Source of the DNA: a virus
IMG/VR virus record: IMGVR_UViG_3300050821_009835
Coordinates: 186,001 to 250,000 of that record
DNA length: 64,000 nt
Reading direction: 5' to 3' (one strand)
This document shows positions 1 to 64,000 of this stretch, piece by piece; positions within the stretch are counted from its first letter, which is position 1, and each line of letters starts with the position of its first letter. The translations under genes and the position numbers were made by a program. The notes below the pieces were generated by a model. It did no database searches and was not told where the DNA came from. It worked only from the letters and a program-made list of their open reading frames with translations.

Positions 1-1
1 T

Positions 2-451
2 GTTGATGGTGCTGTTCCATACGGTGCCCCTTTCATCGACAGCATGGGAACTTTATATGGAACCACTGGAGGTGGGGGAGATTCCGATAGCGACGGTGTT
101 ATCTATCAGTATGTTCCTGGCGGTTTTCTAACCGTGCTTCACACTTTCGGTAATTCCGATGGTAAGCAACCTGTAGGTGAATTGGTATCATCCGGAACCA
201 AGTTGTGGGGTACTACAACTTACGGCGGTGCTCACTCTTGTGGAGTAGTATTCTCGTACTCTGGAACTACATACACTGATGTGTATGACTTCCAGGGCGG
301 AACTACTGATGGGTGTAATACTTATGCTCCCATCACTTTTGACGGTGGCAGTATGTATACCATGACCAACAGAGGCGGAAACAACGGCGGTTCAATGGCA
401 CCCGGTTGTTCCAGAAGTGGGTGCGGAGTCTTGGTAAAGATAAACCCTTAG
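2..451 (+). CDS. GloVer-repeat protein, C-terminal end (partial)
   Basis: The frame is open to the left edge, so only the last ~150 residues are present. They carry a repeated pattern of the GloVer type: a dG-x-P-x-x-x-f-x-d stretch followed by GTLYGTT and a glycine run, then GVIYQYVPGG, later LWGTTTYGG and GVVFSYS. In known proteins such repeats build beta-propeller-like or elongated surface structures. Function here is unknown; a virion appendage or a secreted host-derived protein both fit. It ends just before a strong hairpin terminator. The repeat assignment is from pattern recognition only. Confidence 0.7.
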   Translation, partial: VDGAVPYGAPFIDSMGTLYGTTGGGGDSDSDGVIYQYVPGGFLTVLHTFGNSDGKQPVGELVSSGTKLWGTTTYGGAHSCGVVFSYSGTTYTDVYDFQGGTTDGCNTYAPITFDGGSMYTMTNRGGNNGGSMAPGCSRSGCGVLVKINP

Positions 452-473
452 ACGTTAATAATTTAGATTAACC

Positions 474-503
474 GGGGCACCTTTAAAAGGTGCCCCATTT
501 GTT
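474..503. terminator. bidirectional rho-independent terminator
   Basis: A perfect 8-bp stem GGGGCACC/GGTGCCCC (474-481 with 489-496) closes an A/T loop and is followed by ATTTGTTTT on the plus strand. It lies between two convergent genes that end at 451 (+) and 504 (-), so it can serve both. Confidence 0.8.
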
Positions 504-1121
504 TTACGAGACAGTTGGGGAAGAACTGCCAGGTAGGGGTCCAAATTTAGGTTTGGCCTTTTGTTTTGCTCTAATCTTTTCTATCACTGTCCAGGCTCTA
601 GCTAGTTCTGCTTCTCCAGCTTCATTCATCTCTAACTTTTGGGCATTGCATAAAGCTGAAAGTGTGACCATGACGCCACCAACCTCTTGGAATTTTTCTC
701 CCACAGGGCGATTAAAGACATAGTCCACTAATTTGTGCGCTTCTTCTTGAGTTGTTCCACAGGCCTGAACAAGTTCTAGGGCTTCCTCAAGGAATCTGTG
801 ATTACGTTCCACTTTATCGGTTGCAATCTCTTTGCCGAAGCAAGCATACAACCAATCGCGAACTCTGTTTTGGTAAGATTGTTTCTGAATTGACATGACC
901 ACAAAATTACTGGGCTGCATGGCTTGACAGGACGCGGCTATGTAGGGTACGCTGAGGAGGATCTCTCGTCCAGAATAGAGTTTTGTTGTGGGATCCCATT
1001 CTCTGAGTAATAATTCATCACCAACTTGGTACCCACGGTCGTTTTTGCGTACCTCGAAAGTTTTGGTACCGGATAAGATAGTGGTGAAATAGATAGGCCA
1101 GCATTTCAATTCATGTTTCAT
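504..1121 (-). CDS. DUF3850 (ASCH-like) / MazG-like fusion protein
   Basis: 205 residues. Residues ~1-75 (MKHELKCWPIYFTTILSGTK then TFEVRKNDRGYQVGDELLL) match the DUF3850 group of the PUA/ASCH-like fold, thought to bind RNA or modified bases. Residues ~80-205 look like an all-alpha MazG-type NTP pyrophosphohydrolase, with the E-E-A-x-E-L motif (FLEEALELVQACG) and a later EVGGVMVTLSALC helix where the second acidic pair would sit. MazG-type enzymes hydrolyse NTPs or (p)ppGpp and are common in phages. The fusion with DUF3850 is less usual. It is transcribed against the neighbouring tail operon. Domain calls are by motif; substrate unknown. Confidence 0.7.
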   Translation of the reverse strand: MKHELKCWPIYFTTILSGTKTFEVRKNDRGYQVGDELLLREWDPTTKLYSGREILLSVPYIAASCQAMQPSNFVVMSIQKQSYQNRVRDWLYACFGKEIATDKVERNHRFLEEALELVQACGTTQEEAHKLVDYVFNRPVGEKFQEVGGVMVTLSALCNAQKLEMNEAGEAELARAWTVIEKIRAKQKAKPKFGPLPGSSSPTVS

Positions 1122-1191
1122 CCTGTTTAATACTCAGGTATTTAGACACCGCTAGTGAATCTTGGACTTACGGCTGTCAGCAACAGGTTGT

Positions 1192-1674
1192 ATGGATGAA
1201 CTATTTGAAGTAAAACTCCTTAATTACACCTTTCGTTTCAAAAGACTTACATGGCGAGAGGAGTTTCTTATCAAATTTCCCAAAGGGAAGGATCAAACAA
1301 GGGTGTATCTTTCTCATGCACTTAAAGAAGTATCTGGCCTTTCGGTAGAAACGATTGAAGAAGCCACACGTATTTTGGAGGCTCTTCCATCAGCCATTTC
1401 TAGTCGAGTTTTTCGTATCTATAAAGGACAGATTCAACCCAATCAGAGATTTGAAACGGCAGCTTTGTACAAAGCCCCAGAACCCAATAAGTTCCGGGTG
1501 TTGCTACAAGACGATGAGACTGAGAAAGACGAACTTGCTGAGCGGGCGCGCATACGACTGGAACAGCAATTTGGTCATCGTGAAGTTGCCGCAGCCACGG
1601 CAGTAGATCTTCAGATTTTAAAGGCTTCTAAATTACGTGGAGCCATTAAGGCAAGTCCAGAAAATGTCTCTTAA
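1192..1674 (+). CDS. tail-operon protein, possible tail assembly chaperone
   Basis: 160 residues from ATG 1192; an in-frame TTG at 1162 would add ten residues, but neither start has a strong ribosome-binding site. No motif is recognised. It is the first gene of the plus-strand tail operon, two genes upstream of the tape measure, which is where phages put tail assembly chaperones. It overlaps the next gene by 11 bases in another frame. The chaperone role is inferred from position only. Confidence 0.55.
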   Translation: MDELFEVKLLNYTFRFKRLTWREEFLIKFPKGKDQTRVYLSHALKEVSGLSVETIEEATRILEALPSAISSRVFRIYKGQIQPNQRFETAALYKAPEPNKFRVLLQDDETEKDELAERARIRLEQQFGHREVAAATAVDLQILKASKLRGAIKASPENVS

Positions 1675-2818
1675 AACCGAACCCGCTAAGACTGACTCCC
1701 AGGTTTTTGGCGCTGGGGTTAAGCTTCTTCGACCGCGTAATCAGAAGGAGAAGAACGCATTGAGTGTCTCTGGGGTAGATCTGATGCGTAAGATTAGCGA
1801 AGGTGTAGTTCCACAAGCTTCTACTGCGCAAATTTTAGAAGTGCGAACGGTGATCTCCAAAAATTGCGAAGAGTTGATTGAACAAGGAGCGCGTATTCGC
1901 CCGTTAATGTCGGGCAATAAACAGATTGGTTGGGTTCGAGGCTTGCACATTGTAGAACGGAAGCTTTTGCAAAGATGGATTTTTGATACCAATGAATTTC
2001 TTGCTGCCGTAATGAAAACATGCACAACTTTGACAGTAGAAGAAATCAATCAATTGTCGGGTTTTGAGATGCGTAGATTAGCTGAGTTAATAGCAAAAAT
2101 GGGCGTATACGATTTATCACTTTTCCCGTATTTATCCGCTTTTGTGACAACATCAACTTCAGAAAATCTTTGGTACAGCCGAGGGACACAACTTTCATCA
2201 TATGATAATCGAATTGTCCATTTTCCCGATGGACACTCCATGACTATTCTAGCTCCACCGGAGCATGCAAAACTCTGGGCTACACTTTGCAATTATCGTG
2301 AAGCGGCCAAACGACGATTGGATGACAATTTTAATGCCCTTATGATCGTAGGGGTTTGGGCAGGCAAAAGTGCAGAGCCTATTCGCAATGACTTACGATC
2401 TGCACAAAAAGCGATGGCTGTGGATTCTATGGTACCTTGGGAAGAAGTTGTTCGTATTCAAAGAGAAACTGATTTGGACGATGGTTGGGCTCATTCCGGT
2501 GTGGATGATTCTGTAGAAGGGTTGCAGAAAGAACTCAAAGGTTTGTTTTCCAACGATAAGCATGAGAAATTCATGATGAAATTCTACGAACAGCAGAAAC
2601 AAAAGGCGGAAGCTGAAAAGAGACAAGCTGAAGAAATGCTGGCTCGACGCGGTGGCCCTGGTGTTAGGTCCACAATTGGAACGGAAGTCTTTACAGAACA
2701 AGAAGTTAGGCAGAGAGAGCAGGATCTTAAAAAGGGACGCCCCGTTCTTTTGCCTGTTCGAGATCGTGGGGAAACGCCGGATGATCCAGAGAAACGGATT
2801 CAGAAATACAGGTCTTAA
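1664..2818 (+). CDS. tail-operon protein of unknown function
   Basis: 384 residues from ATG 1664; the frame stays open upstream to GTG 1637 and beyond. The body is mixed alpha/beta with no recognised motif. The last ~110 residues are highly charged, with a predicted coiled coil (FYEQQKQKAEAEKRQAEEML) and a basic tail. It overlaps the preceding gene by 11 bases in the +1 frame. Its place between a chaperone-like gene and the tape measure suggests a role in tail assembly or a structural tail part. No function can be assigned. Confidence 0.6.
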   Translation: MSLKTEPAKTDSQVFGAGVKLLRPRNQKEKNALSVSGVDLMRKISEGVVPQASTAQILEVRTVISKNCEELIEQGARIRPLMSGNKQIGWVRGLHIVERKLLQRWIFDTNEFLAAVMKTCTTLTVEEINQLSGFEMRRLAELIAKMGVYDLSLFPYLSAFVTTSTSENLWYSRGTQLSSYDNRIVHFPDGHSMTILAPPEHAKLWATLCNYREAAKRRLDDNFNALMIVGVWAGKSAEPIRNDLRSAQKAMAVDSMVPWEEVVRIQRETDLDDGWAHSGVDDSVEGLQKELKGLFSNDKHEKFMMKFYEQQKQKAEAEKRQAEEMLARRGGPGVRSTIGTEVFTEQEVRQREQDLKKGRPVLLPVRDRGETPDDPEKRIQKYRS

Positions 2819-2991
2819 ATCTCATTTAGGTCATGGAGGAAATCAACAAAATTGATGATTAGTTCTGTATCAGTACCGGGGAGGTTTTCTTCTGAAACAT
2901 TAGCCTGCTCTTTAAGATAGGAAAGGATCTGTTTTTCAATGAATCCTTCCAGGATTCTACGAGCAACAATGGGATTTTTAGGGCTTATCAT
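2815..2991 (-). CDS. small acidic protein, unknown
   Basis: 58 residues starting at ATG 2989-2991, chosen over an upstream ATG at 3003 because GGAGG lies five bases before it (minus strand). Predicted helical and acidic, ending FVDFLHDLNEI. It is a lone minus-strand gene inside the plus-strand tail operon and overlaps the end of the preceding plus-strand gene by four bases. No family recognised. Confidence 0.6.
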   Translation of the reverse strand: MISPKNPIVARRILEGFIEKQILSYLKEQANVSEENLPGTDTELIINFVDFLHDLNEI

Positions 2992-3072
2992 TGAGTCCTC
3001 CATTCATATGCTACGGGAACGTTAACGAAATCAGGTATGTCACCTGAGAATTCCATAGAACAAGGAGTGTTT

Positions 3073-3669
3073 ATGGCAGAGACAGTGCAGTCGCAAGTTA
3101 AGGAAGAAACACCAAAGTCTGTTGATGAAATCATATTTAACCTGAAAAATTTTGGCATTGAGGATTCAGAAGAAATCCTTACCCTGAAAGCAGGCGGTCA
3201 AGAACATCACATCCGTATATCCAACATCCCGACTGAGGGCGAGTTGATGTCTATTATGGCCTGTGAGGATGTTAAAGGCTATGCATGGCTCCAGCGCGTT
3301 AAGGCAGAAGTGCTCTCGCGTGCTATTTCGTATATAGATGGAGTTTCAGTTAAAACTCTTGAAAACAAGATGTTTACTGATCCGACAACTAAAAATCAAA
3401 TGCTTTGGCAGCCAGCTCTTCGAAACGTCATCTTGACTTGGGGCATGGAGATCATGAATGTGCTCTGGAAGGTTTTCATGGTTCACAGTCAGCGTATTGA
3501 AGATCGTTTAAAAGATGCATTTCCAGATTCCGCATTGATGACAGACGTTGAGAAGCGATTTGTAGAACTCGCTGTTCAGGATATCGAAGATCAAACTCGA
3601 GATATGATCAAAGATCGTCTCAGCACGATGGTGGAAGAAAACGCAGAAGAAAGTGCTCCCAAGGTTTAA
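3073..3669 (+). CDS. tail-operon protein upstream of tape measure
   Basis: 198 residues. Start chosen at ATG 3073 because AAGGAG sits six bases before it; an upstream in-frame ATG at 3037 lacks such a site. Opens MAETVQSQVKEETPKSVDEI and is rich in helices. It stops three bases before the tape-measure start, the usual position of a tail tube-associated or assembly protein. No motif identifies it. Confidence 0.65.
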   Translation: MAETVQSQVKEETPKSVDEIIFNLKNFGIEDSEEILTLKAGGQEHHIRISNIPTEGELMSIMACEDVKGYAWLQRVKAEVLSRAISYIDGVSVKTLENKMFTDPTTKNQMLWQPALRNVILTWGMEIMNVLWKVFMVHSQRIEDRLKDAFPDSALMTDVEKRFVELAVQDIEDQTRDMIKDRLSTMVEENAEESAPKV

Positions 3670-3672
3670 TAG

Positions 3673-6600
3673 ATGGCTGATCAACCTATCAATACGCCGC
3701 CCAATTTTTCGCAGACCGGAGCTGGAGTTCCGCCTGCGAATTTTCAAGCACAGCAAACTGCGCAGAAAGCAGTCAATGATTTGTTAGGGGATCAAGTTAA
3801 ACTTACCAACACCGTAGCAGATATTTGGAAGGAACTCCCGGATTCTATCAAAGCTACAGTCAATGTAACTCAGGATTGGCAAACCAAGTTGAAGGGCATC
3901 GTCAAGTACACGGAAGATTATGAAGATGCTTTTAAACGAATGTTGCAGCTCAGTAAGCAATATGGGGAAACTGGTATTTTCCGGGCCAAGAATTATGGTG
4001 ACTTACTCAAGAATCTGCAAGATCTAAAAGAAGCTCAAAACAAGCTGATGAAAGACGGGTTCTTTGATAAGACTCAGCAACGTGAATTGAAGCGGCAAAC
4101 TGATTTTCTCAGCATGGCTATTGAGAAGGTTGGTAAGAATATGGAGAAAGCGGGAAAGAGAGCAAAAGATGCTATCGATCCAGAGCTTCTTGCAGAAGTG
4201 GGCGAAAACGCACGTAAGGCCTCTGCCGATATTGAGAAGATGGGACGAGCTTGGAATAATGTTCACTTGCGTCCATTAACAAGCAATCTGGCAAGGATGA
4301 ATGACGCTCTTGGAGGTTCTTCTCAATTTTTGAGCAGAGTTACAGAGCGAGCAACTAAGTTTGCAGGAATTGCCACCAAACTGGAAAAAGTTAAGAGTGA
4401 AGCTGCCCACACTGCGAAATTGTCAATGAAAGAAACCTTTGGCAAATTGACTCCAAGGGAACAGTTGACAGCCAGAGCTGCTGGGTTGACGGGTAAACCT
4501 TCTGACAAGCGATTGAGCAAGCAGACTCGCGAACAAATTCGAAAGGATCTAGCCAGAAACGTGACAGAGCAGGCAGGTGGGGGTGGATTCATTGATCGCT
4601 TCCTTACACAACGGGCCATGAAGCAAGTTGCCGATGCTGCTCAACGAACTTCAGAAGGTGGGCAATCACAGACCGGATTTTTAGGGAGGGCTTACCAAGC
4701 GGGGGGTGGTTCGGTCATGCGAGGAGCCTCTAATATGGCTCAGGGCGCGGGTGCCGGGTTTTTAGCTCATCAGGCAGAGGCAGCTGCTAATTTGAGCCCA
4801 TACCTCATGGTGGCAGAACTCATTGCAAAGTTTATCGATGCTAATGCTAAGGCGAACTCAGAAATCGCCACTAGTTTGGGAGAAGCAGGCATATTTGGTG
4901 GAGGAGCATCCGGCGTTAAGGATTTGATGAATGTTCGTAAAGCTCTTCGTTCTGAAAACATGGGATTTAACTTTACTGGAGAGAGTTATCAGAAAAATCT
5001 AAAGATTGCTCAAGCTATCAAAGAAGGTGGTGTTAATCTCCCCGAACTTGCAGGAGGCGTTCGTCCTGAAGAAACTGGTGGCGTAGGCATGGTAAAGAAT
5101 ATCGCTTATCATGGCGCGAAACTTGCAGGCTATCTTGACGAAGGTGCGGCAGCAAAAGAAATCATGAAAGTGCTGCAGGAGTACCATACATCCTTCACTG
5201 GTGTTCAAGACTTCTTCGAACATATCAATCGTGACACGGCTCGAGCAGGCATTACAACCACGAAATACATCGGCATCATTGATGAAGTTAACAAGCAGTT
5301 TGATCGTTTTGGCATGTCACTTGAACAGACCGTAACTACAATGCGAATGCTGGGTCGTACTGGCACTCAATCTGCGGAAGATGTTAGAGATGCTATGGGA
5401 GCTATTACGAATGCAGGGCAGAAACGCACTTTTGAAATGCAGGCTTTTCTAGGAATGCAGACTGCTAGAACCCCTGGTGCTCCAGAAGAACAGGTTCGTT
5501 ATCAAGAGTCTAACGTTGCCGTAGCTAAGAAGCGTGCGCAGGAAGCCTTGGGAATACCGTCTATTGGCTTGGATGCAACGCAAGTTAAAAGCCGCGACGA
5601 TGTTAGAGAAATGAAAGCTCACCTTGCGCGTTCTGGCGGTGGTACACCCGCTGAACGCCAGACTGCTATGGATGCGCTCAATCAATTGGATATGGAAATG
5701 CAGCGTCTAGAAGGGTCTAAGAAAGTTAGAGATCTCGCGCATGCCGGGAGATTTGGTGAAGCTGGTTTGGCTCAAGCTTCGCAAAATTCGATGTTAGGGT
5801 ACAATTTAACTGGGTCAACGATGGAACAATTTCGCGCTATTCAGGTTGCTTTACAACATGCAAACAAGGGGAAGGGTTACACGCTGCAACAAGTTATGGG
5901 AGGAGCAGGTGCGACTGATCCAACACTCGTGAAACTTATGGAAGCCTTGCAGACTGACCCATCAATACTACAAAAGATGCTACGTGTGTTTGATGCACAG
6001 GGGCATGCCACTATGCAGGGTGCGCGGCAAGGAATCCTGGGGGAAGAAACCTATAAACAGCTTGTGGGCATTGCTGATCAGCATGGTTTGAAGATGAAGG
6101 GAAGCACACCTCAAGGAAAAATTCAGAGCTTGTCCGGTACAGATCAAGATAAATTGGCTATCTATCTTGCGGACAATGAGAACATTCTAAAAGAGATCAT
6201 GAAGACTGAGGCTGGCGCCAATGCATTAGCTCAGGACAAGATTGATCAGGATGAAAAGGATCGTCAACGTGAAAAAGCTGAAGAAGTCGCAACTGCATCG
6301 CGTCCTTTAGCAGATGTTTTCGCTGATGCTTTCGAAAATTTGTTTGTTACAATTAGTGCACCAGTTGAAGATATTTATGAGTTGCTCTCACGTTCACCTT
6401 TAGGGTCTAAATTACATAAAGAAGAAACTGCTCGTCTTCGTGAAATGTACGGCGGTGCAGATCCAACCACTGGTGTTTCTGGACCTCAAGCGGAGTATTT
6501 TGAAAAAGTGATCGCTCACCTTGAAGATATGAAAGTTCAATCAAAGGCAGACCTCGCTAGAGTTAATCAGGAATTAGAGACTCAGACAGACCCGAAAAAG

Positions 6601-7086
6601 ATCATAGGGCTTCAAGCGCAAAAGAATCAATTAGAAGGCACACAAAAACGGGTCATCGGGTTAGAAGAATCGTTAAAACACACAGCTCTTTCGGCAACAG
6701 GTCCGCGAGGCATTGTGGATAGAGAAGCCGGGACAAACGCCTACGGTTTAATGAAGGCAGCAGATGATATGATGCCTCTTATGGAAAAGGGGCTGAAAAA
6801 GATAGACGAGAGTGTCTCTAGTCAGCAAGAGGGGGCTCTAAAATATTTGGATCCTAAATGGCTTGGGAGTTTGGTTCCCGTTTTGCCCACCTCTGCACTT
6901 AAAACGTCTACTCCTACAACCAATGTAACTATTCAAAACAATGGATCATATTTGTACCCGAATCTAGGGGGCAAAACCCCGAGCATTAATCAGACTGAGG
7001 GTCACAGTGCTATTCAACAAGTAGGTGATCAACCGCCTCCAAGCACCAGACATCAAGTGGCGGGAGTGACAGGAACAGGACAGTAA
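3673..7086 (+). CDS. tape measure protein
   Basis: 1137 residues, largely helical with long charged stretches (about residues 30-300 and 850-1020) separated by Gly/Ala-rich, more hydrophobic segments near 330-430, the typical make-up of a tail length-determining protein. Position supports this: it follows small tail genes and precedes the lysozyme-bearing tail protein, hub and spike. The C-terminus is Pro/Thr/Gln-rich and probably flexible. Tape measures run inside the tail tube and set its length. Assigned from size, composition and synteny rather than a conserved motif. Confidence 0.7.
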   Translation: MADQPINTPPNFSQTGAGVPPANFQAQQTAQKAVNDLLGDQVKLTNTVADIWKELPDSIKATVNVTQDWQTKLKGIVKYTEDYEDAFKRMLQLSKQYGETGIFRAKNYGDLLKNLQDLKEAQNKLMKDGFFDKTQQRELKRQTDFLSMAIEKVGKNMEKAGKRAKDAIDPELLAEVGENARKASADIEKMGRAWNNVHLRPLTSNLARMNDALGGSSQFLSRVTERATKFAGIATKLEKVKSEAAHTAKLSMKETFGKLTPREQLTARAAGLTGKPSDKRLSKQTREQIRKDLARNVTEQAGGGGFIDRFLTQRAMKQVADAAQRTSEGGQSQTGFLGRAYQAGGGSVMRGASNMAQGAGAGFLAHQAEAAANLSPYLMVAELIAKFIDANAKANSEIATSLGEAGIFGGGASGVKDLMNVRKALRSENMGFNFTGESYQKNLKIAQAIKEGGVNLPELAGGVRPEETGGVGMVKNIAYHGAKLAGYLDEGAAAKEIMKVLQEYHTSFTGVQDFFEHINRDTARAGITTTKYIGIIDEVNKQFDRFGMSLEQTVTTMRMLGRTGTQSAEDVRDAMGAITNAGQKRTFEMQAFLGMQTARTPGAPEEQVRYQESNVAVAKKRAQEALGIPSIGLDATQVKSRDDVREMKAHLARSGGGTPAERQTAMDALNQLDMEMQRLEGSKKVRDLAHAGRFGEAGLAQASQNSMLGYNLTGSTMEQFRAIQVALQHANKGKGYTLQQVMGGAGATDPTLVKLMEALQTDPSILQKMLRVFDAQGHATMQGARQGILGEETYKQLVGIADQHGLKMKGSTPQGKIQSLSGTDQDKLAIYLADNENILKEIMKTEAGANALAQDKIDQDEKDRQREKAEEVATASRPLADVFADAFENLFVTISAPVEDIYELLSRSPLGSKLHKEETARLREMYGGADPTTGVSGPQAEYFEKVIAHLEDMKVQSKADLARVNQELETQTDPKKIIGLQAQKNQLEGTQKRVIGLEESLKHTALSATGPRGIVDREAGTNAYGLMKAADDMMPLMEKGLKKIDESVSSQQEGALKYLDPKWLGSLVPVLPTSALKTSTPTTNVTIQNNGSYLYPNLGGKTPSINQTEGHSAIQQVGDQPPPSTRHQVAGVTGTGQ

Positions 7087-7087
7087 T

Positions 7088-8551
7088 ATGGCTAGCGGAA
7101 CCGGAACCCCGTTAACTCCAGCGCAGATTACACAGTATGCAGAGAATGCCGGCTTCACTGGTCCTGCTCTCACCACAGCTGTGGCTATAGCTGAGGCAGA
7201 AAGTTCTGGGTACACTAATGCTAACGGGGATACAACCCTGACTCCTGGGGGTTCTGTGGGGCTTTGGCAAGTTAATTTAGAAGCCCATCCGCAGTATAGT
7301 GCTGATCAGCTTCAAGATCCACAAGCAAATGCCGATGCGGCCTTTGCTATTTACCAAGATAAGGGCGATTCGTTTTCTTCTTGGTCCACTTATAACAACG
7401 GAGCATATCAACAGTTTTTACCCTCTGCTCAATCCGCTGCTGGGGATACAGCTAACCTTGTTGGAATAGGAGCTAATCAAAGTCAGGAGAGAGTTGCTGG
7501 TGCTTATAATTCTTTGACTAATAACGACATTAGCACAGCGACTTACGAGAGTCTGAATCCCTCCGTTGTTATTGTAAAACAAGGTGCCGCTGCGCTCGCA
7601 AATCAGCCTTGGTATCAAGACCCTGGTATGGTGATCTTTAATGCTCGGGCAAGAGCGCAGGCTACTCCTGTTTCTTTCAATGTGATTTTAACTGATAATT
7701 CGACTCGATTTTTCTTGTCTAATAATGTTACAGGTATACCAATTGAGATTCAATTGAAAGCTAGTCTAAAAACCTTCAACGTCAATATGAAGCATATCTA
7801 CTTTAAGCAACCATCTAGAACAGGTTTTCACTTGACTTTGTGGGGTATGCAAGCAGACATAATAGAAGGTTCGGGCACTACGGGCATATTTATGAATCAG
7901 CTCGGCTTAACAGATTTTATGAGTGTGGGCAATGTCACCCCCGATCTTATTCAATTAGTAACTTCTGGATTCGCGCATACCAGTTCAAACTTTCAACAGA
8001 CTTCTCAAGCTCCCCCTTCGATAAATTCAAATGGTGCAGTTAATCAAGAGGCACCCGATGTCTTTACTCAGGTTGTACAGACGCAAACTAATTCGCTTCC
8101 TAGTTCATTTCGTGTTACGGCGCAAGATGCTTTTGTGGAGTTTCTTTCATTGTTCAAAATGAACGCCACAGTCTGGTTTTACAATCAGGCGTACAACACC
8201 TCATTGATAGATCAGGATCAAGCAGACGCCTCTGCGTGGTCACCCAAATTGGGTACGAGCAGTCAGCAGATGCACGGGCGCAACAATGATGTAATGACTA
8301 GGGGTTCTGTTGTTATGAAGTTAGAAGGGGCTAATTATTTTGGTTATTTCAAGTCCTTAAGCTGGACGCAGGATTCTAAAGATCCTTTTCAGTGGCATTT
8401 TAATTTTGTCTATCAAGTGGAACGCACGTCGACGATGCTGTATTACCCTTCGAGTAATTCATCGAATATGGCTTCTGTGCCAACACCAGTAACTAGTGTG
8501 CCCCAACCAACAGAAGTGGTTACTCATACTATAACTTTTCCTACAGAGTGA
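7088..8551 (+). CDS. tail protein with N-terminal lysozyme-like domain
   Basis: 487 residues, start one base after the tape-measure stop. Residues ~10-110 resemble a lytic transglycosylase/lysozyme fold: AIAEAESSG holds a candidate catalytic glutamate (about E38), followed by GSVGLWQVN and the N-A-x-x-A-F/Y-pattern DAAFAIYQDKG then WSTYNNG. The remaining ~370 residues are beta-rich and end in a strand pattern (FQWHFNFVYQVERT) resembling the next protein (YNYNFSLVFTAWKERF). Likely a virion-bound cell-wall enzyme that opens peptidoglycan during entry, at the tail tip. Catalysis is inferred from the motif. Confidence 0.7.
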   Translation: MASGTGTPLTPAQITQYAENAGFTGPALTTAVAIAEAESSGYTNANGDTTLTPGGSVGLWQVNLEAHPQYSADQLQDPQANADAAFAIYQDKGDSFSSWSTYNNGAYQQFLPSAQSAAGDTANLVGIGANQSQERVAGAYNSLTNNDISTATYESLNPSVVIVKQGAAALANQPWYQDPGMVIFNARARAQATPVSFNVILTDNSTRFFLSNNVTGIPIEIQLKASLKTFNVNMKHIYFKQPSRTGFHLTLWGMQADIIEGSGTTGIFMNQLGLTDFMSVGNVTPDLIQLVTSGFAHTSSNFQQTSQAPPSINSNGAVNQEAPDVFTQVVQTQTNSLPSSFRVTAQDAFVEFLSLFKMNATVWFYNQAYNTSLIDQDQADASAWSPKLGTSSQQMHGRNNDVMTRGSVVMKLEGANYFGYFKSLSWTQDSKDPFQWHFNFVYQVERTSTMLYYPSSNSSNMASVPTPVTSVPQPTEVVTHTITFPTE

Positions 8552-8554
8552 TTT

Positions 8555-9658
8555 ATGGCTAATGGTTTTGTCAATCCGGGTAGCAGTGGGCCGAACGATC
8601 TTTCGGATATCCAGTATACAACTCCAGCTTACTCTGAGGTTACGCCACAACAGCTCCCTATTCGTGGTGAGAAGCGCATTATTCCTAGTCAGATCAATCT
8701 TTCTTCCCTTCAAAGTGCTGCAGATGCTGCTATTCAGCAGCAAGGTGGCAATCCATCAGAATTTTCGAGCATACAACTTTCAGATTTTACGACTACGGCA
8801 TCAACATCCCCCTTTGTTGATTATATGTTCATTCGTATTCCTCATCGCGGCGTGAACCCACAAGGAAAACCGGATCCAGGTTACTCAGCCACTTATCAAT
8901 TTCTGATTAATCCAGAAACTTTGCAGATTAATCGCAGCACCGTAGATCAACAATCCCTTACACGTGGTGGCTGGCAATTCGGGGTTTGGGGCGAGGATAT
9001 GCAGCAGATATCTATGCAAGGTCAGACAGCGGGTCAATACTGGACATATGGTTTAACAGATAAGTTTCATCAATTCACTGAATCTTACCGCAATCTCCAG
9101 CAACTCCTTATGGTCTTTGAGAACAATGGATACTTTTTTGAGGGCGAACAAGCTGGGCAGGGTCCGCTTGCAGCCGATTTTACACGACGTCGCATTAAAA
9201 TGCATCAAGATGTCGAGCTCATTGTTGGTAATTTTGTTTGGTCGGGTATGTTCGATAGCATGAATATAACAGATTCCGCTGATCATTCATACAATTACAA
9301 CTTCTCTCTCGTCTTCACGGCTTGGAAAGAACGGTTTCGGAGTGGTTCACCTTATAACGACACTTTGCATAATGATGTTCAACGAGGGCATTCGTATTCT
9401 TCGTATCAAGGGGCGCAACAGTTGGCAGCAATCACAGCCCAAGCCACAGCATTGCCGTTGACCAGTCTTCCCTATGTACCGCCTCCGAGTATTACACCTT
9501 TGCCTCCAAATGGAGGGCCGCAATCTCCTGCCGTGGCTTCTTCACAACAAGAAGATGCAACGGTTAATGTTGATTCAACCGCTTACGTCACCGGGTACAA
9601 TTCAGGGACGGCGTTTTTAAATGGAGTGATTTCGCCGTTCTTTACGGCGACACCATAA
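8555..9658 (+). CDS. baseplate/tail structural protein
   Basis: 367 residues. The central part (about 85-260) is beta-rich, with FLINPETLQINRS, SLTRGGWQFGVWGEDMQQ and a C-terminal strand block shared with the preceding tail lysozyme, suggesting the two are paralogous tail parts. The last ~80 residues are Pro/Ala/Thr-rich linker. It sits between the tail lysozyme and the hub, with spacers of three bases. A hub-proximal baseplate role is inferred from position. Confidence 0.6.
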   Translation: MANGFVNPGSSGPNDLSDIQYTTPAYSEVTPQQLPIRGEKRIIPSQINLSSLQSAADAAIQQQGGNPSEFSSIQLSDFTTTASTSPFVDYMFIRIPHRGVNPQGKPDPGYSATYQFLINPETLQINRSTVDQQSLTRGGWQFGVWGEDMQQISMQGQTAGQYWTYGLTDKFHQFTESYRNLQQLLMVFENNGYFFEGEQAGQGPLAADFTRRRIKMHQDVELIVGNFVWSGMFDSMNITDSADHSYNYNFSLVFTAWKERFRSGSPYNDTLHNDVQRGHSYSSYQGAQQLAAITAQATALPLTSLPYVPPPSITPLPPNGGPQSPAVASSQQEDATVNVDSTAYVTGYNSGTAFLNGVISPFFTATP

Positions 9659-9661
9659 CTT

Positions 9662-12481
9662 ATGGCAACTTTGAACCAAACTACGACGAATGCTATACGA
9701 AATATCTCTCAGACCGTTCAAGAAAGAGAGATAGTTAAGACAGCACCGGACATCGTCGTGTTTATTGACGGGCTGCCCTATTTGCTCAATCCATATCTCG
9801 GTAGTGGAGTGGGCAGTACATCAACTTCTGCCCCGCAGAACGGTGTAGATTATACTCTTGTGAATTTCAACAATTACGTTCAGGCATTCAACGCCACTTA
9901 TGACGTTGACAACTTCAAACCTGAGTGTACTGTTAATCTATCTGTCCCCAACCAAGCTAAGTATATGTTTCAGTCACCGGGTGGAGCTAACCTGATTGAA
10001 AGCATGAGCGAGTTACAGGTTTTTGCTAAAAACTATTTTCCAGCAGCAGATGGGAATACGGTCTATACTCGTGTGTTTAAAGGAGTAACTGCTCATATTA
10101 CGCATACAGATACTGGGAAGTCTTTAGAAATCAGCATTCAGGGCTCCGGTGTGTTGCGGTTTTTTGAGCTTATGCAGATAGAGTTGAATCCTTCATTGAT
10201 GACAAATTCTGAGAATCCTGCTCAACCTATGAAGTCTAACCAAGCTGCTTTAGACCCTTATCAACAGATAGCTGACACCTTTAAGCGGGGTATATCTTTT
10301 GAAGGTTTTCAATATTCTTCAATGCTTGAACAGAGAGTCCCAGATAGTGATTTTTCCAATGCAGTCAAAGCTGGATACATCAATAAATGGCAGCCCATCT
10401 TGAATAATATCCGTAAGGACGTTCATATTTTTGGCTATTTTTCAGGATTATCGTCTTTGGACATAAACGCTATTTCAGTCCCGAGCGCAAAAGTGGGGAA
10501 GGCAGGGCCACAGTACCTTCCGATTTCTAATGATAAAATCGGTACTCTTCTGGAGAGTGATCCTTCCCATGATCTGTATGTTAGTATTATTCGCGGCTAC
10601 TTACCCGATTTTTCGATAGGTACTATCAATCTCCTTAACAGTCAGTTTTCTTCTCGCCTTGAGCGAATTCGTACTATTGCTCAAGCTATAGGTTTCGAAG
10701 GATATCAGGATATTAATGGCGAAATCATCATTAAGCCACCGTTGTATAATCTGGATGTGACTAACACTACACCTTTGCCTAACACATCCGCAACTGTGAC
10801 TAATCCGTCATCTCCTAACACTTCTACAGTTCCAAGTCAGGCTACCCAATCTCAGATTTCAGATATTAACAAGAAATTGACAGATCAGAACAATCCATTC
10901 ATCGTTCATTTGTCAGAGATTAGAACAGAATCTGAAACCGAAGACGAACAAGGCATTCGAGCAACTCGTATGACCATTCAACCTGGTTGGGACCGTCAAT
11001 TTATGTATAACGAGGGCACAGGTGGCCTTCGTGAAGCTGTTTATCATATAGATATTGCTAAACTTGCCAAGTTCGGTTTACGAGAGGAACCGCCGCGTAC
11101 TCTTGCTTGGTTGAATAGTGGGGATAAATTCGCAGCTTATGCTTATGCAACCAGTGAATTAAATCGAGCTAACCGAGGATACCGAACTTACCAGATCACC
11201 ATACCGATGCGCCCGGAATTAAAGCTGGGGTTTCCAATGTTTTTTCCCCACCGTGATATGTACGGGTATATTCGTTCTGTCAACATTAGCTACCAGATGG
11301 GCGGGGAAGCCAGCATGAGTATTTTGTTGGATACATTACGCAAGCGGCCAATGTTTCCAGCTACTCACACTCTCTCAGATCAAACTGACCCCACGACTGG
11401 GAAACCCAAGACTGTTACTATTTACACTACACAGCCAAACCTTGTAATGAAGTGGACCGAGCCACCCTCGCCGCCTCCATCATCTTTGAATCAATTGTCT
11501 GGGCAAAGCAATTTGGATGCAGCTACAGCGTTTACACTTGGGCAACCCACAGGAACAACTTCCAGTGATGGGGATTCATGTACCGACAATCCAGCAGTAA
11601 ACCTTGTGGGAAACCCGGCAACTCAGATAGCCTCAACTAATGCTCCAGTTTATCAAGAGCAACTCCAAGTTGTCAATTATCGTCGTTCACAGCTTGGTAC
11701 AACTTGGGGCACTAAGGTGGATACAACAACTAAGAGTTTTCGTGTTCAGAATGATCTTGAAACTCAGGCTCTTTCAAACGGGGTTTCTCCTTACGGCGCT
11801 GGTGGGCAGGGCTACCCGGCATCTGGTGTAAAGCCAAACACACCTTTCTTCTCTAGAGATCGGTGGTTGGCGCAAACTGCCGCGTTAAATCCAGATGGCA
11901 CTGCTGTAATAAACCCGGCAACTGGCCAAAATGTGCCAACTTCTGGCATTAATGCTATCTACTTCGATCGTATTCTTGTAGAACAACCTTATACAGACGA
12001 GAAAGGCTATGAGGTCGTTACACCATTTCCTTGGGGGAGATGGAAGACTTTGCCGGAAGCCTATTCCGAAACCAGGCAAGGCACTATTGTCCCGAATCCT
12101 GACTCACAGACTCAAGCGGTATTACAAGGAGTTAACGCTTTCTTGTTTGCTGGTATGGGAACACCCCAAGGTTCGCTAGAAGCGGGCGGAAACTTGTTGG
12201 ATGCCTTGACAAATTTAACCTCACAGGTTGAAAACAATGATTCCTTCGAACTCGTTCCGGCTACTTCTACTGGGCCTGGGTCAGAGTCTTCAATTTTGAG
12301 CACACAAGAACCGGATCAGCAGCCCAATACGAGTCAGTATTTGAATACGAATACACCAGATCAATCGCAAGCAGCGGTGAATATATTTTTGAGTGGTGCA
12401 GCAGCTCAGAGCACCACCACGAGTTCAATTTTGGACAACATCGAAAATGAGATGGGAAACCCGGTAGGTCCTAATGCTTAA
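9662..12481 (+). CDS. baseplate hub protein (gp27/gpD-like candidate)
   Basis: 939 residues. Residues ~1-560 contain several beta domains; the segment ending FPMFFPHRDMYGYIRSVN then MGGEASMSILLDT looks like the conserved end of hub proteins, where a strand about a defined path on the cell surface precedes a Pro-rich tail. Residues ~560-939 are low-complexity Ser/Thr/Gln/Pro with scattered folded blocks. It precedes and overlaps the spike gene by eight bases, as hub and spike genes usually do. Hub call rests on order and fold impression. Confidence 0.6.
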   Translation: MATLNQTTTNAIRNISQTVQEREIVKTAPDIVVFIDGLPYLLNPYLGSGVGSTSTSAPQNGVDYTLVNFNNYVQAFNATYDVDNFKPECTVNLSVPNQAKYMFQSPGGANLIESMSELQVFAKNYFPAADGNTVYTRVFKGVTAHITHTDTGKSLEISIQGSGVLRFFELMQIELNPSLMTNSENPAQPMKSNQAALDPYQQIADTFKRGISFEGFQYSSMLEQRVPDSDFSNAVKAGYINKWQPILNNIRKDVHIFGYFSGLSSLDINAISVPSAKVGKAGPQYLPISNDKIGTLLESDPSHDLYVSIIRGYLPDFSIGTINLLNSQFSSRLERIRTIAQAIGFEGYQDINGEIIIKPPLYNLDVTNTTPLPNTSATVTNPSSPNTSTVPSQATQSQISDINKKLTDQNNPFIVHLSEIRTESETEDEQGIRATRMTIQPGWDRQFMYNEGTGGLREAVYHIDIAKLAKFGLREEPPRTLAWLNSGDKFAAYAYATSELNRANRGYRTYQITIPMRPELKLGFPMFFPHRDMYGYIRSVNISYQMGGEASMSILLDTLRKRPMFPATHTLSDQTDPTTGKPKTVTIYTTQPNLVMKWTEPPSPPPSSLNQLSGQSNLDAATAFTLGQPTGTTSSDGDSCTDNPAVNLVGNPATQIASTNAPVYQEQLQVVNYRRSQLGTTWGTKVDTTTKSFRVQNDLETQALSNGVSPYGAGGQGYPASGVKPNTPFFSRDRWLAQTAALNPDGTAVINPATGQNVPTSGINAIYFDRILVEQPYTDEKGYEVVTPFPWGRWKTLPEAYSETRQGTIVPNPDSQTQAVLQGVNAFLFAGMGTPQGSLEAGGNLLDALTNLTSQVENNDSFELVPATSTGPGSESSILSTQEPDQQPNTSQYLNTNTPDQSQAAVNIFLSGAAAQSTTTSSILDNIENEMGNPVGPNA

Positions 12482-14861
12482 GAACAACGCTGATTTGTAT
12501 AAGCCGGGGCCGAGTGAACTTTCTCGCGACGACTTGATGTACCAGGTCTTTGCTGCTCGTGTTCTTACCGTAGATTTTGAACGAAAGGTTTGTACCCTTC
12601 AAGATGTACGAACAGGAATAAACTACACAGATATAAACATCTTTCCTGCTACAGCTTCCGCTTTTGAATCTACAGAAATTAGCATGCCAGAACCAGGGAC
12701 CACCTGCATCGCCGCCCCGGTTTGGTGGAGGGGCGGCTATCAACAAATTGCTATAATCGCGTATATGGCAGCCGATATGGATCGCGCTCAGGACGCGATT
12801 GCAGTCCGCCCTATTGAGGGCGTGGAAGGTTACAGTAATCGTCGTCGTGGCACTTACCGTAAAGCATTCTGGGGTCAAAAAACTGTATCCAATGTTTATG
12901 GATACACTGAAAAGATTGATGGAGATTGGGATCGTAGCGGTAAAGATTTTACACGGGATAAGTTAGATTCTGATCGTCGTCAATGGACTCAGATTGCGGG
13001 ACGTCGAGTGGAATACTCCGACGCAGGGGTGGTATTTAGTGGACCGATTAATCGTCCGTCAGCTACTAACATTGCTCCCCGGACTCTCCCTGATGGTACA
13101 CAAGAGTTTGTTTACTATCTCCAACCCGGCGCTCAGGTGCAGGATCGCTATATCAACGGTAAACAAGATGTCATCCCGTTTGCAGAAAACACGCAACGAG
13201 TTCAGGAATATTCGCTTGATTACCCACTGCCTCCTGAAGTTTTAGAGACCCCGTTATTCGATTTTATTCTAGGAACTACGCAGAATCCTTGGAATAGAAC
13301 AACAGTCGGCGGTTTGGCTGTTACAGGTTCTACAGTAGGAACAGTCCAAGCTGACAGTCAAACGTATGTCATCAATCAAGATGCTGATCACCCATACACT
13401 CGAGGAATTCCTACAGTCGGGCCAACAACGAAGGAAGGCCCAACTCCTGCACGACGGGGCTTCATTGTTGAAAAATCTGAAGGAACGTTGGTTGGGTATA
13501 ATCTTTTCGATACGTTCACTTACGGCCAGGTTCTTAAACCTGTCCTTTTCCCGTACACGGTCCCGGGACGTTTCGGTGCTGATGTTGATTCTTCTTACTT
13601 GCCCGTAATTGATTCTACAGATCATATTGAAGCCAGGCTTGCGGCTTCAGCTATGGCAATTCGATTTCCTCAAGAGTACAACACTGTTCGTTGGGATGTA
13701 ACCAAAGAAGGATTTATCTCTTTCGAAATTGGATCAACCCTTCCTAAAGAGAACATTCCCCTACTCCCGGCAAACAGTTACGAACATCCCCATGGTGCGG
13801 GGCGTTCCATGGAAGGCCATCTTGTTGGTTCTTTAAAATTGGTCATTGGTAAGAATCGTGATGAAGAGGATGCCATAGATCTTCAGGCTTTAGGACAAAC
13901 TGTCTTACGGCTCGGGGCCGATGACGCTTCTCTTCCGAACGATCGTCGTTCCGTTATGTCTCAGGAACGTGGAAAGATGGACACTCCTAATGTTAGGAAA
14001 AATCCAGATTTCCCTCAATATTGGTCAAAGGCGCGACTTCAGCCAAACGCAGATGCAGGTACTTACGGCAGTCCGAATTCTAATCAGTTGAAGGCAGGAG
14101 CAGAAAACGTTTCTTTGCGCGTAGCCACTGATGGTGGTATAGTAGCACGATTCGGCGCCAAATCTTCCAATGCTTTGCGCCGTCATTTGATGAACGGGTA
14201 TGCTGATCCGCAAGGAACTCAGTATCAGTCCAGTTCAAATGCTTCACGTGTGGATTCTAAATCCCCAGGGCGTCAATTTTACGCAGCGGGTGATAGCAAC
14301 TACGCCTTCCATGATTTGACACAAGCAGGTGCCCCGGCTGCTACTTTTAATGGGAAACCTGCTGGTTTCCCGCCATATAATGCTAGTGCCTGGTTTGGTA
14401 ATCCAGTGCCAGCAGGCATGGATTCATACGGAAGATCTATAGATATCCACACAGTTGCAGATATTTTAGTCCGTGCTGGTACTAATCCAGATAATCTTCA
14501 ATCTTTATTGGCGGATCTCGCAGGTGGTATCGTCGCGTGGATTGGAGCTGATAAACAGGGTCGTTCTATTACAGCTTCTCTGGACGGCGGCGTTCAGTTA
14601 GTCATCAATAAGAATGGAAAGACTGGTAAAGGTCTTCAACTTCAAATCATTGGAGATGTGGATCTTACTGTTATAGGAAATTGGCATCAGCACGTTACAG
14701 GTGATATCGTAATGGAATGTGCAGCTTTTCGACAGATTACAAAAACTGACCATGTGTTGACGGCCCAGAAAATCATTGAATCAGCCCTTACTAGAATCAC
14801 AAACGAGGCTCCGGAACTTATTCATAACCAAGGACTTTACAGCTCCAATGAAAACTCTTAA
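12474..14861 (+). CDS. baseplate spike / gpV-like protein
   Basis: 795 residues. The N-terminal ~110 residues look like the OB-fold of central spikes (VFAARVLTVDFERKVCTLQD, then EPGTTCIAAPVWWRGGYQQ). The C-terminal end has the repetitive short-strand pattern of a triple beta-helix needle (LQLQIIGDVDLTVIGNWHQH then VTGDIVMECAAFRQITK). Such proteins form the trimeric membrane-piercing tip below the hub. The middle ~500 residues are unassigned and make it longer than typical spikes. Its end overlaps the downstream nuclease gene by 14 bases. Confidence 0.65.
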   Translation: MLKNNADLYKPGPSELSRDDLMYQVFAARVLTVDFERKVCTLQDVRTGINYTDINIFPATASAFESTEISMPEPGTTCIAAPVWWRGGYQQIAIIAYMAADMDRAQDAIAVRPIEGVEGYSNRRRGTYRKAFWGQKTVSNVYGYTEKIDGDWDRSGKDFTRDKLDSDRRQWTQIAGRRVEYSDAGVVFSGPINRPSATNIAPRTLPDGTQEFVYYLQPGAQVQDRYINGKQDVIPFAENTQRVQEYSLDYPLPPEVLETPLFDFILGTTQNPWNRTTVGGLAVTGSTVGTVQADSQTYVINQDADHPYTRGIPTVGPTTKEGPTPARRGFIVEKSEGTLVGYNLFDTFTYGQVLKPVLFPYTVPGRFGADVDSSYLPVIDSTDHIEARLAASAMAIRFPQEYNTVRWDVTKEGFISFEIGSTLPKENIPLLPANSYEHPHGAGRSMEGHLVGSLKLVIGKNRDEEDAIDLQALGQTVLRLGADDASLPNDRRSVMSQERGKMDTPNVRKNPDFPQYWSKARLQPNADAGTYGSPNSNQLKAGAENVSLRVATDGGIVARFGAKSSNALRRHLMNGYADPQGTQYQSSSNASRVDSKSPGRQFYAAGDSNYAFHDLTQAGAPAATFNGKPAGFPPYNASAWFGNPVPAGMDSYGRSIDIHTVADILVRAGTNPDNLQSLLADLAGGIVAWIGADKQGRSITASLDGGVQLVINKNGKTGKGLQLQIIGDVDLTVIGNWHQHVTGDIVMECAAFRQITKTDHVLTAQKIIESALTRITNEAPELIHNQGLYSSNENS

Positions 14862-15693
14862 AACTCAAGGCGTGTATGGCATAACACTGGTTTTGGATGG
14901 CCGTGTGTATGTTGGCAGTTCCAATGAATGTGAACGTCGTTTGCAGGAGCATTTGCATGATTTACGATTGGGAAAACACGAAAATCCCTATCTTCAAAAT
15001 GCTTGGAACAAACATGGGGAGGAGAATTTTCTGTTTGAAATTCTAGAGGTGGTGAAAGACAAGATTTGGCTACGAGCTAGAGAGCAGGCTGGGTTCTCTC
15101 GTTTTCATAGTTGTGACCCTAAATTTGGTTTCAATATCTCAAAAGACGCTTGGTGGGCTAGTGTAAATCATGATCCGGAGACGCTAAAAAGAAAAACTGA
15201 AAAACTTCGACAATATTTGAACCTTCCGGAAGTTAAAGCAAAACGGTCAAAGTTGATGAAAGATGTTTGTAATCGTCCTGGTCAACGAGAGAAATTGCAA
15301 GCAGCGGGAAAATTGACAGCGAAGCCTTTTGAGCTAATAGATCCTAAAGGGAAGAGATTTTCTGGAGTTAATTTAAAGGCATTTTGTTTAGCAAACAACT
15401 TGGTTTACACAAAAATGTGTGGAGTTAATAACGGAGAGTTTGCCTATTCTGGTTGGAAATACCCTTCATTTAATGAAGAAATTCATAAATTAGAGATTTC
15501 CAGAATTCGTTCAAAAGCAGGCATCAAGCGGTACCAGAACCCAAAAGAGCGGGAGAGAGTAGCAAAAAACTCAACCAATTGGCACCATAACCCCAATACT
15601 CTAGAAGCTAGAAAACTTCGTGGATTACACATTAGTCAAAGCAAAAAGGGGAAGAAATTCAATAGAACCTCAGCCTCGGGAGTCGCTGCCTAA
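14848..15693 (+). CDS. GIY-YIG homing endonuclease
   Basis: 281 residues from ATG 14848, which lies inside the end of the spike gene. The GIY-YIG module is at residues ~8-95: GVYGI, then VYVGSS, an arginine about ten residues on (ECERRL), and a glutamate in FLFEILEVV. The remaining basic, helical part with repeated short motifs (NLPEVKAKRSKL, NPKERERVAKNS, NPNTLEARKLRG) is typical of modular DNA-binding tails. These are selfish enzymes that cut DNA lacking the gene. It interrupts the baseplate operon, and its stop overlaps the next start as TAATG. Confidence 0.85.
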   Translation: MKTLKTQGVYGITLVLDGRVYVGSSNECERRLQEHLHDLRLGKHENPYLQNAWNKHGEENFLFEILEVVKDKIWLRAREQAGFSRFHSCDPKFGFNISKDAWWASVNHDPETLKRKTEKLRQYLNLPEVKAKRSKLMKDVCNRPGQREKLQAAGKLTAKPFELIDPKGKRFSGVNLKAFCLANNLVYTKMCGVNNGEFAYSGWKYPSFNEEIHKLEISRIRSKAGIKRYQNPKERERVAKNSTNWHHNPNTLEARKLRGLHISQSKKGKKFNRTSASGVAA

Positions 15694-18611
15694 TGTCATC
15701 TCTTCCATCCAATCTCGCAGCAGTTGAACTTTGGCCGATTCGGGCGAAAGGCGCAGTCACACGCCTCAGCCCGTTTTCTGATCCAGCTATCACACAATTT
15801 TATCAGAAATCAATTGAAGAAGGTCGACTCCTCGAAAACTCCATTGCGGATGCGAATGATCAACTTCTGAAGAGGAAACAGCAGCTCTATGACTTGATTA
15901 CGAATTACGCGCACATGCAGAGCATCGGCGTAAACGGCCAGCTCAAGTATACACCTCGTGTAATCAAACTTGCTAATGATGTTGTCCAGATTATCAATGT
16001 CATCACGACGATTCAGGGTGAACTGCGGGGGGTGTTGGGCGCTTTAACTCAAAACCTTACCATACTTGCATCTATTGAGCGTTCTCTTTTACAGGAAGTT
16101 CAAACAACGCTCAACTCGTTAGCTAATCTTCTTCAAAACATCTGTAATTGGGGCTTGCCTTCACTCCCTTCACTCCCCAATCTATTTCCTGATGGTCTCT
16201 GGAACTGGCAGGGTTTCAACTTTTCTCCCTTGTTCAACTTGAGTCAGTTGTTTAAACCCAATCTCCCGAACTTATCGGCGTTTTCTCAATTTTCGTTTAG
16301 TCAGTGTTCTCTAATGAATCTAGGACTTGTCAATAACCCGAGCACTAACAATCCTCTTCAGATCACAGGCTACAGCGGCAACACTTTGGGTACTCCTCCC
16401 ACTATACTCCCGGCTCCGTTGAATGGTTTGATTCTTAATTCCCCAACGCAGGCGCAGTTGAATCAAACTGTAACTCCTGTATACAGTGCCACGACATTTA
16501 ATCCCAATACGAGTATGATAGGCAGTCTGCCAGACCCCTCCACCATTTTGAGCGATTATCAGATGCCGAGTGCCACGTATCAATCCAACATTTTAAGTTT
16601 GATCCCGGCTACACTCAACCAAGTCATTGAGCCGACAGACGCAGACTATACCAATCCCAATTATGGTGTTCGCAACCCATTGGAAGTGAAGTCACTTGCA
16701 ACTAGTATCACACTTGGGGAAGTGGTGGCTTCAAACTATGACCCTTATATAGTGTCTGCTTGGTTGTTCTACCTCAGTCTCAATTTTACGGGTCGTGCTG
16801 GTCTTTGGCTCCCGAATTTTGCTCAACTATACAGCGCAGTTATCCTCCCATCTCTAACCTCGCTTTCTCAAAATGCAGTGCCTTTTAACAACTTCACGGG
16901 TACTGTGGTCGATACACCCACAGATATTCCACTTACTGATCTATTGAAGAATCTATCCCCCGGCTTGCTTCAAAACATGCTTTGGAAATTATCGTATATC
17001 GAAGCTTCATTGCTTGGTTACACAAGAAATAAAACCTGGGATTCGGGCGCGGATACATTGTTTACGGCTAGTTTTACGAGTGTAGATCTCGATTACGAGG
17101 TAACCCTAATCAGTGCCGAGGTTACAACTTTGATTTTGGGCCAGACCACGGCTCAATATCCTGTCCCTTGCACATTTCCATCTTCACTTACAACAGTGCT
17201 CAATGAAGTTATCACGATCGCCACGGCTGATATCAACGCTACGTCAAACTATTTGTCCCCGCACCCACAGTATCGATATGTCTACAATCAGTTTGCTCAA
17301 GCAACTGTAGTTGATCGTTTTTCGCAATTCTGGCGCGAGTTTAACAGCAATCTTATTGTATTCTTGAGCATGGACCCCTACGTTGTACAGCGCGTGGCTT
17401 CGTACCCGCAGACCTTAGATGGAGTGCTGAATCCTTTGGCGAACACGGTTGATATCGCCGCTTATAATCAAGTATTGAGTGATAGTCTAACTCGTAATAG
17501 ATCCTGGATTCCTGGTTCTGATCTTTTGACGCTCCCCATAGCCCCAGTTGTGGCATTCAGCAATACAACTACCCCTCCAAACACAGGATGGAGTGGAACC
17601 ACTTTTAATAGTCAAGCATACCTAAATCGCCCGGATATTCAGGCTTTACCCATCCCAACACAAATGGCCATGCTCCGTACGAATATCAGCTACGCGGGCA
17701 TTATGCAATTTTCTCAAAATCTTCAGGCTGAAATTCAAACGCAGATGAACAGCATAAATGCTGCACTAGCTCAGATCAGTACTCTGGGTTTCTACACCAG
17801 TGACGTCACTGCGGTAACAGGAGTCGGGGAGACACCCACGCCGATAGAGTTCGATTCTATCACTGCCCCAAACGATTTTGATTTAACGGGATATACCGCC
17901 ATCCCTCCAGGGACAACATTCACGATTCAGAATTCAGGAGTGTTTTCTATTACAGGTCAACTCAACTGGAGCGGCGGAGGGCCAGGAACGTATACGATTC
18001 AGATTACTCAAAATGGAGGAGTTGTTTTTCAATCGGAACCTATGGTTGGGAGTGGCACTTTCACCCAGCAGTTCGTATCAAATGGGGGTTTCAATCAAGG
18101 TGATGAGATTCAAGTTCTCGCGTACACTACAGCTACGGGTTCAGGCAGCCCCCCAAATATCTTCGTGGGGTCAGGTAGTTTTTTCAGCATGATTTTGTCC
18201 ATCCCCACTCCCGGCCTACCACCTGGGCCAATTCCCCCAGTATCTCAGTTGGGTGCCACTAAGACCTTTACAGCTGATGGAAATTTTCCGATAGGAACTG
18301 CTGTTAGGGTTGACTCCAGTGGCAACGTAGTTGCCGTGGATCCTACAATTGGTAAGCCTGGTCCTCCAGTTCCTTACGTGGATGGGATTGCAACTTCAAT
18401 TGGAGTTGCGGGTCAGCCTGTGGATGTCATTGTTAGCTATGGAAGCTACGTTCAAGTTTCTGGCTTACCAGCTTTTACTGTAGGGCAGGGCATCTACGTT
18501 GGAATAAGCGGTTTGGTGACTCAACCCAATCCCAATTTGACTTGGACGATATATGTTGGAATAGCTCTTTCCGACAATACCTTTCTCTTCGAACCCCACA
18601 TTCCCCAGTAA
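15693..18611 (+). CDS. large tail/baseplate structural protein
   Basis: 972 residues. N-terminal ~150 residues are helical (SIEEGRLLENSIADANDQLL and following), the centre is Asn/Leu/Pro-rich and beta-like, residues ~710-850 resemble a jelly-roll (TTFTIQNSGVFSITGQLNWS), and the last ~110 resemble a small beta-barrel decoration domain (GTAVRVDSSGNVVAVDP). The start overlaps the upstream nuclease stop. Probably a baseplate wedge or fibre-attachment protein by position; no family recognised with confidence. Confidence 0.55.
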   Translation: MSSLPSNLAAVELWPIRAKGAVTRLSPFSDPAITQFYQKSIEEGRLLENSIADANDQLLKRKQQLYDLITNYAHMQSIGVNGQLKYTPRVIKLANDVVQIINVITTIQGELRGVLGALTQNLTILASIERSLLQEVQTTLNSLANLLQNICNWGLPSLPSLPNLFPDGLWNWQGFNFSPLFNLSQLFKPNLPNLSAFSQFSFSQCSLMNLGLVNNPSTNNPLQITGYSGNTLGTPPTILPAPLNGLILNSPTQAQLNQTVTPVYSATTFNPNTSMIGSLPDPSTILSDYQMPSATYQSNILSLIPATLNQVIEPTDADYTNPNYGVRNPLEVKSLATSITLGEVVASNYDPYIVSAWLFYLSLNFTGRAGLWLPNFAQLYSAVILPSLTSLSQNAVPFNNFTGTVVDTPTDIPLTDLLKNLSPGLLQNMLWKLSYIEASLLGYTRNKTWDSGADTLFTASFTSVDLDYEVTLISAEVTTLILGQTTAQYPVPCTFPSSLTTVLNEVITIATADINATSNYLSPHPQYRYVYNQFAQATVVDRFSQFWREFNSNLIVFLSMDPYVVQRVASYPQTLDGVLNPLANTVDIAAYNQVLSDSLTRNRSWIPGSDLLTLPIAPVVAFSNTTTPPNTGWSGTTFNSQAYLNRPDIQALPIPTQMAMLRTNISYAGIMQFSQNLQAEIQTQMNSINAALAQISTLGFYTSDVTAVTGVGETPTPIEFDSITAPNDFDLTGYTAIPPGTTFTIQNSGVFSITGQLNWSGGGPGTYTIQITQNGGVVFQSEPMVGSGTFTQQFVSNGGFNQGDEIQVLAYTTATGSGSPPNIFVGSGSFFSMILSIPTPGLPPGPIPPVSQLGATKTFTADGNFPIGTAVRVDSSGNVVAVDPTIGKPGPPVPYVDGIATSIGVAGQPVDVIVSYGSYVQVSGLPAFTVGQGIYVGISGLVTQPNPNLTWTIYVGIALSDNTFLFEPHIPQ

Positions 18612-18639
18612 TTCGGTATCATTTCAGAAGGAGTTAAAA

Positions 18640-18987
18640 ATGAAGTTGATGATGATGGAAGACGAGATTCATGCCTATCTAATTGATGTGATTGCCGATT
18701 TTGTACGTGGCGGAGGTGTCTCGTTAGGCAATTTAGAGATTATGGCACAGCTGCATCATGCAATAAAGAAGGCTCAGGATATCGATTTTTCCAAGTTAGG
18801 GAAAATGACATTGGATAAAATTGGCTCAGATGGAATTTCTATGGGACTTGACCTGAGCAATCAGCAATCTGACGATAAAACTGAAACTGATCGTATTCGC
18901 TGTGAAACAGGAGGTCCGCTTCCTTATGACAGCGGTCACCCTGACCAACCCTTAATGACTGTTGAGCATCGCGGTCCAGGCTGTTAA
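18640..18987 (+). CDS. hypothetical protein
   Basis: 115 residues with AGAAGGAG well placed before the ATG. N-terminal ~60 residues helical, C-terminal half polar with a short Cys-containing end. Lies between the large tail protein and the lysozyme-like enzyme. No motif recognised. Confidence 0.6.
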   Translation: MKLMMMEDEIHAYLIDVIADFVRGGGVSLGNLEIMAQLHHAIKKAQDIDFSKLGKMTLDKIGSDGISMGLDLSNQQSDDKTETDRIRCETGGPLPYDSGHPDQPLMTVEHRGPGC

Positions 18988-19019
18988 AACTTTCAATTCC
19001 TGAATAGGGGAGAATTAAA

Positions 19020-19805
19020 ATGTTAACAGATCAGGCTTTACTCGAATTGTGTGTTCAAATCTCTGGTGGGTTTGAAAACTCTGCTGGAGCCTCGTACACT
19101 ACGGTTGCAGGGGACGAAGATGGCCAGGGATTCTCGGCTGGCGTGCTACAGTGGAATGCCGGGCAAGGCACCCTTCAAATTCTACTCCAACACATCGGTG
19201 CTGCCATGGGTTGGTCAAAGGCGCAGACTTATTTCAAGTCTGATATTCAACATCTTTCCACATTGAACACGACAGCCGCTGTTCAATTTTGTATTCAGCA
19301 CTATATTGTCAATGGAGGTACAGCGGTTGCTCCTGACGCAAAAACTGCCTGGCAGAATTTTCTGAGTACTCCTGAATCAATAGCTGCCCAGATTCAGATG
19401 GCGAGCATGGGTATTTTAAGCCACACTAAAAGCCTTGTTTCCCAGTTTACTTCAGCGTATGTTGGCCGTACCCGCCCGTATGCTTTCTTTTTTGATCTTA
19501 TTACGCAGGAGGGTGGCATGCGTAATGCTAACGGGGCAGTTCTTCCGGTATCCTCTGCAACGCTGGCAGATTGTCAACCAGCACTTGTGATGGCAAATCA
19601 GAATAACCCTAAATGCGAGGCAATTTGGGAGATTGTACTTCCTAATGATTCATTAGCACAACTTCTTCTATACTACGCTTATGAGCGTAGCATCTTGGCT
19701 AGTCCTCCCTATGTCTGGGACGCATTGTCTAGACGTGGGAGCATTGCTTGTTTGGGGGGCATTGTCCATGGAGCCACGGTTAACTTGAAAAATCTCTTGG
19801 ATTGA
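19020..19805 (+). CDS. lysozyme-like glycoside hydrolase, candidate endolysin
   Basis: 261 residues. The N-terminal block ISGGFENS, GDEDGQGFSAG and VLQWNAGQGTL follows the pattern of lysozyme-superfamily (chitosanase/muramidase-like) domains, with E19 as the likely catalytic acid. These enzymes cut beta-1,4 linkages in peptidoglycan or chitosan. No signal peptide or membrane segment is seen, so export would need a holin; the two-helix proteins at 46023 and 47844 are the only candidates here. It closes the tail operon, a common place for lysis genes. Endolysin role is inferred. Confidence 0.65.
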   Translation: MLTDQALLELCVQISGGFENSAGASYTTVAGDEDGQGFSAGVLQWNAGQGTLQILLQHIGAAMGWSKAQTYFKSDIQHLSTLNTTAAVQFCIQHYIVNGGTAVAPDAKTAWQNFLSTPESIAAQIQMASMGILSHTKSLVSQFTSAYVGRTRPYAFFFDLITQEGGMRNANGAVLPVSSATLADCQPALVMANQNNPKCEAIWEIVLPNDSLAQLLLYYAYERSILASPPYVWDALSRRGSIACLGGIVHGATVNLKNLLD

Positions 19806-19807
19806 GT

Positions 19808-20035
19808 TTAGATTTCAGCCGTTGTTTTGGACGTTTCATCCCATTCATCCATAACAATTTCAGTAGGAACTTCCACTAATCTACCAGGGGCACCTTGTCT
19901 TTTGAGTCCATCAACAAGTGATTTGGCGAATGCCAAACCCACACCTTTTCTGGTGGTGTACTCGGCGTAGATACCAATAGTGGTAAGAATATCCACGCGA
20001 TATGCCCTACGATTAGAGATAAGTTTCTTACGCAT
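19808..20035 (-). CDS. small protein, unknown
   Basis: 75 residues, convergent with the lysozyme-like gene with two bases between stops. Basic N-terminus (MRKKLISNRRAYRVDI) and acidic end. No clear ribosome-binding site; a GTAGATT element lies just upstream (20042-20048 on the minus strand), a sequence also found before other genes in the window. No family recognised. Confidence 0.45.
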   Translation of the reverse strand: MRKKLISNRRAYRVDILTTIGIYAEYTTRKGVGLAFAKSLVDGLKRQGAPGRLVEVPTEIVMDEWDETSKTTAEI

Positions 20036-20113
20036 GTAGTAAATCTACGGCAAGAGATAAAAAACTAGCTAAAACACTTCCTCTCCAAGTAGTATAGACG
20101 TGGACGACCACAT

Positions 20114-20406
20114 ATGAAGATCTGGCACAAAACCGTGAAAGAACTCCCACCAGCTCAATTTTTCAGACATACGGCCCCGGTATTCAACTAAAAGAACTCC
20201 GTGCTTGGGAAGCAGCAGGCAAACCCGACATCGGTCGCCCCATTCACTTACTCGTTGTCGCCAACATTGATAATCATCCTCGAATCGAACTTTGGAAACA
20301 AGGTACGACTTCAGAGAATTACTTCAAACAGATAGTTTTAGAGTGGTCTTTCGCACCTGATGTCCCCAAAGAATATTGGGCACCACATGCCCAGAAAACT
20401 ACCTGA
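20114..20406 (+). pseudogene. frameshifted small gene
   Basis: From ATG 20114 the frame reads MKIWHKTVKELPPAQFF and soon stops. In the neighbouring frame a protein-like stretch continues without a start codon through QTYGPGIQLKELRAWEA and SFAPDVPKEYWAPH to TGA at 20404. The two join if one T is added to the run of five T near 20155, or if ribosomes slip back one base there. So this is either a broken gene, an assembly/sequencing indel, or programmed frameshifting. The joined product would be about 97 residues of unknown function. Confidence 0.5.
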
Positions 20407-20436
20407 TTTCTGAGTCTTTACCGTAGATTCAAAGCG

Positions 20437-21243
20437 ATGATAAAAAGTGAACTGCTCACCGAGATAACGACGGGCGAAGCACAGCGGTTCATCGCAGATG
20501 ACAACTACGGCTGCGAAGAGAAGCATAACGGCGAACGCCGCACTATCTGCAAAGACGCCTCTGGAATTCGCAATTTCAATCGGGAAGGCAATCCTGGAAA
20601 AGCTCTCCCAGCTCACGTTATTAACGCTCTGATGAGCCACCCGCTCCCGCAATTCATCATCGACGCAGAATATGAAAAAGGCATTGTGGTTGTTTTGGAT
20701 GTGCTGGTCATTGGCGAAGACAACCTGACCACAACGCCCTACAGTGAGCGCAAACGAATTGCTCACAAGCATTTTGAGAATCACTCAATCCTGATCAAGG
20801 TCTGCAAAACTGTAACCGGGAACCGCGCCAAGGCTGCCTTTGTTTTGGAGAAGATGGAAGAAGTAGCGGAAGGCGTCTGCTTCAAGAAACTCGACGCCGT
20901 CTTCATTCAGGGTAAGAACGGCCAACATAAAAAGCTAAAGTTCTGGAAAAGTTTGGACTGCGTGGTGATTGGCCCGAGCCGTCACGACCACAACAGCGTG
21001 GAAGTGGGCTTGTACGACTACTCTGTTATGCTCGCAACGGGTAAGCCACTACTCCGCCGGATCTGTGGAGTGAGTTTAAACGGTAAGCCTTCTGTCAAAA
21101 TTGGTGATACTCTAGAGATAGACTACCTGTACGGAACCAAAAGGCTCGAGGTTGTTCAGCCAAACTTGGTTCGTGTTCGTGACGACAAGCGACCTGAGCA
21201 ATGCACCATCGATCAAATTCAAATCAACAAGAATTTCAAATAG
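20437..21243 (+). CDS. ATP-dependent DNA ligase
   Basis: 268 residues, the size of minimal viral ligases. Nucleotidyltransferase motifs are in order: motif I KHNGER with the lysine near residue 29 that takes the AMP, motif III IIDAEY near 75, a DVLVIG block, motif IV EGVCFKK near 145, and motif V region KLKFWKSLDCVVIG. The last ~70 residues form the OB-fold expected of ligases. It seals nicks in replicated phage DNA. Motif I has Asn where Asp is usual (KxNG instead of KxDG), a tolerated but uncommon change. No extra DNA-binding domain is present. Confidence 0.85.
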   Translation: MIKSELLTEITTGEAQRFIADDNYGCEEKHNGERRTICKDASGIRNFNREGNPGKALPAHVINALMSHPLPQFIIDAEYEKGIVVVLDVLVIGEDNLTTTPYSERKRIAHKHFENHSILIKVCKTVTGNRAKAAFVLEKMEEVAEGVCFKKLDAVFIQGKNGQHKKLKFWKSLDCVVIGPSRHDHNSVEVGLYDYSVMLATGKPLLRRICGVSLNGKPSVKIGDTLEIDYLYGTKRLEVVQPNLVRVRDDKRPEQCTIDQIQINKNFK

Positions 21244-21251
21244 GAGGATTT

Positions 21252-21383
21252 ATGGGAGAAAAGATCAAGCAAGCCGCGTTGGAGCTTTTGGCGCTCTTGG
21301 AAGCCAAGGGCAAGTTGACCATGGATGAATACATTTTGGCTCAGGCTTTGACCACGTTCAAGAACAACACAAAAGCGGATTGA
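21252..21383 (+). CDS. small helical protein
   Basis: 43 residues with an excellent site (AGGAGG, five bases before ATG 21252). Entirely helical (IKQAALELLALLEAKGKL). It follows the ligase stop by eight bases and is probably co-transcribed. Unknown function. Confidence 0.6.
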   Translation: MGEKIKQAALELLALLEAKGKLTMDEYILAQALTTFKNNTKAD

Positions 21384-21385
21384 AG

Positions 21386-21571
21386 ATGAAAGACTTCGAC
21401 ATCGCCCTAAACGAGAGCCAAACAGACAGCTGGTTTTCTGTTTTCTTTCAGGGGGAATTCCACAAGATCCCCATTAAATTCATGCGGGTGTCAGAACGTA
21501 AGGGCCTGTCTGATCTTTTAAGGAAACTATGCAATATACCGTGTGATACGGGCAAAATAAATGAAGAATAA
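21386..21571 (+). CDS. small hypothetical protein
   Basis: 61 residues from ATG 21386; an in-frame TTG at 21380 is possible. Opens MKDFDIALNESQTDSWFSVF. It sits in a string of tightly packed small genes after the ligase and overlaps the next gene by 11 bases. No motif recognised. Confidence 0.5.
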   Translation: MKDFDIALNESQTDSWFSVFFQGEFHKIPIKFMRVSERKGLSDLLRKLCNIPCDTGKINEE

Positions 21572-21797
21572 ACTAGAAATAAAACCGGGCGAGTCGCGCA
21601 CGATGTTCGTGGACAAGTTCAATACTCTGGAAGACCTCAAAATTGCTATTACTAAAGCAGAGATGGTGAGCAATCAAATCGCAGATGTAATCAACGTGGA
21701 TGGTCAGTTCGAGCTTGAGGCTGAATGTCTTAGCGATGGCTCTGTTGTCTACAACGTTGGAATTGTCGGCAATGTTCTCACGAGTTGGCAGGGATAA
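21561..21797 (+). CDS. small hypothetical protein
   Basis: 78 residues, acidic, alpha/beta (KFNTLEDLKIAITKAEMV, then beta strands to the end). It overlaps both neighbours by 11-13 bases, suggesting coupled translation into the RNA ligase fusion. Unknown function. Confidence 0.55.
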   Translation: MKNKLEIKPGESRTMFVDKFNTLEDLKIAITKAEMVSNQIADVINVDGQFELEAECLSDGSVVYNVGIVGNVLTSWQG

Positions 21798-22852
21798 CGT
21801 CCGGGCAATCGCGGCGAAGTTCGAGGCCGCCAGGCAAAAGCGTCGTGGGTAATTTACTGTCTCGAAGTCTGTTTCGCGAGGATGTTTTTAATCGCGACCG
21901 CTACAAGTGTGTCAATTGCGGAATGCCTGGTCAAGATGCTCATCACATTCTAGAACGAAGACTTTGGCCTGACGGCGGTTACCACCTTGACAATGGAGCT
22001 ACAGTTTGTGGTACTTGTCACTTAGAAGCTGAAGCGACGTTGATATCTTGCGACACGCTACGCCATAAAGCCGGAATTTCCCGAGTGATTCTTCCACCCC
22101 ATTTTTATCCAGACCAAGAATACGATAAGTGGGGCAACCCAATACTGCCCAATGGCCAGCGCCTTCGTGGAGAATTATTCGAAGATGCATCTGTTCAGAA
22201 AGTCCTTGCTCCTGTATTGCATCTTTTTACAAATCGAGTCAAGTACCCGCGCACTTGGCATTTGCCCTGGTCACCCGGAGCGACCTCTTACGATCGGATT
22301 CTAGCAACAACTGATCACTGGCGAGGTAAACAAGTAGTTATAACAGAGAAGATGGACGGGGAGAACACAACCCTTTACAAAGACTACGTACATGCAAGGT
22401 CTCTAGATTACAGTCCTCATCCTAGTCGCGACAGAGTTAAGGCATTGTGGGGATCCATACAATCAGATATTCCCGACAACTATCGGGTATGCGCCGAGAA
22501 CGTTACTGCCACGCATTCCATCGCGTATAGCAATCTTCCATCGGTTCTTTTAGTATTCAGCATTTGGGATGGTTTAACTTGTCTCAGTTGGAAAGAGACA
22601 GTGGAGTGGTGCGATTTGTTGGGGTTACGAACAGTTCCTGCACTCTATTGCGGAATGTATGAACCAGGTATGTGCCAGGAACTCTGCAAGCAGCTAGATA
22701 CGGAGAAGCAGGAAGGGCTTGTTGTGCGACCCGATGGACAATTCCACATGAGAGAATTTTCTGATGTCGTGGGCAAATATGTCCGCTCAAATCACGTACA
22801 GACGCACGGTCACTGGATGCGTCAGAAACTGGAGTTTAACAAATGCGTTTAG
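21785..22852 (+). CDS. HNH zinc-finger / RNA ligase fusion
   Basis: 355 residues from TTG 21785; a GTG near 21844 is an alternative start. Residues ~35-100 form an HNH-type module: C42-x2-C45, HHI at 53-55, and C75-x2-C78, preceded by the Y-K-C pattern typical of HNH nucleases. Residues ~155-350 form an Rnl2-type RNA ligase: motif I EKMDGEN with K189, motif III YRVCAENV, IIIa VFSIWDG, motif IV EGLVVRP, motif V GKYVR. It would reseal RNA, while the HNH part could cut or simply bind nucleic acid. This fusion is unusual. It overlaps both neighbours. Confidence 0.8.
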   Translation: MAGITSGQSRRSSRPPGKSVVGNLLSRSLFREDVFNRDRYKCVNCGMPGQDAHHILERRLWPDGGYHLDNGATVCGTCHLEAEATLISCDTLRHKAGISRVILPPHFYPDQEYDKWGNPILPNGQRLRGELFEDASVQKVLAPVLHLFTNRVKYPRTWHLPWSPGATSYDRILATTDHWRGKQVVITEKMDGENTTLYKDYVHARSLDYSPHPSRDRVKALWGSIQSDIPDNYRVCAENVTATHSIAYSNLPSVLLVFSIWDGLTCLSWKETVEWCDLLGLRTVPALYCGMYEPGMCQELCKQLDTEKQEGLVVRPDGQFHMREFSDVVGKYVRSNHVQTHGHWMRQKLEFNKCV

Positions 22853-23286
22853 AGATTAAGCAATGTAAGCGAACCCGCACAATGCAGCCCGACCTTGGGT
22901 GCCCCTATGATTACACTGAACGCTGGACGGAGCATTGGCTCCATTTTGATGACTACTTAGAGCGTTTGCGATTTCACAACAGAATCATGGATTTGAAACC
23001 CAAGGTTAAGGAGGCTATCGAAACGCGGCGAAATATTGCTATCGAGGAAGCGCAAAAGGTTTTAACTAAGTGGCAGGCTCGATATGAGCTTGAAAAAGAA
23101 ATCTGGGATCATAGGTCCAAGTGGGGAAAATTCTGGAATGTAGAGCCTGATAAACCTTACCTAGAAATCAAAGGGATTCCCGTTTCTGATGTTGAGACGT
23201 TCATTCAGAACGTAAATTCCAATGTTGACCTTTTTTACGGCCCGATTCAAGAGTATGTCTACAAAGGCATCTGGAATTTTGCGTAG
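22843..23286 (+). CDS. hypothetical protein
   Basis: 147 residues, overlapping the RNA ligase end by ten bases, so probably translated with it. Charged and helical in the middle (KVKEAIETRRNIAIEEAQKV), with many aromatic residues. No recognised motif; association with the RNA ligase is inferred only from the overlap. Confidence 0.6.
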   Translation: MRLEIKQCKRTRTMQPDLGCPYDYTERWTEHWLHFDDYLERLRFHNRIMDLKPKVKEAIETRRNIAIEEAQKVLTKWQARYELEKEIWDHRSKWGKFWNVEPDKPYLEIKGIPVSDVETFIQNVNSNVDLFYGPIQEYVYKGIWNFA

Positions 23287-23337
23287 GAAACTAGGACCAC
23301 GAGGTATCAACGGTATCAAATCATAGGAGTGTGTCCA

Positions 23338-23544
23338 GTGGCTCAGAAGTTACTTTCACAAGCAGGTAAGGAAGAATTGGCACTCGCTCTTCTTTTGCTT
23401 AAAGACTTCAAGTGTGGAGAGAAGTTCGATGTGGATGTTACACGGTCAATTCTTGAGTTAGCCCAAGAGCTGGGTGTTCTCAAAGAATTTTCCGCTTTAC
23501 TATCCAAATTGCCTCCAATGAAAGTAATCCCGCGATATGAATGA
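23338..23544 (+). CDS. small helical protein
   Basis: 68 residues from GTG 23338, chosen because AGGAG lies eight bases before it; GTG 23329 lies inside that site. Helical, Leu-rich (GKEELALALLLLKDFKCGEK). Overlaps the next gene by eight bases. Unknown. Confidence 0.55.
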   Translation: MAQKLLSQAGKEELALALLLLKDFKCGEKFDVDVTRSILELAQELGVLKEFSALLSKLPPMKVIPRYE

Positions 23545-23740
23545 AATCAACTACAACTGCTGCGGGCATAAATGCCATGATGGGAGAGGGCTTAATCCCT
23601 GGGTCGAAGTCTGCGTTGTTTGTGGTTGCCGGAATGAAAAATACAATCCCAATGTGCCTCTCCCGGAGACTATGGAGGAGCTGTTGAACTGGGATAATCC
23701 CGATCTCTCGCTCCGACCTGAGAAATACCGAAACCTTTAG
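23537..23740 (+). CDS. small zinc-ribbon-like protein
   Basis: 67 residues. Cys/His spacing NCCGHKCHDG followed by VEVCVVCGCRNEKY suggests a zinc-binding knuckle. Overlaps the previous gene. Function unknown; small zinc proteins recur throughout this window. Confidence 0.6.
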   Translation: MNEINYNCCGHKCHDGRGLNPWVEVCVVCGCRNEKYNPNVPLPETMEELLNWDNPDLSLRPEKYRNL

Positions 23741-23744
23741 TGAT

Positions 23745-25316
23745 ATGAAAAAACTCCTCAGCAATTTTTTCTTGGTGATTTTGCTTGCTTCAGCAAGTTT
23801 AGCCCAGATTCAGTCTAGTTTCTTTGGTATGAATCAATCTCATTCCATTGTTTGCCCAAATACTCCACTCAGTTTACAGTATCCGTTGTACGGAGTAAAT
23901 GCAGCACTTAGAGATTGGAATTTATGCACTACTCAGTGGGCAGACATAAATTCTGCTAATGGTGTGTACAATTTCGCAAGTCTAGATGGTCTTTTGGCAG
24001 GAGCAAAGTCAAAAAACGTAGATGTGTACATCACGCTAGGAGCTACCCCCAACTGGATATCCTCCAAACCAACAGACACTGCTTGCGACAGAGCCAACAG
24101 CTTCGGTCAACCTGCCGGAATGTGCGATCCTCCTTCCGATATAAACCCAGATGGTACGGGTACGGATACAGCTTGGAGAGCATTCATTACCGCACTAGTT
24201 ACTCATGTAAGCACCAGTAGCTATCTTCAGACGCATGCTCATATCATGTTTTACGAAATTTGGTCTGAGTTTTCTCGTTCAGATAGCATAGGGACCGCAA
24301 CTTGCAATGCCACAGGACCTACCTGTAGCTACCGGGGGACATTCGCCCAGATGCTCAGAATGACGCAAGATTTAAGATGCATAGTAGAAGGTTTTCCAAA
24401 TGATCCAATCACGGCGTTAAATACCACCTGCGGTAACGATAAAACCATGCCAGTAAGAGGGTTAGATCCAACAGCTAGAATAGCAGAAGGTGACGCTGGT
24501 GACACTCCTCTGGATAACGGTAACATTGTCATGCAGAACTATCTGTACTGCAATAATAATCCTCCAGTAAACAGCCAATGTAACTATGGATCTGCGGGAA
24601 GTGCAGCGACAGATATAATCGACGGTCATCCCTACTTTACCAGCCACGTCCCAGAAGCCCTAATTCCCGTACTTGCAGACATGATCTCCCGCCTGTCATT
24701 GACAGATCAAGCTAAACTTCGATTTGCCAGCGAAGGATCGTGGGGACAGAATTCAACTGTAAATGACCCTATGCTTCAAGCCGCGTATGTCCCAAGATGG
24801 TTTGCTGTTTTATTGATACAAAAGTTTGACAGAGGATACTGGTGGTCGTGGGACGGTGCTGGTGCTGGGGGAAATGGGGGTTTGTGGAACTCGGTTTCCA
24901 TGACTTTTCCTCCCAATCAGTGCAACACAATTGATCCTGTAGTAGGAGGATATGATTGCACAGGTGGGACGGCATTTAGAACTACTATACAGTGGTTTGT
25001 TGGAAATACGGTAACAGGAATAACCTGCCCCACTAGTTGCAGCAACCCAACGTTGGGCGTCTATACCATGACATTCACAGGGGTCAACGGTCAGACGTTT
25101 GTCATGGTGTGGGATAGTTCTCAAACCTCTCCTTGCAGCAATCCCATGTGTGGGCAAACCCCGCTTCCTACATTACCATTTCAAGCAGCAAATTGGCAGG
25201 ATGTTTTAGGAAATAACTATAGCGGGCAGCCAAAAACAATTGGCGCGAGTCCCATTTGGTTAGTAAAGGGAACTGGACCGCTGGCACCACAAAATCTAGG
25301 AGCAATCGTAAATTAA
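23745..25316 (+). CDS. secreted glycoside-hydrolase-like TIM-barrel protein
   Basis: 523 residues with a clear signal peptide (MKKLLSNFFLVILLASASLA, cut after ~20). The body has the strand order of a clan-A type barrel: WADINSANGVYNFASLDGLL, VDVYITLGATPNW, FYEIWSEFSRS as the acid/base glutamate position, a DIIDGHPYF block, and FASEGSWGQ as a candidate nucleophile. The C-terminal ~110 residues look like an accessory beta-domain. Such enzymes cut plant, fungal or bacterial polysaccharides outside the cell. A Sec-exported hydrolase in a phage is rare: an auxiliary metabolic gene or capsule/biofilm enzyme. Substrate unknown. Confidence 0.7.
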   Translation: MKKLLSNFFLVILLASASLAQIQSSFFGMNQSHSIVCPNTPLSLQYPLYGVNAALRDWNLCTTQWADINSANGVYNFASLDGLLAGAKSKNVDVYITLGATPNWISSKPTDTACDRANSFGQPAGMCDPPSDINPDGTGTDTAWRAFITALVTHVSTSSYLQTHAHIMFYEIWSEFSRSDSIGTATCNATGPTCSYRGTFAQMLRMTQDLRCIVEGFPNDPITALNTTCGNDKTMPVRGLDPTARIAEGDAGDTPLDNGNIVMQNYLYCNNNPPVNSQCNYGSAGSAATDIIDGHPYFTSHVPEALIPVLADMISRLSLTDQAKLRFASEGSWGQNSTVNDPMLQAAYVPRWFAVLLIQKFDRGYWWSWDGAGAGGNGGLWNSVSMTFPPNQCNTIDPVVGGYDCTGGTAFRTTIQWFVGNTVTGITCPTSCSNPTLGVYTMTFTGVNGQTFVMVWDSSQTSPCSNPMCGQTPLPTLPFQAANWQDVLGNNYSGQPKTIGASPIWLVKGTGPLAPQNLGAIVN

Positions 25317-25326
25317 CGGAGGGAAA

Positions 25327-25584
25327 ATGTTTGTTAAAGATCAAGTAGTTAAAATCCAAAAGGGCCAGAACCATCCATATGTACAGGTCGAGTCTGGGCC
25401 ATTTAAATTCGTCAACAGCCCCGAGGATTCTTATCAAGGTTGGATCCTTCTCGAAAAACATCATAATCCATGCAGTGAAACACTCTCCGTTTGCTTCAAA
25501 GAAATTGACGCAATTTTAGCTTCAGAAGAAGAAATAGCAACTATGACGCAAGGACGGATAAACTTCCATGAGTCTAGCTTCTGA
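25327..25584 (+). CDS. hypothetical protein
   Basis: 85 residues with GGAGG five bases before the ATG. Starts MFVKDQVVKIQKGQNHPYVQ, a small beta-barrel-like pattern (SH3/KOW-like impression only). Overlaps the next gene by 17 bases. Unknown function. Confidence 0.6.
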   Translation: MFVKDQVVKIQKGQNHPYVQVESGPFKFVNSPEDSYQGWILLEKHHNPCSETLSVCFKEIDAILASEEEIATMTQGRINFHESSF

Positions 25585-25888
25585 GGAGTTTGCCAACAAA
25601 TATTTAAATAAATTCTGGATAGAATCTAGCACGGCGGTCTTCACTCGTGAGGAAATCGATGTGCTCAACCGCACTGGACATATCACGGGGGATACAGCGC
25701 AACTTCTTTTGGAACTTTGTTATGATCCTGTACGAGATCTTCATGACTACGCTTGCATCTTCCATAACCGCCATGAGTCTATCCCCTATAATGGAGAACA
25801 GTTGATGGGACTGAAACGTCTTGCTGCCACCCTCATGACTCGGGACGAGCCAAACGGGCTTCGCCAAAATAAATGGATGAAAGGGTAA
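25568..25888 (+). CDS. hypothetical protein
   Basis: 106 residues, helical, basic at the end (NKWMKG). Overlaps the preceding gene by 17 bases. It is the last protein gene before the structured RNA segment. No motif recognised. Confidence 0.6.
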   Translation: MSLASEEFANKYLNKFWIESSTAVFTREEIDVLNRTGHITGDTAQLLLELCYDPVRDLHDYACIFHNRHESIPYNGEQLMGLKRLAATLMTRDEPNGLRQNKWMKG

Positions 25889-25909
25889 ATCTTCCCGCTA
25901 CGGAGTATT

Positions 25910-25915
25910 TATACT
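25910..25915 (+). promoter_or_regulatory. -10 box for the structured RNA
   Basis: TATACT, one base from the bacterial consensus, ends six bases before the expected RNA 5' end near 25921. No good -35 box is seen 16-18 bases upstream, so a phage or activator-dependent promoter is possible. Confidence 0.45.
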
Positions 25916-25916
25916 A

Positions 25917-26232
25917 GAGACGGTTTGGCTGAACAACACGCAGCCAGCGTGTAAAGCACGGGTCGTGCCGCTGAAAAGCGAAGAAAGTGCGATCTGGTGA
26001 TACAGTCAATGCCGCGTAAGGCTGAACACCACTGGATTGTACAATCTAGATGGGCGTAAGAACCGGACAAATCGACATACTCGATGATGGCTGTATCCGG
26101 TTGGGAGGCACCAATCCTTCCCTAGCTGCCGCAAGGCGACTCGTATGGCTGATCCCCTTCGAGGCTAGTGGCCGAATAACGCGACACTGGTTAAGGTTTT
26201 GGGGTAATCATTAGTCCCCACGCCGTCTTTTT
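25917..26232 (+). ncRNA. structured RNA of unknown class (~310 nt)
   Basis: No protein gene fits here, but helices are dense. A closing helix pairs GAGACGG (25917-25923) with CCGTCTT (26223-26229). Inside: ACACGC/GCGTGT (25936-25952), whose AGCC loop can pair with GGCT at 25927, a pseudoknot; GCACG/CGTGC (25956-25968); CGCT-GAAA-AGCG (25969-25980); CTGGATT/AATCTAG (26032-26049); AACCGGA/TCCGGTT (26061-26102) enclosing ATCGA/TCGAT (26071-26085); CTAGC/GCTAG (26122-26168) enclosing GCC-GCAA-GGC (26128-26137); GGGG/CCCC (26201-26219), then TTTTT. It matches no tmRNA, RNase P or intron core that I know. Role unknown. Confidence 0.7.
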
Positions 26233-26242
26233 CATTATTGCC

Positions 26243-26290
26243 ACGGCCTCTGACCCTTGTTATAAAGGGACCTCCTCAGAGGCCGTTTTT
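26243..26290 (+). terminator. strong terminator with branched loop
   Basis: A perfect 11-bp stem ACGGCCTCTGA/TCAGAGGCCGT (26243-26253 with 26276-26286) is followed by TTTT and TATAG. Its loop holds a second hairpin CCCTT/AAGGG (26254-26269), leaving ACCTCC (26270-26275) unpaired, identical to the anti-Shine-Dalgarno core. Whether this 3' part belongs to the upstream RNA or stands alone is not clear. Confidence 0.8.
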
Positions 26291-26333
26291 ATAGCCGTTT
26301 TGTTGTAGAGAGTCGTAGAATGTTAGCATCAAC

Positions 26334-26552
26334 ATGACAGGCGAACGTCTATCTAAAACCCAAGAACTCATCGAGCTAATTTTGGCAGATCTATATAAAC
26401 GAGAAATCCTCTCAACGGTAACTCATATCCCAACGATTCTTCTGTATTCCCCAGATCAACTGCGGAAGATGTTAAACAAACACTTATCCGGGCGTTGTTT
26501 ATCTCAGAATAAAGAAACCTCTTCCGAGATAAGACTTCTCGGGAGAAAGTAA
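26334..26552 (+). CDS. small hypothetical protein
   Basis: 72 residues, basic, helical (ELIELILADLYKREIL). No clear ribosome-binding site. A GTAGAAT element (26315-26321) just upstream may be a promoter. Lies between the RNA segment and the Clp-type ATPase. Unknown. Confidence 0.45.
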   Translation: MTGERLSKTQELIELILADLYKREILSTVTHIPTILLYSPDQLRKMLNKHLSGRCLSQNKETSSEIRLLGRK

Positions 26553-26579
26553 ATTTTAGGACACAATACAGAGGCACTC

Positions 26580-27752
26580 ATGATGGGAACGGGCGTAAAA
26601 GCAGCAAAACTTGACCCCAAAAAGAAGTCCAACGATGCTGTAGAATTTGAAAAAGCTCTCCAGCGCAAAATCGTCGGCCAGGAAGCTGCCGTCGAGAAGA
26701 TGGTTGAAATCTACCAGATGTTCCTGGCTGGGTTGAATCCTCCGGGACGGCCCGTCGGCAATCTGCTTTTTCTCGGACCCACCGGAACTGGTAAAACGCG
26801 AGTCGTGGAAGCCATGGCCGAGAGTCTGTTTGGAGATGCACGCGCCTGCATCAAAATTGATTGTGCAGAATTTCAGCACTCTCACGAAATCGCCAAATTA
26901 GTGGGTTCTCCTCCAGGATATCTTGGTCATCGTGAAACTCACCCCGTTCTTACTCAAGAAGCATTGAATCAATGGCATACGGGTACGCTGAAACTCTCTA
27001 TTCTCCTTTTTGACGAAATTGAAAAGGCTTCGGATGCCCTCTGGCAGTTGCTGCTCGGTATTCTCGACAAAGCCACGCTAACTCTCGGCGATAACCACCG
27101 AGTGGATCTGTCACAGTGCATCATCATCATGACCTCAAATCTAGGAGCAAGTGAGATGTCAAAGCTCCAGGGCGACGAAGAGAGGATGGGTTTTTCCAAA
27201 AAGATTGAGCTCGAAGATGTAGATGATGATAAGATAGAGGCAGAGGCCAAAGAAGCTTGTAAAAGAAAATTCACCCCGGAATTTATGAATCGTATCGACA
27301 AAATTGTAACTTTCAAAACTCTGCGAGAGGCGCATCTGAAGCAGATTCTAGACATTGAGATTGGCATGGTGCAACAACGTGTGTTGATGGCCTCTGCTGG
27401 TAATCAATTTGTCTTCAAATGTGATGATTTAGCCAAGAATTTTTTGCTCAAAGAAGGTTCGGATGCAAAATATGGTGCACGCCACTTAAAGCGGGCGATC
27501 GAAAGATTCTTAGTTTTCCCTCTAGCTAATCTTGTTGCAACAAAACAGGTTAAATTGGGCGATCTTATTCTTGTTTCTCTGGATAAAGAAGGTAAGGAAT
27601 TAACCTTTACCAAAGAAGCGGAAAACGCCATGGTGGAAGCCTTGATGGCAACTTACGGTCGAGAGTCCATTGTACCAGCAACTCCCCTTGCTAAACCGTA
27701 TGAATTTGGAAAAGAAAAGCCGCTAACTGCAACTAAGCCATATTACATATGA
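26580..27752 (+). CDS. Clp-type AAA+ ATPase (single ring)
   Basis: 390 residues from ATG 26580 (GAGG about five bases upstream; ATG 26583 also possible). One AAA+ module of the ClpB/ClpA second-domain type: Walker A GPTGTGKT at 66-73, pore loop SPPGYLGH, Walker B ILLFDEIEKA near 142, sensor 1 MTSNLG, arginine finger FMNRID, sensor 2 GARHLKRAIE. Such ATPases unfold or remodel proteins. It lacks the first ATPase ring and N-domain of ClpA/B and the zinc domain of ClpX. A phage unfoldase or a partner of a host protease are both possible. Target unknown. Confidence 0.85.
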   Translation: MMGTGVKAAKLDPKKKSNDAVEFEKALQRKIVGQEAAVEKMVEIYQMFLAGLNPPGRPVGNLLFLGPTGTGKTRVVEAMAESLFGDARACIKIDCAEFQHSHEIAKLVGSPPGYLGHRETHPVLTQEALNQWHTGTLKLSILLFDEIEKASDALWQLLLGILDKATLTLGDNHRVDLSQCIIIMTSNLGASEMSKLQGDEERMGFSKKIELEDVDDDKIEAEAKEACKRKFTPEFMNRIDKIVTFKTLREAHLKQILDIEIGMVQQRVLMASAGNQFVFKCDDLAKNFLLKEGSDAKYGARHLKRAIERFLVFPLANLVATKQVKLGDLILVSLDKEGKELTFTKEAENAMVEALMATYGRESIVPATPLAKPYEFGKEKPLTATKPYYI

Positions 27753-27754
27753 AC

Positions 27755-28804
27755 TTAAACCCGAGGCAGCATTAAACGTGAAGAACCAGGTTGGGGTTCC
27801 TCTACGATTTTGCGTATTTTGCGCCAATCGCGTTTTGGCATTTCTAGTTTTGCAAGCAGGGCTTCGCTTCGCTTTAGTCGTTTTCTTAGCGGTTTGAGAA
27901 TTTCTGCTATTTGCATTTTAATAGAGGCGCTTTCTCGCTTTTGTCTTCCAATCTGATTTTCCGTTTCTTCTTCTGTTATTGATTTCCCTGCCCATTTTAA
28001 TGGGAGAGTAGCACAAATTGATGCCATTGTGTGACCAACCCCTCTGTAGGGAAAAAATCGGCTAATTTTGTAATCAGAGCCTTTAAAGACATGAGCTAGG
28101 ACAGCAGGCACGACGTCATGGGGAATGTAACCCGGCTTTTTCTCAAGGTGGCATTCCTTAGTGATGGGTTGGATGACACTGTTCACCATCTTCCTTCCCC
28201 ATTTACTTCTAGGCTGTCGTAACGGTGCTCCTACTAATCGAGCTAATTTATCAAAAGCCTCTCGACCAAATTTCCCACGACGAACGGAGTTAGTAAATGA
28301 GATAGATTCTATACCGGAGGTTAAGACTTGGGTGGCCAGGGCCACTTCATAATCTCCGAATACAGCTACAAGATCAGCGTCGACGTCGGATACAATTTCA
28401 GGTAATGGGCTAAACGGATAGTGATATTCGTCGCCACCTTCTTGAAGTCTTTTGATGACTTCTAGTAAATCCCCTTCTATCACTCGTCCTTCAAAATTGT
28501 TGGCGTTGGCGTAATTCAGGATTTCACGAGCAGTTTTAGAATCATTTTCTACGAAAACCATCTGAGAATCAAGAAAACCTCGTAGTCTAAGTTCTTCCAC
28601 ATGACGTGCAAAAGAGCCAAAATGCGGGCTTCCCATAGTTGCCACAGCCAAGCCTTCGCGAGGATGACTTCGGGGATTCAAGACTCTAAGAATTTCCTGG
28701 GTGCTACGCTGTTTTCCTTGAGAATTGGTGTTGTGGTTGACGTGGCATTTTTTGCGACTTCGATTCAGAGTGGTTAGTTTCCTGAAGCTAATTGTTCCCC
28801 TCAT
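27755..28804 (-). CDS. unknown protein, possible Rossmann-like fold
   Basis: 349 residues; AAGGAG lies seven bases before the ATG. The middle reads like a Rossmann fold: LAVATMGSPHFGSF, then MVFVENDSKTARE, VIEGDLLEVIKRL and DADLVAVFGDYEVALA, an order seen in SAM-dependent methyltransferases, although the first glycine loop is atypical. The last ~70 residues are a charged helical hairpin ending in a basic tail. Its stop is two bases from the Clp-type gene stop. Methyltransferase is only a possibility. Confidence 0.55.
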   Translation of the reverse strand: MRGTISFRKLTTLNRSRKKCHVNHNTNSQGKQRSTQEILRVLNPRSHPREGLAVATMGSPHFGSFARHVEELRLRGFLDSQMVFVENDSKTAREILNYANANNFEGRVIEGDLLEVIKRLQEGGDEYHYPFSPLPEIVSDVDADLVAVFGDYEVALATQVLTSGIESISFTNSVRRGKFGREAFDKLARLVGAPLRQPRSKWGRKMVNSVIQPITKECHLEKKPGYIPHDVVPAVLAHVFKGSDYKISRFFPYRGVGHTMASICATLPLKWAGKSITEEETENQIGRQKRESASIKMQIAEILKPLRKRLKRSEALLAKLEMPKRDWRKIRKIVEEPQPGSSRLMLPRV

Positions 28805-28825
28805 CTAAATTCTCCTTAAGGCTTC

Positions 28826-28831
28826 ATTATA
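28826..28831 (-). promoter_or_regulatory. -10 box for the minus-strand gene
   Basis: Perfect TATAAT on the minus strand, 22 bases before the ATG at 28804, with a ribosome-binding site between. No clear -35 box. The 75-base space is shared with the divergent primase gene. Confidence 0.5.
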
Positions 28832-28879
28832 CGGCAGAGATGGAGAAATCAGTTATCCCTTATAAAGAAAGTATTAAAC

Positions 28880-29596
28880 ATGCGGGGAACGCTTGCATTG
28901 GCCGAAGAATTCACGCCGTGGTCTGTAGACGTTGATTGGGAAACTGACAATCTCAATAATGTCTATGTCAAACACAGCATAAATCCTGAACGTCTTGAAC
29001 AAATCAAGCGCGAGATAGAATTTGCTGACTTGGTCGAGGACTTGACTGGAAAATACGGCTCGGAGATAAGCTGCCCTTTTCATGGCACTGACTCAACCCC
29101 TTCCTTCTATATTTATCCCGTCTCTAGAGGTAACAACGGATGGTGCTTCGGTTGTCCGCCAGGCCACCAATATTGGGACCATGTACGTTTTGTTAAAGAA
29201 CTCCTTGGGTACAGTTATCCGAAGGCCGTTGAATATCTAGAAAAACAATACAGCCTACCGTTCATTCCCGATGTAGAAGAGGAAATCGAAGAAGAGGAGG
29301 AAACGGGTGAGGTCACAATTACTGTTGAACCAGAGGATTTGACTGAACTTTTTGTACTCCACGCACGCCGCGAAATACAAACTAATCGTGATACTGAGCA
29401 AGCTGAAGAGTTCTTACGTATTTATTTTGAGGCCGAGAAACTTGTTATAGACGCCAAAGCTCTCAATGAATCGAATGAGCTTGAAGATCCCCAAGAGCGT
29501 CGTGAAGAAGTGAATCGGATGAGAACTCTAGCAGCCATTAAGTTGGCAAGAGTATTAGGAACTGAAGTTGTGGATCAAGTCGTGGGGTCGAAATGA
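28880..29596 (+). CDS. primase zinc-finger (CHC2) protein
   Basis: 238 residues. Residues ~38-125 match the DnaG N-terminal domain: an IKREIEFADLVEDLTG helix, then C65-P-x-H68 (CPFHGTDSTPSFYIYP) and C89-x2-C92 (WCFGCPPGHQYWDHV), then FVKELLGYSYPKAVEYL. It recognises template for primer synthesis. The Toprim catalytic part is missing here; a Toprim protein lies 15 kb away at 44668. The C-terminal ~110 residues are acidic and helical, perhaps a polymerase or helicase contact. It overlaps the DNA polymerase start by four bases. Confidence 0.85.
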   Translation: MRGTLALAEEFTPWSVDVDWETDNLNNVYVKHSINPERLEQIKREIEFADLVEDLTGKYGSEISCPFHGTDSTPSFYIYPVSRGNNGWCFGCPPGHQYWDHVRFVKELLGYSYPKAVEYLEKQYSLPFIPDVEEEIEEEEETGEVTITVEPEDLTELFVLHARREIQTNRDTEQAEEFLRIYFEAEKLVIDAKALNESNELEDPQERREEVNRMRTLAAIKLARVLGTEVVDQVVGSK

Positions 29597-32500
29597 AGGT
29601 TGTACAAGTAGATATCAAGCCTGCTTCACTTAGGAAAATCCGTAAAATCAAACCTAAAAAACTTAAGAAGCCCAAGCCGCGTCGTGACCTTCACACGATG
29701 TTCCGTAGACATCTTTCCACTCTTGATGTTGAGAAGTTAAAGAAGCCCTGGATGGCTTCTAAAGCCTTTCGTTTGATTGACACTAAAGACGCGCTTTGGG
29801 AATGGGCGCGGGGTATCATGGCGGATAAATCCCGTTATCATCTTAATCCAATTGCTAAACAGGAGATGCCTGTCATAGCAGTTGACACGGAAAACACTGG
29901 ACTAGATACACGTATCATCACGATCATTGATGAAAACCCTGATGGTACTTTATCTTTTCGTTACGAAGTTAACATTGAAGTTGCCGGATTATGTTTATCA
30001 GCCGATGGTATTGAGGGCATCTATGTCCCGGTTAATCACGAGTTTGGGGCTTGGGTGCGTCCGATCTACGACCCAGCAGATCCCTCTAAAATTATAGAGG
30101 AAGGGTACTGGGGTCCGGCTGTTAACGTCAGCCGTGAAGATGTAGCTGAAGTTCTCCAATGGTTATTTGATCAATGCCATCTTGTCTTTTATAATGCTAA
30201 ATACGATCGTGAAGTTATTCGTGTCACACTAGGCATTAACTTCCGGGGCTACCCGTTCTTTGAAGACGTTCAGGTGATGCAATATATCAATGATCCCAAG
30301 GCAGACTTGGGCGACAGGGGCAAATATACTGGTGACAGCGGCGGCCTAAAATCCCTGTCCGCAAATGTTCTTGGCTTGGATCAGATTCATTCTGAGGATT
30401 TGCTCAAAGTTAGAGCCGATTTCTTCAACCCAGTGGGTAACAAAACCACGCTTCGTGTTCAATATGCCCCGTTCACTTGGCTTCCAACTGAAGTGGCTCT
30501 TTGGTATGCGGCAGCTGACTCTATTTGCACCTGGCTTTTGTGGTTTCAAATGAAGAACAAAGCGCGGGAACGCGGTCTTGTTCATCGTATTGATCACGAG
30601 TTAGTAGAGTCCTTGACTTATTTAGAGCGGCAGCGTTTCATCGTAGACATCGCAAAACATAAACGCACGGTTAATTGGCACGATCGTATGCTGTCTGAGA
30701 TGGGAGCCAAGTTACGCCTGATGGCGTTGGAGGCTGGATTTGTAGAGGAAAAGAACCCAGACGGTACTGTTGATCCTGATAATCGTTTCAACCCAGACAG
30801 CAATCCTCAGTTGGGGAAATTTCTCTTTGGTGTAAAGAGATTCAAAGTTATACGGATGGGAAAACTTCTCCCATCCGTAGACGCTGAAGTTATCAAGGAA
30901 TTGCAGAAGCAACATCCCGAAGATGAATTCCTTAAGTTGTTCTCTAGATACAAAGCATATGTTGCTCTTCATCCCGAGAGCCTGCGCTTTGATACTCGTG
31001 ATAATTCCGCTCGTGTCTATCTAAAGCAGAACGTGGTAGCTGGTGGACGCCTGGCTGCTGCTGGAGGAGACTTTGACATCGATGGTGGGTTTGGTCTTAA
31101 CCCGCAAGGCATTAAACGTGTAGAAGGTAACTGGTGGGTTCGTGGCAACGTGCTGGAACCAGATAATGTTCCGGAAGATCAGGTTGAAGAATACACTGAA
31201 GCTGATCTACACCCATCTTGTTTCAAAGAAGATAAGGGCATAAAGAAGAAAGCACCCGGGATTGTCAAAAACCACATCGGCAATTATATGGGCTACGCTA
31301 TTTGCCTTGTCCCTAAGTGTACTTCTTGCGCTAACAGGCATGGTGTCTTATTAGCGGATTCACGCATGGACGCTAATCAGGTGGTCAATATCCGCACCTT
31401 GATGGTTGCGCCTCCAGGTTTTACCTTCTTCACAATCGATTATAGCAACATTGAAATGCGAGCAGCGGCTAACTGCTCAGGTGAACCGGAATTCATTAAG
31501 GAATTCTTAGAGGGTAAGGGAGATTTTCACTCGCTAACCGCCAGCAAGGTGTTCCCGGCTTTCAACGACCCAAACATCGACAAAGCTGTCAAGAAAGCTC
31601 TGCGTTCCCTTGCTAAGATCATCAACTTTGCCTTGCTGTATGGTGGTACGGAGTACACAATCTATGAGAACATGAAGAAGGAAAAACCGGACATTACTTG
31701 GGATGAATGTAAGGATATGGTCGCCAAGTACTGGGAAGGAGTTCCTGTTTTTGCTGAGTTCTGTAACAAGAAACAGACTATTGCTCGCGAAAAGATGACC
31801 TGCACCACAAGTACAGGTCGTGTTATTTACTTCAAGTCTGCGATGGATGCTTTAGGCATTCATATGCCCAATGAATCAGAGAAGGATAACTACTGGCAAT
31901 ACCGTAATTTACAGAAGAAGGAAGAAGAAGCTAAAAAACAAGGGAACGAAGATCTTGCAGCTAAATGTAAGGTGTTGTATGATCGTATGTGGAAGGATCA
32001 AACCACAGGCGTTCGCAACTACCAAGACTACAATCGTTTCATGGGTAAGATTCAGCGCGTGGCTGTCAATGTACCTCTCCAGGGTCTGGCTGGTGATTTC
32101 ATGCGTATCAGCTTGAATCGTATCCGTGCTTGGGCATTGAGCAATCCCATTATTCAATCCGTATTCCGGCTCTTTTGTTCAGTTCATGATGAAATCGATT
32201 TCGCCGTTAAGAACGAATATTGCCCATTCGTATTGCCTCGTTTGACGCGTCTCATGAAGCTGCGTAAATACCACGAGAAAATGAAGTGGCCCGTCCCGGT
32301 TGAGTGTGATTGCGAATATGGTTTATCATGGGATGTTGAACACCACTTAACAGGTGATGAAGGGCACAAGCCCGCTGGATGGTCTAAAGTTCCGGGAATG
32401 GAAAACTACATTCCCGATGGGGTAGATCCGGTCGATATCAAGACTTTGCGAGATGCCATCGTATCGGGTGATATTCTCCGTAAAACTAACGCTGAGAAAT

Positions 32501-33207
32501 TCCTTAAAGAAAACTTGCATCCACGTTGTGATGAAGCCATTAAAGTAGCACTGGCTCAGACTCAACCTCAAGCTGCTTTACAGGCAATCATCATCGCTTT
32601 CCAACTTGATGAGTATTGGAAAATCGATCATATCCCCGACGGGCAGGACGATACCATGGAGACGTTGGAGCAATTTGAAGCTCGCAACGGTCTTACGGCG
32701 AAAGACCGAGGCGTTATGCCAGAGATGGGTTATTTAGGAGCTATCCCGTTAACGGCGAATATCAAGAGACCGACTCTCCAGGTTCTGGGTAAGGACGTAC
32801 CTGCTGAAGACGTTACAATCGTCGTTTCCGATACAGAGATCGCCGTAGAGGAACCTTGTCAGAATTCAGGACCCATAGTGTCAGATTGCGAAGATTGTCA
32901 CCCAGACCATGAATGCCCTGGGCCAAGTACATCGGATGAAGATGTTATAGGAGATTTCGTGAAAAAGAAGCCTGTTGCTGAAACGATTTCAATACAGCCT
33001 CCATTGGTACCATCTACACCTGGGGCTGAAATCCCAGAATTGATTGATATGGATGCGACGACTATTAAACAATTCAAAACTGCTATGGGAGTTGGAAGGA
33101 ACAAGATTCGAGTTCGGTATCAAGGCACGTTATTGGATCTTGGAGATGTTTCATTGACAAAGATCCCGGATGAGTTTATCCATAAGGAGCAACCTGTTGG
33201 TGCGTAA
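29593..33207 (+). CDS. family A DNA polymerase with long C-terminal extension
   Basis: 1204 residues. Exonuclease: AVDTEN (D98/E100), FYNAKYD, YAAAD. Polymerase: motif A TIDYSNIEMR near 615, motif B RSLAKIINFALLYGG near 670, motif C SVHDEIDF near 863. So both proofreading and synthesis residues are present. Two oddities: a segment with CLVPKCTSCANRHG inserted before motif A, possibly zinc-binding; and ~340 residues after motif C, where relatives have about 45. The tail includes a Cys/His cluster (CEDCHPDHECPG) and ends in a small KIRVRYQGTLLDLGDV domain. It overlaps the primase zinc-finger gene by four bases; both are likely replisome parts. Confidence 0.9.
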   Translation: MKVVQVDIKPASLRKIRKIKPKKLKKPKPRRDLHTMFRRHLSTLDVEKLKKPWMASKAFRLIDTKDALWEWARGIMADKSRYHLNPIAKQEMPVIAVDTENTGLDTRIITIIDENPDGTLSFRYEVNIEVAGLCLSADGIEGIYVPVNHEFGAWVRPIYDPADPSKIIEEGYWGPAVNVSREDVAEVLQWLFDQCHLVFYNAKYDREVIRVTLGINFRGYPFFEDVQVMQYINDPKADLGDRGKYTGDSGGLKSLSANVLGLDQIHSEDLLKVRADFFNPVGNKTTLRVQYAPFTWLPTEVALWYAAADSICTWLLWFQMKNKARERGLVHRIDHELVESLTYLERQRFIVDIAKHKRTVNWHDRMLSEMGAKLRLMALEAGFVEEKNPDGTVDPDNRFNPDSNPQLGKFLFGVKRFKVIRMGKLLPSVDAEVIKELQKQHPEDEFLKLFSRYKAYVALHPESLRFDTRDNSARVYLKQNVVAGGRLAAAGGDFDIDGGFGLNPQGIKRVEGNWWVRGNVLEPDNVPEDQVEEYTEADLHPSCFKEDKGIKKKAPGIVKNHIGNYMGYAICLVPKCTSCANRHGVLLADSRMDANQVVNIRTLMVAPPGFTFFTIDYSNIEMRAAANCSGEPEFIKEFLEGKGDFHSLTASKVFPAFNDPNIDKAVKKALRSLAKIINFALLYGGTEYTIYENMKKEKPDITWDECKDMVAKYWEGVPVFAEFCNKKQTIAREKMTCTTSTGRVIYFKSAMDALGIHMPNESEKDNYWQYRNLQKKEEEAKKQGNEDLAAKCKVLYDRMWKDQTTGVRNYQDYNRFMGKIQRVAVNVPLQGLAGDFMRISLNRIRAWALSNPIIQSVFRLFCSVHDEIDFAVKNEYCPFVLPRLTRLMKLRKYHEKMKWPVPVECDCEYGLSWDVEHHLTGDEGHKPAGWSKVPGMENYIPDGVDPVDIKTLRDAIVSGDILRKTNAEKFLKENLHPRCDEAIKVALAQTQPQAALQAIIIAFQLDEYWKIDHIPDGQDDTMETLEQFEARNGLTAKDRGVMPEMGYLGAIPLTANIKRPTLQVLGKDVPAEDVTIVVSDTEIAVEEPCQNSGPIVSDCEDCHPDHECPGPSTSDEDVIGDFVKKKPVAETISIQPPLVPSTPGAEIPELIDMDATTIKQFKTAMGVGRNKIRVRYQGTLLDLGDVSLTKIPDEFIHKEQPVGA

Positions 33208-33274
33208 AGAAGACAAAGGCTTGAATTGGTTTAAGGTCACTAAGTTTTGTCCTAAGTATGGAGAAACAAAGTGA
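33197..33274 (+). CDS. candidate 25-residue micro-gene
   Basis: From TTG 33197, seven bases after AAGGAG, reads a basic peptide (VRKEDKGLNWFKVTKFCPKY) ending at TGA 33272, which overlaps the next gene's GTG start. It overlaps the polymerase end. Could be a leader that couples translation to the downstream structural gene. Evidence is only the ribosome-binding site and overlap. Confidence 0.35.
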   Translation: MVRKEDKGLNWFKVTKFCPKYGETK

Positions 33275-34158
33275 GCGATAGCCCGGTTACACCAGACATC
33301 CCAACTCTGGATATCAAAACACAATTAACGAGTAAAGCCAAGGAATTAAAGCGTGTTCCTGGTTTTCGTACATCTGAAAAGATGTTACCCTACGATTCCA
33401 CTAAAGTCTACACTCAAATGGGTACAGCAGTACAGGCTTCCGCAGCTGCAAATTCAGCAATGCGTAGAATTGCTATCGTTTTAGATGATGTTCAGGTTTC
33501 TCGAGATAGTCAAACTGGGGCTTTGGTCGAAAAACTAAATGATCATGTTAAACGAGTAGACGGCAGGGATCTTCAACTCCTTTTTCAACGACTGAAAGAA
33601 GTTAATTCAGCAGTTGAAGCGGCAAAGAAACAATTAGAGAAGTGCAACGGTGTGTCTCAAGATTGGAGTGAGTACGAATTACTACTTCAGAAATTCACCT
33701 CAGTAAAATCAGCCGAATTGGTGCCGCTCATCTCTAAAGCGTTCGGAGATATGAAATCTGCAATGGTTTGGTATCAAAAGATGCTAGAATCTCATCGCGT
33801 AGAAGATCAAGTGGAGCTTCTTCCTGTGTTGGAAGAGTTAAAGAAAATTGTAGCAAAACTTGGAAAGGCTCGTGAAGACAAGATTCATGCTGCTGTAGCT
33901 ATGGAAGAGCGGTTTTCAAAGTCGCGCCGAGCATATTGGGCTGAAAAGCGTAGCAACGCTAATCTGTTGAAAAAGTCCAACCGCACTCGTCCAGTAGTTC
34001 ATGAAAACATGCCGTACCCAGTAAACAGCGTAACTCCTGTTGTTTCGCTGGACCCAAAACAGCTTCTAGAACAAGCTGGGGAACAAATCAGAACTAAAGA
34101 AAAATTGAAGAAAACAGCGTTAAAACAGCAAGAAATCGACGAAAAAGAGTCAAATTAG
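33271..34158 (+). CDS. coiled-coil protein next to portal
   Basis: 295 residues from GTG 33271 (GGAG upstream). Mostly helical with long coiled-coil runs (residues ~85-245), charged ends. It lies just before the portal gene and may be a head or neck component or scaffold-like factor. No family recognised; role inferred from position. Confidence 0.6.
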   Translation: MSDSPVTPDIPTLDIKTQLTSKAKELKRVPGFRTSEKMLPYDSTKVYTQMGTAVQASAAANSAMRRIAIVLDDVQVSRDSQTGALVEKLNDHVKRVDGRDLQLLFQRLKEVNSAVEAAKKQLEKCNGVSQDWSEYELLLQKFTSVKSAELVPLISKAFGDMKSAMVWYQKMLESHRVEDQVELLPVLEELKKIVAKLGKAREDKIHAAVAMEERFSKSRRAYWAEKRSNANLLKKSNRTRPVVHENMPYPVNSVTPVVSLDPKQLLEQAGEQIRTKEKLKKTALKQQEIDEKESN

Positions 34159-34186
34159 CCTTTTCGTACGTAGTTAGAGGGCAAGT

Positions 34187-36646
34187 ATGCCAAAACCAAA
34201 AGTCGTTCGTGCTACGAATCGCGACCGTGGTACTAATTTTACAGTAGGAGCTAAGAAGCAGCGTCGAGTTGTTGCTACCGGGTTAGATCCAACCACAGGC
34301 AAGAGCCGTGAATTCGCTTCGGTTGGGCGCTATTCCAGCACAGACAGTAAAGGTCGCATTGTTGAAGATGTAGGCACTCGTAATCGGATGCGCAATATCA
34401 ACCGGGCCGCGAATGCTTTGGTGTTTGGCGGTGGGTTGGATAAAACAGCTGCTCTCTTTGGTGACTCAATGATGGGCGGGGCTGACATTGTTGATTCTCA
34501 GAACATCGGCTATTACTCTTACGAGTTTCCTGTAGACGCTCTAGAATTACCACAATCCCGCGCTGAAGAACTCCGTTTCTACCGCCTAGCGTATGATCGT
34601 GATCCAATTGTCTCCCGCGCCATCAATATGCACGTTGAATTGCCTCTCTCTAAGATGACGCTGGAGAAGCCCAAATGCTCCTCCGAAGAATTCAAGGACT
34701 ACATATTCGATTGGTATCAAGGTCTGATCAATGACAAGAAACTGTTTTCGGTCTTAATCGACGGTGCCCGTGAATTCTGGCTCCTTGGAGAATGTTTCTT
34801 TTATATTGAAGAGAAACAGAAGACTGAGCCTTGTCCCGTTGCTAAGAAACAAATAGACGAAGAGGAAAAGGGTGAAAGCTCCGACCCTGGAAAAGAGTCC
34901 GAATTTAACCCGCCAATGGGTGGGAGCGCGGGTGATCTAATGGATTGGATTGAACCCACCCGTAAAGCATCACTTATCAAAAAAGCAGCAGCGGTCATTG
35001 ACACGATTAAGAAGGGTGGCCTTTCGTTCAATCCAGATGAATCACTCAAGGATGTCATCGCGGAGTTGAAAAAGAAAAAAGCAGCTCTTTTAAAGTTGCA
35101 GCGTAAGGTCGCCAAAGTTATCGGTCGCGTTAATCAGAAAGATGAATATCCGATCCAGGTCACTGCTGATATCTCAAAAATTGCAGAACCTCCAGTCCCC
35201 GGCGCGAACCCAGCCCCAGAACCTGGCAAACCCGGCGCGGACCCAAATGTAGAACCGGCTCCAGGTAGCGAAGGTGCCCCGCAAGGACCGGATGGGATGG
35301 CAGATGTGGATGTTCCAGGTGGTGGTGCAGGTGTGCCTCCAATGGGAGGTGGGGGAGGAGGGGCAGTTACACCAGCTGATCTAGGTGGAGAAGTCAAGGA
35401 CGCTGTAGCTTTGGGTGTTAGCATCGACGAACAGCGCGAACTTATGGAGATGCGTCATTATCTTAAGTTGTTAGAGCGTAAGAAGCAACTGTTGGAAGAG
35501 TTGCAAGAACTCCGTGAAAAGCGCAAAGAAGAATTGGAACTTTTCTCCCACGTAACCAATCCAAACTACCGGGGCTTCTTCCGCATTCAGATCCTGCCTC
35601 CTGAGCAAATGGAGATGTCTAACGAGGGTACATTGGAGGATGGCCCTACCATCTATTACAAACCACCCGAAGCTCAAAAGGAACAATATCTCGAAAGCGA
35701 GAATACTCCAGCTGAAGTTAAGGATAAGATTCAGGAAGAGGGCAAGATCCCTTTGAATCAGGACCCGTTTAAGGGTTCTTATGTAATCCATTTTGCTCGT
35801 AAAAAAGCAAACTATGAATTACACGGGCGTTCTATTGTCCAACCTGTTATCCGATCCTGCATATATCGCGAGAAACTGCGCCAAGTACAATCCACGATTG
35901 CTTCTCGTAACATGACACCAAAAACGATGGTGACTGCGCCTGGTGTGCCATTGTCAGAAATCATGCAGTTGCGTGCTCATATTGATGAAGCGAAGGCTGA
36001 CCCAGACTACACGATCGTGGTGAATTACGATGCACAATGGAATGAGATTGGATCGGAAGCTCGTTTATTGGCACTGGATGGAGAATACCAACATACTAAC
36101 TCTGATCTAGCTATTGGATTGGGCTTATCCCCTGAAATTCTTATCGGGGAAGGTTTGTATAGCGGAAACCGTATTCAATTGGAAATTCTCAACACAGCAT
36201 ATCTGCAGTTCCGTGATTTGATTACGGGGATTGTGGAAGATCTGATCTTTAAGCCGTTGGCGATGAAGAAGGGATTTTATGAGATAGATAAATGGGGCAG
36301 GCCAAGATGGATTTTTCCTAAGGTCACATTCTCCAGAATGGCACTTCGCGACTCTGGTGATTTATTCGACATGATGTTTAATCTTTACGCGAAGGGGTCC
36401 CTTCCAGTTTCAATAATCTACGAATTTTTAAACATAGATTCTGAAGATTGCAAACGGAAATTGGAAGACGATTTGTTCACTGTAAACGATGCGAAATTCA
36501 GCGAACTTCTGTCAACATTGTATAGTTCAATGGCTGACTTGATCCTATCAAAATCTGATCTTTTAAAACGTGTTATAGAAGGCTTGACCCTGAATGAAGT
36601 GGACACAGACGATCAAGGACCAGAAGGCAGCGGCGAGGGTATGTGA
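34187..36646 (+). CDS. portal protein
   Basis: 819 residues. Residues ~100-210 (YRLAYDRDPIVSRAINMHVE, then GAREFWLLGECFFYIEE) and ~455-790 (FFRIQILPPEQMEM; LGLSPEILIGEGLYSGNRIQ; IVEDLIFKPLAMKKGF; GRPRWIFPKVTF) follow the portal pattern: clip/stem helices flanked by the wing. Between them (~225-400) lies a Pro/Gly/Ala-rich, probably disordered insert unusual for portals. The portal forms the dodecameric ring where DNA enters the head. The following gene is a homing nuclease. Confidence 0.75.
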   Translation: MPKPKVVRATNRDRGTNFTVGAKKQRRVVATGLDPTTGKSREFASVGRYSSTDSKGRIVEDVGTRNRMRNINRAANALVFGGGLDKTAALFGDSMMGGADIVDSQNIGYYSYEFPVDALELPQSRAEELRFYRLAYDRDPIVSRAINMHVELPLSKMTLEKPKCSSEEFKDYIFDWYQGLINDKKLFSVLIDGAREFWLLGECFFYIEEKQKTEPCPVAKKQIDEEEKGESSDPGKESEFNPPMGGSAGDLMDWIEPTRKASLIKKAAAVIDTIKKGGLSFNPDESLKDVIAELKKKKAALLKLQRKVAKVIGRVNQKDEYPIQVTADISKIAEPPVPGANPAPEPGKPGADPNVEPAPGSEGAPQGPDGMADVDVPGGGAGVPPMGGGGGGAVTPADLGGEVKDAVALGVSIDEQRELMEMRHYLKLLERKKQLLEELQELREKRKEELELFSHVTNPNYRGFFRIQILPPEQMEMSNEGTLEDGPTIYYKPPEAQKEQYLESENTPAEVKDKIQEEGKIPLNQDPFKGSYVIHFARKKANYELHGRSIVQPVIRSCIYREKLRQVQSTIASRNMTPKTMVTAPGVPLSEIMQLRAHIDEAKADPDYTIVVNYDAQWNEIGSEARLLALDGEYQHTNSDLAIGLGLSPEILIGEGLYSGNRIQLEILNTAYLQFRDLITGIVEDLIFKPLAMKKGFYEIDKWGRPRWIFPKVTFSRMALRDSGDLFDMMFNLYAKGSLPVSIIYEFLNIDSEDCKRKLEDDLFTVNDAKFSELLSTLYSSMADLILSKSDLLKRVIEGLTLNEVDTDDQGPEGSGEGM

Positions 36647-36654
36647 TCCCCGCG

Positions 36655-36693
36655 TTTTCTGACTTTCTAGGTATTAAGCAGAGGGTCAGAAAA
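36655..36693 (+). promoter_or_regulatory. start-codon-covering hairpin of homing nuclease
   Basis: Perfect 9-bp helix TTTTCTGAC/GTCAGAAAA (36655-36663 with 36685-36693). The right arm ends on the A of the ATG at 36693 and the ribosome-binding GAGGG (36681-36685) is at its edge. Folding would block translation, as described for T4 homing-nuclease genes that are expressed only late from their own promoter. Confidence 0.7.
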
Positions 36694-37442
36694 TGTTCAT
36701 CTATCTTATCGTCAACCATATCACCGGGAAATATTACGTTGGACAACACAAAGGCAAGAGTCTCCAGAAATACCTCGTAGCCAAATTCTGGGATGCCCGT
36801 CATCAGAGAAACGGACGATCCTATCTCTACAACTCCATGAGAAAACATCCGGACCCTTCGGTCTGGTCCATTCACGCTCTCCTATCCGATATCCAAACCA
36901 AAACTGAACTAGATAAGTATGAAAAAGAGTTCATCAAGTTTCTTCGTTCACGAGATCCTGAATACGGATACAATATCTGTAAAGGTGGAGAGGGTTTCAC
37001 TGGTCCGGGGTTCAGGGGGCCACGTACTGAGGAGTGGAAGCAAAAGATAAGAAAGACCATGAAAGAACGCAACATAAAGCCCCGTTTACGCTGGTCTTCC
37101 TTAAAAGACATGACTGGGCAAATTATAAATGGTATAGAGATCCTCAGAAGGCTAGAAAATAATAAAGAAGAAGATGCAATCTGGTTTTGCCAGTGTTTTT
37201 GTGGTAGAACTTTTACAGCTGTAGGGAGTTGTTTACGAAGCGGGCATACCCGAAGCTGCGGCTGTCTCAAAATCCAACAGAACGAACAGAACTTGAGTCA
37301 TGGATCAGAAGCGGGTTTGAAAAAGATGCGAGATGACCCTCAAGAATTTTCCCGTAGGGTAAAAATGGGGATGAGACGTGCTAAAGCAGCAAGGGAGCGA
37401 TCCAAACAAAACTATCTTTCCCAATCACAGGGTGCTGCATGA
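36693..37442 (+). CDS. GIY-YIG homing endonuclease
   Basis: 249 residues. GIY-YIG domain at residues 1-95: MFIYLIVNHITGKYYVGQ, then an R/H block (FWDARHQRN) and the EKEFIKFLRS glutamate. The C-terminal part has a Cys cluster (WFCQCFCGRTFTAVGS then SCGCLK) of the type seen in phage homing enzymes that bind DNA through a small zinc unit, and a basic tail. It sits between the portal and a large structural gene, and its start lies in a hairpin. It overlaps the next small gene by ATGA. Confidence 0.85.
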   Translation: MFIYLIVNHITGKYYVGQHKGKSLQKYLVAKFWDARHQRNGRSYLYNSMRKHPDPSVWSIHALLSDIQTKTELDKYEKEFIKFLRSRDPEYGYNICKGGEGFTGPGFRGPRTEEWKQKIRKTMKERNIKPRLRWSSLKDMTGQIINGIEILRRLENNKEEDAIWFCQCFCGRTFTAVGSCLRSGHTRSCGCLKIQQNEQNLSHGSEAGLKKMRDDPQEFSRRVKMGMRRAKAARERSKQNYLSQSQGAA

Positions 37443-37561
37443 AATACTGGCTTCGATTCTTGTTTTTGAATTCTGCGGAATTCGCGGCATTTAGACTGTT
37501 ACGCCGTCTAGAGAGTTACAGTCATGAAGTCAACTTTCCAAAACAATCACAGGGAGTGTAA
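37439..37561 (+). CDS. small basic protein
   Basis: 40 residues, start ATG overlapping the nuclease stop. Reads MKYWLRFLFLNSAEFAAFRL and ends SQGV. The nuclease also ends in SQGAA, encoded by the same 11 bases (CAATCACAGGG at 37422 and 37544), perhaps a trace of a duplication linked to nuclease insertion. Unknown function. Confidence 0.45.
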   Translation: MKYWLRFLFLNSAEFAAFRLLRRLESYSHEVNFPKQSQGV

Positions 37562-37564
37562 CTT

Positions 37565-40500
37565 GTGATTACAGTACTTGACAACACCACATGGGCGCAA
37601 GCAGATTTGGATGGAAATTCTGCTTTCATAGAAGTCATCGGTCCTGGCAGCCCACCTCAGGAATCCCTCTTTGTTGTTTCTAACAATCGTGCTGATAATT
37701 CCTTCATCATTCTTGAATCCTCCCTTGGAGCAGGTTCCCCTCCTGTGGAACTCTTAGGGAGTTCTTTTACAGTCGTAGCAGAGTATGTTTTTCCCTATGC
37801 TGCTGGCACCCCGCCATTTCCTAATCAAGAATTTGCCCCGTGTGTAGCTTATGATCCGATAGCAGGTGTGATTCATATTGTTGGTCTAAGAAACAATTTG
37901 ACCAACCCGCGCTTTTTTGATTTTATCAAATTCCAGTACAACGTCGCAACAGGAGTCCTAACCGGGCCAACTGTGTTAGCAACAACTTCTCTTATCCGAT
38001 CAGGCTACGACATCATCGTATTAGGTAACAGCGACACTGTCATTGGTGTTATTCTAACGGATGCGACCACGATAGGCTCACCCCCAGAAATGCCGGGCCA
38101 GAGTTTAGTGATTTTCGAGTTGGACCCAAATGACAATCTGGTTTCTGTTACTCAGTTGCTGAATTCTCCAGACAATTCGTCCAGTACTGCGTCCTTGATA
38201 ACTTATAATTCTCTGTCATTGGCTTCTCCTGATGGCGTTAATGTAGAGTTATACTGGGAGCAACACCCGCGTTTGATTACGTTTAAAGATCAGCTGTTTC
38301 AGATTTTTTTCGCTCTACGTAGCGGCGGTGTTTGGAATCTCCCTGGGAATCCGATTGAATCCTTTGTTGGGCGTTATTCCGATGATCGTCTCACGGTTCT
38401 CCAAGATACACAAGGAGGACGTTACCTAGCACAAATATTTTATACGCAAACTAACATCCCAGAAGGTATCACTGGGAATTTGCTGCTCGGTTATTTGCAA
38501 GGCGGGGGATCTTGGATATTTCAAATTGTGAAGGGTTCGCTAAACGGTTCAATTGTAGAAGCTACTCTGTCTCTTGATCAAGCTGGTAATGTATTCGTTG
38601 CTTATTTGATAGAGGACCTTCTCACAGGTCAAGTGGGTGGTCCCACTTACCCGATGCAATTAGCATCGGTGAATCTGGCCAACCTCGCCGTAACTAATCT
38701 CCCTGGGTGGTACAACAATCACAATTTTACTTGGCTTCGAGGCACTAAATCGATCGTTGACGATTTGTCCATGTGGGCTGTTGTGGCAGAAGAGCAAGTT
38801 GGTGGGAGTCCGACTATTGATACCCCGAGCTATCTCTCGGGCATCCATACTCCTCCCGTGGCTGTATTGTCCCCAGCTTCAGTGGTCGTAGAACGTGGGA
38901 CTCCACAATTCTTTGATGCTAGTGCATCCTACGATACTACCGAAGACCCGATTACTTACAATTGGTCAGAAACTAGCCCAGATTTGGTAGATGTAACTCT
39001 TGCACCCAATGGGGATACGGCCATTCTGAATGTCGCTCGCGCTATTGGTGGCGGGCAGCGCATTTTTGACGTTACAGTAGAAGAGACGACTTCTTATTAC
39101 CCAACCCCCGAAAACGGATCTATAGCATCCTCACTGGTTACTGTCCCATTTGACCCGCCGTCTTATGTCGAGTTTCTGGGTCTTGCATTTTTGGGGTCTC
39201 CTCCGATACCAACAATCTATGCCGCTAGAAATACAAGTGTTACAATTACACCAACGTATTTTCCAGAACCCCCGAATGCGGATGCCCTGATGTCCTACAC
39301 TTGGACACAAACGATGGGGGATATGGTTGAACCTTTGAGTTTTTCAACGCCGACTTTTACTTTCCCAACCAATGGGTTGTCGGTGAATGGGGAAACCCTG
39401 ATGTTCACTGTTCAAGTCAATGATGGGGTTACAACCACATGGAGTTCTGCCACAAACTATTCTATTGGAGACTCAGCAATTTACAACAACGCTGTTTACA
39501 CAGCTCAAGAAGCTAACACGAATGTTTTGCCTCCTAACTCTCCTACAGTTTGGTCGTTCATTGGTTTTAATCTAGCCACTGTTCAGGTGATTGTTGCCTC
39601 ATACGAAGAACAGAATCCCTCGTATATCCCTAATACACTTCGATTAGCTCGTGCTATATGGCAAACTGGAGGTTCTCCGCCATCTAATGCTACTATCAGT
39701 CAACGTAACTCACTGGTGCCCTCCTACAGTTCTTTAAGTGTCTCCGGGGTTTGGTCTAATTTACAGAATATCAAGCGTATTTCTGTCATTAGTGGGCAAA
39801 ATCGGGAACTCATTATTTCGCCTGCGTCAGCGTTGGTGTATGGTGGGGTAGCGCCGAATGTAGTACTGCTTACGCGCTGCCTAACGCCGCTAGGTACCCC
39901 AATTCTGGATGCTTTTCACACAGAACAAGATTACACTCTTGTATTGACGTTGGACGGGAATCCAGCAACATACAAAATCTATCGCTATATGACAGCCTAC
40001 CATGTTGATACAGATAACCCGGACGCTTTTATAGATCTGTCAACTATCGTGCCAGAAATGGCCTTTAATACGATAACAGCTACAATTGTTTACAACAACG
40101 TTCGTGTTATTGCTTTATCTGGCCTAAATGGATGTTTGTTGCTTCAAGTAAACTCTCAAACTCTTACCCCTGAAGGTTTTACGGTGTTTTCTGTAGAGTC
40201 CAAAAGGCTCTACGGTGCGGATAATGTTCAATGGGTTCGTATGGCGAATGTAGAAAGCGTCAATTCTGGTTTGATTCTAATCGGCAGCATTCAAATAGTA
40301 GGTAACCCACCTGTAAGCAGCACTTATGAAACGTTTTATGATCTCCCATCGGGAACTATTTTGGGTGTTTGGGACAAGACTAAATTAGTGAATCAAATTG
40401 TGAATACAGGTGAAATCCTCTTTGAGGCGATTTCTACGTATGGTGGTTTTCCTGCTACTCCTACTATGGGTGTTCCTACTCTTATTGATGGAGTGGTAAC

Positions 40501-40639
40501 TCTATCTTGGTCTGAAGTAAACCCAAGTTCTATTGATGGATATGAGATCTTCTATTCAAGTGACGGCGTTTCGTATTCCAGCTTTCAAGTAGGCTCGGGA
40601 GCCATTCAGTCCATTCAAATCCCATTGTCGCAACTATGA
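37565..40639 (+). CDS. large virion protein with PKD, CBM and FN3-like domains
   Basis: 1024 residues, GTG start. Residues ~1-425 are beta-rich, with a repeated look of a beta-propeller. Residues ~430-545 form a PKD-like Ig domain (FFDASASYDTTEDPITYNWS). Residues ~628-665 match carbohydrate-binding module 5/12 (YSIGDSAIYNNAVYTAQEAN with flanking tryptophans). The last ~80 residues look like FN3 (DGVVTLSWSEVNPSSIDGYE). Such modules bind sugar on cells and occur in tail fibres and neck appendages. Its end overlaps the opposing hydrolase-like gene by six bases. Role inferred from domains. Confidence 0.65.
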   Translation: MITVLDNTTWAQADLDGNSAFIEVIGPGSPPQESLFVVSNNRADNSFIILESSLGAGSPPVELLGSSFTVVAEYVFPYAAGTPPFPNQEFAPCVAYDPIAGVIHIVGLRNNLTNPRFFDFIKFQYNVATGVLTGPTVLATTSLIRSGYDIIVLGNSDTVIGVILTDATTIGSPPEMPGQSLVIFELDPNDNLVSVTQLLNSPDNSSSTASLITYNSLSLASPDGVNVELYWEQHPRLITFKDQLFQIFFALRSGGVWNLPGNPIESFVGRYSDDRLTVLQDTQGGRYLAQIFYTQTNIPEGITGNLLLGYLQGGGSWIFQIVKGSLNGSIVEATLSLDQAGNVFVAYLIEDLLTGQVGGPTYPMQLASVNLANLAVTNLPGWYNNHNFTWLRGTKSIVDDLSMWAVVAEEQVGGSPTIDTPSYLSGIHTPPVAVLSPASVVVERGTPQFFDASASYDTTEDPITYNWSETSPDLVDVTLAPNGDTAILNVARAIGGGQRIFDVTVEETTSYYPTPENGSIASSLVTVPFDPPSYVEFLGLAFLGSPPIPTIYAARNTSVTITPTYFPEPPNADALMSYTWTQTMGDMVEPLSFSTPTFTFPTNGLSVNGETLMFTVQVNDGVTTTWSSATNYSIGDSAIYNNAVYTAQEANTNVLPPNSPTVWSFIGFNLATVQVIVASYEEQNPSYIPNTLRLARAIWQTGGSPPSNATISQRNSLVPSYSSLSVSGVWSNLQNIKRISVISGQNRELIISPASALVYGGVAPNVVLLTRCLTPLGTPILDAFHTEQDYTLVLTLDGNPATYKIYRYMTAYHVDTDNPDAFIDLSTIVPEMAFNTITATIVYNNVRVIALSGLNGCLLLQVNSQTLTPEGFTVFSVESKRLYGADNVQWVRMANVESVNSGLILIGSIQIVGNPPVSSTYETFYDLPSGTILGVWDKTKLVNQIVNTGEILFEAISTYGGFPATPTMGVPTLIDGVVTLSWSEVNPSSIDGYEIFYSSDGVSYSSFQVGSGAIQSIQIPLSQL

Positions 40640-41629
40640 TTGTGGAAGTAATGTTACAATGTTAGACGGAAGTGAAGTACCGTCTCCATTGCTGGCAGTC
40701 ATGTAAAATTGAAACAGAATCCCGGAGAGAGCCTGCTGAGCTTCGAGATGGCTTTGAGCGTAGTATATATTTGCTGGATTATACGCAATTTCTATGTACG
40801 ACTCTGGAATTTCAAACGCATCACACCCGTTAGCCCGTGCAAATGGTAGAATTACTAATGGATCCGTGATTGTGTCAGGATTTTGCAGTTGTAGGAAATG
40901 ATAGACATCGGGGTATGCTGCAAAAAGGCTTACCCAATCACCGCTGGATTGACCCTGTGTGTCTCCTCCACTAGCCGAGTCGTTTCCGATTCCTAAACCC
41001 GCGTTTGCAAAAATTTGTCCTGTTCCATAGGTAATTGCATTTGAAATGCAATTGCTCACGTTGTAGCATATTTGTATAGAAGAATTTAGACTCTTTACGA
41101 ATGCTGCAAGATTGGTTAAATAAGCCTGTACCCCCGGTATTCCTCCCCAAGCCGAGGGATTATTTAAGTAGCATGGTGGGCAGGATAAATCCCCTTGAAA
41201 GGGGCCAACCCTGACATAAAGTACGTTGTTGGCATAGTTTGATGCTTCGAGATGAGTGATTAATGCTTGGATGAACGCTTCTTCTCTGGCAACAAAGAAT
41301 GGAGATACAGTAATGGGCAATGGTTGTGGGTAGGCAGGGCACGCTATGGAAGGCGTCCCGGATACTACATATGCTGGGGTTGCCGTATTAGGTCCTGGAG
41401 TCGGGGAGAGGCCAGAACTTCCCGCTAAAGTGACTATAATGGCAACATTTTTGCCTATACTGGTAAATGGAGCATTCATTGCATCGAGAGCTGACCAATT
41501 GTAAACTCCTTCGCTGGTTTCTATTTGCGCCCAGTTGATCCGGGTTGCAAATGTGGAGATATGTGGTACAATATATTCCCAGAATGCTGGAGTGTCCGGG
41601 TTGAAACTGCTTACGATAGTCATGCCCAT
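40634..41629 (-). CDS. glycoside-hydrolase-like TIM-barrel protein
   Basis: 331 residues, no signal peptide. Residues ~25-75 (INWAQIETSEGVYNWSALDA then VAIIVTLAG) follow the same barrel strands as the secreted protein at 23745 (WADINSANGVYNFASLDG; VYITLGATPNW), so the two are distant paralogues. Later blocks VLYVRVGPFQGD and CDAFEIPESYIEIAYNP may carry catalytic acids, but the pair is not clear. It lies opposite a sugar-binding virion protein, so a virion depolymerase is possible. Activity unproven. Confidence 0.55.
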   Translation of the reverse strand: MGMTIVSSFNPDTPAFWEYIVPHISTFATRINWAQIETSEGVYNWSALDAMNAPFTSIGKNVAIIVTLAGSSGLSPTPGPNTATPAYVVSGTPSIACPAYPQPLPITVSPFFVAREEAFIQALITHLEASNYANNVLYVRVGPFQGDLSCPPCYLNNPSAWGGIPGVQAYLTNLAAFVKSLNSSIQICYNVSNCISNAITYGTGQIFANAGLGIGNDSASGGDTQGQSSGDWVSLFAAYPDVYHFLQLQNPDTITDPLVILPFARANGCDAFEIPESYIEIAYNPANIYYAQSHLEAQQALSGILFQFYMTASNGDGTSLPSNIVTLLPQS

Positions 41630-41649
41630 ACGTATTCTCTTCCTGTAAA

Positions 41650-41656
41650 GTAGTAT
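41650..41656 (+). promoter_or_regulatory. candidate -10 element GTAGTAT
   Basis: GTAGTAT lies 14 bases before a strong ribosome-binding site of the Cys-rich gene at 41684, in the space between divergent genes. The same element recurs before several other genes in the window. No -35 box seen. Confidence 0.35.
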
Positions 41657-41683
41657 TAAATTGGATTAAAGGAGGATCTGAAA

Positions 41684-41857
41684 GTGAGTCTCTGTCCAGA
41701 TTATTGCGATTGTCGCCAATGTAAACATGGTACCCCTGCATGCGAACCATGTAAAGACTGTCGTCAGGAAAGAGAAGTTGCCCAACATCAAATCGATCAT
41801 CAGCATAGTGTAGAACGACAACGAGCAAGAATCAAGAAAGCGCCTTGGAGAGAATGA
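41684..41857 (+). CDS. small Cys-rich zinc-binding-like protein
   Basis: 57 residues from GTG 41684, with AGGAGG upstream (41670-41675). The first 25 residues hold seven cysteines (CPDYCDCRQCKHG then CEPCKDC); the rest is basic and helical. It precedes the clamp-like gene by one base. Zinc binding is inferred from spacing; function unknown. Confidence 0.6.
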   Translation: MSLCPDYCDCRQCKHGTPACEPCKDCRQEREVAQHQIDHQHSVERQRARIKKAPWRE

Positions 41858-41858
41858 A

Positions 41859-42872
41859 GTGCTCTTAAGTAAAAATGATCTCCTCAAAACTCTGCGTTCT
41901 CTCAGTGAATTTGATACTAACGCCAGCCCGTTTGTCGCCGTTCAGCTAGTGGAGAACAGTCTCCCACGCTTCTTTCGTTCCTCCATAAATGGCCAAATCA
42001 TGTCCTCGGATTTTGATTTACTAAAAACAGGCAACACTTATGTTTCGCTGTCACATTTTAAGGATTGTCTCAAGGTACTACCAGAAGAGAAGATCGAATT
42101 ATCACTGGATCCTAACGGTATTTTGAAGATTTCCTCCTTGGACAACACTTTTGACTCAGAGATTCGTGTGCACACAGTCCCGGTGACTCAGGCAGGTCTC
42201 AAAGCACATGATTTGGGCGGCGTGGCAACCCGGCTTGGTGCGAATACATTCTTGGGTTGTGACACATCTCCTTTTGCGGCAGCCTCCCCGCCTATGCTGG
42301 TTAACGGGCGACTCTTTATTTCCACTAAATTCGGCGCAGTAATGTGGAATGGTCCAGATTGGCTCCGCGCTGTTCAATTGCAGCCGCGTGAACCATTTCT
42401 AAAGCTGATCACGGGAAATTCGGCTGTTGAAGATTTGTTTCTCACTGAGAAGGGTTATTGGGGAACGGCGATTGCGGGCATGGTCATTTTTAGTTACGGT
42501 CATCTGCTCGGTAGAGAACTTTTCGACGCCTATGCTGCCCCTGGTGTGGAGCTAACGCGGTTCCCAGCTGCTCGTCTTGTTCAAGCGTTGCACGCCGCAG
42601 CAGGACTTTGCGATGATCAAGACAAAGTCGAGATTCGACCTAAAGAAGGCATTGTGGTGCGTGATAAATTCGGCAATGATTCTAGGTTTTCACTAGGCGG
42701 TAGTGATGGGTGGCAAAAATTTACGGCTTTTGGGAGAACGATGAAGACGATTGCCGATGCGCTTTCTCAAGCGGCGGATGAAGAAGCGGTATTACTGGAT
42801 ATACCCAGCTTTACAAATCCGACCAAGCGACTTCAACGCGGACCATGGTCTGTGAGTTTTAAAACATTATGA
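41859..42872 (+). CDS. sliding-clamp-like protein (tentative)
   Basis: 337 residues from GTG 41859. The strand/helix order gives the impression of a DNA clamp: KIELSLDPNGILKISSLDN and KVEIRPKEGIVVRDKFGNDS are paired strands of the type that end clamp domains, each preceded by a helix (LKDCLKVLPEE-like; ARLVQALHAAAGL). Size fits between PCNA and beta clamp. It lies near replication genes and a zinc ribbon. No family signature can be confirmed by eye; a different structural protein remains possible. Confidence 0.4.
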   Translation: MLLSKNDLLKTLRSLSEFDTNASPFVAVQLVENSLPRFFRSSINGQIMSSDFDLLKTGNTYVSLSHFKDCLKVLPEEKIELSLDPNGILKISSLDNTFDSEIRVHTVPVTQAGLKAHDLGGVATRLGANTFLGCDTSPFAAASPPMLVNGRLFISTKFGAVMWNGPDWLRAVQLQPREPFLKLITGNSAVEDLFLTEKGYWGTAIAGMVIFSYGHLLGRELFDAYAAPGVELTRFPAARLVQALHAAAGLCDDQDKVEIRPKEGIVVRDKFGNDSRFSLGGSDGWQKFTAFGRTMKTIADALSQAADEEAVLLDIPSFTNPTKRLQRGPWSVSFKTL

Positions 42873-43138
42873 TCGTTGCAATTATCTGCCCGAAATGCAA
42901 GGAAATGATCACGGAAACTTATCCGCATCCGCTGAACATGCCGTGCTTCGTATGCCGAGAATGTAGGCTGATTCTCGAGCCGCCGAATGGGATGAGAGAA
43001 GAGATATCTACAACACCCCTGGAAGGTGGAAGCATTCTTCCGTCTCGATTACCTTGGGATGATGGACGGGCCAGAGAAAAGAATTGGATAGGAAGTAAAG
43101 CATGGAAAGATTGGAAACACTCTCAATCTGCTAGATAG
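42869..43138 (+). CDS. zinc-ribbon protein
   Basis: 89 residues, start ATG overlapping the previous stop. IICPKCKEMI and FVCRECRLIL give two CxxC knuckles 20 residues apart, a zinc ribbon. The C-terminal half is basic with several Trp. Possibly a transcription or DNA-processing accessory; function unknown. Confidence 0.65.
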   Translation: MIVAIICPKCKEMITETYPHPLNMPCFVCRECRLILEPPNGMREEISTTPLEGGSILPSRLPWDDGRAREKNWIGSKAWKDWKHSQSAR

Positions 43139-43164
43139 TGAGTATTACAAGGAGAGGAGATCTT

Positions 43165-43509
43165 ATGGCTAGAGTTGATGATAATCCAAGCGGTATCGTT
43201 TTTGATGACGCAGGTCCAGGAGCAGGTTTAAAAGCACCAGGAGTCCCGAAATCTGCTGATAAAATTGCTCAAGTAGCAGCAAAGGCAAAGAAGACGCCAG
43301 GAACGCAAGCTCAAGCTGCAAAGCCTGTTGCACCCGTAAAACTCAAGAAGGGCACCCCGCAAGTCAAGGTAATTACAGCAGAGCGTTATAAGATGCAGGA
43401 CAGCATTAATGCTGCCTTAGTTGAACTTGGAACCGGGGATGTTGTGGCTATTGCTGCTTCGGGTGCGGTTCAAAACGCTTACGAAGTTGTTATCCAATAC
43501 GTGGTTTAA
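43165..43509 (+). CDS. hypothetical protein
   Basis: 114 residues from ATG 43165, after a strong purine-rich site (AAGGAGAGGAG). N-terminal ~60 residues are Pro/Ala/Lys-rich and likely disordered; C-terminal ~50 residues form a compact alpha/beta unit (TAERYKMQDSINAALVELG, ending VVIQYVV). Unknown function. Confidence 0.6.
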   Translation: MARVDDNPSGIVFDDAGPGAGLKAPGVPKSADKIAQVAAKAKKTPGTQAQAAKPVAPVKLKKGTPQVKVITAERYKMQDSINAALVELGTGDVVAIAASGAVQNAYEVVIQYVV

Positions 43510-43521
43510 TTATCGATAACA

Positions 43522-44214
43522 ATGGATGAAGTTCTCAGCCATCGTGTGGGTGCTTACTCTCACTTTTTTGGACGCCTCGAGCACCAAATAGACGCTGAGA
43601 AAAACCTTATCACACGTCTTAAAATTAAAATATCCACACTTGAATCTGAGAAAGCTCAACTAGTAAAAGCAGTGGGGCTGCTCGATAGGGCCATTGCCAT
43701 TATCAGTGCCAATGGTATAGGTAAAATTGAATCTATCGTGACAGCAGGATTGCAACTAGTCTTTCATGATCCGCAGATGGGTTTGATCGTGGAGAAGACA
43801 GAAGGTAAACGCGGCAACTCTTTTCGGCTTCTCGTACGGCAGGGCGCGGTAAAGGGCGATCCTCTTGATAGTAGTTCTGGAGGAGTGGCGAACGTGATTG
43901 CTTTCCTTCTCCGTGTTATTCTTATTAAGAGATTCAAATTGTGTCAGCTTATTGTTTTGGATGAAACCTTTAACAACGTAAGTTCTGAATTTCAACCAAG
44001 CGTTAGTCAACTTCTTCACGAGATGTGTGATAAGTACAAATTTACCATCTTCGCTGTAACTCATTCCCCACGTTTGATACGAGAAGCTGATGCGGTTTAC
44101 CGCGCTTCTAGAACTGAAAATCCAGATGGCACTCGTCAGCCCCCAGTATTGAAGAATATTGAGGGTGCGGAATTAGAGACTTTAAAGCAGTCTCAGGAAA
44201 CTGAGGTCATCTAG
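43522..44214 (+). CDS. SMC/SbcC-type ATPase, C-terminal half only
   Basis: 230 residues. A short coiled coil (~18-55) leads into an ABC signature region (DSSSGGVANVIAFLLRVILI, near 115), Walker B and D-loop (LIVLDETFNNVS, near 147) and the switch histidine (FAVTHSP, near 185). The Walker A half and most of the coiled coil expected of SbcC/Rad50/RecF proteins are absent, and no partner with that half was found in the window. Complete relatives process DNA ends. It may pair with a separately encoded subunit or be a remnant. Confidence 0.75.
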   Translation: MDEVLSHRVGAYSHFFGRLEHQIDAEKNLITRLKIKISTLESEKAQLVKAVGLLDRAIAIISANGIGKIESIVTAGLQLVFHDPQMGLIVEKTEGKRGNSFRLLVRQGAVKGDPLDSSSGGVANVIAFLLRVILIKRFKLCQLIVLDETFNNVSSEFQPSVSQLLHEMCDKYKFTIFAVTHSPRLIREADAVYRASRTENPDGTRQPPVLKNIEGAELETLKQSQETEVI

Positions 44215-44220
44215 GTCCAA

Positions 44221-44667
44221 GTGAAACTCAGATCACTGGAAGAAATTGTTGCTAAGTTCAAAGAAGTAGTGCATCGTCATCGTCGTCGCTATCTCCAGCG
44301 TAACTTGCGCCCGTGCCCGCTCAATTGCAAGGCTGCTGAAATCGGGACTGGTCATAAAGTTCTGGGATGTGAAAGCTGTGGCTCCACCAATCCAGATCGT
44401 TGTTATGCTCTTGACAAGTTCGTCCCAATTCTCAATAAAGAAGAATGTGTTAAGCAATTTCGTGAGGATTTGAAGAACCCAGATGTTCTTCTTCGCGATT
44501 ATCGAGATATTGTATTTTTCTTATGGGTTTTGGGCGAGCCCATTGAAGGGAGAACAAATGAAAACGTTTTGCAGAAAGTAGAGGCGCAAAAGCTGGATGG
44601 AAATAAAGCCGCTCCAACTCTAGGGCATAGAATTATTCGAAGTAATCGCCCTATGGGAGTTGAATAG
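44221..44667 (+). CDS. hypothetical Cys-containing protein
   Basis: 148 residues from GTG. Very basic start (HRHRRRYLQRNLR) followed by a Cys cluster (CPLNC, CESCGSTNPDRC) that may bind zinc or an iron-sulphur unit. Ends at the base before the Toprim protein start, so the pair is likely co-translated. A nucleic-acid-binding helper for the primase is possible; unproven. Confidence 0.55.
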   Translation: MKLRSLEEIVAKFKEVVHRHRRRYLQRNLRPCPLNCKAAEIGTGHKVLGCESCGSTNPDRCYALDKFVPILNKEECVKQFREDLKNPDVLLRDYRDIVFFLWVLGEPIEGRTNENVLQKVEAQKLDGNKAAPTLGHRIIRSNRPMGVE

Positions 44668-45429
44668 ATGGCGTACAGCGACGAATGGTGGTTTTCGGTT
44701 CCTGAGTTGATTAAGAAAACACGAGAATTCTACACTAGAAACGCGGCCAAGAATCCAAACGCAGACCTGATTTCAGCAACCACACAAAAGATTATTGTCG
44801 CTCGTGAATGGCAACCCGCTCTTTCTCATATTCAAGAGAATTTTCCTCGGGTCTTAACAGAACTAGGCGTGTTTTATGTACCCAAGACTTATGAACCGGG
44901 TCCGATGTTTGTATTTCCAATTCGTGCTTTAGATGGAACATTTCCAAGAGCGCAAACTAAACCTTGCGAGGGCTCAGTTCTGTGGGGGCAGGGCAATTAT
45001 CATTGGATTGGGGAAAAGCTGGTCGGACCGAATTGGCTGGGCAATGATCCAGAGACCCTGAAGCGAATCATTGAACGCAAAGAAGCTACACTGGTGGAAG
45101 GCCCGTTTGATTTGTTGGCGTGCCGACTTCTCACACCAGATCTGCCAATCATGACCCCGCTAACTAAGAGTATTAGCGATAAGCATGAAGCCTACCTCCG
45201 TATGCTAGGAGTTGAAAAATTGAATCTGTTGTTTGATAACGAACGTCCAGATATTGAGAAAGGCAAAGATTTGGGCGGCGGTAATTTGAGTATGCGAGTA
45301 TTGAAGTACAAGATTAAGACCATGAATGTTGAGGTTAAACTTCTCAAAGGCAGCGATCCTTCTGCGGCACTAAAGACTGGGGCAGGAACTAATAACCTGT
45401 TATCTTTGCTCATGGGGAATGAATTATGA
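44668..45429 (+). CDS. Toprim-domain primase subunit
   Basis: 253 residues. Residues ~135-245 fit a Toprim fold: ATLVEGPFDLLACRLL holds the conserved glutamate and glycine, and LNLLFDNERPD is the acidic strand usually DxD, here D-x-E. The first ~130 residues (WQPALSHIQENFPRVLTELG, FPIRALDGTF) look like the DnaG region before Toprim. With the zinc-finger protein at 28880 this would make a two-piece DnaG-type primase. No helicase domain is fused. Split primase is an inference; Toprim call is by motif. Confidence 0.7.
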   Translation: MAYSDEWWFSVPELIKKTREFYTRNAAKNPNADLISATTQKIIVAREWQPALSHIQENFPRVLTELGVFYVPKTYEPGPMFVFPIRALDGTFPRAQTKPCEGSVLWGQGNYHWIGEKLVGPNWLGNDPETLKRIIERKEATLVEGPFDLLACRLLTPDLPIMTPLTKSISDKHEAYLRMLGVEKLNLLFDNERPDIEKGKDLGGGNLSMRVLKYKIKTMNVEVKLLKGSDPSAALKTGAGTNNLLSLLMGNEL

Positions 45430-45536
45430 AACTTTGGATGTGGATCTTTATGGCTGTATGGTTTATCGGAGGCTTACTCCTCTGTTCTCGAAAACCAACA
45501 ACATCCGAAGGTCGCCCCCTACCTCCTTTTGCTTAA
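45426..45536 (+). CDS. small single-pass membrane peptide
   Basis: 36 residues, start overlapping the previous stop. One hydrophobic helix (LWMWIFMAVWFIGGLLLC) then a polar Pro-rich tail. LLLC could be a lipobox. A lysis accessory such as a spanin is possible but unproven. Confidence 0.5.
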   Translation: MKLWMWIFMAVWFIGGLLLCSRKPTTSEGRPLPPFA

Positions 45537-45572
45537 TCCTGTAGCATTGGAAATCCCAGTATTGAGGACATT

Positions 45573-45791
45573 ATGACTACTGCTAAGGCGGTCGCGGTCA
45601 ACACTCGGTTTGGCCTTGTGGAACGAGACTTAACCGAAAAGGAGAAATCGGAGCCCAATTTACCGGAGGGGCTATTCGTTAGACTTCAAAGCGTTGGTTT
45701 TTACGGAATTAAAGATGCAGGCTTTCTCCAGGGGGAAAATGTTTACGTTCCTGCGGAGCTTGTTCGTCAGTCAATTCTCTTCATACGTTAA
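45573..45791 (+). CDS. small protein, first of tandem paralogues
   Basis: 72 residues. Resembles the next protein: TRFGLVERDL here versus TPFGWFERDL there, and VYVPAELV versus VWLAPEMV at the end. A tandem duplication. Fold looks like a small beta-barrel. A GTAGCAT element lies at 45541 upstream. Unknown function. Confidence 0.6.
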   Translation: MTTAKAVAVNTRFGLVERDLTEKEKSEPNLPEGLFVRLQSVGFYGIKDAGFLQGENVYVPAELVRQSILFIR

Positions 45792-45801
45792 AAGGATTCC
45801 T

Positions 45802-46014
45802 ATGTCGAAATCGTGTTTGCATCGAAAGCTAGTGATTTTAACTCCATTTGGTTGGTTTGAACGAGATTTGGAAAATTCGAAGGATTCCGGTACTAGTCCT
45901 GAGAATCTTCTTAAAATCTATCGTAAGAACGGCGTCTGGGGGAATATGCCTCATTCTGGACAAGTAGTGTGGCTGGCGCCAGAGATGGTGACTAACGCGA
46001 CATTTCAGAGCTGA
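45802..46014 (+). CDS. small protein, second of tandem paralogues
   Basis: 70 residues from ATG 45802 (AAAGG upstream). Related to the protein before it by a shared FERDL block and matching end, with low overall identity, so the duplication is old. Unknown function. Confidence 0.6.
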   Translation: MSKSCLHRKLVILTPFGWFERDLENSKDSGTSPENLLKIYRKNGVWGNMPHSGQVVWLAPEMVTNATFQS

Positions 46015-46022
46015 GGAAATGC

Positions 46023-46223
46023 ATGACGAGCAGTCCCATTGTAGCTTGTGGTTTTGGCCTCGGGTTAGGAATTATTGCGGGAACTGGAACTGGCGTAGGC
46101 TTGCACTATTTCTCTGTTTGGAATAATTCTGGTCAGGCGGAAGTAATCGGCTTAGTGATGGGAATTGGGGTTGCTCTCACAATCAGTAGCTGGGTTTATT
46201 CAACACTTAAGGGTGACAGATGA
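46023..46223 (+). CDS. small two-helix membrane protein
   Basis: 66 residues with two hydrophobic segments (IVACGFGLGLGIIAGTGTGV and EVIGLVMGIGVALTISSWVY) and a short basic end. Gly-rich helices. One of two holin-like candidates in the window, based only on size and topology. Overlaps the next gene by four bases. Confidence 0.55.
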   Translation: MTSSPIVACGFGLGLGIIAGTGTGVGLHYFSVWNNSGQAEVIGLVMGIGVALTISSWVYSTLKGDR

Positions 46224-46501
46224 GAGTAGAGCTTGAATCTGCAAACCAGGCATACGGTGAGCATCGAGACTCTTGTTATCTTTGCGGCGCTGTCGATCTC
46301 CAGATGCGGCCTACCGAAATTTCTAGATGCCCAGAGGGTCAAAAACTGGTTCGGTCAGCGGCTCAAGAGAGTCGCATAAAAGGTTGGAAACTCAAAATCA
46401 CCTCAGAAGATCTGTTGTTTTTGGAGCAAGTAGGTATTGAAAATGGCATTGTCCACCCACAAATCGGAAGTCGTGCCATTCGTGATGGAGAAGCATCCTG
46501 A
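46220..46501 (+). CDS. hypothetical protein
   Basis: 93 residues with an N-terminal CYLCG and a later Cys that may bind zinc. It overlaps the following RNA ligase by 59 bases in another frame, which makes the end or the ligase start uncertain. Unknown. Confidence 0.5.
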   Translation: MRVELESANQAYGEHRDSCYLCGAVDLQMRPTEISRCPEGQKLVRSAAQESRIKGWKLKITSEDLLFLEQVGIENGIVHPQIGSRAIRDGEAS

Positions 46502-47600
46502 TGCGGATTCGCTTTCGATCGTCAAGGTTTGGAACTTCACGTGCGTCGTCCGCACGGAAGATTGGCTCGGGACCACTAAGGCGGTGTACATCACGCCTGA
46601 TTCCGTGCTACCGAACCTCCCCGAGTATCGATGGCTTAAAGACACCCCCAACCTCCGAAAAGACCGTGAAATCCTAGCCAAGAAACTTGCTGCTGAACCG
46701 GAAAGCGATCTTGCTCGTATTGCATACAACGAGGGGATTGCTGCACTAGAAGCCCGAATTGACGGCAATACTAAGTACCTTCGAATCGCGGCTAAGAGGC
46801 TGCGTGGCGTGTGGTCTATGGGTATGCTTCTACCCTGCCCAGAAGGCAAAGAAATTGGGGATGACTGTGCGGAGCTGCTCGGCATCACGCACTACGAACC
46901 ACCCCCGGAGCCGCTGTTCAATGCCTCGGGACGTCATCAGGGCGCGGATGTAGGCCCACCACCACCCGTACCCCTAGCTCCTAAGTATGACATCGAGTCT
47001 GCTTACCGTTACGCCTCGGAGGTCTTTGAGCCGGGTGAGATGGTCTATGTCACGGAGAAATTGGATGGTCAGAATGCTCGTTTCACTATGGCTGATGATC
47101 CGTTTCATGGGGAAATTCTTCAGCAGGCTAAGATGTATGCGGGTTCTCGTACGGAATGGAAGCTTGAAGAAGGCGAGAGCAATTGGTGGCAAGTTCAAAA
47201 ACAGAACCCTTGGATCCCAGAATGGTGCGACTCAAATCGTAACAAACTCCTCTATGGTGAAAATTTTGGATGGGTTCAGAAGATGCGCTATGGCGCGACA
47301 GTACCAGGCACTCTATGGTTTCGCGCTTTCGATATTCTGGATGTTACTCGTTGGTTGGACGCTGAAGAATTCATTGCTGCTCTACCAGAAGATCGCCGTG
47401 TGCCCATGCTTGGCATTATGCCCTATAATTTTGAGCAGCTCGTCAAATTAGCTGACGGAAAATCTTTGATTCCTGGTGCTAGTGATCAGATAAGGGAGGG
47501 CATTGTAATCAAGCCTCTGAAAGAACGTTATCACCAGAAATTAGGCCGCGTTGTTCTTAAGATTGTTTCCAATGTGTATTTAGCTGAGTCAGCAAGATAA
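46443..47600 (+). CDS. RNA ligase, Rnl5 (DraRnl-like) type
   Basis: 385 residues from ATG 46443. Residues ~1-130 form an N-terminal OB-like domain (EVVPFVMEKHPDADSLSIVK) as in Deinococcus RNA ligase. The ligase core follows: motif I TEKLDGQNARF with K206, motif III LLYGENFG near 267, IIIa WFRAFDI, motif IV EGIVIKP near 350, motif V VVLKIVSNVYL. Enzymes of this family seal RNA 3'-OH ends at nicks. A Pro-rich linker (~165-180) joins the domains. It is unlike the HNH-fused ligase at 21785, so the phage carries two RNA sealing enzymes. Confidence 0.85.
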   Translation: MALSTHKSEVVPFVMEKHPDADSLSIVKVWNFTCVVRTEDWLGTTKAVYITPDSVLPNLPEYRWLKDTPNLRKDREILAKKLAAEPESDLARIAYNEGIAALEARIDGNTKYLRIAAKRLRGVWSMGMLLPCPEGKEIGDDCAELLGITHYEPPPEPLFNASGRHQGADVGPPPPVPLAPKYDIESAYRYASEVFEPGEMVYVTEKLDGQNARFTMADDPFHGEILQQAKMYAGSRTEWKLEEGESNWWQVQKQNPWIPEWCDSNRNKLLYGENFGWVQKMRYGATVPGTLWFRAFDILDVTRWLDAEEFIAALPEDRRVPMLGIMPYNFEQLVKLADGKSLIPGASDQIREGIVIKPLKERYHQKLGRVVLKIVSNVYLAESAR

Positions 47601-47669
47601 AGCGGTATTTGAACGAAGAGGAGAAGAAATCAATGAGTGCGCCCTAAAACTCAAACTTGAGGGCTAGAG

Positions 47670-47834
47670 ATGAACAAAGTAGAACAACTGCGGGAGATCA
47701 TCAAACGGATGCACAAGCGTCCCGGGATGAATACGGGGGCATATTGGCGCGGTGAGTGCGCTGACGGCTGTCATGCTTGTGAAGCCCTCGCCGTATTGGA
47801 AGAACTTTATCCGGTTGTTGTGACTCGAAAATAA
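47670..47834 (+). CDS. small Cys-containing protein
   Basis: 54 residues from ATG 47670, with GAGGG before it. Contains GECADGCHACEAL, a possible metal-binding loop, between helices. The 69 bases before it hold a five-codon open frame and a GCCCT/AGGGC hairpin (47640-47664). Unknown function. Confidence 0.5.
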   Translation: MNKVEQLREIIKRMHKRPGMNTGAYWRGECADGCHACEALAVLEELYPVVVTRK

Positions 47835-47843
47835 GGAGCGTGT

Positions 47844-48074
47844 ATGGTTGATTTTATCGTTCAAGCATTGGCAGCCGTGTTACTGTTTTTCGGCCTCTGG
47901 TCAATGGGGAACAACCAGTTGCGTGGACCGTTTGTAACCATGGTTGCTGAAATCTTCACAACTGCTGTTGGGATTATGCATCATACTTGGAGTATCATCC
48001 TCATTGGAACTGTATTGGCTTTTGTGCAAGGGCGGAATTTCCTTAAGTGGCGTAAAGAAGGAATAGCCTGGTAA
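47844..48074 (+). CDS. small membrane protein, holin-like topology
   Basis: 76 residues with AAGGAG upstream. Two or three hydrophobic segments (FIVQALAAVLLFFGLWSMG; MVAEIFTTAVGIMHH; WSIILIGTVLAFVQG) and a basic C-terminal tail (RNFLKWRKEG). Fits a holin or other inner-membrane phage protein; no family signature. Confidence 0.55.
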   Translation: MVDFIVQALAAVLLFFGLWSMGNNQLRGPFVTMVAEIFTTAVGIMHHTWSIILIGTVLAFVQGRNFLKWRKEGIAW

Positions 48075-48090
48075 GTCTAGGAGAATAAAC

Positions 48091-49455
48091 ATGCTGTTTG
48101 GTAAAGGTCAGTGGGCTATTCTTGGCCTTAAAGTAGATTCCTTCCCGAAATTCCAAGCTACTCTGGCTGATCCATTGAAGACGCTGCTTGTTTCTCAATT
48201 GGTGGCAAGCATCCGTACACGCTTCAAAAATTGCTCTACAGTTGGCATCAATCCGTTTGATAAACCGCGCATGGATGAGGTTTTGGCGGAATCCCCTAAT
48301 TCTGTATCTTTGGTAGACCCCGGCGTAGAGGATATTCAGCACTATCTAGAACTTCGTGAAACCATGGGGCCGGATTACTCTGCTACGTTTGATCCTCTTT
48401 GCTACGCTAAGGCATATGGAGCGGTGGAGCCGGATTTCGTTTTGGACGCCAACCTGTTCAATACTTACGGTTTCTGGGTTGTCTTCAACGATTATGAGGA
48501 TGTAAGCGATGTTGCCAGCAAAAAGGAACAACTGGCATACGAAACCCTGGGCCGTCCGTATAAATTTGCTGTTAAGGATGACAAATCTCGCATTGACTTA
48601 ACTGCAAATGGATTCTCCATTCATGCTCGGAAGCAATTTCCAGTCATTGTAGATTATCAGACTGGGCGAGTCTTTATTGCTTCTTCAAACACAGAAGAGA
48701 TATTGACCGTGCGTCAAATGTTGGAGAATATGGGCGCGGTTGTGAATAGCGTGTACTGGTCTTTTGGTAAACCAGATTGGACTAGAGATTTCTTGACTAA
48801 GATCTCGGAAACAACAAAGTTTGAGGCGGAATTTCAAAAACGTACAGAAGAACGTACAAGATTTACAAAAGAACAAGTTGAGAAACTGGAAGACAAAATG
48901 ATGGAGAGAATTGTTTCCACCTTCTTCTCCTTAGCAGAACTCCCTACAGGACAATGGGCCGGACTGAAAGCTCCCACCCGTCTTAAGATGATGAAGACTG
49001 CTGAACCTGTATCCTGTGCTGATCCTACCGCAGCGTTCTACATCCGTTACATGGCTAATGAATTTGAAGTTGTCTCTGCTGGCGTGGTTTTCCAAGAGTT
49101 GACTAGTCGACTCATGAAGGATAAGGAGATTCCAGTTCGGCATGACCTTTTTACTCTGACGATCGATGACAACATCAATAATTTTGATGCCGGGGCTGCG
49201 ATGTTGAAGGGGTTTGACCTGCCTAAATATAAGAACGAAATGAAGCAATTCTTAAAGCAGAAGGGGCAAGCTGCAATCAAAGATTACTGGTACAACTGGT
49301 GCTCTGGTATGCGAGGAGCTATTGCATACTTCGTTGACAATGTAGCAGAAACGCTCGATCTTAAGGCTTCGTCCAACATAAAGCCGGATGAGTATGGTTT
49401 GCTCGCAGCCAAATATGATGCAGCAGAAGTTAGCGACATCGCTGCGAATCTTTAA
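48091..49455 (+). CDS. hypothetical protein, 454 residues
   Basis: Opens MLFGKGQWAILGLKVDSF, has a strand pair PVIVDYQTGRVFIASSNTEE followed by a helix, a charged coiled coil at ~245-275, and a C-terminal helical domain. The strand pair and size recall RdgC-type nucleoid proteins, but the match is too weak to name it. It is well expressed by look (AGGAG site, intact) and sits before the Nudix gene. Confidence 0.5.
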   Translation: MLFGKGQWAILGLKVDSFPKFQATLADPLKTLLVSQLVASIRTRFKNCSTVGINPFDKPRMDEVLAESPNSVSLVDPGVEDIQHYLELRETMGPDYSATFDPLCYAKAYGAVEPDFVLDANLFNTYGFWVVFNDYEDVSDVASKKEQLAYETLGRPYKFAVKDDKSRIDLTANGFSIHARKQFPVIVDYQTGRVFIASSNTEEILTVRQMLENMGAVVNSVYWSFGKPDWTRDFLTKISETTKFEAEFQKRTEERTRFTKEQVEKLEDKMMERIVSTFFSLAELPTGQWAGLKAPTRLKMMKTAEPVSCADPTAAFYIRYMANEFEVVSAGVVFQELTSRLMKDKEIPVRHDLFTLTIDDNINNFDAGAAMLKGFDLPKYKNEMKQFLKQKGQAAIKDYWYNWCSGMRGAIAYFVDNVAETLDLKASSNIKPDEYGLLAAKYDAAEVSDIAANL

Positions 49456-49463
49456 GGATATGT

Positions 49464-49988
49464 ATGTCAGAAAATAAACTATGGGAAGGCACACGTGGAG
49501 AAGGGTGCCATGGGTTTCCAAGACCGCACGCAGCACCCCCGGATTCCTTTGATCTGGATAAAAAATTTCCTCGAGTCATGATCGCCGCCATTGTTACTCG
49601 TGGTTCTGAAATCTTATTGGGACGTAGTAAGGAGGCTAAATGGGTTATCCCCGGCGGAGAAGTCAAGCCATTTGAATCACTCCCCAACACGATTACACGA
49701 ATCTTAAGAGAAGAAGCAAATGTTGATATTCGCCCCGGTTCGACACTTTTTGTTTCCGAAAATTTCAAACCAGAGATTGATCATCTGATTGCAATATATG
49801 TTGAAGCAGATTACTTGGGTGGGTACCTCAAGGCGGGCGGCAATTTCAAAGATGTTTGTTGGGTGGATGTTCGTCAACTTGGGGATATGCAGGATGCTAT
49901 GAGTCAGCTTACGATTGATGCACTGCACAAATTTAGCCTCATCTTGAAAGCGCGGGCTATTCAAAAGAAACAGAGTGTATTTCCGTGA
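49464..49988 (+). CDS. Nudix hydrolase
   Basis: 174 residues. The Nudix box at ~67-90 reads GGEVKPFESL then TRILREEANVD; the metal-binding EE pair is present, while the first E of the usual REUxEE is Ile. The core starts at about residue 37 (FPRVMIAAIVTRGSEILLGR). The first ~35 residues are an unusual Cys/His/Pro-rich lead-in. Nudix enzymes cut nucleoside diphosphate compounds, e.g. NADH, ADP-ribose or damaged NTPs. Substrate is not evident. It overlaps the next start by GTGA. Confidence 0.8.
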   Translation: MSENKLWEGTRGEGCHGFPRPHAAPPDSFDLDKKFPRVMIAAIVTRGSEILLGRSKEAKWVIPGGEVKPFESLPNTITRILREEANVDIRPGSTLFVSENFKPEIDHLIAIYVEADYLGGYLKAGGNFKDVCWVDVRQLGDMQDAMSQLTIDALHKFSLILKARAIQKKQSVFP

Positions 49989-50119
49989 GTGGGCTGTTGG
50001 ATTTACTGATGGCCTTTCAGATGTTGCTCAGGGAAGCCTGGCATTTTATTCGGGATGTATTTTTGGTTATCGCTGGGTTAGCGATAATTGCATACTGGTG
50101 GCCTCGTAAGGGAAAATAA
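49985..50119 (+). CDS. small single-pass membrane protein
   Basis: 44 residues from GTG 49985 overlapping the Nudix stop. Amphipathic start, then a hydrophobic helix (FLVIAGLAIIAYWW) and basic end RKGK: a C-in anchored peptide. Unknown function; resembles the other overlap-coupled membrane peptides at 45426 and 63436. Confidence 0.5.
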   Translation: MSGLLDLLMAFQMLLREAWHFIRDVFLVIAGLAIIAYWWPRKGK

Positions 50120-50456
50120 TGCAAACGACAAAGAAACTGCAATTGACATTAGAAATAGCGGGGAAATCTCGGAAACAGAGAAATTGAGTAGTTTTATTCA
50201 GAGCGAATTGGGACGTATTTCTAAACTCCCTGGTGTTGTTACTTATGAAATCACAATAGATCATTCGTTGGGTGAACCAATACCGGGTGACCCAACGTTT
50301 GGAATGACAGAAGGTCCTGTTGATAGCTGCCTTCCTAAACTGAGTTGGTGGAAGAGAATCGCTAATATAACCGATTTCTACCACTACGTAGTATTATACA
50401 GAAGCAGTACTTTCCGTGGGAACCACGGTTTAGCCGTCTGTCTTGGGTTGAAGTAA
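50088..50456 (+). CDS. hypothetical protein, start uncertain
   Basis: 122 residues if it starts at TTG 50088 inside the preceding gene. The coding look is good from ETAIDIRNSGEISETEKL onward. ATG 50119, which has AAGGG before it, opens another frame that ends after about 22 codons, so either that micro-gene is translated and couples to a later TTG, or the TTG 50088 is used. No motif recognised. Confidence 0.45.
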   Translation: MHTGGLVRENNANDKETAIDIRNSGEISETEKLSSFIQSELGRISKLPGVVTYEITIDHSLGEPIPGDPTFGMTEGPVDSCLPKLSWWKRIANITDFYHYVVLYRSSTFRGNHGLAVCLGLK

Positions 50457-50478
50457 GACCTGATTGGGGGCGGAATCC

Positions 50479-50583
50479 ATGAAATGGAAGTTCACAGATA
50501 TGAATTACCAACGCCAAACACGAATTACCACAACGACCACGCAAGTGGGCGTCTCTGGTTCGTGTGTAACCGTTGGCAAGTAA
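50479..50583 (+). CDS. possible 34-residue Thr-rich peptide
   Basis: ATG 50479 follows GGGGGCGGA. The peptide is Thr-rich (RITTTTTQVG) and ends before a terminator. Little else supports it. Confidence 0.3.
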   Translation: MKWKFTDMNYQRQTRITTTTTQVGVSGSCVTVGK

Positions 50584-50609
50584 GACCAAGGTTAGATCGA
50601 TCCGAAGAC

Positions 50610-50640
50610 GCTCTCCAGTGATGGAGGGCATTTTTGTTTT
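50610..50640 (+). terminator. rho-independent terminator
   Basis: Stem GCTCTCCA/TGGAGGGC (50610-50617 with 50622-50629, one G-U pair), GTGA loop, then ATTTTTGTTTT. It separates the membrane/Nudix genes from the tRNA region. Confidence 0.75.
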
Positions 50641-50652
50641 ATGGAGGAATCT

Positions 50653-50775
50653 ATGGAAACAAATTGGCATGAATGGACGAGTTGTGAATTTTACGGTCAT
50701 GTTTTCCAGACCGATGAAGAAACTGGCCGCACTCATTGCACAGACTGCGGTGAAAAAACCGAAGACCACGAGTAG
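50653..50775 (+). CDS. small zinc-binding-like protein
   Basis: 40 residues with GGAGG five bases before ATG 50653. CEFYGHVF and HCTDCGEKTEDH supply a C/H set for one zinc. The stop codon lies inside the tRNA gene that starts at 50766, so message and tRNA overlap by ten bases. Confidence 0.5.
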   Translation: METNWHEWTSCEFYGHVFQTDEETGRTHCTDCGEKTEDHE

Positions 50776-50842
50776 CTCAGTTGGTAGCAGCAATTGGCCG
50801 ATAACCGATAGGTCGCAGGTTCGATCCCTGCCTCGTGGACCA
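50766..50842 (+). tRNA. tRNA-Ile(GAU)
   Basis: 77 nt. Acceptor CCACGAG/CTCGTGG, D-arm with a C-C mismatch, anticodon stem ATTGG/CCGAT with loop CCGATAA (GAT at 50800-50802), five-base variable loop, T-arm GCAGG/CCTGC, encoded CCA. Base 33 is C instead of the near-universal U, so the anticodon assignment is slightly uncertain. Confidence 0.8.
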
Positions 50843-50863
50843 AAATTTTAATGGAGGCCAAAT

Positions 50864-50920
50864 ATGGCTGAAGAAAAGGAACAGCACGAGGAGTATCCGA
50901 TGAACGGGCCTTGTTGCTAG
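50864..50920 (+). CDS. possible 18-residue peptide between tRNAs
   Basis: ATG 50864 has GGAGG seven bases before it and encodes a charged peptide ending NGPCC. Only the ribosome-binding site supports it. Confidence 0.3.
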   Translation: MAEEKEQHEEYPMNGPCC

Positions 50921-50929
50921 AGGAATTTT

Positions 50930-51011
50930 GCTAGGATGGCTCAGCGGCGACAGCAGCAGTTTCGTACACTGCCATACAAACACAGGGGTTCGAGTCCCCT
51001 TCCTAGCTCCA
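50930..51011 (+). tRNA. tRNA-Thr(CGU), enlarged variable loop
   Basis: 82 nt. Acceptor GCTAGGA/TCCTAGC, D-stem with the same C-C mismatch as the preceding tRNA, anticodon stem GCAGT/ACTGC with loop TTCGTAC (CGT at 50963-50965), T-arm AGGGG/CCCCT, encoded CCA. The variable region is 11 nt (CATACAAACAC) rather than the usual 4-5. Confidence 0.75.
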
Positions 51012-51016
51012 AGTTT

Positions 51017-51089
51017 GCAGATGTAACACAATTGGCAGTGTACTTCCTTGGTAAGGAAGAGGTTGTGGGTTCGACTCCCATCGTCTGCT
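51017..51089 (+). tRNA. tRNA-Thr(GGU)
   Basis: 73 nt, fully canonical: acceptor GCAGATG/CGTCTGC, D-stem ACAC/GTGT, anticodon stem CTTCC/GGAAG with loop TTGGTAA (GGT at 51050-51052), five-base variable loop, T-arm GTGGG/CCCAT. CCA is not encoded. Confidence 0.9.
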
Positions 51090-51127
51090 CTTTCGTGACT
51101 TTCTTTAAGAAAGGTTCATGACGAATT

Positions 51128-51307
51128 ATGAATAACGGGTGCCCATGTAGCAGCTGTCATCCATACGGTGCAGCTTATTGTTGGTGTTTTCTCCACAGAC
51201 TAGAGCACCCGTTAGTAGAGAAGATTATCAATGCGGAGAGCTGGCGTGAAACCAGCCAATTGATGAATGAACTTTACACGACGTATTTGAGTCGTTTAGG
51301 AAGATAA
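51128..51307 (+). CDS. small Cys-rich protein inside tRNA cluster
   Basis: 59 residues from ATG 51128. The start is Cys-rich (GCPCSSCHPYGAAYCWCF), the rest helical (ESWRETSQLMNELYTTYL). It lies between two tRNA genes and ends five bases before the next. Function unknown; zinc binding plausible. Confidence 0.5.
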   Translation: MNNGCPCSSCHPYGAAYCWCFLHRLEHPLVEKIINAESWRETSQLMNELYTTYLSRLGR

Positions 51308-51311
51308 GTTT

Positions 51312-51397
51312 GCTGGTATCGCATAGTGGCCGATTGCAGCAGTTTTGTAAACTGCCGGAGAAATCCCACGGGGGTCCAAATCCCTCTGCCAGCTCCA
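51312..51397 (+). tRNA. tRNA-Thr(UGU), long variable arm
   Basis: 86 nt. Acceptor GCTGGTA/TGCCAGC, anticodon stem GCAGT/ACTGC (same as tRNA-Thr(CGU)) with loop TTTGTAA (TGT at 51346-51348), 14-nt variable region that can form GGA/TCC, T-arm GGGGG/CCCTC with loop TCCAAAT, encoded CCA. Thr tRNAs normally have short variable loops. Confidence 0.75.
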
Positions 51398-51404
51398 AAA
51401 TTTT

Positions 51405-51491
51405 AGGGCGGTCGGGTAATGGCATCCCACCTGACTTTGAATCAGACGAGCCTTCGGCTCATTGTAGGTTCGAATCCTACCCGCCCTGCCA
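51405..51491 (+). tRNA. tRNA-Gln(UUG), hairpin in variable region
   Basis: 87 nt. Acceptor AGGGCGG/CCGCCCT, short D-arm GGG/CCC, anticodon stem CTGA/TCAG with loop CTTTGAA (TTG at 51437-51439), T-arm GTAGG/CCTAC with TTCGAAT, encoded CCA. The 17-nt variable region (51447-51463) forms a stable GAGCC/GGCTC hairpin, not expected for Gln. Confidence 0.8.
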
Positions 51492-51649
51492 ACTCCAATA
51501 ACTACGGCAAGATAGGGCGACCAGATTTGTAGCTGTTAGTGTTAGTGCATAATACCCGAAATTCCCACCTCATCCGTAGCTTAACTCCAAGGACGTGTGT
51601 TCTGTAGTATCTGAATAACAGTCCTAATTCGAAGTTCAGGAGAGAAGAC
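51492..51649 (+). promoter_or_regulatory. gene-free stretch with candidate promoter
   Basis: 158 bases with no convincing protein gene. GTAGTAT at 51604-51610 is a likely -10 element for the secreted protein, with TTAACT about 18 bases upstream as a weak -35. AGGAG precedes the ATG at 51650. Confidence 0.4.
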
Positions 51650-52462
51650 ATGAAGTTATTTCGTTCAGTAGTACTCGCAACAATTCTGTTGGCGGCTGCA
51701 TTTGTTTTGGCTCAAAAACAGACTGGAAATCAAACTCAGAACGGCAAGCAGAACTGCACAGGTATTGGCCAGTGTCAGGGTCAACAACAGAATCAAGGGC
51801 AGCAGCAGGGTCAGAATCAGACAGGCACTAACACTCAGTCTGGAGTGAACACGGGTACCAATACTCAATCAGGCACCAATACTCAATCAGGCACTAACAC
51901 TCAGTCCGGTAAGATCACCAGCAACAATTCCAACACTTCTGCTGGCGGTGCAGCTACTGCTCAGAACAGTCAGACGAGTAACAGCGTCTACAATGATTCT
52001 CGTCAGACGCCGCCTACTTTCGTTACTCCTCCCTTCCCCACCGATCATTGTCAAGCAACGGGTGGCGGTGGCGGGGCAGGAGGCGCATTCAGCTTTGGCA
52101 TCTCCGGCAGTCACACCAACAAGGAATGTCAGCAAGTTTCAACCGCACAAGCCTTTGCTGCTCTTGGAAATCCTACTGCGGCGGCTAAGATTCTGTGTGC
52201 CACCAAAACTGCTAAGCAGGCCAACCTCACCTTTGAGGATTGCCTAAAGATTGCTCAGCCACAAGAACAGGTGGCACCAACCCCAGCGCCTGTAGCTGAG
52301 CCTGTAGCCCCAGCACCGATCGTCGTACCTGCTCCGCAGGTTACGATTAACATCCCTCCGCAAGTAGTGACTGCGCTTATTCCACCGTTGACAGAAACTC
52401 CTACGGTGGTAATAAAACACAAAAAGAAATCCAGGCCTTGTGTTCAATCTTCTGAAAAATAA
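51650..52462 (+). CDS. secreted low-complexity repeat protein
   Basis: 270 residues. Signal peptide MKLFRSVVLATILLAAAFVL with cleavage near residue 21. Residues ~22-110 are Gln/Asn/Thr/Gly-rich, with tandem GTNTQS repeats. A Gly-rich block and a small helical domain with four cysteines (~135-200) follow, then Pro/Val/Ala-rich and a basic Lys-rich end. Such a protein would be exported to the periplasm or surface, perhaps adhesive or aggregating. It has its own promoter-like site and a strong terminator. Function unknown; no family recognised. Confidence 0.65.
   Translation: MKLFRSVVLATILLAAAFVLAQKQTGNQTQNGKQNCTGIGQCQGQQQNQGQQQGQNQTGTNTQSGVNTGTNTQSGTNTQSGTNTQSGKITSNNSNTSAGGAATAQNSQTSNSVYNDSRQTPPTFVTPPFPTDHCQATGGGGGAGGAFSFGISGSHTNKECQQVSTAQAFAALGNPTAAAKILCATKTAKQANLTFEDCLKIAQPQEQVAPTPAPVAEPVAPAPIVVPAPQVTINIPPQVVTALIPPLTETPTVVIKHKKKSRPCVQSSEK
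51824..51907 (+). repeat. 18-bp tandem coding repeat
   Basis: About four copies of a unit like GGCACCAATACTCAATCA, encoding GTNTQS, with third-base variation. The copies at 51872-51907 are adjacent; earlier ones are separated by short inserts. In-frame repeats can change number without breaking the gene. Confidence 0.75.
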
Positions 52463-52484
52463 TTGGGAGTAAAGCGAAGAGGTA

Positions 52485-52516
52485 AACGGGTCTCCAGTTA
52501 ATTGGAGACCCGTTTT
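52485..52516 (+). terminator. strong rho-independent terminator
   Basis: Perfect 12-bp stem AACGGGTCTCCA/TGGAGACCCGTT (52485-52496 with 52503-52514), GTTAAT loop, TTTT tail. Its right arm contains GGAG, which could serve as ribosome-binding site for a TTG at 52515. Confidence 0.85.
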
Positions 52517-52532
52517 GCCAGTATTAGATTCT

Positions 52533-53306
52533 ATGATTCAAAAAGCTACAGCCAAAGGTATGCGCCCGTATCAAGAAGATACTTCATTCATTTGTACTCA
52601 TCCTCACGGCGATCTTTTCGGTGTGTTTGACGGTCATGGTGGTCTAAATTGTTCTACATATCTTAGTGAACATTTTCCAGAAGCGTTCATTACACATTAC
52701 GAAGAAGTCTATGGTGATGCATACGAGGATTCTGTCGATGAGAAAGAAGTTTCTTTTTACAAATTTCTATCAAAAGCTGCTATGCGCAAAGCGTTTTATC
52801 AAATGGCAGATGAAACCAAACAGATGAGAAATGGTTCAACGGCCTCTGTGATTTGGGTGTTTCGTAAATTAAATTTTGCTGTTTGTGCGGTAATTGGCGA
52901 TTCTCCTATTATTGTTGGGACTGGTAAAAGGAGCTATCACTTAGGGCCGGATCACAATGCACGTTCCAACACAAAAGAGCGGGAAGCGGCTGAGAAACGT
53001 GGGGCATTTTGGGACGGTTATTATCTGTGCCATAGTTGGCATGGGGGCGGACTTCAAATGAGCCGCGCTTTGGGGGATTGTTCTCTACCGTTTCTTAGTC
53101 GTGTACCTCAAATCTATACTCAAAAGGTGCACGATTTTGTGTTAGTTGGAACGGATGGTATTCTAGACCCAGGGCATAAGAGTCATGATATGGTGCCGGG
53201 TATGGTAAAGGCAGTTCGTGAAGGAGCTACTGCGAATCAAATCGTCGCGACAGCACTCGCAGTTCCCACCGGGGACAACGCCACTTGTCTGATTTGGAGA
53301 CCATAA
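52533..53306 (+). CDS. PP2C-type protein serine/threonine phosphatase
   Basis: 257 residues from ATG 52533; in-frame TTG 52515 is an alternative start with GGAG in the terminator arm. All PP2C motifs are present in order: KGMRPYQEDTS, GVFDGHGG (metal-binding D33), GSTASVIWV, VIGDSP, DHNARSN, LQMSRALGD, FVLVGTDGILD and GDNATCLI. It removes phosphate from Ser/Thr using two metal ions. PP2C genes are unusual in phages; targets could be phosphorylated host defence or signalling proteins. It ends directly at the helicase start. Confidence 0.85.
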   Translation: MIQKATAKGMRPYQEDTSFICTHPHGDLFGVFDGHGGLNCSTYLSEHFPEAFITHYEEVYGDAYEDSVDEKEVSFYKFLSKAAMRKAFYQMADETKQMRNGSTASVIWVFRKLNFAVCAVIGDSPIIVGTGKRSYHLGPDHNARSNTKEREAAEKRGAFWDGYYLCHSWHGGGLQMSRALGDCSLPFLSRVPQIYTQKVHDFVLVGTDGILDPGHKSHDMVPGMVKAVREGATANQIVATALAVPTGDNATCLIWRP

Positions 53307-55226
53307 TTGCAGCTCAACGAGGAACAGCTTCTAGCTGTAGAACATTCCATTGGGAGCCCGGCAGTATTGGTAGCGGGTGCAGGTAGTGGTAAAACAAGAG
53401 TTCTTACTGAACGTGTTCGTTGGTTGATGAAGCAAGGCATTGCCCCTCGCCGGATTTGCGTTCTAACTTTTACTAACAAAGCTGCGGGGGAATTAGTCAA
53501 TCGTTTGGGTCTTGGGCCAGAAGTTCCTCGTGATCAGGTTCCCCGCGTTAGCACAATTCACTCTCTTGCTCTTAGTGCCATTCGTCGCAATCCTCAAGGT
53601 TTTGGCCTTTTGTCTCGTGTTTCCCCACTTGATGAAGGTGATGCGGGCAGTATGATTAAGAAAATCATCGATCGCTTAGAATTAGATGAAAATCAGTGGG
53701 CAATGTTGGAAGTGATAAGTTACCACCGTGCTCGTGGTCTTTGCTTTTCTAGTGACTATACAGATGAAATCCATAAAATCTCGGAAAAGGCGCACGGCGG
53801 TTATCATGCTATGGATGCTGGACGGCTTGCTATCTGGAAGGCATACGAGGCGGAGAAGAAAGCCAATTCCGTAGTTGACTTCGATGATATGGTACATCTA
53901 GTCGTTCATCGCGGTAAAATGGATAGCACCTGGCGCGGGAAACTTGAAAAGACCTTCGAGTTTTTATTGATGGATGAAGCACAGGATACCAACCCGATTC
54001 AATGGGCGTTTGTCAATTTATTAGTTGCACCAGACAATCCAAATCTATATGTTGTCGGTGACATGAATCAGAGCATCTACGGCTTTAATGGGGCTACCCC
54101 GGAACTCCTTAAAGAATACAGTGAGGGTTGGCGCGGTGTTGTTCCTAAACTTTACAAGATTCAACGCAATCATCGTTCTGTCCCCGAAATTGTTAATCTC
54201 GCGAATGCTACCTGCGCTAAAATGACCAATTCGATTCCACTGAAAATGGAATCCTGGCGAGGGATCAATAATGAACATGGTACCACCAAATTGATGAAAG
54301 CGTGCGAACCACGCGACATTGCTGTTCAGATAGCAACAGAAATTTACCATGATGCCAACCTTAAAAAGAATCCCATAGTCTATCGTGACAACGCTGTGTT
54401 AGTCCGTAGCGGTAAGACTCAAGTCCGGGATATAGAAGCTGAGTTGGTAAAGCGGCGCATCCCTTATGTGGTGCGCGGCGGCCTGTCCCTCCTTCAGACG
54501 GAAGAGGTTCGCGATTTGATGGCGTATATGAGGCTCATTGCAAACCCAAACGATTTCATGGCGCTCGTACGGGCTTCAGGTATTCCAAAGCGTGGCGTGG
54601 GGCCGAAGGCGCTAGAGGATATTCGTGATCGAGCCAAGCTACAGCACAGCAATGACTTGGTTGCTGCCAGCGCCAGCGACAAGAAATTGGGCGGTTTCGC
54701 TGCCATGATAAAGAGTCTTGGAGATTACCGAGATGATCCTTTCAAGGCGCTTCAAGAACTCATTCGTCTTCTTAATTATGGTCAGATCATTCAGGATAAG
54801 TACAAGCGTGAACCGGAGCGAGTACAGCAGAAATTGGAGAATATCAATCGTTTACAGATGATGTTTCAAATTCTCCTTGAGGAGAATGAAATGACCATCG
54901 AGGATCTGGTGTTCCAGTTGAGTATGAATAAACAATCTGAGCAATCAAATAAAGACGAAGGGAAGGTTGTCATTAGTACGATCCATTCTGCTAAAGGATT
55001 GGAATTTCGGCGCGTATACGTGACCAATTGTTACGAAGGCTCCCTTCCTCATAAATTTTCAATGGGATCCCCATCGGAAATTGAGGAGGAAAGGCGGCTT
55101 TTTTATGTGGCATGTACTAGGGCCAAGGACAACCTTACACTCTGCCTCCCAGCAATGATTCAACACGGTCCAAATACTACTGCTTTAACTCCCAGCAGAT
55201 TTCTATACGAAATTGGCGTTCACTGA
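53307..55226 (+). CDS. UvrD/PcrA-like superfamily 1 helicase
   Basis: 639 residues from TTG 53307, with GGAG seven bases upstream. Motifs: Q-motif LNEEQLLAV, Walker A AGAGSGKT at 23-30, Ia TFTNKAAGEL, TIHSLAL, Walker B LLMDEAQD, III VVGDMNQSIYGFNGA, IV NHRSVPEIV, V VISTIHSAKGLEF, VI RRLFYVACTRAKDN. It unwinds DNA 3' to 5' in repair or replication. Slightly shorter than UvrD (about 720), lacking the C-terminal tail. Likely the main unwinding enzyme in the window, as no DnaB-type helicase is present. Confidence 0.9.
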   Translation: MQLNEEQLLAVEHSIGSPAVLVAGAGSGKTRVLTERVRWLMKQGIAPRRICVLTFTNKAAGELVNRLGLGPEVPRDQVPRVSTIHSLALSAIRRNPQGFGLLSRVSPLDEGDAGSMIKKIIDRLELDENQWAMLEVISYHRARGLCFSSDYTDEIHKISEKAHGGYHAMDAGRLAIWKAYEAEKKANSVVDFDDMVHLVVHRGKMDSTWRGKLEKTFEFLLMDEAQDTNPIQWAFVNLLVAPDNPNLYVVGDMNQSIYGFNGATPELLKEYSEGWRGVVPKLYKIQRNHRSVPEIVNLANATCAKMTNSIPLKMESWRGINNEHGTTKLMKACEPRDIAVQIATEIYHDANLKKNPIVYRDNAVLVRSGKTQVRDIEAELVKRRIPYVVRGGLSLLQTEEVRDLMAYMRLIANPNDFMALVRASGIPKRGVGPKALEDIRDRAKLQHSNDLVAASASDKKLGGFAAMIKSLGDYRDDPFKALQELIRLLNYGQIIQDKYKREPERVQQKLENINRLQMMFQILLEENEMTIEDLVFQLSMNKQSEQSNKDEGKVVISTIHSAKGLEFRRVYVTNCYEGSLPHKFSMGSPSEIEEERRLFYVACTRAKDNLTLCLPAMIQHGPNTTALTPSRFLYEIGVH

Positions 55227-55233
55227 GTAGTAT
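55227..55233 (+). promoter_or_regulatory. candidate -10 element GTAGTAT
   Basis: Lies right after the helicase stop (TGA 55224-55226) and about 12 bases before AAGGAG of the next gene. Same heptamer as before other genes in the window. It may drive the NAD-salvage genes. Confidence 0.35.
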
Positions 55234-55255
55234 ACAACAGGAAAAGGAGAAACCG

Positions 55256-55414
55256 ATGCTCACCGAACCCGGACTCAACACGCTTCAGAGTAGGGAACTT
55301 GCCGACCGAATTGAAGAGGCAGTTGGGCCACTCCGCGAACGTATCCAAGAACTTGAGAGCAAAGTAGAACGTTTAGAACAACAAATTCCCTCATCAGAAA
55401 GTTGGAGGTTTTAG
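55256..55414 (+). CDS. small coiled-coil protein
   Basis: 52 residues with AAGGAG seven bases before the ATG. Helical with a heptad run (RIQELESKVERLEQQI). Its stop is joined to the start of the NMN adenylyltransferase gene, so it is likely in the NAD-salvage operon. Unknown function. Confidence 0.55.
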   Translation: MLTEPGLNTLQSRELADRIEEAVGPLRERIQELESKVERLEQQIPSSESWRF

Positions 55415-56386
55415 TTGAATAAGCCATCTTGGGGCGTAATCGTTGGCCGTTTTCAAGTGCACGAACTCCATGAAGGTCACATGGACTTATTCCGCGCCGT
55501 CATGGGACGCCATAATCGTGTAATTGTTTTTGTGGGTAAGTCTCCGAATGGAATGACCAAACGTAACCCGCTAGATTTCGTTACTCGCAAGGCGATGATT
55601 CAAGCAAAGTTCCCTAATTTTACAGTTCTTCCTTTGATTGATTGTATGACAGACGAGGCGTGGTCTGATTCTCTGGACGCCAAAATCCGAGAGGTTGTTG
55701 ACTATGGCGACGTTACTCTGTATGGGGGCCGTGACAGTTTCGTGCCTCATTACCACGGTGCCTATCCTCCTGTTGAACTCGCTTTGCCTACCACGGAGCA
55801 CATCAAAGGCGAAGACATTCGGGCAAAGTTGACAAATACGATCATCGAGTCCGCTGATTTTCGCGCTGGCGCTATTTACTCCGCGATGAATCAGTGGCCC
55901 AAAGCCATTACTTGCGTGGATGTAGTCATGTATCACTACTCTTGGTCAGATGTGAATAAAAACAATGACGACATGGAGTTCCTTCTCTGCAAGAAATACG
56001 GTGAGCCTGGTTGGCGTTTCGTGGGTGGCCACACTAAACCGATAACTGAGACTTTTGAACAGGATGCCAAAGATGAAGCTAGGGAAGAAGTGGGCCAATA
56101 TCTAACCAAAATGGAGTATATTGGCAGCTGTTATGTTCCCGACTGGCGCTGGGCGGCTGAGCAGGATAAAGTCAAGACGCTCGTGTTCGCCTCCGAGACT
56201 ATGACTCTATCCGCTGCAGCAAAGGACGACATTTCTGAAGCGAAATGGTTTTCTATTCGTGAACTGAAAGAGGGGCTCCTCAACCCGGTTCATCACCCGA
56301 TATTAAAGCTCGTACAAGAAGGATTCAGAAAGGAATTCAAACTATATGCCGCGCCCATTTCAACCGCGTCCGTTGCACAAGACTGA
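55415..56386 (+). CDS. nadM: bifunctional NMN adenylyltransferase / Nudix (NadM-type)
   Basis: 323 residues from TTG 55415 (GGAGG six bases before). Residues ~5-180: NMN adenylyltransferase with GRFQ at 11-14 and the nucleotide-binding H19-x-G-H22, later YGGRDSF. It makes NAD+ from NMN and ATP. Residues ~190-323: Nudix domain with a box GGHTKPITETFEQDAKDEA then REEVG; family members hydrolyse ADP-ribose. The same fusion occurs in cyanobacterial and vibriophage proteins. It overlaps the next gene by 41 bases, and together they make NAD+ from nicotinamide. Confidence 0.9.
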   Translation: MNKPSWGVIVGRFQVHELHEGHMDLFRAVMGRHNRVIVFVGKSPNGMTKRNPLDFVTRKAMIQAKFPNFTVLPLIDCMTDEAWSDSLDAKIREVVDYGDVTLYGGRDSFVPHYHGAYPPVELALPTTEHIKGEDIRAKLTNTIIESADFRAGAIYSAMNQWPKAITCVDVVMYHYSWSDVNKNNDDMEFLLCKKYGEPGWRFVGGHTKPITETFEQDAKDEAREEVGQYLTKMEYIGSCYVPDWRWAAEQDKVKTLVFASETMTLSAAAKDDISEAKWFSIRELKEGLLNPVHHPILKLVQEGFRKEFKLYAAPISTASVAQD

Positions 56387-57776
56387 CAGCTATAAGGTTG
56401 GTCACTGGAGATTCATTGTCCCGGGAACTACGGAGATGCTCTACTACTACGAAGCTCGTGGCGGCGAGTATCCATACACTGTACTATTTGATCTCCAAGG
56501 AAACATTCAACGCAACATCGAAGGTCGTTTCGCCACTCTAACTGATGTTGAGGAGGCAGAATTTAAGGCGGGTCTCCATTTTGGCACGGATCGTGCTTTC
56601 AATAAAGAGGGCTGGCGCCACGTCATCAACAAGCATGGCGGTCACCTACCTTTGGATATCCGCGCTGTGAAAGAAGGCATTCCTGTAGAAGTGAAGAACG
56701 TTATGTGGACAATGAAGAACTCATGCCCTGATTGTGCTTGGGTTCCTGGTTGGACAGAAACAATTCTGGAGCATACCTGGTACGGCTCCGGCGTTGTCAC
56801 CAAATCTCGGTATTCCAAAGAAATGATTGCTGAATTTCTTTCGGGTACAGCAGATGATTTTTCTACTTTGCCTTTTCAGCTGCATGACTTCGGTGGTCGC
56901 GGCGTCACTTGTGATCTACAAATGGGCATCGGGGCAGCGGCTCATTTAGTCAATTTCCAAGGCACTGATACATTGCCTGGTCTAGACTACATTGAGCAGT
57001 TTTATGGGTTTGGAATCGAAAACGAAATGCCCGGCTTTTCTGTATTCGCTACAGAGCATTCTGTCACTACAATGTGGAAACGGGAGTATGAATCCCAGTT
57101 TGTAGAGAACGCTTTGAATGAGGTTCCGTCGGGAATTCTTTCTTTGGTTGGAGATAGCTATGATATCTTCAACTTCACGGCTAATATCATCGGCGGGACT
57201 TACCGCGAACGCATTCGCAATCGAGATGGTAAGGTTGTTGTTCGCCCCGACTCAGGTGATTCAGTTGCAGTAACACTTCGAGTACTTGACATTTTGGCAG
57301 AGAAATTTGGCATTCGTGAGAATGACAAAGGTTACAAGGTTCTCCCGCCCTGTGTAGGTGTGCTGTGGGGAGATGGCATTGATCACTATGGCATTCGAAA
57401 AATTTTGCAGGCCATGAAGGACGCCAAGTGGTCCGCATCTAACATTGTCTTCGGTATGGGCGGAGGGTTGCTTCAGAAGATTAACCGCGATACGCAGAAG
57501 GTTGCTATTAAATGCTGTAATGCGGTAGTCAACGGCGGCCAAGTTGAGATTTGGAAAGACCCCGTTACTGACCCAGGTAAGGCTTCTAAGCGAGGACGCT
57601 TGGCACTTCTGGAAGATTCGAATGACCAATATCGCACGGTGCAATACAAGGATGAAAGGGCGGGTTGCCCATTTGATCTCCTTGAGCCAGTTTTTCTTAA
57701 TGGTGAATTATTAAGATTTCAGAAGTTCCCGGAGATTCGTAAGCTGGCGGAGGTTGTTCTTCCTGTTTACGTATAG
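56346..57776 (+). CDS. nadV: nicotinamide phosphoribosyltransferase (NadV/NAMPT)
   Basis: 476 residues, near the family's usual ~480. Motifs: HKTDSYKVGHW at the N-terminus, LHDFGGRGV, the ATEHSVTTMW active-site histidine, GDSYDIFNF, RPDSGDS for phosphate binding and FGMGGGLLQKINRDT. It joins nicotinamide with PRPP to give NMN, which the preceding enzyme turns into NAD+. This two-enzyme route can restore NAD+ after host NAD-depleting defences (NARP2-type). It begins within the previous gene. Confidence 0.92.
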   Translation: MPRPFQPRPLHKTDSYKVGHWRFIVPGTTEMLYYYEARGGEYPYTVLFDLQGNIQRNIEGRFATLTDVEEAEFKAGLHFGTDRAFNKEGWRHVINKHGGHLPLDIRAVKEGIPVEVKNVMWTMKNSCPDCAWVPGWTETILEHTWYGSGVVTKSRYSKEMIAEFLSGTADDFSTLPFQLHDFGGRGVTCDLQMGIGAAAHLVNFQGTDTLPGLDYIEQFYGFGIENEMPGFSVFATEHSVTTMWKREYESQFVENALNEVPSGILSLVGDSYDIFNFTANIIGGTYRERIRNRDGKVVVRPDSGDSVAVTLRVLDILAEKFGIRENDKGYKVLPPCVGVLWGDGIDHYGIRKILQAMKDAKWSASNIVFGMGGGLLQKINRDTQKVAIKCCNAVVNGGQVEIWKDPVTDPGKASKRGRLALLEDSNDQYRTVQYKDERAGCPFDLLEPVFLNGELLRFQKFPEIRKLAEVVLPVYV

Positions 57777-57818
57777 CTGTTCGTACTCCACCTATCGTAG
57801 ATTGTGAGTGGAGGGAAT

Positions 57819-58022
57819 ATGATTAAGAAAATCAGGAAGTTGAACGCACGTAAGCAGATGAAATTCGTCCGTAGACCTTCAACGCCCAGAACGGACTGGA
57901 GAGATCTAGGTGAAGGTTTTGGATGGCGAGCCTTTGTAACGGAACGAAATCCCGAACCCGAGGGTGTAGAATGCCCTCAACCAGAAAAGCTCGATTTGTG
58001 GGCGGAAACTCTTTGGGTGTAG
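57819..58022 (+). CDS. small basic protein
   Basis: 67 residues from ATG 57819 (GGAGG upstream; in-frame GTG 57804 less likely). Basic start (MIKKIRKLNARKQMKFVRR). A CTCCAC/GTGGAG hairpin (57786-57813) overlaps the ribosome-binding site and GTAGATT lies at 57797. Unknown function. Confidence 0.5.
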   Translation: MIKKIRKLNARKQMKFVRRPSTPRTDWRDLGEGFGWRAFVTERNPEPEGVECPQPEKLDLWAETLWV

Positions 58023-58037
58023 TATTGAACTGGTATT

Positions 58038-58481
58038 ATGCCCCCAATTTCTAACCCCAACGCTCGCCAAATCGGTGGTACCCATTACAATCAGGTCTCA
58101 ATTCAACATTGGGACCTTGTTCTAACCAATCGCCTTCCTTATCTTGAAGCACAAGCCACCAAATATGTGACTCGTTGGAAAAAGAAGAATCAGGCTGTCG
58201 CCGATATCGATAAGTCGCAGCACTATCTAGAGAAGCTGATTGTTTCTATTCAAGAAGGCTTCTTGCCGATGCCCACTCCAGAGTTTACATCATGCGGGTC
58301 TCCTAGAGTGCCATTGACAAACCTGGATGAATTCGCTTCTCAAAACAAGATCGGCGATGTTGAAAAGACAATCTTCTACCTTCTCTTGACTTACACTACA
58401 ATGGATGAACTTGAAAGGATACGCATACTTCTTGCTCATCTCATGATAGAGGCAAAAGAATTTGAAGCATCTCTGGTATGA
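58038..58481 (+). CDS. DUF3310 protein (T7 gp1.7-related region)
   Basis: 147 residues. Residues ~10-70 match DUF3310: IGGTHYNQVSIQHWDLV, then ATKYVTRWKKKN and DIDKSQHYLEKLI. The family is common in phages and includes part of T7 gp1.7, a nucleotide kinase. The C-terminal ~75 residues are a separate helical region. Precise role here unknown. Confidence 0.8.
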   Translation: MPPISNPNARQIGGTHYNQVSIQHWDLVLTNRLPYLEAQATKYVTRWKKKNQAVADIDKSQHYLEKLIVSIQEGFLPMPTPEFTSCGSPRVPLTNLDEFASQNKIGDVEKTIFYLLLTYTTMDELERIRILLAHLMIEAKEFEASLV

Positions 58482-58493
58482 ACTGGTAGCCGT

Positions 58494-58637
58494 ATGAAGA
58501 TGATCTGCCCAGCTTGTAAGAAGATTATGGAACGAGACCCTAGAACTTCTTCATTTACTAAGAAAAATCATGTTAGGTCGTTCTGTGAAACTACAGGTAA
58601 ATCAGTATGGCTAAAGCCAGTACGAAAGGCAGTATGA
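58494..58637 (+). CDS. small zinc-ribbon-like protein
   Basis: 47 residues from ATG 58494. ICPACKKIM plus HVRSFCETTGK resembles a zinc knuckle with a His/Cys pair. Its end overlaps the next gene as ATGA. Unknown. Confidence 0.45.
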   Translation: MKMICPACKKIMERDPRTSSFTKKNHVRSFCETTGKSVWLKPVRKAV

Positions 58638-58921
58638 ATATTCTAGAATTTCTCCTTCTCCTTGAATCCACTGTCCCTCCCCCATTAAATTGTCATCACG
58701 TAATACTTGCCGCAAAATATGGCAGTGATAAAGAAGGTTGGAATAACCGTCTCGCCGTTCAAATCAATGTGAATGGCAAGTTTCAATGCTTCTTTCTGGA
58801 TGACGCGGATCTTGCAACAGAAGCGGCAGTATTAGTGAGTAGGATCACTATGCTGTTGACAGGCACTGTTCTGGCAACTAAAATTCAATACAGCAGAGAA
58901 GCAAGTTCGTTTGTGGAATAA
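58634..58921 (+). CDS. hypothetical protein
   Basis: 95 residues from ATG 58634, which overlaps the previous stop and has AAAGG upstream; ATG 58607 is also in frame. Starts MNILEFLLLLESTVPPPLNC, alpha/beta, no motif recognised. Confidence 0.5.
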   Translation: MNILEFLLLLESTVPPPLNCHHVILAAKYGSDKEGWNNRLAVQINVNGKFQCFFLDDADLATEAAVLVSRITMLLTGTVLATKIQYSREASSFVE

Positions 58922-58924
58922 TCT

Positions 58925-59200
58925 ATGCCCTACACTGAACCTCAAGATCGTGTTAAGGTTGATGAATTGATTGCGGGTGCCGTTTCTCACACTGGTGATT
59001 GGTCCGCTGGGGATCTTACCTACGGGTTGACAAAACTAGTCGTGGCTTGGATCAAAAGCCATGGTAAGAAGTACCTGAATCTAGCCATCGTTATGGGCTG
59101 CCTCTTTTGTACGGCCTTTGAACTTTATCGCCGAGTGATTGCGCCATACGAGGATAAAAAGCGCCAAGATAATGGCGATGTTTATGGTGACATTCTCTAA
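58925..59200 (+). CDS. conserved small phage protein (DUF6899-like)
   Basis: 91 residues. GDLTYGLTKLVVAWIKSHGK and LYRRVIAPYEDKKRQDNGD match a pattern widespread in phages, a DUF6899-like family of unknown function. It is followed immediately by the kinase-like gene. Confidence 0.7.
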   Translation: MPYTEPQDRVKVDELIAGAVSHTGDWSAGDLTYGLTKLVVAWIKSHGKKYLNLAIVMGCLFCTAFELYRRVIAPYEDKKRQDNGDVYGDIL

Positions 59201-59800
59201 ATGAGTGTCATCTATGGTTTTCGCGGCGCAAATGGTTCTGGTAAATCGACTCTTGTCCGTCAACTCATGAAGCATATTGGCGTTGTAGCTGATCTTACAG
59301 AGCCCTCCGGTAAGGTCTGGGGGTACGAACTCCAGAACAACATCCGTGTCTTGGGTCGATATGAAACTCAATGCGGCGGTGTGGATGCCATAAAAGAAGT
59401 TCGTGTACCCGGTCAGTCCGGATTTGTAAACACTCGAAAGGGAATTACACTCCTTGCCTCTCTAGGGCATGTCATTTTTGAAGGAGTGCTATGGTCAACC
59501 GTTTTCAAGAGTAGCGACCTCATCGCTCGGGCGCTCCCTCAACATCATTTTATCTTTGCCATGCTAGATACCCCGGCTGAAGTTTGCATTGAACGAGTGC
59601 GGGCAAGACGGTTGGAAAAAGGCAATCATAAACCCTTCAACCCACGAGAGCTATTGTCGAAGGTGGAACAGATCCGAAGACGACAAGAAGATTTGAAGAA
59701 AGCTGGGTATGATACTCGGACGATACCGTATCAGTCGGCTTTATCTACGGTATGCGGTTGGCTTGCTGAGGAAGGTGTGTTAATCCAACCGCCAGTTTGA
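59201..59800 (+). CDS. P-loop nucleoside/nucleotide kinase-like protein
   Basis: 199 residues starting right after the previous stop. Walker A GANGSGKS at ~9-16, a strand HVIFEGVLWS, and a lid region rich in arginine (IERVRARRLEKGN). This fits dNMP/thymidylate kinase-like enzymes or polynucleotide-type kinases. Substrate unclear. The last 70 bases overlap the minus-strand ATPase gene. Confidence 0.7.
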   Translation: MSVIYGFRGANGSGKSTLVRQLMKHIGVVADLTEPSGKVWGYELQNNIRVLGRYETQCGGVDAIKEVRVPGQSGFVNTRKGITLLASLGHVIFEGVLWSTVFKSSDLIARALPQHHFIFAMLDTPAEVCIERVRARRLEKGNHKPFNPRELLSKVEQIRRRQEDLKKAGYDTRTIPYQSALSTVCGWLAEEGVLIQPPV

Positions 59801-60363
59801 GACGGAAGTAGGTTTGTGCTTTCCCAAGATTTTACAACCTTCAGCGCCCAATTGATAAGCTGCTCATGCCCTTCGTCGTTTCCTTTGATTTCCAAGTTGA
59901 AAGGCTTACCAATTATTTCTCGAATCTTTGGTTCTAAGGCAGCTGCCTGCTCTTCTGTTTCTCGACGTTCTCCAGCGCGATAGGCATGTGCGCGCTGGAT
60001 AAAGACGTTGTAAGTACCATGGCCATTCAAATGGTAATAGGTTGCGCAATTTTCTAGAAGTGCTTGTAATTCTTTATGGTAGGGAAGATGCTCAGAGTAC
60101 AGAGAACCCTGCTGAAAAGGGCATTCTGCGATTGCAATATCAACCCTAAATCGTTCAAGCCGTTTCACACGCTCGAATTGCAAAGCACTAATAAGAAACT
60201 GATTGTCATCCAGTTGACAGGTGGATTGACTGTACATGTGCTCTCGAGCTTGTTCCCCAACTAATTCAACATGGTAGTGAGCTTTTTTAAAAGCAAGGAA
60301 AAGGGCTGCGGCGGCAGTTGTTTTCCCACCTCCCGGTGGAGACCACAAGTTAAAAAGTAGCAT
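59731..60363 (-). CDS. AAA_28/NadR-kinase-like P-loop protein
   Basis: 210 residues from ATG 60363 (TTG 60372 in frame). Walker A SPPGGGKTTAAAA at ~8-20 is followed by VELVGEQAREHMY, the E-x-A-R-E pattern of the AAA_28 group, which includes the ribosylnicotinamide kinase domain of NadR. Then IAECPFQQGSLY and YHLNGHGTYNVF. It might phosphorylate nicotinamide riboside, which would fit the nearby NAD genes, but it could act on another substrate. Convergent with and overlapping the plus-strand kinase. Confidence 0.6.
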   Translation of the reverse strand: MLLFNLWSPPGGGKTTAAAALFLAFKKAHYHVELVGEQAREHMYSQSTCQLDDNQFLISALQFERVKRLERFRVDIAIAECPFQQGSLYSEHLPYHKELQALLENCATYYHLNGHGTYNVFIQRAHAYRAGERRETEEQAAALEPKIREIIGKPFNLEIKGNDEGHEQLINWALKVVKSWESTNLLPSQTGGWINTPSSASQPHTVDKAD

Positions 60364-60403
60364 GAAACCCAATACCGGAATCTTCTACAGGAGCAATTTT
60401 TAA

Positions 60404-61330
60404 ATGGTAACTCTTACTAATGGGAAGACCCTCCAAGCGGGGGATCTTGATATCTGCGTTCGAGGTGCAGACGGATCCATGATCGATCCCGCAGCGATTA
60501 CTTACAGCATCTTCCAAATTGATAAGCAGATTCCCGTTCGCCCCACTCTAGCATACTCTTACGACCAGATGCAGCCGGACAAACTATCATCGCATTCGGT
60601 AAACCCTGAATCCACATTGGTTTACGGGCCAATGCAAGTTCCCACTCGCTCTTCGCAGGGATGTTACTATGTTCCTATCACTGTCCCAACAACATGGCAT
60701 GGTGTCTTTCGTCTTGTCTGGTATCTGACGCAGTATGCAGGTGGTCAGCAGAACATGGTTCATGAAGAATTCGCGGTTGAAAATGTTGACCCAACTTCCA
60801 TGAGTTTTGAGGCTCCCTCCGTCCAGATGGCAAAGGCTCCGCGCACTACTCACAAATACACGAAAGCGATTATGTATGTGCGGGAACTACTTTCAGATGA
60901 TAACCCGGATCGAAACTATCACTTTCGTCCCCCAACTCCGAGTAAGGTGGTTGCGGGTTATACGACTCGTGTGGGGTATATCTGGACGGATCAGACGATT
61001 ATTCGTATGTTGGAGATGTCGATACAGGACTTGAATACGTGGAATCCAATGAACTTAACAGCCTACACGTTGGATACTCTTCCTTTAAATTGGAGTTCAG
61101 CAGCGGCAACAGGTGCAGCGGCGAAGTGTTTGAATCGGGAAGGCGCTCGTTGGGCGGCGGATGAATTCAGTTTTTCGTTGAACGGTGTCAGTTTGGATAT
61201 CAATAAGGCTGCACTCTATCAGGGAATGGGTGCTCAGTACCGGGCAGAATTTTCAGAAATGGCCCCGTTAGTCACAGCTAACCGCCCTGGATCCGTGGGT
61301 TTACGTCAGCAACGCTGGCTTTTGGGATGA
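60404..61330 (+). CDS. virion structural protein (head/neck candidate)
   Basis: 308 residues with AGGAG upstream. N-terminal ~130 residues form a beta-sandwich (LQAGDLDICVRGADGS, HGVFRLVWYLTQYA), the rest is helical with YVRELLSDDNPDRNYHFRPP and ends RPGSVGLRQQRWLLG. The pattern recalls neck or head-completion proteins, but no family is identified. Confidence 0.5.
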   Translation: MVTLTNGKTLQAGDLDICVRGADGSMIDPAAITYSIFQIDKQIPVRPTLAYSYDQMQPDKLSSHSVNPESTLVYGPMQVPTRSSQGCYYVPITVPTTWHGVFRLVWYLTQYAGGQQNMVHEEFAVENVDPTSMSFEAPSVQMAKAPRTTHKYTKAIMYVRELLSDDNPDRNYHFRPPTPSKVVAGYTTRVGYIWTDQTIIRMLEMSIQDLNTWNPMNLTAYTLDTLPLNWSSAAATGAAAKCLNREGARWAADEFSFSLNGVSLDINKAALYQGMGAQYRAEFSEMAPLVTANRPGSVGLRQQRWLLG

Positions 61331-61425
61331 TGGATTACCTGTTCCCGCTTATTTGGCCTCTGTGCAATTTGTATCATGTCCTTAGATAACTCATCAATAA
61401 TCCAACTATCAGTATTATTGGTAGA

Positions 61426-63453
61426 ATGGACAAAATTCAACGGAAACAGCTTTTCTTAGAATATGCTTCCGATTCAAAAACCTGGTACGCAAAAGTACCT
61501 ACTCTAGAGCCCTGTGAACTAGGTTGTGGAAGACGAGCCGCCTTTCTCCTTAAAAACTCTTGGCTCTTCTGTTGCCAAAATTCAGCCAAGCGATGCCTCA
61601 ATCCTCTGCTCACATCCAACCTTATCTGTTATGGATGTGGGCAGTCAGCTTCTTTGTTGCAAACCTGCGGACCTGTCTGTGGGAAACTCCCAACAGGAAT
61701 CCGTTGCCCCGTCGCTGCAGAAGAAAACAAACTACGCAGGAAATCCTCCGCAAAACAGCATTTTCAGGATCCTGTATTTGCCACCCAACGTCAGAAAAGG
61801 TTTGTTGCTACCATGATGAGTCGCCACGGCGCTCCGTCTGCTATGGCTTCTCCGGAACTCCGTAAGAAGATTTCTGCAACGATCCAAGAAAAGTACGGTG
61901 CGGATTGGGCACCTAGCATCCCTGGTGTTTTCGATGCGGCTCGTCAACGTTGCCAAGACGAACATGGAGTGGATCATTGGACTAAACTAGACTCTACGAA
62001 ACAAGCTCGAGCTGCAACTTGCCTAAAACAATATGGATTCTCCAATCCTGTAAAGTCCCCCATCGTGTTGAACAAACGCAGACAGAATTGGCGCAATAAA
62101 TATGGGGCAGATCACCCTCAGCAGATTAAGGCAATCACTGATCGTCGATACAAAACGTGGTTGAAAAATCAAGGCGGTTTAGTCTTTGGAAGTCCAACTT
62201 GGTGGAACAAATACCAGCCTTCCTACCAACAACGTACAGGATTTGCTCATCCCACTCAAGATCCTGAACGCATTAGAAAATGGATGAAGACCTTCTATCC
62301 CAGTTGTTTCCGTACTAAAGAAATGGTTCTTCCTTCAGGGAACACCATCCAGTTCCAAGGGTATGAGGACAAAGCCATCAACCATTTGCTAAAGAGTTAT
62401 CGTGAGAATGGCCTGCTCTGGGGAGATGAGATCCCGCAAATTACCTATGTTAAACCTGACGGGGAGCCGGGATTGTATTTCCCTGATCTTTGTCTCGAAC
62501 ACGAGAAGATTCTCATAGAAGTTAAATCCACTTATACCTTGATGGAGGAGATACAACGAGGATTGCTCAGGGCCAAGTTCCAGGGAGCGTTAAAAGCAGG
62601 CTGGAATCCTCGAGTAGAAGTCTGGTCCGAGAGGGAAGATTTTCCCGTGGAGATTGACGCTAACCTGATTTGTCAGGATGACGGATTTGAGTCGTTCTCT
62701 TCCTTCATTTTAGAGTTGTGGCCAGAAGCCAAAATTTCTTTCTACGAAATAGAAGTCCCGGACATCGGCGCTATTGACTACCGCGTCCTGTACCAATTCA
62801 TGAGTGGGGTGAAAAAGAAATTCAAAACTCCCCATTTTGTCGTGTTTGAAGATGAGTGGAAAACAAGACCCAATATCGTAAAAAACTTCTTGTTTTCCCT
62901 TGTTAAGTCGAAACGACAGGGAAGTCGTATCGTACCTCAATTCCTTACTCATGGTCGCCTACTCCCTGAGCACAAAATATTCCTGCAAGAGCAGCACTAC
63001 CTAGGAGCAGTAAAAACGGGAGGATTGGTGATTTCCGCCATCTGGGAAGGGAAGATTGTGGGCCTTTGGGTGTTCAAGAAGCGAAATTCTGAAACTGCGG
63101 AGTGGACTCGAGCTTGCTGGGACCACAACTTTAAGGCTTGGCAACCTCATGGTGAAGCTCTCCAGATAGCCAAGGAGAAGTTAGCGCAGCAAGGAATAAA
63201 GGAGATGGTGAGTTTCTCTGACAACCGATATCATTCAGGAAAACTCTACGAGGCTTTGGGATTTTCTAAAACAGGTGAATTACCTCCGGATTACATGTAC
63301 ACCGACGGGCACGAACGCCAGCACAAATTCCGTTTTCGGGTTCCCGCAGGCGTCCCTGAGGAAGAATTCGCCGCCCGCAAAGGCTGGTACAGAATTCAAG
63401 ACCTAGGGAAATTGAGATTCGGTCTAGAAACGTCGTCACCTCCAAGCAAGTAA
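61426..63453 (+). CDS. PD-(D/E)XK homing endonuclease with GNAT-like tail
   Basis: 675 residues. N-terminal Cys-rich region (CELGCGRR, ICYGCGQS, CGPVCGKL) likely binds zinc. Residues ~125-300 hold repeated DNA-contact motifs (KYGADWAPS, EHGVDHWTK, QYGFSNPVK, KYGADHPQQ). Nuclease core near 350: YFPDLCLEHEKILIEVKS, giving PD and E-x-K. The C-terminal ~170 residues (ISAIWEGKIVGLWVF, MVSFSDNRYHSGKLYEALGF) match a GNAT-like domain common in such phage proteins. A selfish mobile gene; its end overlaps the opposing small gene by 18 bases. Confidence 0.75.
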   Translation: MDKIQRKQLFLEYASDSKTWYAKVPTLEPCELGCGRRAAFLLKNSWLFCCQNSAKRCLNPLLTSNLICYGCGQSASLLQTCGPVCGKLPTGIRCPVAAEENKLRRKSSAKQHFQDPVFATQRQKRFVATMMSRHGAPSAMASPELRKKISATIQEKYGADWAPSIPGVFDAARQRCQDEHGVDHWTKLDSTKQARAATCLKQYGFSNPVKSPIVLNKRRQNWRNKYGADHPQQIKAITDRRYKTWLKNQGGLVFGSPTWWNKYQPSYQQRTGFAHPTQDPERIRKWMKTFYPSCFRTKEMVLPSGNTIQFQGYEDKAINHLLKSYRENGLLWGDEIPQITYVKPDGEPGLYFPDLCLEHEKILIEVKSTYTLMEEIQRGLLRAKFQGALKAGWNPRVEVWSEREDFPVEIDANLICQDDGFESFSSFILELWPEAKISFYEIEVPDIGAIDYRVLYQFMSGVKKKFKTPHFVVFEDEWKTRPNIVKNFLFSLVKSKRQGSRIVPQFLTHGRLLPEHKIFLQEQHYLGAVKTGGLVISAIWEGKIVGLWVFKKRNSETAEWTRACWDHNFKAWQPHGEALQIAKEKLAQQGIKEMVSFSDNRYHSGKLYEALGFSKTGELPPDYMYTDGHERQHKFRFRVPAGVPEEEFAARKGWYRIQDLGKLRFGLETSSPPSK

Positions 63454-63519
63454 GGCGATTAAGACCATACCTATCAATGCGATACTCTCGAGTATGAGTC
63501 TTTCTGTCTTGTAAGTCAT
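63436..63519 (-). CDS. 27-residue single-pass membrane peptide
   Basis: ATG 63519 overlaps the stop of the PARP-like gene as TAATG, so it is probably translated by reinitiation. Reads MTYKTERLILESIALIGMVL and ends in LLAWR: one hydrophobic helix. It overlaps the end of the opposing nuclease gene. Function unknown; it may anchor or accompany the PARP-like protein. Confidence 0.45.
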   Translation of the reverse strand: MTYKTERLILESIALIGMVLIALLAWR

Positions 63520-64000
63520 TAGTTGAATTCGACCAGATAGCGGATATTCGCTTGCGACGTACGATAGACAATTTGCTCGTCGTTGATTACGCCAGAGCGA
63601 CCCGGCTTGGCCCAGCAAGAATCATAACCGAGGCGTTTGCCGTTGCCGCTACCGCTCGGGATGTACTCCTTGCCCATCGCCACGTCAACCATGAACATGT
63701 AGCAGTTCTTGTCACGCGACCCGCCGTCCCAGTAGCCGTATGCATAATTTAAACTTTTTGTGCTCATCGCGGAGAAGTAGAGACCAGTCCCATACATCGC
63801 CCCTGTGGTTTGAACCGTGCTCAATTCGGTGGGCAAAACAAATCCACGTTTCAAAATCGAAAGCACATTGAACATGCGAGTGCCATGCCACAAAGATTTG
63901 ATGTTACCAACCTTCTTACCGTCAGCATTAAAGGCCGCTTCCATGTGCGGGATGCGAACTTCGTATACACGAACCGGGCGAAGATGTGAGCACTCGTGAC
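63519..64000 (-). CDS. PARP-like ADP-ribosyltransferase, C-terminal part
   Basis: The frame is open to the window edge (at least 160 codons), so the N-terminus is missing; the first ATG inside is at 63944. Counting from that ATG: the catalytic histidine in LWHGT (H20), MYGTGLYFSAM, the K-S-L-N-Y-A-Y stretch, YMFMVDVAMGKEY, and the glutamate block NDEQIVYRTSQANIRYLVEF, which mirrors the NEYIVYD..Q.N..YLL end of PARP1. So the H-Y-E triad looks intact. It transfers ADP-ribose from NAD+ to protein or nucleic acid. NAD-salvage genes lie 6 kb away. Target unknown. Confidence 0.85.
   Translation of the reverse strand, partial: HECSHLRPVRVYEVRIPHMEAAFNADGKKVGNIKSLWHGTRMFNVLSILKRGFVLPTELSTVQTTGAMYGTGLYFSAMSTKSLNYAYGYWDGGSRDKNCYMFMVDVAMGKEYIPSGSGNGKRLGYDSCWAKPGRSGVINDEQIVYRTSQANIRYLVEFN

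Follow-up and report, generated by a model that had tools for sequence, protein, structure and literature searches.

Does the stretch between two open reading frames (ORFs) of a ~265-kb phage genome, one ending at 25888 and the other starting at 26334, contain a structured RNA and, if so, of what kind? The window, i.e. the whole stretch of 64,000 nucleotides analysed, corresponds to bases 186001-250000 of a 264.9-kb viral record. A sequence-only reading had described this locus as free of protein genes and occupied by a large, pseudoknotted RNA of no recognised class. The program-made list holds no ORF of at least 60 aa between the two flanking frames, in agreement with the first of these statements; downstream, a small ORF is followed by a ClpB-like AAA+ gene.

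Homologues and compensatory changes

Taken alone, the window sequence has an only modestly unusual folding energy (z -2.07), and the case for an RNA rests therefore on homologues, being comparative rather than thermodynamic. When the RNA was compared with phages by BLAST, the sole match was a 67-nt stretch of LR756501, a 735-kb phage that is the largest known, and of its twin record LR756503. A compensatory change (CCGG/CCGG to CCAG/CUGG) is already found within these 67 bases. Patterns built on this match led to further IMG/VR loci and, in the genome collection, to three matches, all on contigs of uncultured, metagenome-assembled bacterial bins. Many matches of the first pattern were chance matches in coding sequence, and were removed by eye. 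Relatives were needed as bridge queries: by using them, BLAST reached LR756501/LR756503 and all of the 15 Lak phage records. All together, pattern, BLAST and covariance searches identified 27 further contig loci, some of them near-identical, in addition to the 15 Lak megaphage records and the 735-kb phage, while a search of plasmids, with one relative as query, gave no match.

Searched with R1, a covariance model of the core, 20 whole records each gave a single match (E between 1e-34 and 4e-23), and the copy of the window is the only one in its 264.9-kb record (Table 1). The window phage has a portal protein and a DNA polymerase in common with G018 and with the acidobacterium phage Tunturi_5; the RNA has no significant match in either relative, the weak match of Tunturi_5 (E 0.21) being devoid of the fold, and G018 having none at all. 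The portal is also common to G005, a carrier of the RNA, where, unlike in the window, RNA and portal gene are not close to each other.

For the analysis of the fold, 24 sequences were aligned (alignment A2), the window being 48-58% identical to the others, and 72 base pairs were counted. Unsupervised ranking of covariation on A2 recovered the nested helices as well as the pseudoknot. Pairing holds in 93.0% of 1705 cells (72 pairs, 24 sequences), and compensatory double changes are found for 58 pairs, corresponding to 413 doubly changed cells. None out of 500 shuffles reached any of these measures, and sliding the partners by 1-3 columns left 35-43% of cells paired; since pairs were counted on the very alignment used to refine the structure, shuffles and slides serve as controls and do not amount to an independent test. 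There are 155 G-U cells vs 31 A-C cells, and pair 26023/26170 is U-G in all 24 sequences, which argues for a structure formed in RNA of this strand, not in DNA.

Twelve helices and the pseudoknot, PK1, are backed by compensatory changes in homologues, and both the internal helices and the large pseudoknotted RNA that had been proposed are so confirmed. The features are collected in Table 1.

Table 1. Features of the RNA and of its immediate surroundings (positions refer to the window).
Feature	Position	Strand	Evidence
TATACT, -10-like box	25910..25915	+	sequence; no -35 partner
Whole RNA, P1 to P1' (~310 nt)	25917..26229	+	24-sequence alignment A2, 72 pairs counted; core model R1, 91.8 bits, E 3.8e-23
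P1, 5' strand	25917..25925	+	pairs with 26221-26229; 8/8 counted pairs changed on both sides
Module 1: P2, internal loop GAACAA (25931-25936)/UAA (25952-25954), P3 hairpin (25937-25951)	25926..25958	+	UAA in 24/24, GAAYAA in most; P2 and P3 covary
PK1, 5' strand GCCA, P3 loop	25943..25946	+	pairs with UGGC 26088-26091
P4 hairpin, GAAA cap (25973-25976)	25968..25981	+	GNRA tetraloop in 23/24 (GAAA 22, GUAA 1)
Module 2: P5 and P5b 5' strands, UAA (26017-26019)	26014..26024	+	P5b 100% paired
P6b/P6 hairpin, apical loop GUAC (26039-26042)	26028..26054	+	loop self-complementary in 24/24, counting G-U
Invariant unpaired CGUAAG	26055..26060	+	24/24
P7 (26061-26069/26092-26102) and P8 hairpin (26071-26085)	26061..26102	+	P7 99% paired, 4 doubly changed pairs
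PK1, 3' strand UGGC, P7/P8 internal loop	26088..26091	+	paired in 95/96 cells
P9 hairpin	26103..26120	+	94.9% paired, 4/5 pairs covary
P10 helix, enclosing optional P10a (26128-26137, GCAA loop) and P11	26121..26168	+	P10 93.8% paired
P11 hairpin, loop hexamer UGAUCC (26150-26155), palindromic core GAUC	26142..26162	+	hexamer a perfect palindrome in 17/24
Module 2: P5b and P5 3' strands, GAAUAA (26174-26179)	26169..26182	+	pairing counts and motif conservation in A2
P12 hairpin, loop UAAUCAUUAGU	26200..26220	+	100% paired, 5/5 pairs covary
P1, 3' strand	26221..26229	+	same covariation of P1; runs into U5 tract 26228-26232 (sequence)
Terminator-type hairpin with U run, outside the conserved RNA	26243..26286	+	-26.6 kcal/mol, z -5.1

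The closing helix noticed from the sequence alone is present, and corresponds to P1. The predicted pseudoknot corresponds to PK1, whose pairs covary in all four positions through the variants GCCA/UGGC, GAAG/CUUC, GACA/UGUC, GAUG/CAUC, AGCA/UGCU and GCCG/CGGC; judged from the aligned sequences, PK1 is a real pseudoknot. The perfect helix AACCGGA/TCCGGTT (26061-26067/26096-26102) is part of P7, which in Lak phages lacks one entire base pair, on both sides. The two GNRA hairpins are P4 and P10a; the latter is found in six sequences, with GCAA, GAAA or GUAA as loop. The internal loop made of GAAYAA opposite UAA is present twice, once per orientation, and recalls the UAA/GAN motif, which is taken only as a lead.

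Two elements of the earlier description were partly retained. The -10 box is there, but a promoter scan at this site found no -35 and no promoter, so that the hexamer alone does not support a promoter in the window. Two terminator-like hairpins had been described within the same stretch; the second, ACGGCCTCTGA/TCAGAGGCCGT, is indeed of the intrinsic-terminator type, with a U run, but forms a separate hairpin, 3' of the RNA proper.

A partial copy of the 3' end of the RNA, 75 bp long and 83% identical, is located 8.6 kb before the start of the window (G000:C1:177389-177463; L002 1501-1575). It reaches from P12 through P1' into the terminator, of which it has the 5' half, and overlaps the C-terminal end of an apparent ribonucleotide reductase ORF, on the opposite strand. 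The stem of P12 still pairs in the copy, through a compensatory change (GGGG/CCCC to GUCCG/CGGAC).

Relation to the manA RNA

At the RNA, no family of Rfam 15 reaches its gathering score, whether the window or any of nine homologous loci is searched. As the sequence-only reading had anticipated, tmRNA, RNase P RNA, 6S RNA and group I/II introns have no match in the window (Rfam models, and ARAGORN for tmRNA). The assignment to no recognised class holds at this threshold, but is incomplete, as the terminal modules are shared with RF01745, the manA RNA. Among sub-threshold Rfam matches, collected at permissive E-values, manA alone recurs, the rest being chance matches. In 7 out of 9 carrier genomes, the RNA is where RF01745 has its best whole-genome match (E 1.9e-5 to 0.8); since about 0.1% of a genome of this kind is taken up by the RNA, this agreement in position is in itself strong evidence for a link. 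The scores, 9.6 bits in the window and 24.6 in the best carrier genome, stay far below the RF01745 threshold of 55.2 bits, the manA of P-SSM2, used as positive control, scoring 181.6.

The two RNAs have several blocks in common. A GUGACUGAAUAA / UAAGGUG module with a hairpin is found inside P1 in both, and reads UUUGGCUGAACAA / UAAAGCAC in the window; the hairpin that follows the internal-loop module is often GNRA-capped. The manA hairpin CUUGU-GGUA-CAG-AAUCC-ACC, just 5' of P1', is matched by a hairpin of the same type, GGUA..CAG.AAUCC or, more generally, CUUGUGGGUA..CAG.AAUCCCACC-like, directly before P1'; its loop is UAGUCAGGAAU in 13 of the 24 sequences, and UAAUCAUUAGU in the window. In both, the closing helix P1 is directly followed by the 3' end, and both are phage-borne, with a promoter of their own, and sometimes lie beside tRNAs. 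In contrast, manA, known from cyanophages and marine metagenomes, is ~190 nt long vs ~310 nt, and lacks the second copy of the GAAYAA/UAA module and the P5-P11 domain, with its P6 and palindromic P11 loops. Conversely, manA carries a 5' hairpin and a middle domain, GAGAC..GUCUC, both of which are missing from alignment A2, and it probably makes a separate loop-loop contact. The P8 loop and the 3' hairpin loop of manA look complementary, and covary.

A reciprocal search, with a model (R2) of the two ends of the RNA, did not find manA in P-SSM2, so that the link rests on the forward search and on the shared blocks; covariation of PK1 was not seen in the manA alignment. Because of these results and of the scores below threshold, the RNA is called a distant relative of manA, rather than a member of the family. 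We infer, with moderate confidence, that the two share a common descent, the RNA being a distant, enlarged relative of the cyanophage one.

The manA RNA was listed in 2010 as a riboswitch candidate, located in 5' UTRs (PMC2864571). Among 102 manA loci with enough upstream sequence (L104, L122 onwards), 100 show a promoter with 10-12 of 12 consensus bases directly upstream, vs the usual 7 of 12 in control windows; in 10 loci a tRNA gene is found at most 1.5 kb away. A standalone RNA fits these promoters better than the riboswitch label, and the link recasts manA as a probable trans-acting RNA. It also ties together phages of Bacteroidales, of cyanobacteria and, probably, of Acidobacteriota.

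Self-complementary loops

The loop of P11 is usually nine bases long, and its positions 3-8 form a six-base palindrome in 17 of the 24 sequences (UAGCUA, UGAUCA, UAAUUA or UCAUGA); no palindrome is found at offsets 1-4. Out of ten different hexamers, four are perfect palindromes (binomial 1e-5; p 0.008 by shuffling within columns). The loci L035 and L076 do not fit this pattern, and the hexamer of the window keeps only its core as a palindrome. The P6 loop, GGCC, GUAC (as in the window), GCGC, GGUC or GGCU, is self-complementary in every sequence, if G-U pairs are counted. As bases within one short hairpin loop cannot pair with each other, palindromes kept through change point strongly to pairing between two copies, and a kissing-loop homodimer through P11 is predicted from the sequences.

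In the dimerisation initiation site of HIV-1, a nine-base hairpin loop is made of two bases, a six-base palindrome and one base. The likeness of P11 to this site is limited to the geometry of the loop, and implies no relationship; a difference is that the flanking bases of P11 could pair in some sequences, leaving a seven-base loop. OLE is also a structured RNA and forms a homodimer (PMC12286853), whereas for the phage RNA the dimer is a prediction; OLE is bacterial, larger and protein-bound, and has no Rfam match in the phage RNA. GOLLD and ROOL are large structured RNAs, found in phages and prophages near tRNA islands; both assemble into homo-oligomers, and in ROOL kissing loops have been described (PMC12286853). 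They are ~600-800 nt long and form cages, whereas the RNA analysed here is ~310 nt long and only predicted to dimerise. Neither GOLLD (RF02032) nor ROOL (RF03087) has a gathering-score match in the window, and neither was found in any of 14 carrier records, in a search performed without a positive control.

Possibly, although this is a doubtful proposal, the RNA may join GOLLD and ROOL as a third class of self-assembling RNA encoded by phages, one whose two self-complementary loops would produce closed or chained assemblies during infection, the "manA riboswitch" being a small cyanophage cousin and not a riboswitch.

Genomic context and possible role

The RNA is found among same-strand tRNA genes in Lak phages, L006, L030, L044 and other loci, often with tRNA-Met as neighbour. 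No tRNA gene is adjacent to it in the window, L003 and L076 loci, and none lies within 24 kb in the window. Five tRNA genes, for Ile (GAT), Thr (CGT, GGT, TGT) and Gln (TTG), are located at 50766-51491, 24 kb away. In L038, a 195-kb contig, ARAGORN reports a tRNA-Pyl, possibly a suppressor tRNA, within the same array, 924 nt downstream of the RNA. Sigma-70 promoters are directly upstream of the RNA in some relatives, as TTGACA-N17-TATAAT in L006 and TTGACA-N17-TATATT in L044, L047 and L064. No conserved neighbouring protein gene was found, as no family recurs beyond a few closely related loci.

In the explanation regarded as fairly probable, large phages carry one copy per genome of a structured RNA that stands alone and acts in trans, forms dimers, is distantly related to manA, and is perhaps used as a scaffold in the takeover of translation. 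The RNA, which is presumably expressed, would fold into a scaffold closed by P1, with two GAAYAA/UAA internal loops, one long-range pseudoknot and the conserved 3' hairpin. Two copies would join via the P11 loop, and perhaps via that of P6, to give a homodimer or a larger assembly. Its presumed biochemical function would most likely be that of an abundant scaffold, binding for example ribosomes, tRNAs or a ribosomal protein. This role is proposed because the RNA is so often embedded in phage tRNA arrays; analogy with the context of GOLLD and ROOL (PMC12286853) hints weakly at the same role.

Chance hairpins, or a DNA element made of terminators or of a recombination site, could be invoked on the basis of the 75-bp partial copy, but this explanation is practically negligible, being refuted by the compensatory changes and by covariation in which G-U pairs are tolerated. 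Regulation of the downstream gene in cis, by a riboswitch or a leader, would agree with the listing of manA as a riboswitch candidate of 5' UTRs (PMC2864571), and with the small ORF and ClpB-like gene that follow in the window. It is rendered very unlikely by the lack of a protein family recurring beside the RNA beyond few closely related loci, by the frequent location between tRNA genes, by P1 running into a U tract, with a terminator-type hairpin following in the window, and by the start of manA RNAs right behind a near-consensus sigma-70 promoter in nearly all the loci analysed.

The location inside tRNA arrays is also what would be expected of a ribozyme, or of a processing RNA for these arrays, whether similar to RNase P or left over from a self-splicing intron, and the compact pseudoknotted fold is in line with it, as are the GNRA loops and the invariant unpaired segments, CGUAAG among them. 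Yet several carriers, the window included, have no tRNA nearby, and no RNase P, group I/II intron or ribozyme of Rfam matches the window, or likewise its relatives, even at E up to 10; such a role is quite unlikely. A decoy or anti-defence RNA, titrating a host factor such as a nuclease, a CRISPR effector or a regulator, is unlikely as well, although single copy and patchy distribution, with no significant match in the window-phage relatives Tunturi_5 and G018, would suit it. No defence gene recurs beside the RNA, in a comparison of neighbours run without a defence-library scan, and the fold is kept in detail from Lak to the window phage, a cultured relative of which has an acidobacterium as host; a fixed molecular function would fit this better than a host-specific decoy.

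Much non-coding sequence of huge phages remains unread, and the RNA, present in all 15 Lak records and in the largest known phage, is part of it. It is not mentioned in the text of the Lak study or of the huge-phage survey, and no description was found in the literature searched, most subscription journals and preprints lying outside the search.

Other elements were noticed around the RNA in relatives. A boxA-like sequence, GTTCTTTGA/GCTCTTTAA, was considered as a general upstream site and discarded, being found in six loci, mostly of one clade, and absent from the window. In L021 and L040, stretches resembling further closed RNAs lie ~170-330 nt upstream of the RNA core, each after AAGTTCTTTGA, which is boxA-like, as in rRNA operons. 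Downstream of the RNA, the clade of the 735-kb phage (L003 ~3255-3450, L021, L040) has another probable structured RNA, with conserved CCUAUCUUGUAAC...GAUAAGAC...GGUAGGG and a closing helix, followed by a strong terminator.

Follow-up and report, generated by a model that had tools for sequence, protein, structure and literature searches.

Two overlapping genes of a jumbo-phage contig encode an NMN adenylyltransferase fused to a Nudix domain (NadM-Nudix) and a NAMPT-type nicotinamide phosphoribosyltransferase (NadV), as identified by their family matches, active-site motifs, fold, and linkage, and their pairing is conserved across highly diverged phages. The two genes most probably form a translationally linked salvage module leading from nicotinamide through NMN to NAD+, which would maintain or replenish NAD+ in the infected cell, also when host NADases attack it.

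Organization of the locus

The window, that is, the whole stretch of 64,000 nucleotides that was analyzed, corresponds to bases 186001-250000 of a viral contig of 264,912 bases in total, a 265-kb jumbo-phage contig in which five tRNA genes, a family A DNA polymerase, and other phage genes were found. The features considered here, in window coordinates, are as follows:

49464-49988, + strand: separate Nudix protein (Pfam NUDIX, E 9e-11)
52515-53306, + strand: PP2C-type protein phosphatase (Pfam PP2C, E 2e-19)
53307-55226, + strand: UvrD-type helicase (helicase motifs in the sequence; synteny)
55256-55414, + strand: small coiled-coil-like ORF of 52 aa with a good RBS, its stop abutting the nadM TTG
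55415-56386, + strand: nadM-nudix, 323 aa, TTG start; putative NMN adenylyltransferase with C-terminal Nudix domain
56346-57776, + strand: nadV, 476 aa, ATG start; nicotinamide phosphoribosyltransferase, NAMPT type
56346-56386, + strand: 41-nt overlap of nadM-nudix and nadV, from the gene coordinates
59731-60372, - strand: P-loop kinase of the AAA_28 type, 213 aa, single domain
63519-64877, - strand: WGR-PARP gene, 452 aa (63519-64000, the C-terminal part, lies in the window)

The overlap of 41 bases reported in the first-pass annotation was confirmed, with both genes on the + strand, and the nadV start region, together with an SD-like AAAGGA, is located within the nadM-nudix coding sequence. 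The TTG start of nadM-nudix has an RBS (GGAGG) 5 nt upstream and is preceded by a stop codon, and starting at the next in-frame ATG would cost the GRFQ motif. Position 55256, from which the pair had previously been taken to extend, begins the separate 52-aa ORF and not nadM. This small ORF has no relatives among the 62 distinct NadM-Nudix loci described below, in which its slot is filled by other small ORFs, and it was rejected as a module member for this lack of conservation. The candidate promoter that had been proposed to precede the pair was likewise rejected: the scan yielded no promoter-like site ahead of the pair, and the count for the region was at chance level (11 sites vs 10.7 +/- 3.3 in shuffled sequence). 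Because the UvrD gene lies on the same strand and ends (55226) 29 nt before the 52-aa ORF, read-through from it is likelier than transcription of the pair from a promoter of its own.

The UvrD-type helicase stays beside the NAD module in relatives. Directly upstream of it is the PP2C-type phosphatase, for which no PHROG match was found and whose position is kept in many relatives. A DUF3850/ASCH-domain protein, encoded at 504-1121 (- strand), lies ~51 kb from the phosphatase and helicase genes in the window, and its relatives adjoin PP2C and UvrD in related phages. Within positions 59201-59800 of the window, a kinase that scores above the cut-off for HMUDK_HMUD1, the family of 5-hydroxymethyl-dU DNA kinases, hints at DNA hypermodification.

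NadV is a NAMPT-type phosphoribosyltransferase

NadV matched the Pfam families NAPRTase (E 3e-43) and NAMPT_N (1e-20), the PHROG nicotinamide phosphoribosyltransferase (E 1e-141) and, above its cut-off, an NCBIfam PRTase equivalog, and aligned end to end with solved NAMPT chains in the PDB, with E-values down to 8e-118. The motifs GTDT (residues 206-209), TEHS (236-239), RPDSG (300-304), GDGID, and GGGLLQK are aligned with those of NAMPT. Work on human NAMPT has established what these motifs do in catalysis and in the choice of nicotinamide as substrate, and both the Asp of GTDT, which confers specificity for nicotinamide, and the catalytic His of TEHS are present in the phage protein. The dN of NadV is about 0.11, compared with 0.37-0.67 in its neighbors, with fourfold sites saturated (0.68-0.69), and the enzyme is thus under strong purifying selection. 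A recent bacterial source was rejected, given that no match in a bacterial or archaeal genome exceeds about 46% identity. Among cultured phages, NadV is found in 1907 records.

The NadM-Nudix protein

The Nudix half of the partner protein was firmly recognized by Pfam (NUDIX, E 2e-10); the match of the N-terminal half to CTP_transf_like was weak and under the cut-off (E 0.0018). An AlphaFold2 model built from 58 relatives reached a pLDDT of 88, and its six best Foldseek hits were all six PDB chains of the Francisella and Synechocystis NadM/Nudix proteins. Overall TM-scores with these chains were about 0.43 and the rmsd was high, which suggests that the orientation of the two domains differs from that in the solved structures.

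The motifs include GRFQV..LHEGH and KGEDIR in the NadM domain and E..EAREEVG in the Nudix domain. The fold and the GRFQV...LHEGH signature of NMN adenylyltransferases are present, whereas the ISSTxxR-type motif (usually SGTxxR) reads KGEDIR, with the Arg kept and the Ser/Thr lost, and two extra residues, common to the relatives, are inserted in the H-motif region (GRFQVHELHEGH). Because of this insert and the KGEDIR substitution, the adenylyltransferase might work slowly. The Nudix box (E-x7-DEAREEVG) retains the metal-binding Glu residues expected of a fused Nudix domain, with the box Arg replaced by Asp, and E221, E224, and E225 are nearly invariant among 58 NadM-Nudix sequences. In cultured phages, this NadM-Nudix type was found in only 17 records, including the acidobacterial jumbo phage Tunturi_5. 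Since tblastn searches with it gave no hit to KVP40-like phages, the protein represents a distant subfamily of adenylyltransferase-Nudix proteins.

Conserved pairing in uncultured giant phages

When IMG/VR was scanned using the alignment of NadM-Nudix proteins, 222 relatives were recovered, from which 80 loci, 62 of them distinct, were kept. Within the fetched stretches, nadV is encoded on the same strand as nadM-nudix in 58 of the 62 distinct loci, lies at most 120 nt away in 44, and overlaps it in 21. Most close relatives show overlaps of 14-35 nt, mostly 23, often with an SD-like AAGGAGG within nadM, immediately ahead of the nadV ATG. Some loci lack an overlap, with gaps of 15 nt (locus L036), 1575 nt (L030), and 117 nt (Tunturi_5). 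NadV was present somewhere in 31 of the 32 longer NadM contigs searched, the exception being a 26-kb fragment, so that the two genes reside in one genome and NadM does not occur without NadV outside that fragment; this count agrees with the published statement that NadV is present in all phages that carry NadM (PMC9503650). Dozens of diverged phages show the same gene order with the two genes close together, so the arrangement is not due to chance.

Signs of NadV exchange behind a resident NadM-Nudix

The window NadV shares 84% identity with the NadV of loci L036, L041, and L049, compared with 47-50% for NadM-Nudix and 41-57% for UvrD from the same loci. Conversely, the nearest relative by both NadM and UvrD (L027; 61% identity each) has a NadV only 43% identical to that of the window. 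Trees of NadM and of NadV are in strong conflict: a clade uniting the window with L036, L041, and L049 is rejected by the NadM data (p-AU 1.7e-4), and grouping of the window with L027 is rejected by the NadV data (p-AU 7e-44). Because these groups were picked after the identities had been seen, the p-values do not have the meaning that they would have in a test fixed beforehand. Locus L033 carries a third NadV type, grouping with the NadV of Tunturi_5. There are, then, signs that nadV was replaced in place. Any such exchange would be old, because the fourfold sites of NadV are saturated, and recent transfer of nadV was rejected on the same ground as the cause of the 84% identity. It is conceivable, although speculative, that the nadV slot, which is occupied by at least three NadV lineages, is an exchange site at which NadM-Nudix is kept and NadV is swapped for distant alleles, perhaps because hosts inhibit NadV or because NadV must suit the nicotinamide and PRPP levels of the host.

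A predicted route from nicotinamide to NAD+

In the proposed pathway, NadV would combine nicotinamide with PRPP to give NMN, the NadM half would convert NMN and ATP to NAD+, and the Nudix half would hydrolyze a dinucleotide, probably ADP-ribose or excess NAD+. With the nadV start lying within nadM-nudix, one message would yield both enzymes. A host NADase would cut NAD+ to nicotinamide and ADP-ribose, and since NadV uses the nicotinamide set free in this way, the pair would restore the NAD+ pool. Phage salvage through NadV and NadM and its role in countering NADases have been described (PMC9503650, PMC7824862). From family knowledge and the NARP2 literature, we infer that the two proteins are catalytically active, translationally coupled, and involved in counter-defense.

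A WGR-PARP gene and a possible metabolic role

Because the window ends at position 64000, within the PARP gene, the first-pass annotation covered only part of the gene that it linked to NAD+ salvage. The full-length product is a genuine WGR-PARP, with a PARP catalytic domain (E 2e-20) containing the His-Tyr-Glu triad (motifs HGT, GLYFS, and NDEQIVY) and an N-terminal WGR-like region that scored just under the cut-off (E 0.0013). Full-length relatives are present in cultured phages, some of them annotated as PARP.

These observations bear on the alternative that the module serves phage metabolism, supplying NAD+ to the PARP and other enzymes or for redox needs in a host that grows slowly, and not counter-defense. 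The WGR-PARP gene is located 5.7 kb downstream of nadV, and a NADAR domain is encoded in the contig, indicating that the phage probably consumes and processes NAD+ itself; furthermore, similar WGR-PARPs were found in 2 of 31 other NadM contigs (G028 and G030), at most about 13 kb from the NAD genes, so that such proximity is seen in three contig lineages, the window's included. However, 25 of the 32 contigs carrying the module show no PARP match at all, and the gene is missing from most close relatives. We regard a purely metabolic role as a tentative alternative, and the metabolic and counter-defense roles are not mutually exclusive.

In the cultured phages XacN1, RAS14, and FBKp34, WGR-PARP and NadV are separated by tens to hundreds of kilobases, and in Cellulophaga phage phi17:2 no NadV match was found; linkage between PARP and salvage genes was accordingly rejected as a general rule. 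Since the query alignment itself drew on two of the three lineages, the IMG/VR PARP loci do not test the linkage independently. Thus, the link between PARP and the NAD genes is suggestive in this set and not general. If it holds in broader sampling, phage NAD+ synthesis would be tied to the phage's own ADP-ribosylation.

Contig G030 (162639-176618; loci L097, L128, and L134) harbors, within 14 kb, NadM-Nudix, two more Nudix matches, a PRTase (a frame of 391 codons), a PRPP-synthetase-type gene, and the WGR-PARP, a cluster that may represent a NARP1-like or PRPP-supplied pathway beside a PARP. Frames of 5490, 3886, and 2682 codons, each with PARP/ART-like and Nudix matches, were observed in contigs G001 (115837-126330; loci L010, L012, and L013), G003 (168827-173836), and G010 (12354-15368), and frames of 3348 (G006) and 3662 codons (G011) contain a Nudix match. 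These very long frames resemble polyvalent proteins, possibly packaged in the virion.

The neighboring kinase and Nudix genes

The kinase encoded at 59731 had been described as NadR-like; its fold resembles those of NadR and thymidylate kinase equally. In the comparison of its model (pLDDT 81), the second-look structure list is headed by NadR (Z 15.5, rmsd 3.2 A, 170 residues aligned), which is tied with thymidylate kinase (Z 14.7); thymidylate kinases lead in Foldseek, where NadR is not among the best 50 rows, and the best phmmer hit is an APS kinase. The only family match is AAA_28, whose cut-off the relatives of the kinase exceed, and no match to a NadR family model was found. Because it has no adenylyltransferase domain fused to the kinase domain, the protein does not qualify as a NadR, although it may still phosphorylate nicotinamide riboside. 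In that case, the locus would hold a two-entry salvage set, in which the kinase phosphorylates nicotinamide riboside to NMN and NadM then adenylates NMN. In each of the six close-relative contigs, the kinase gene is retained on the opposite strand, with nadV on one side and gene 60404 on the other, which fits this scheme, as do the AAA_28 scores and the first-ranked NadR structure; yet the tie with thymidylate kinases, the lack of a NadR family match, the location on the opposite strand, and the absence of the kinase from several clade members that carry the pair make it unlikely. The kinase co-occurs with the NadV lineage of the window in 6/6 cases and with other NadV types in 1/6 (Fisher p 0.015, for cases that are not phylogenetically independent).

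The separate Nudix protein at 49464 does match the Nudix family, as the first-pass annotation had noted, but its box, RILREEANV, is degenerate, with one catalytic Glu missing, and a relative is present in only one of the six close-relative contigs (L015), with an also degenerate box (RTILQKTGV). It is doubtful whether the protein takes part in clearing. The contig additionally encodes, outside the window, the NADAR domain and a third Nudix protein, at contig positions 137170-137550 (- strand) and 59259-59591 (+ strand), which are further candidates for ADP-ribose processing; no macro domain was found in the contig.

Thus, of the full set for making, using, and clearing NAD+ that had been envisaged, the PARP is real and the kinase is kept in close relatives, whereas the PARP is patchy, the Nudix protein scattered, and the NadR assignment ambiguous. 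Relatives do keep some of these genes beside the salvage pair, which does not in itself establish a functional link.

Alternative phosphoribosyltransferase chemistry

NARP1 uses Namat with the partner Adps (PMC12774641), and the phosphoribosyltransferase of the window could in principle be such a Namat, using ADP-ribose pyrophosphate instead of PRPP. NARP1 resembles the window pair in the catalytic core of the phosphoribosyltransferase, which Namat shares with NAMPT (PMC12774641), and in presumed purpose. However, Namat has no need of an NMN adenylyltransferase, the partner encoded in the window, and no Adps-like, PRPP-synthetase-type domain (PF13793) was matched in the 264,912-base contig, which may be incomplete, so that the locus as it stands does not qualify as NARP1. 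In addition, the best PDB matches of NadV are PRPP-using NAMPTs, and GGGLLQK is kept where the Namat clamp mutants F392G/Y396K suggest NAMPT residues, by our inferred mapping of positions; Namat chemistry is therefore highly improbable. That the two genes persist as a functionless relic, as some motif substitutions in NadM-Nudix might suggest, is scarcely credible given intact frames, pairing conserved across very diverged phages, and the low dN of NadV.

Comparison with known systems

The nicotinamide-to-NAD+ module proposed here has its best-known counterpart in Vibrio phage KVP40, in which NadV and NatV, an NMNAT-Nudix protein, represent the same enzyme types with the same reaction order in a phage of jumbo size. 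The two NadV proteins are 39.6% identical; in the window, the two genes are adjacent and overlapping, in contrast to KVP40. The bacterial NadM/Nudix proteins of Francisella (2qjt/2r5w) and Synechocystis (2qjo) share the order of the two domains and the fold with the phage protein, from which they differ by an identity of only 15-17%, the two-residue insert in the H-motif, and SGTxxR in place of KGEDIR.

A similar arrangement is present in Tunturiibacter phage Tunturi_5, in which a cytidyltransferase (ORF218) and NadV (ORF217) follow the same order on the same strand, with 38% (NadM) and 39% (NadV) identity to the proteins of the window and a UvrD-type helicase nearby. The two loci differ in that the Tunturi_5 genes are separated by a gap instead of overlapping and that its NadV comes from another lineage.

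The first-pass annotation equated the two proteins with the enzyme pair of NARP2, a pathway that reportedly runs through NMN, and this comparison stands: the composition fits the NadV plus NadM/NatV route, and no Adps-type domain accompanies it in the contig. NARP2 is named as a pathway that counters NADase defenses by replenishing NAD+ (PMC11984713, PMC12028318), a role that the pair in the window may share.

The enzyme pair itself is already known in jumbo phages (PMC7824862, PMC9503650). What is new is its wide conservation in uncultured giant phages and the overlap architecture common there, which extend the known cases by many giant phages, most of them uncultured, that encode NAD+ salvage as a tightly paired, often overlapping two-gene unit. 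The signs of in-place exchange of NadV are a further detail that is new relative to the known phage pair and offer an opportunity to test the swapping of enzyme alleles within a candidate counter-defense module.

Follow-up and report, generated by a model that had tools for sequence, protein, structure and literature searches.

The window, a stretch of 64,000 nucleotides covering positions 186001-250000 of a 264,912-base virus record, contains the 3' part of a phage PARP gene that is complete in the record. Its product has the WGR-helical-ART architecture of the clade 1 enzymes (PARP1/2/3-like) and most probably works as a DNA-break-triggered ADP-ribosyltransferase. PARPs are used by human cells to flag broken DNA, with NAD+ as the fuel. 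The open reading frame (63519-63998, minus strand) is open at the edge of the window, and the gene runs a further 877 bases to record position 250877. The whole gene (record 249519-250877, minus strand) begins with an ATG and encodes 452 residues with no internal stops. The part that lies past the edge encodes the WGR and helical domains, and these were revealed when the N-terminus was obtained by extending the contig, as the preliminary description of this DNA had advised. That description had also placed the gene within a phage genome, which is correct; the record is that of a large tailed phage, with matches to tail sheath, portal, DNA polymerase and terminase. The window further contains five tRNA genes. 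The features discussed below are collected in the table.

Table. Positions in the window of the PARP gene and of the genes discussed with it.
Feature	Positions	Strand	Remarks
PP2C-type protein phosphatase	52515..53306		directly upstream of the NadM-NadV pair, with the helicase
UvrD/Rep-type helicase	53307..55226		directly upstream of the NadM-NadV pair, with the phosphatase
NadM-like protein	55415..56386	+	weak nucleotidyltransferase N-terminus and clear Nudix domain; 41-base overlap with nadV
NadV/NAMPT-like nicotinamide phosphoribosyltransferase	56346..57776	+	NAMPT_N 1e-20, NAPRTase 3e-43
Conserved late-region gene, left bound of variable slot	60404..61330	+	46% identical homologue in L088
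Homing-endonuclease-like ORF, 675 aa	61426..63453	+	DUF7487, PHROG homing endonuclease; convergent with the PARP gene, shares the variable slot
PARP gene, 3' part	63519..64000	-	residues 293-452 of 452, C-terminal ART part including H331, Y367 and E434

From N- to C-terminus the protein comprises a WGR domain, a helical domain of regulatory-like character and a PARP catalytic domain. The last of these had been recognized previously from the 3' part alone, and is borne out by the Pfam PARP model (PF00644), which matches residues 282-404 of the full protein (2.2e-20, 73.5 bits, cut-off 26.7; 2.6e-19 in the record-level search). The Pfam WGR model matches residues 20-88 when the single protein is searched (0.0013), with 19.2 bits, just below the cut-off of 22. 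In the record-level search the WGR scores 21.4 bits alone and 23.2 bits with its neighbours in the frame, which is above the cut-off. The Pfam PARP regulatory (PARP_reg) model gives no match in the window PARP, an absence that is reported for many bacterial PARPs too (PMC5966428). The helical-domain motif LLDQL (L234, D235) lines up with MLDNL of PARP1. Over most of its length the protein is matched by PHROG 23333 (residues 52-451, 9e-49), a family labelled 'polymerase', and a phmmer search against solved structures returns chains of PARP3, PARP1 and PARP2. A profile built from 11 phage PARPs gives a single unbroken alignment to human PARP2 and PARP1 that runs from the WGR to the catalytic Glu (E ~1e-38).

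The H-Y-E triad is formed by H331 in LWHGTR, Y367 in GTGLYFS and E434 in NDEQIVY, each aligned with its counterpart in human PARP1 and PARP2. The earlier statement that the triad positions are kept holds across a 68-sequence alignment of phage, bacterial and human PARPs, with His and Glu found in 68/68 and Tyr in 66/68. Two divergent viral PARP-like proteins (L059 and L060) have an Ile aligned to the triad Tyr. The match and the triad together are far beyond chance, and confirm that the PARP observation is real. In the WGR, which contains W57-G58-R59, both G58 and R59 are kept in 68/68 sequences. The invariant WGR residues of the family (N28, K29, G58, R59, K84 and Y93) resemble the patches of Clostridioides difficile PARP that have been linked to DNA-dependent activation (PMC5966428). 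The combination of WGR and helical domains suggests a PARP1/2/3-like enzyme that is activated by DNA ends, as opposed to a bare transferase.

Structural comparison was based on an AlphaFold2 model of a phage homologue (L003) that is 66% identical to the window protein, with 52 relatives as input. The model has a mean pLDDT of 86.9 and a pTM of 0.80, and contains the WGR strands, helices at residues 112-261 and the ART fold. Foldseek ranks structures of PARP1 and PARP2 bound to DNA breaks highest (E 3.6e-23 to 7e-21). Aligning the model with VIA-align onto PARP1 bound to a DNA double-strand break (4dqy_C) gives a Z of 25.7 and an rmsd of 4.0 for 383 residues, spanning model residues 7-458. Against the catalytic domains of PARP1 and PARP2 the Z is about 25, and model residues 128-458 align with PARP1 663-1008. 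The structure comparison that had been proposed as a check thus finds the PARP fold and, since the match extends along the whole length, the three parts (WGR, helical domain and ART) occur together in a PARP1/2/3-like arrangement. From this conserved architecture we infer that the modelled helical domain, present as in clade 1 PARPs, is likely to be autoinhibitory.

These features suggest how the enzyme may work. The WGR would bind a DNA end or nick, and this binding would loosen the autoinhibiting helical domain. The ART domain could then, through H331, Y367 and E434, use NAD+ to attach ADP-ribose to itself and to neighbouring proteins or DNA ends; the earlier remark that an active enzyme would consume NAD+ is right as a conditional. 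During lytic infection broken host and phage DNA would provide the activator, and DNA-associated proteins of the host or phage would be the likely acceptors. Phage ARTs are usually read as host-takeover enzymes, and it is conceivable but unlikely that the protein is one of these. It would then mono-ADP-ribosylate host proteins such as RNA polymerase in the manner of T4 Alt, ModA and ModB, with the WGR as a DNA tether only. A survey has proposed that phage PARPs act as other ARTs do, with longer chains transferred (PMC7824862), and the named phage relatives lie amid metabolic genes (tRNA nucleotidyltransferase, DNA ligase, anaerobic ribonucleotide reductase, T4-type RNA ligase). However, the conserved helical domain and the DNA-contact residues of the WGR fit DNA-triggered control better than a constitutive transferase, and the triad Glu is of the type seen in polymer-forming PARPs.

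The PARP gene lies on the strand opposite to its late-region neighbours and adjoins the homing-endonuclease-like ORF. In L088, a contig from a related phage, the flanking genes have homologues in matching order, but the intervening slot lacks a PARP and is filled by other genes. This marks the PARP as an accessory gene at a variable site among the late structural genes. A chimeric contig is unlikely, as L088 has homologues of the late genes on both sides of the PARP and preserves their order. A search for a PARP promoter or terminator produced no convincing candidate. Three features would suit a passenger without function in this phage: the gene stands alone on its strand next to the homing-endonuclease-like ORF, its slot is occupied by other genes in L088, and no promoter was recognized. 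Such a passenger is nevertheless extremely improbable given the full-length reading frame, the intact triad and the low dN/dS of the family. Among relatives dN/dS is 0.06-0.18, with dS often close to saturation, which shows that the family is under purifying selection. One bacterial PARP frame, in Hyella patelloides (L079), is interrupted as extracted and may represent a pseudogene or a sequencing error.

The genes that accompany PARPs vary between loci. A fixed partner gene was rejected, as no neighbour is common to all PARP loci. The recurrent neighbours are an AbrB-like regulator (18 loci), a T4-type RNA ligase (8), a Nudix-like gene (5) and a ligase-like gene (3). The first, a small protein whose C-terminus is AbrB-like, is encoded downstream of the PARP in 18 phage loci (L025-L027, L031, L032, L034, L037, L038, L041, L042, L046-L049, L061 and L064-L066; for example L026 5566-6228) and not beside the window PARP; the Pfam match, examined for L026, is weak. 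An RNA ligase resembling T4 Rnl1 recurs upstream of the PARP in one phage clade (L017-L024, L053), in which genes judged by eye to be dNMP kinase-like and non-specific endonuclease-like also recur, hinting at a nucleic-acid repair setting. A gene that by eye resembles an ATP-dependent DNA ligase is found close downstream of the PARP in three loci (L013 2798-3946, L046 5770-6960 and L047 5942-7081), and the L013 protein has a WGR-like look over residues 1-80.

Homologues are widespread. In a public phage collection 15 records match the PARP, six of which cover most of the protein (Xanthomonas phage XacN1, Stenotrophomonas phages CM1 and RAS14, and Klebsiella phages 05F01, FBKp34 and KP13-16). 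Several of these phage relatives, among them XacN1 and FBKp34, carry the annotation poly(ADP-ribose) polymerase, and the annotation of FBKp34 names each of the three domains. In IMG/VR 53 loci were found, many on large-phage contigs, and in bacterial genomes 15. PARPs of Aeromonas phage Aeh1 and Cellulophaga phage phi4:1 were listed in 2014 (PMC4245714), jumbo-phage PARPs including XacN1 BBA65562.1 were described in 2021 (PMC7824862), and by 2022 PARPs were among the most frequent viral ADP-ribosyltransferase families (PMC9503650). With these reports and the loci counted here, the view that PARP-family enzymes are rarely reported in phages was overstated. The architecture is already known from named phages, and phage PARPs from published surveys; the window PARP adds a further example to an established kind. 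A literature search, with most subscription papers outside its scope, found no paper that describes an experimental test of a phage PARP.

In a quick tree, which has weakly supported deep forks and rows gathered with a phage-biased query, the window PARP is placed in a starred phage clade; phage and bacterial rows are intermixed and the human pair stands apart. The term 'eukaryote-type', as used in the preliminary description, consequently describes the fold and architecture correctly but not the origin, since the protein groups with phage and bacterial PARPs and not with those of human. That the gene came from a eukaryote or, recently, from a host is likewise unsupported, given its position inside a phage clade among phage and bacterial rows. 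The intermixing suggests that phages and bacteria may exchange the PARP family.

The NadV and NadM-like genes lie 6-8 kb from the PARP gene, within the window. The NadV assignment is supported by the NCBIfam model PRK09198 (494 bits, cut-off 405). The best NCBIfam match of the NadM-like protein has a value of 1.3e-8, far under the equivalog cut-off. NadV is present in 21/40 other PARP-bearing records, and among PARP-bearing phage records of at least 180 kb in 14/22, or 15/23 when the record analysed here is included. The published frequency of NadV in jumbo phages is 33% (PMC9503650); 15/23 against this value gives a binomial probability of 0.0016, the records being related and the baseline coming from another data set. 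For these two reasons the association of PARP with NadV in large phages is suggestive only; a control sample based on thymidylate synthase was too small. NadM-like matches occur at most 2-3 kb from NadV in three records (G015, G004 and G007), those in G004 and G007 being weak.

PARP frees nicotinamide and NadV uses it, which makes a loop possible in which the freed nicotinamide could go back to NAD+ via the phage NadV and NadM-like enzymes. In its full form such a closed loop, with a DNA-break-triggered PARP burning NAD+ and NadV and NadM remaking it so that PARylation is sustained through infection, is a tentative idea and unlikely. No earlier proposal of an NAD+ loop with a phage PARP was found in the literature search. 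Phage NadV-NadM salvage has been proposed or shown to counter NAD+-depleting defences (PMC9503650; for NARP1 and NARP2, PMC11984713; for NARP1, PMC12774641). The window resembles NARP2 in pairing a NadV that has NAMPT_N with a neighbouring gene for a putative NadM-like adenylyltransferase-Nudix protein. The role of the phage pathway in the literature is that of a counter to NAD+-depleting defences, whereas its connection to a PARP is one that we infer here.

No gene for a Macro domain, ADP-ribosylglycohydrolase or microbial PARG was found in the phage's own record, which may be incomplete, so that none of the usual erasers appears to be phage-borne. Macro domains are present in 19/41 PARP-bearing records, a proportion near the published jumbo-phage figure of 56%, and thus there is no clear association of Macro with PARP. 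The same phage has a NADAR gene (record G000:C1:137170-137550, minus strand, 1.5e-21); derivatives of ADP-ribose are the supposed substrates of NADAR proteins. NadV and NadM-like genes without a detected eraser would also be compatible with an NAD+-draining effector, in which DNA breaks caused by a competing phage or a nuclease defence lead to NAD+ depletion directed against superinfecting phages or host responses, and the phage's own NadV and NadM restore the pool. NAD+ restoration by NARP1 and NARP2 is an established counter-defence (PMC11984713; PMC12774641). Such an effector is, however, very unlikely, as depleting NAD+ in the cell that it infects would be detrimental to the phage without a separation in time, and NadV is common enough in jumbo phages generally, at the published 33% (PMC9503650), for its presence to need no PARP.

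The window and the gene that leaves it thus bring together a complete PARP with a full DNA-break-sensing architecture and genes for remaking NAD+. This makes two questions testable, namely whether phages use DNA-triggered PARylation and whether it is paid for by their own NAD+ salvage, in a family that 53 IMG/VR loci show to be wide.

Of the known PARPs, those of XacN1 (BBA65562.1), RAS14/CM1, FBKp34 (QQV91759.1), 05F01 and KP13-16 are of similar length and share the WGR-helical-ART order, with 31-34% identity (tblastn) over 97-98% of the query. Their gene neighbourhoods are unlike that of the window PARP, which together with its homologue L003 has an extra segment of ~13 residues in the WGR compared with the XacN1, Stenotrophomonas and Klebsiella phage proteins. 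The PARP of Cellulophaga phages phi17:2 and phi4:1 has the catalytic domain, a WGR-like start and the triad in common with the window PARP, but sits on a very long branch, with 25% identity and a shorter helical part. Bacterial PARPs (Herpetosiphon, C. difficile CD160 and others, L067-L081) have the same architecture, triad and size; they are encoded on chromosomes or plasmids, and the best identity to the window PARP is 42%. The Herpetosiphon enzyme, in which the triad is conserved, needs DNA and makes long PAR (cited in PMC4245714). Human PARP1, PARP2 and PARP3 share the WGR-helical-ART order, the H-Y-E triad and the fold, with 25-28% identity in the WGR and ART and 16-18% in the helical domain. 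Unlike them, the window PARP is without zinc fingers, BRCT and a basic N-terminus, and the loop that precedes its catalytic Glu is shorter.
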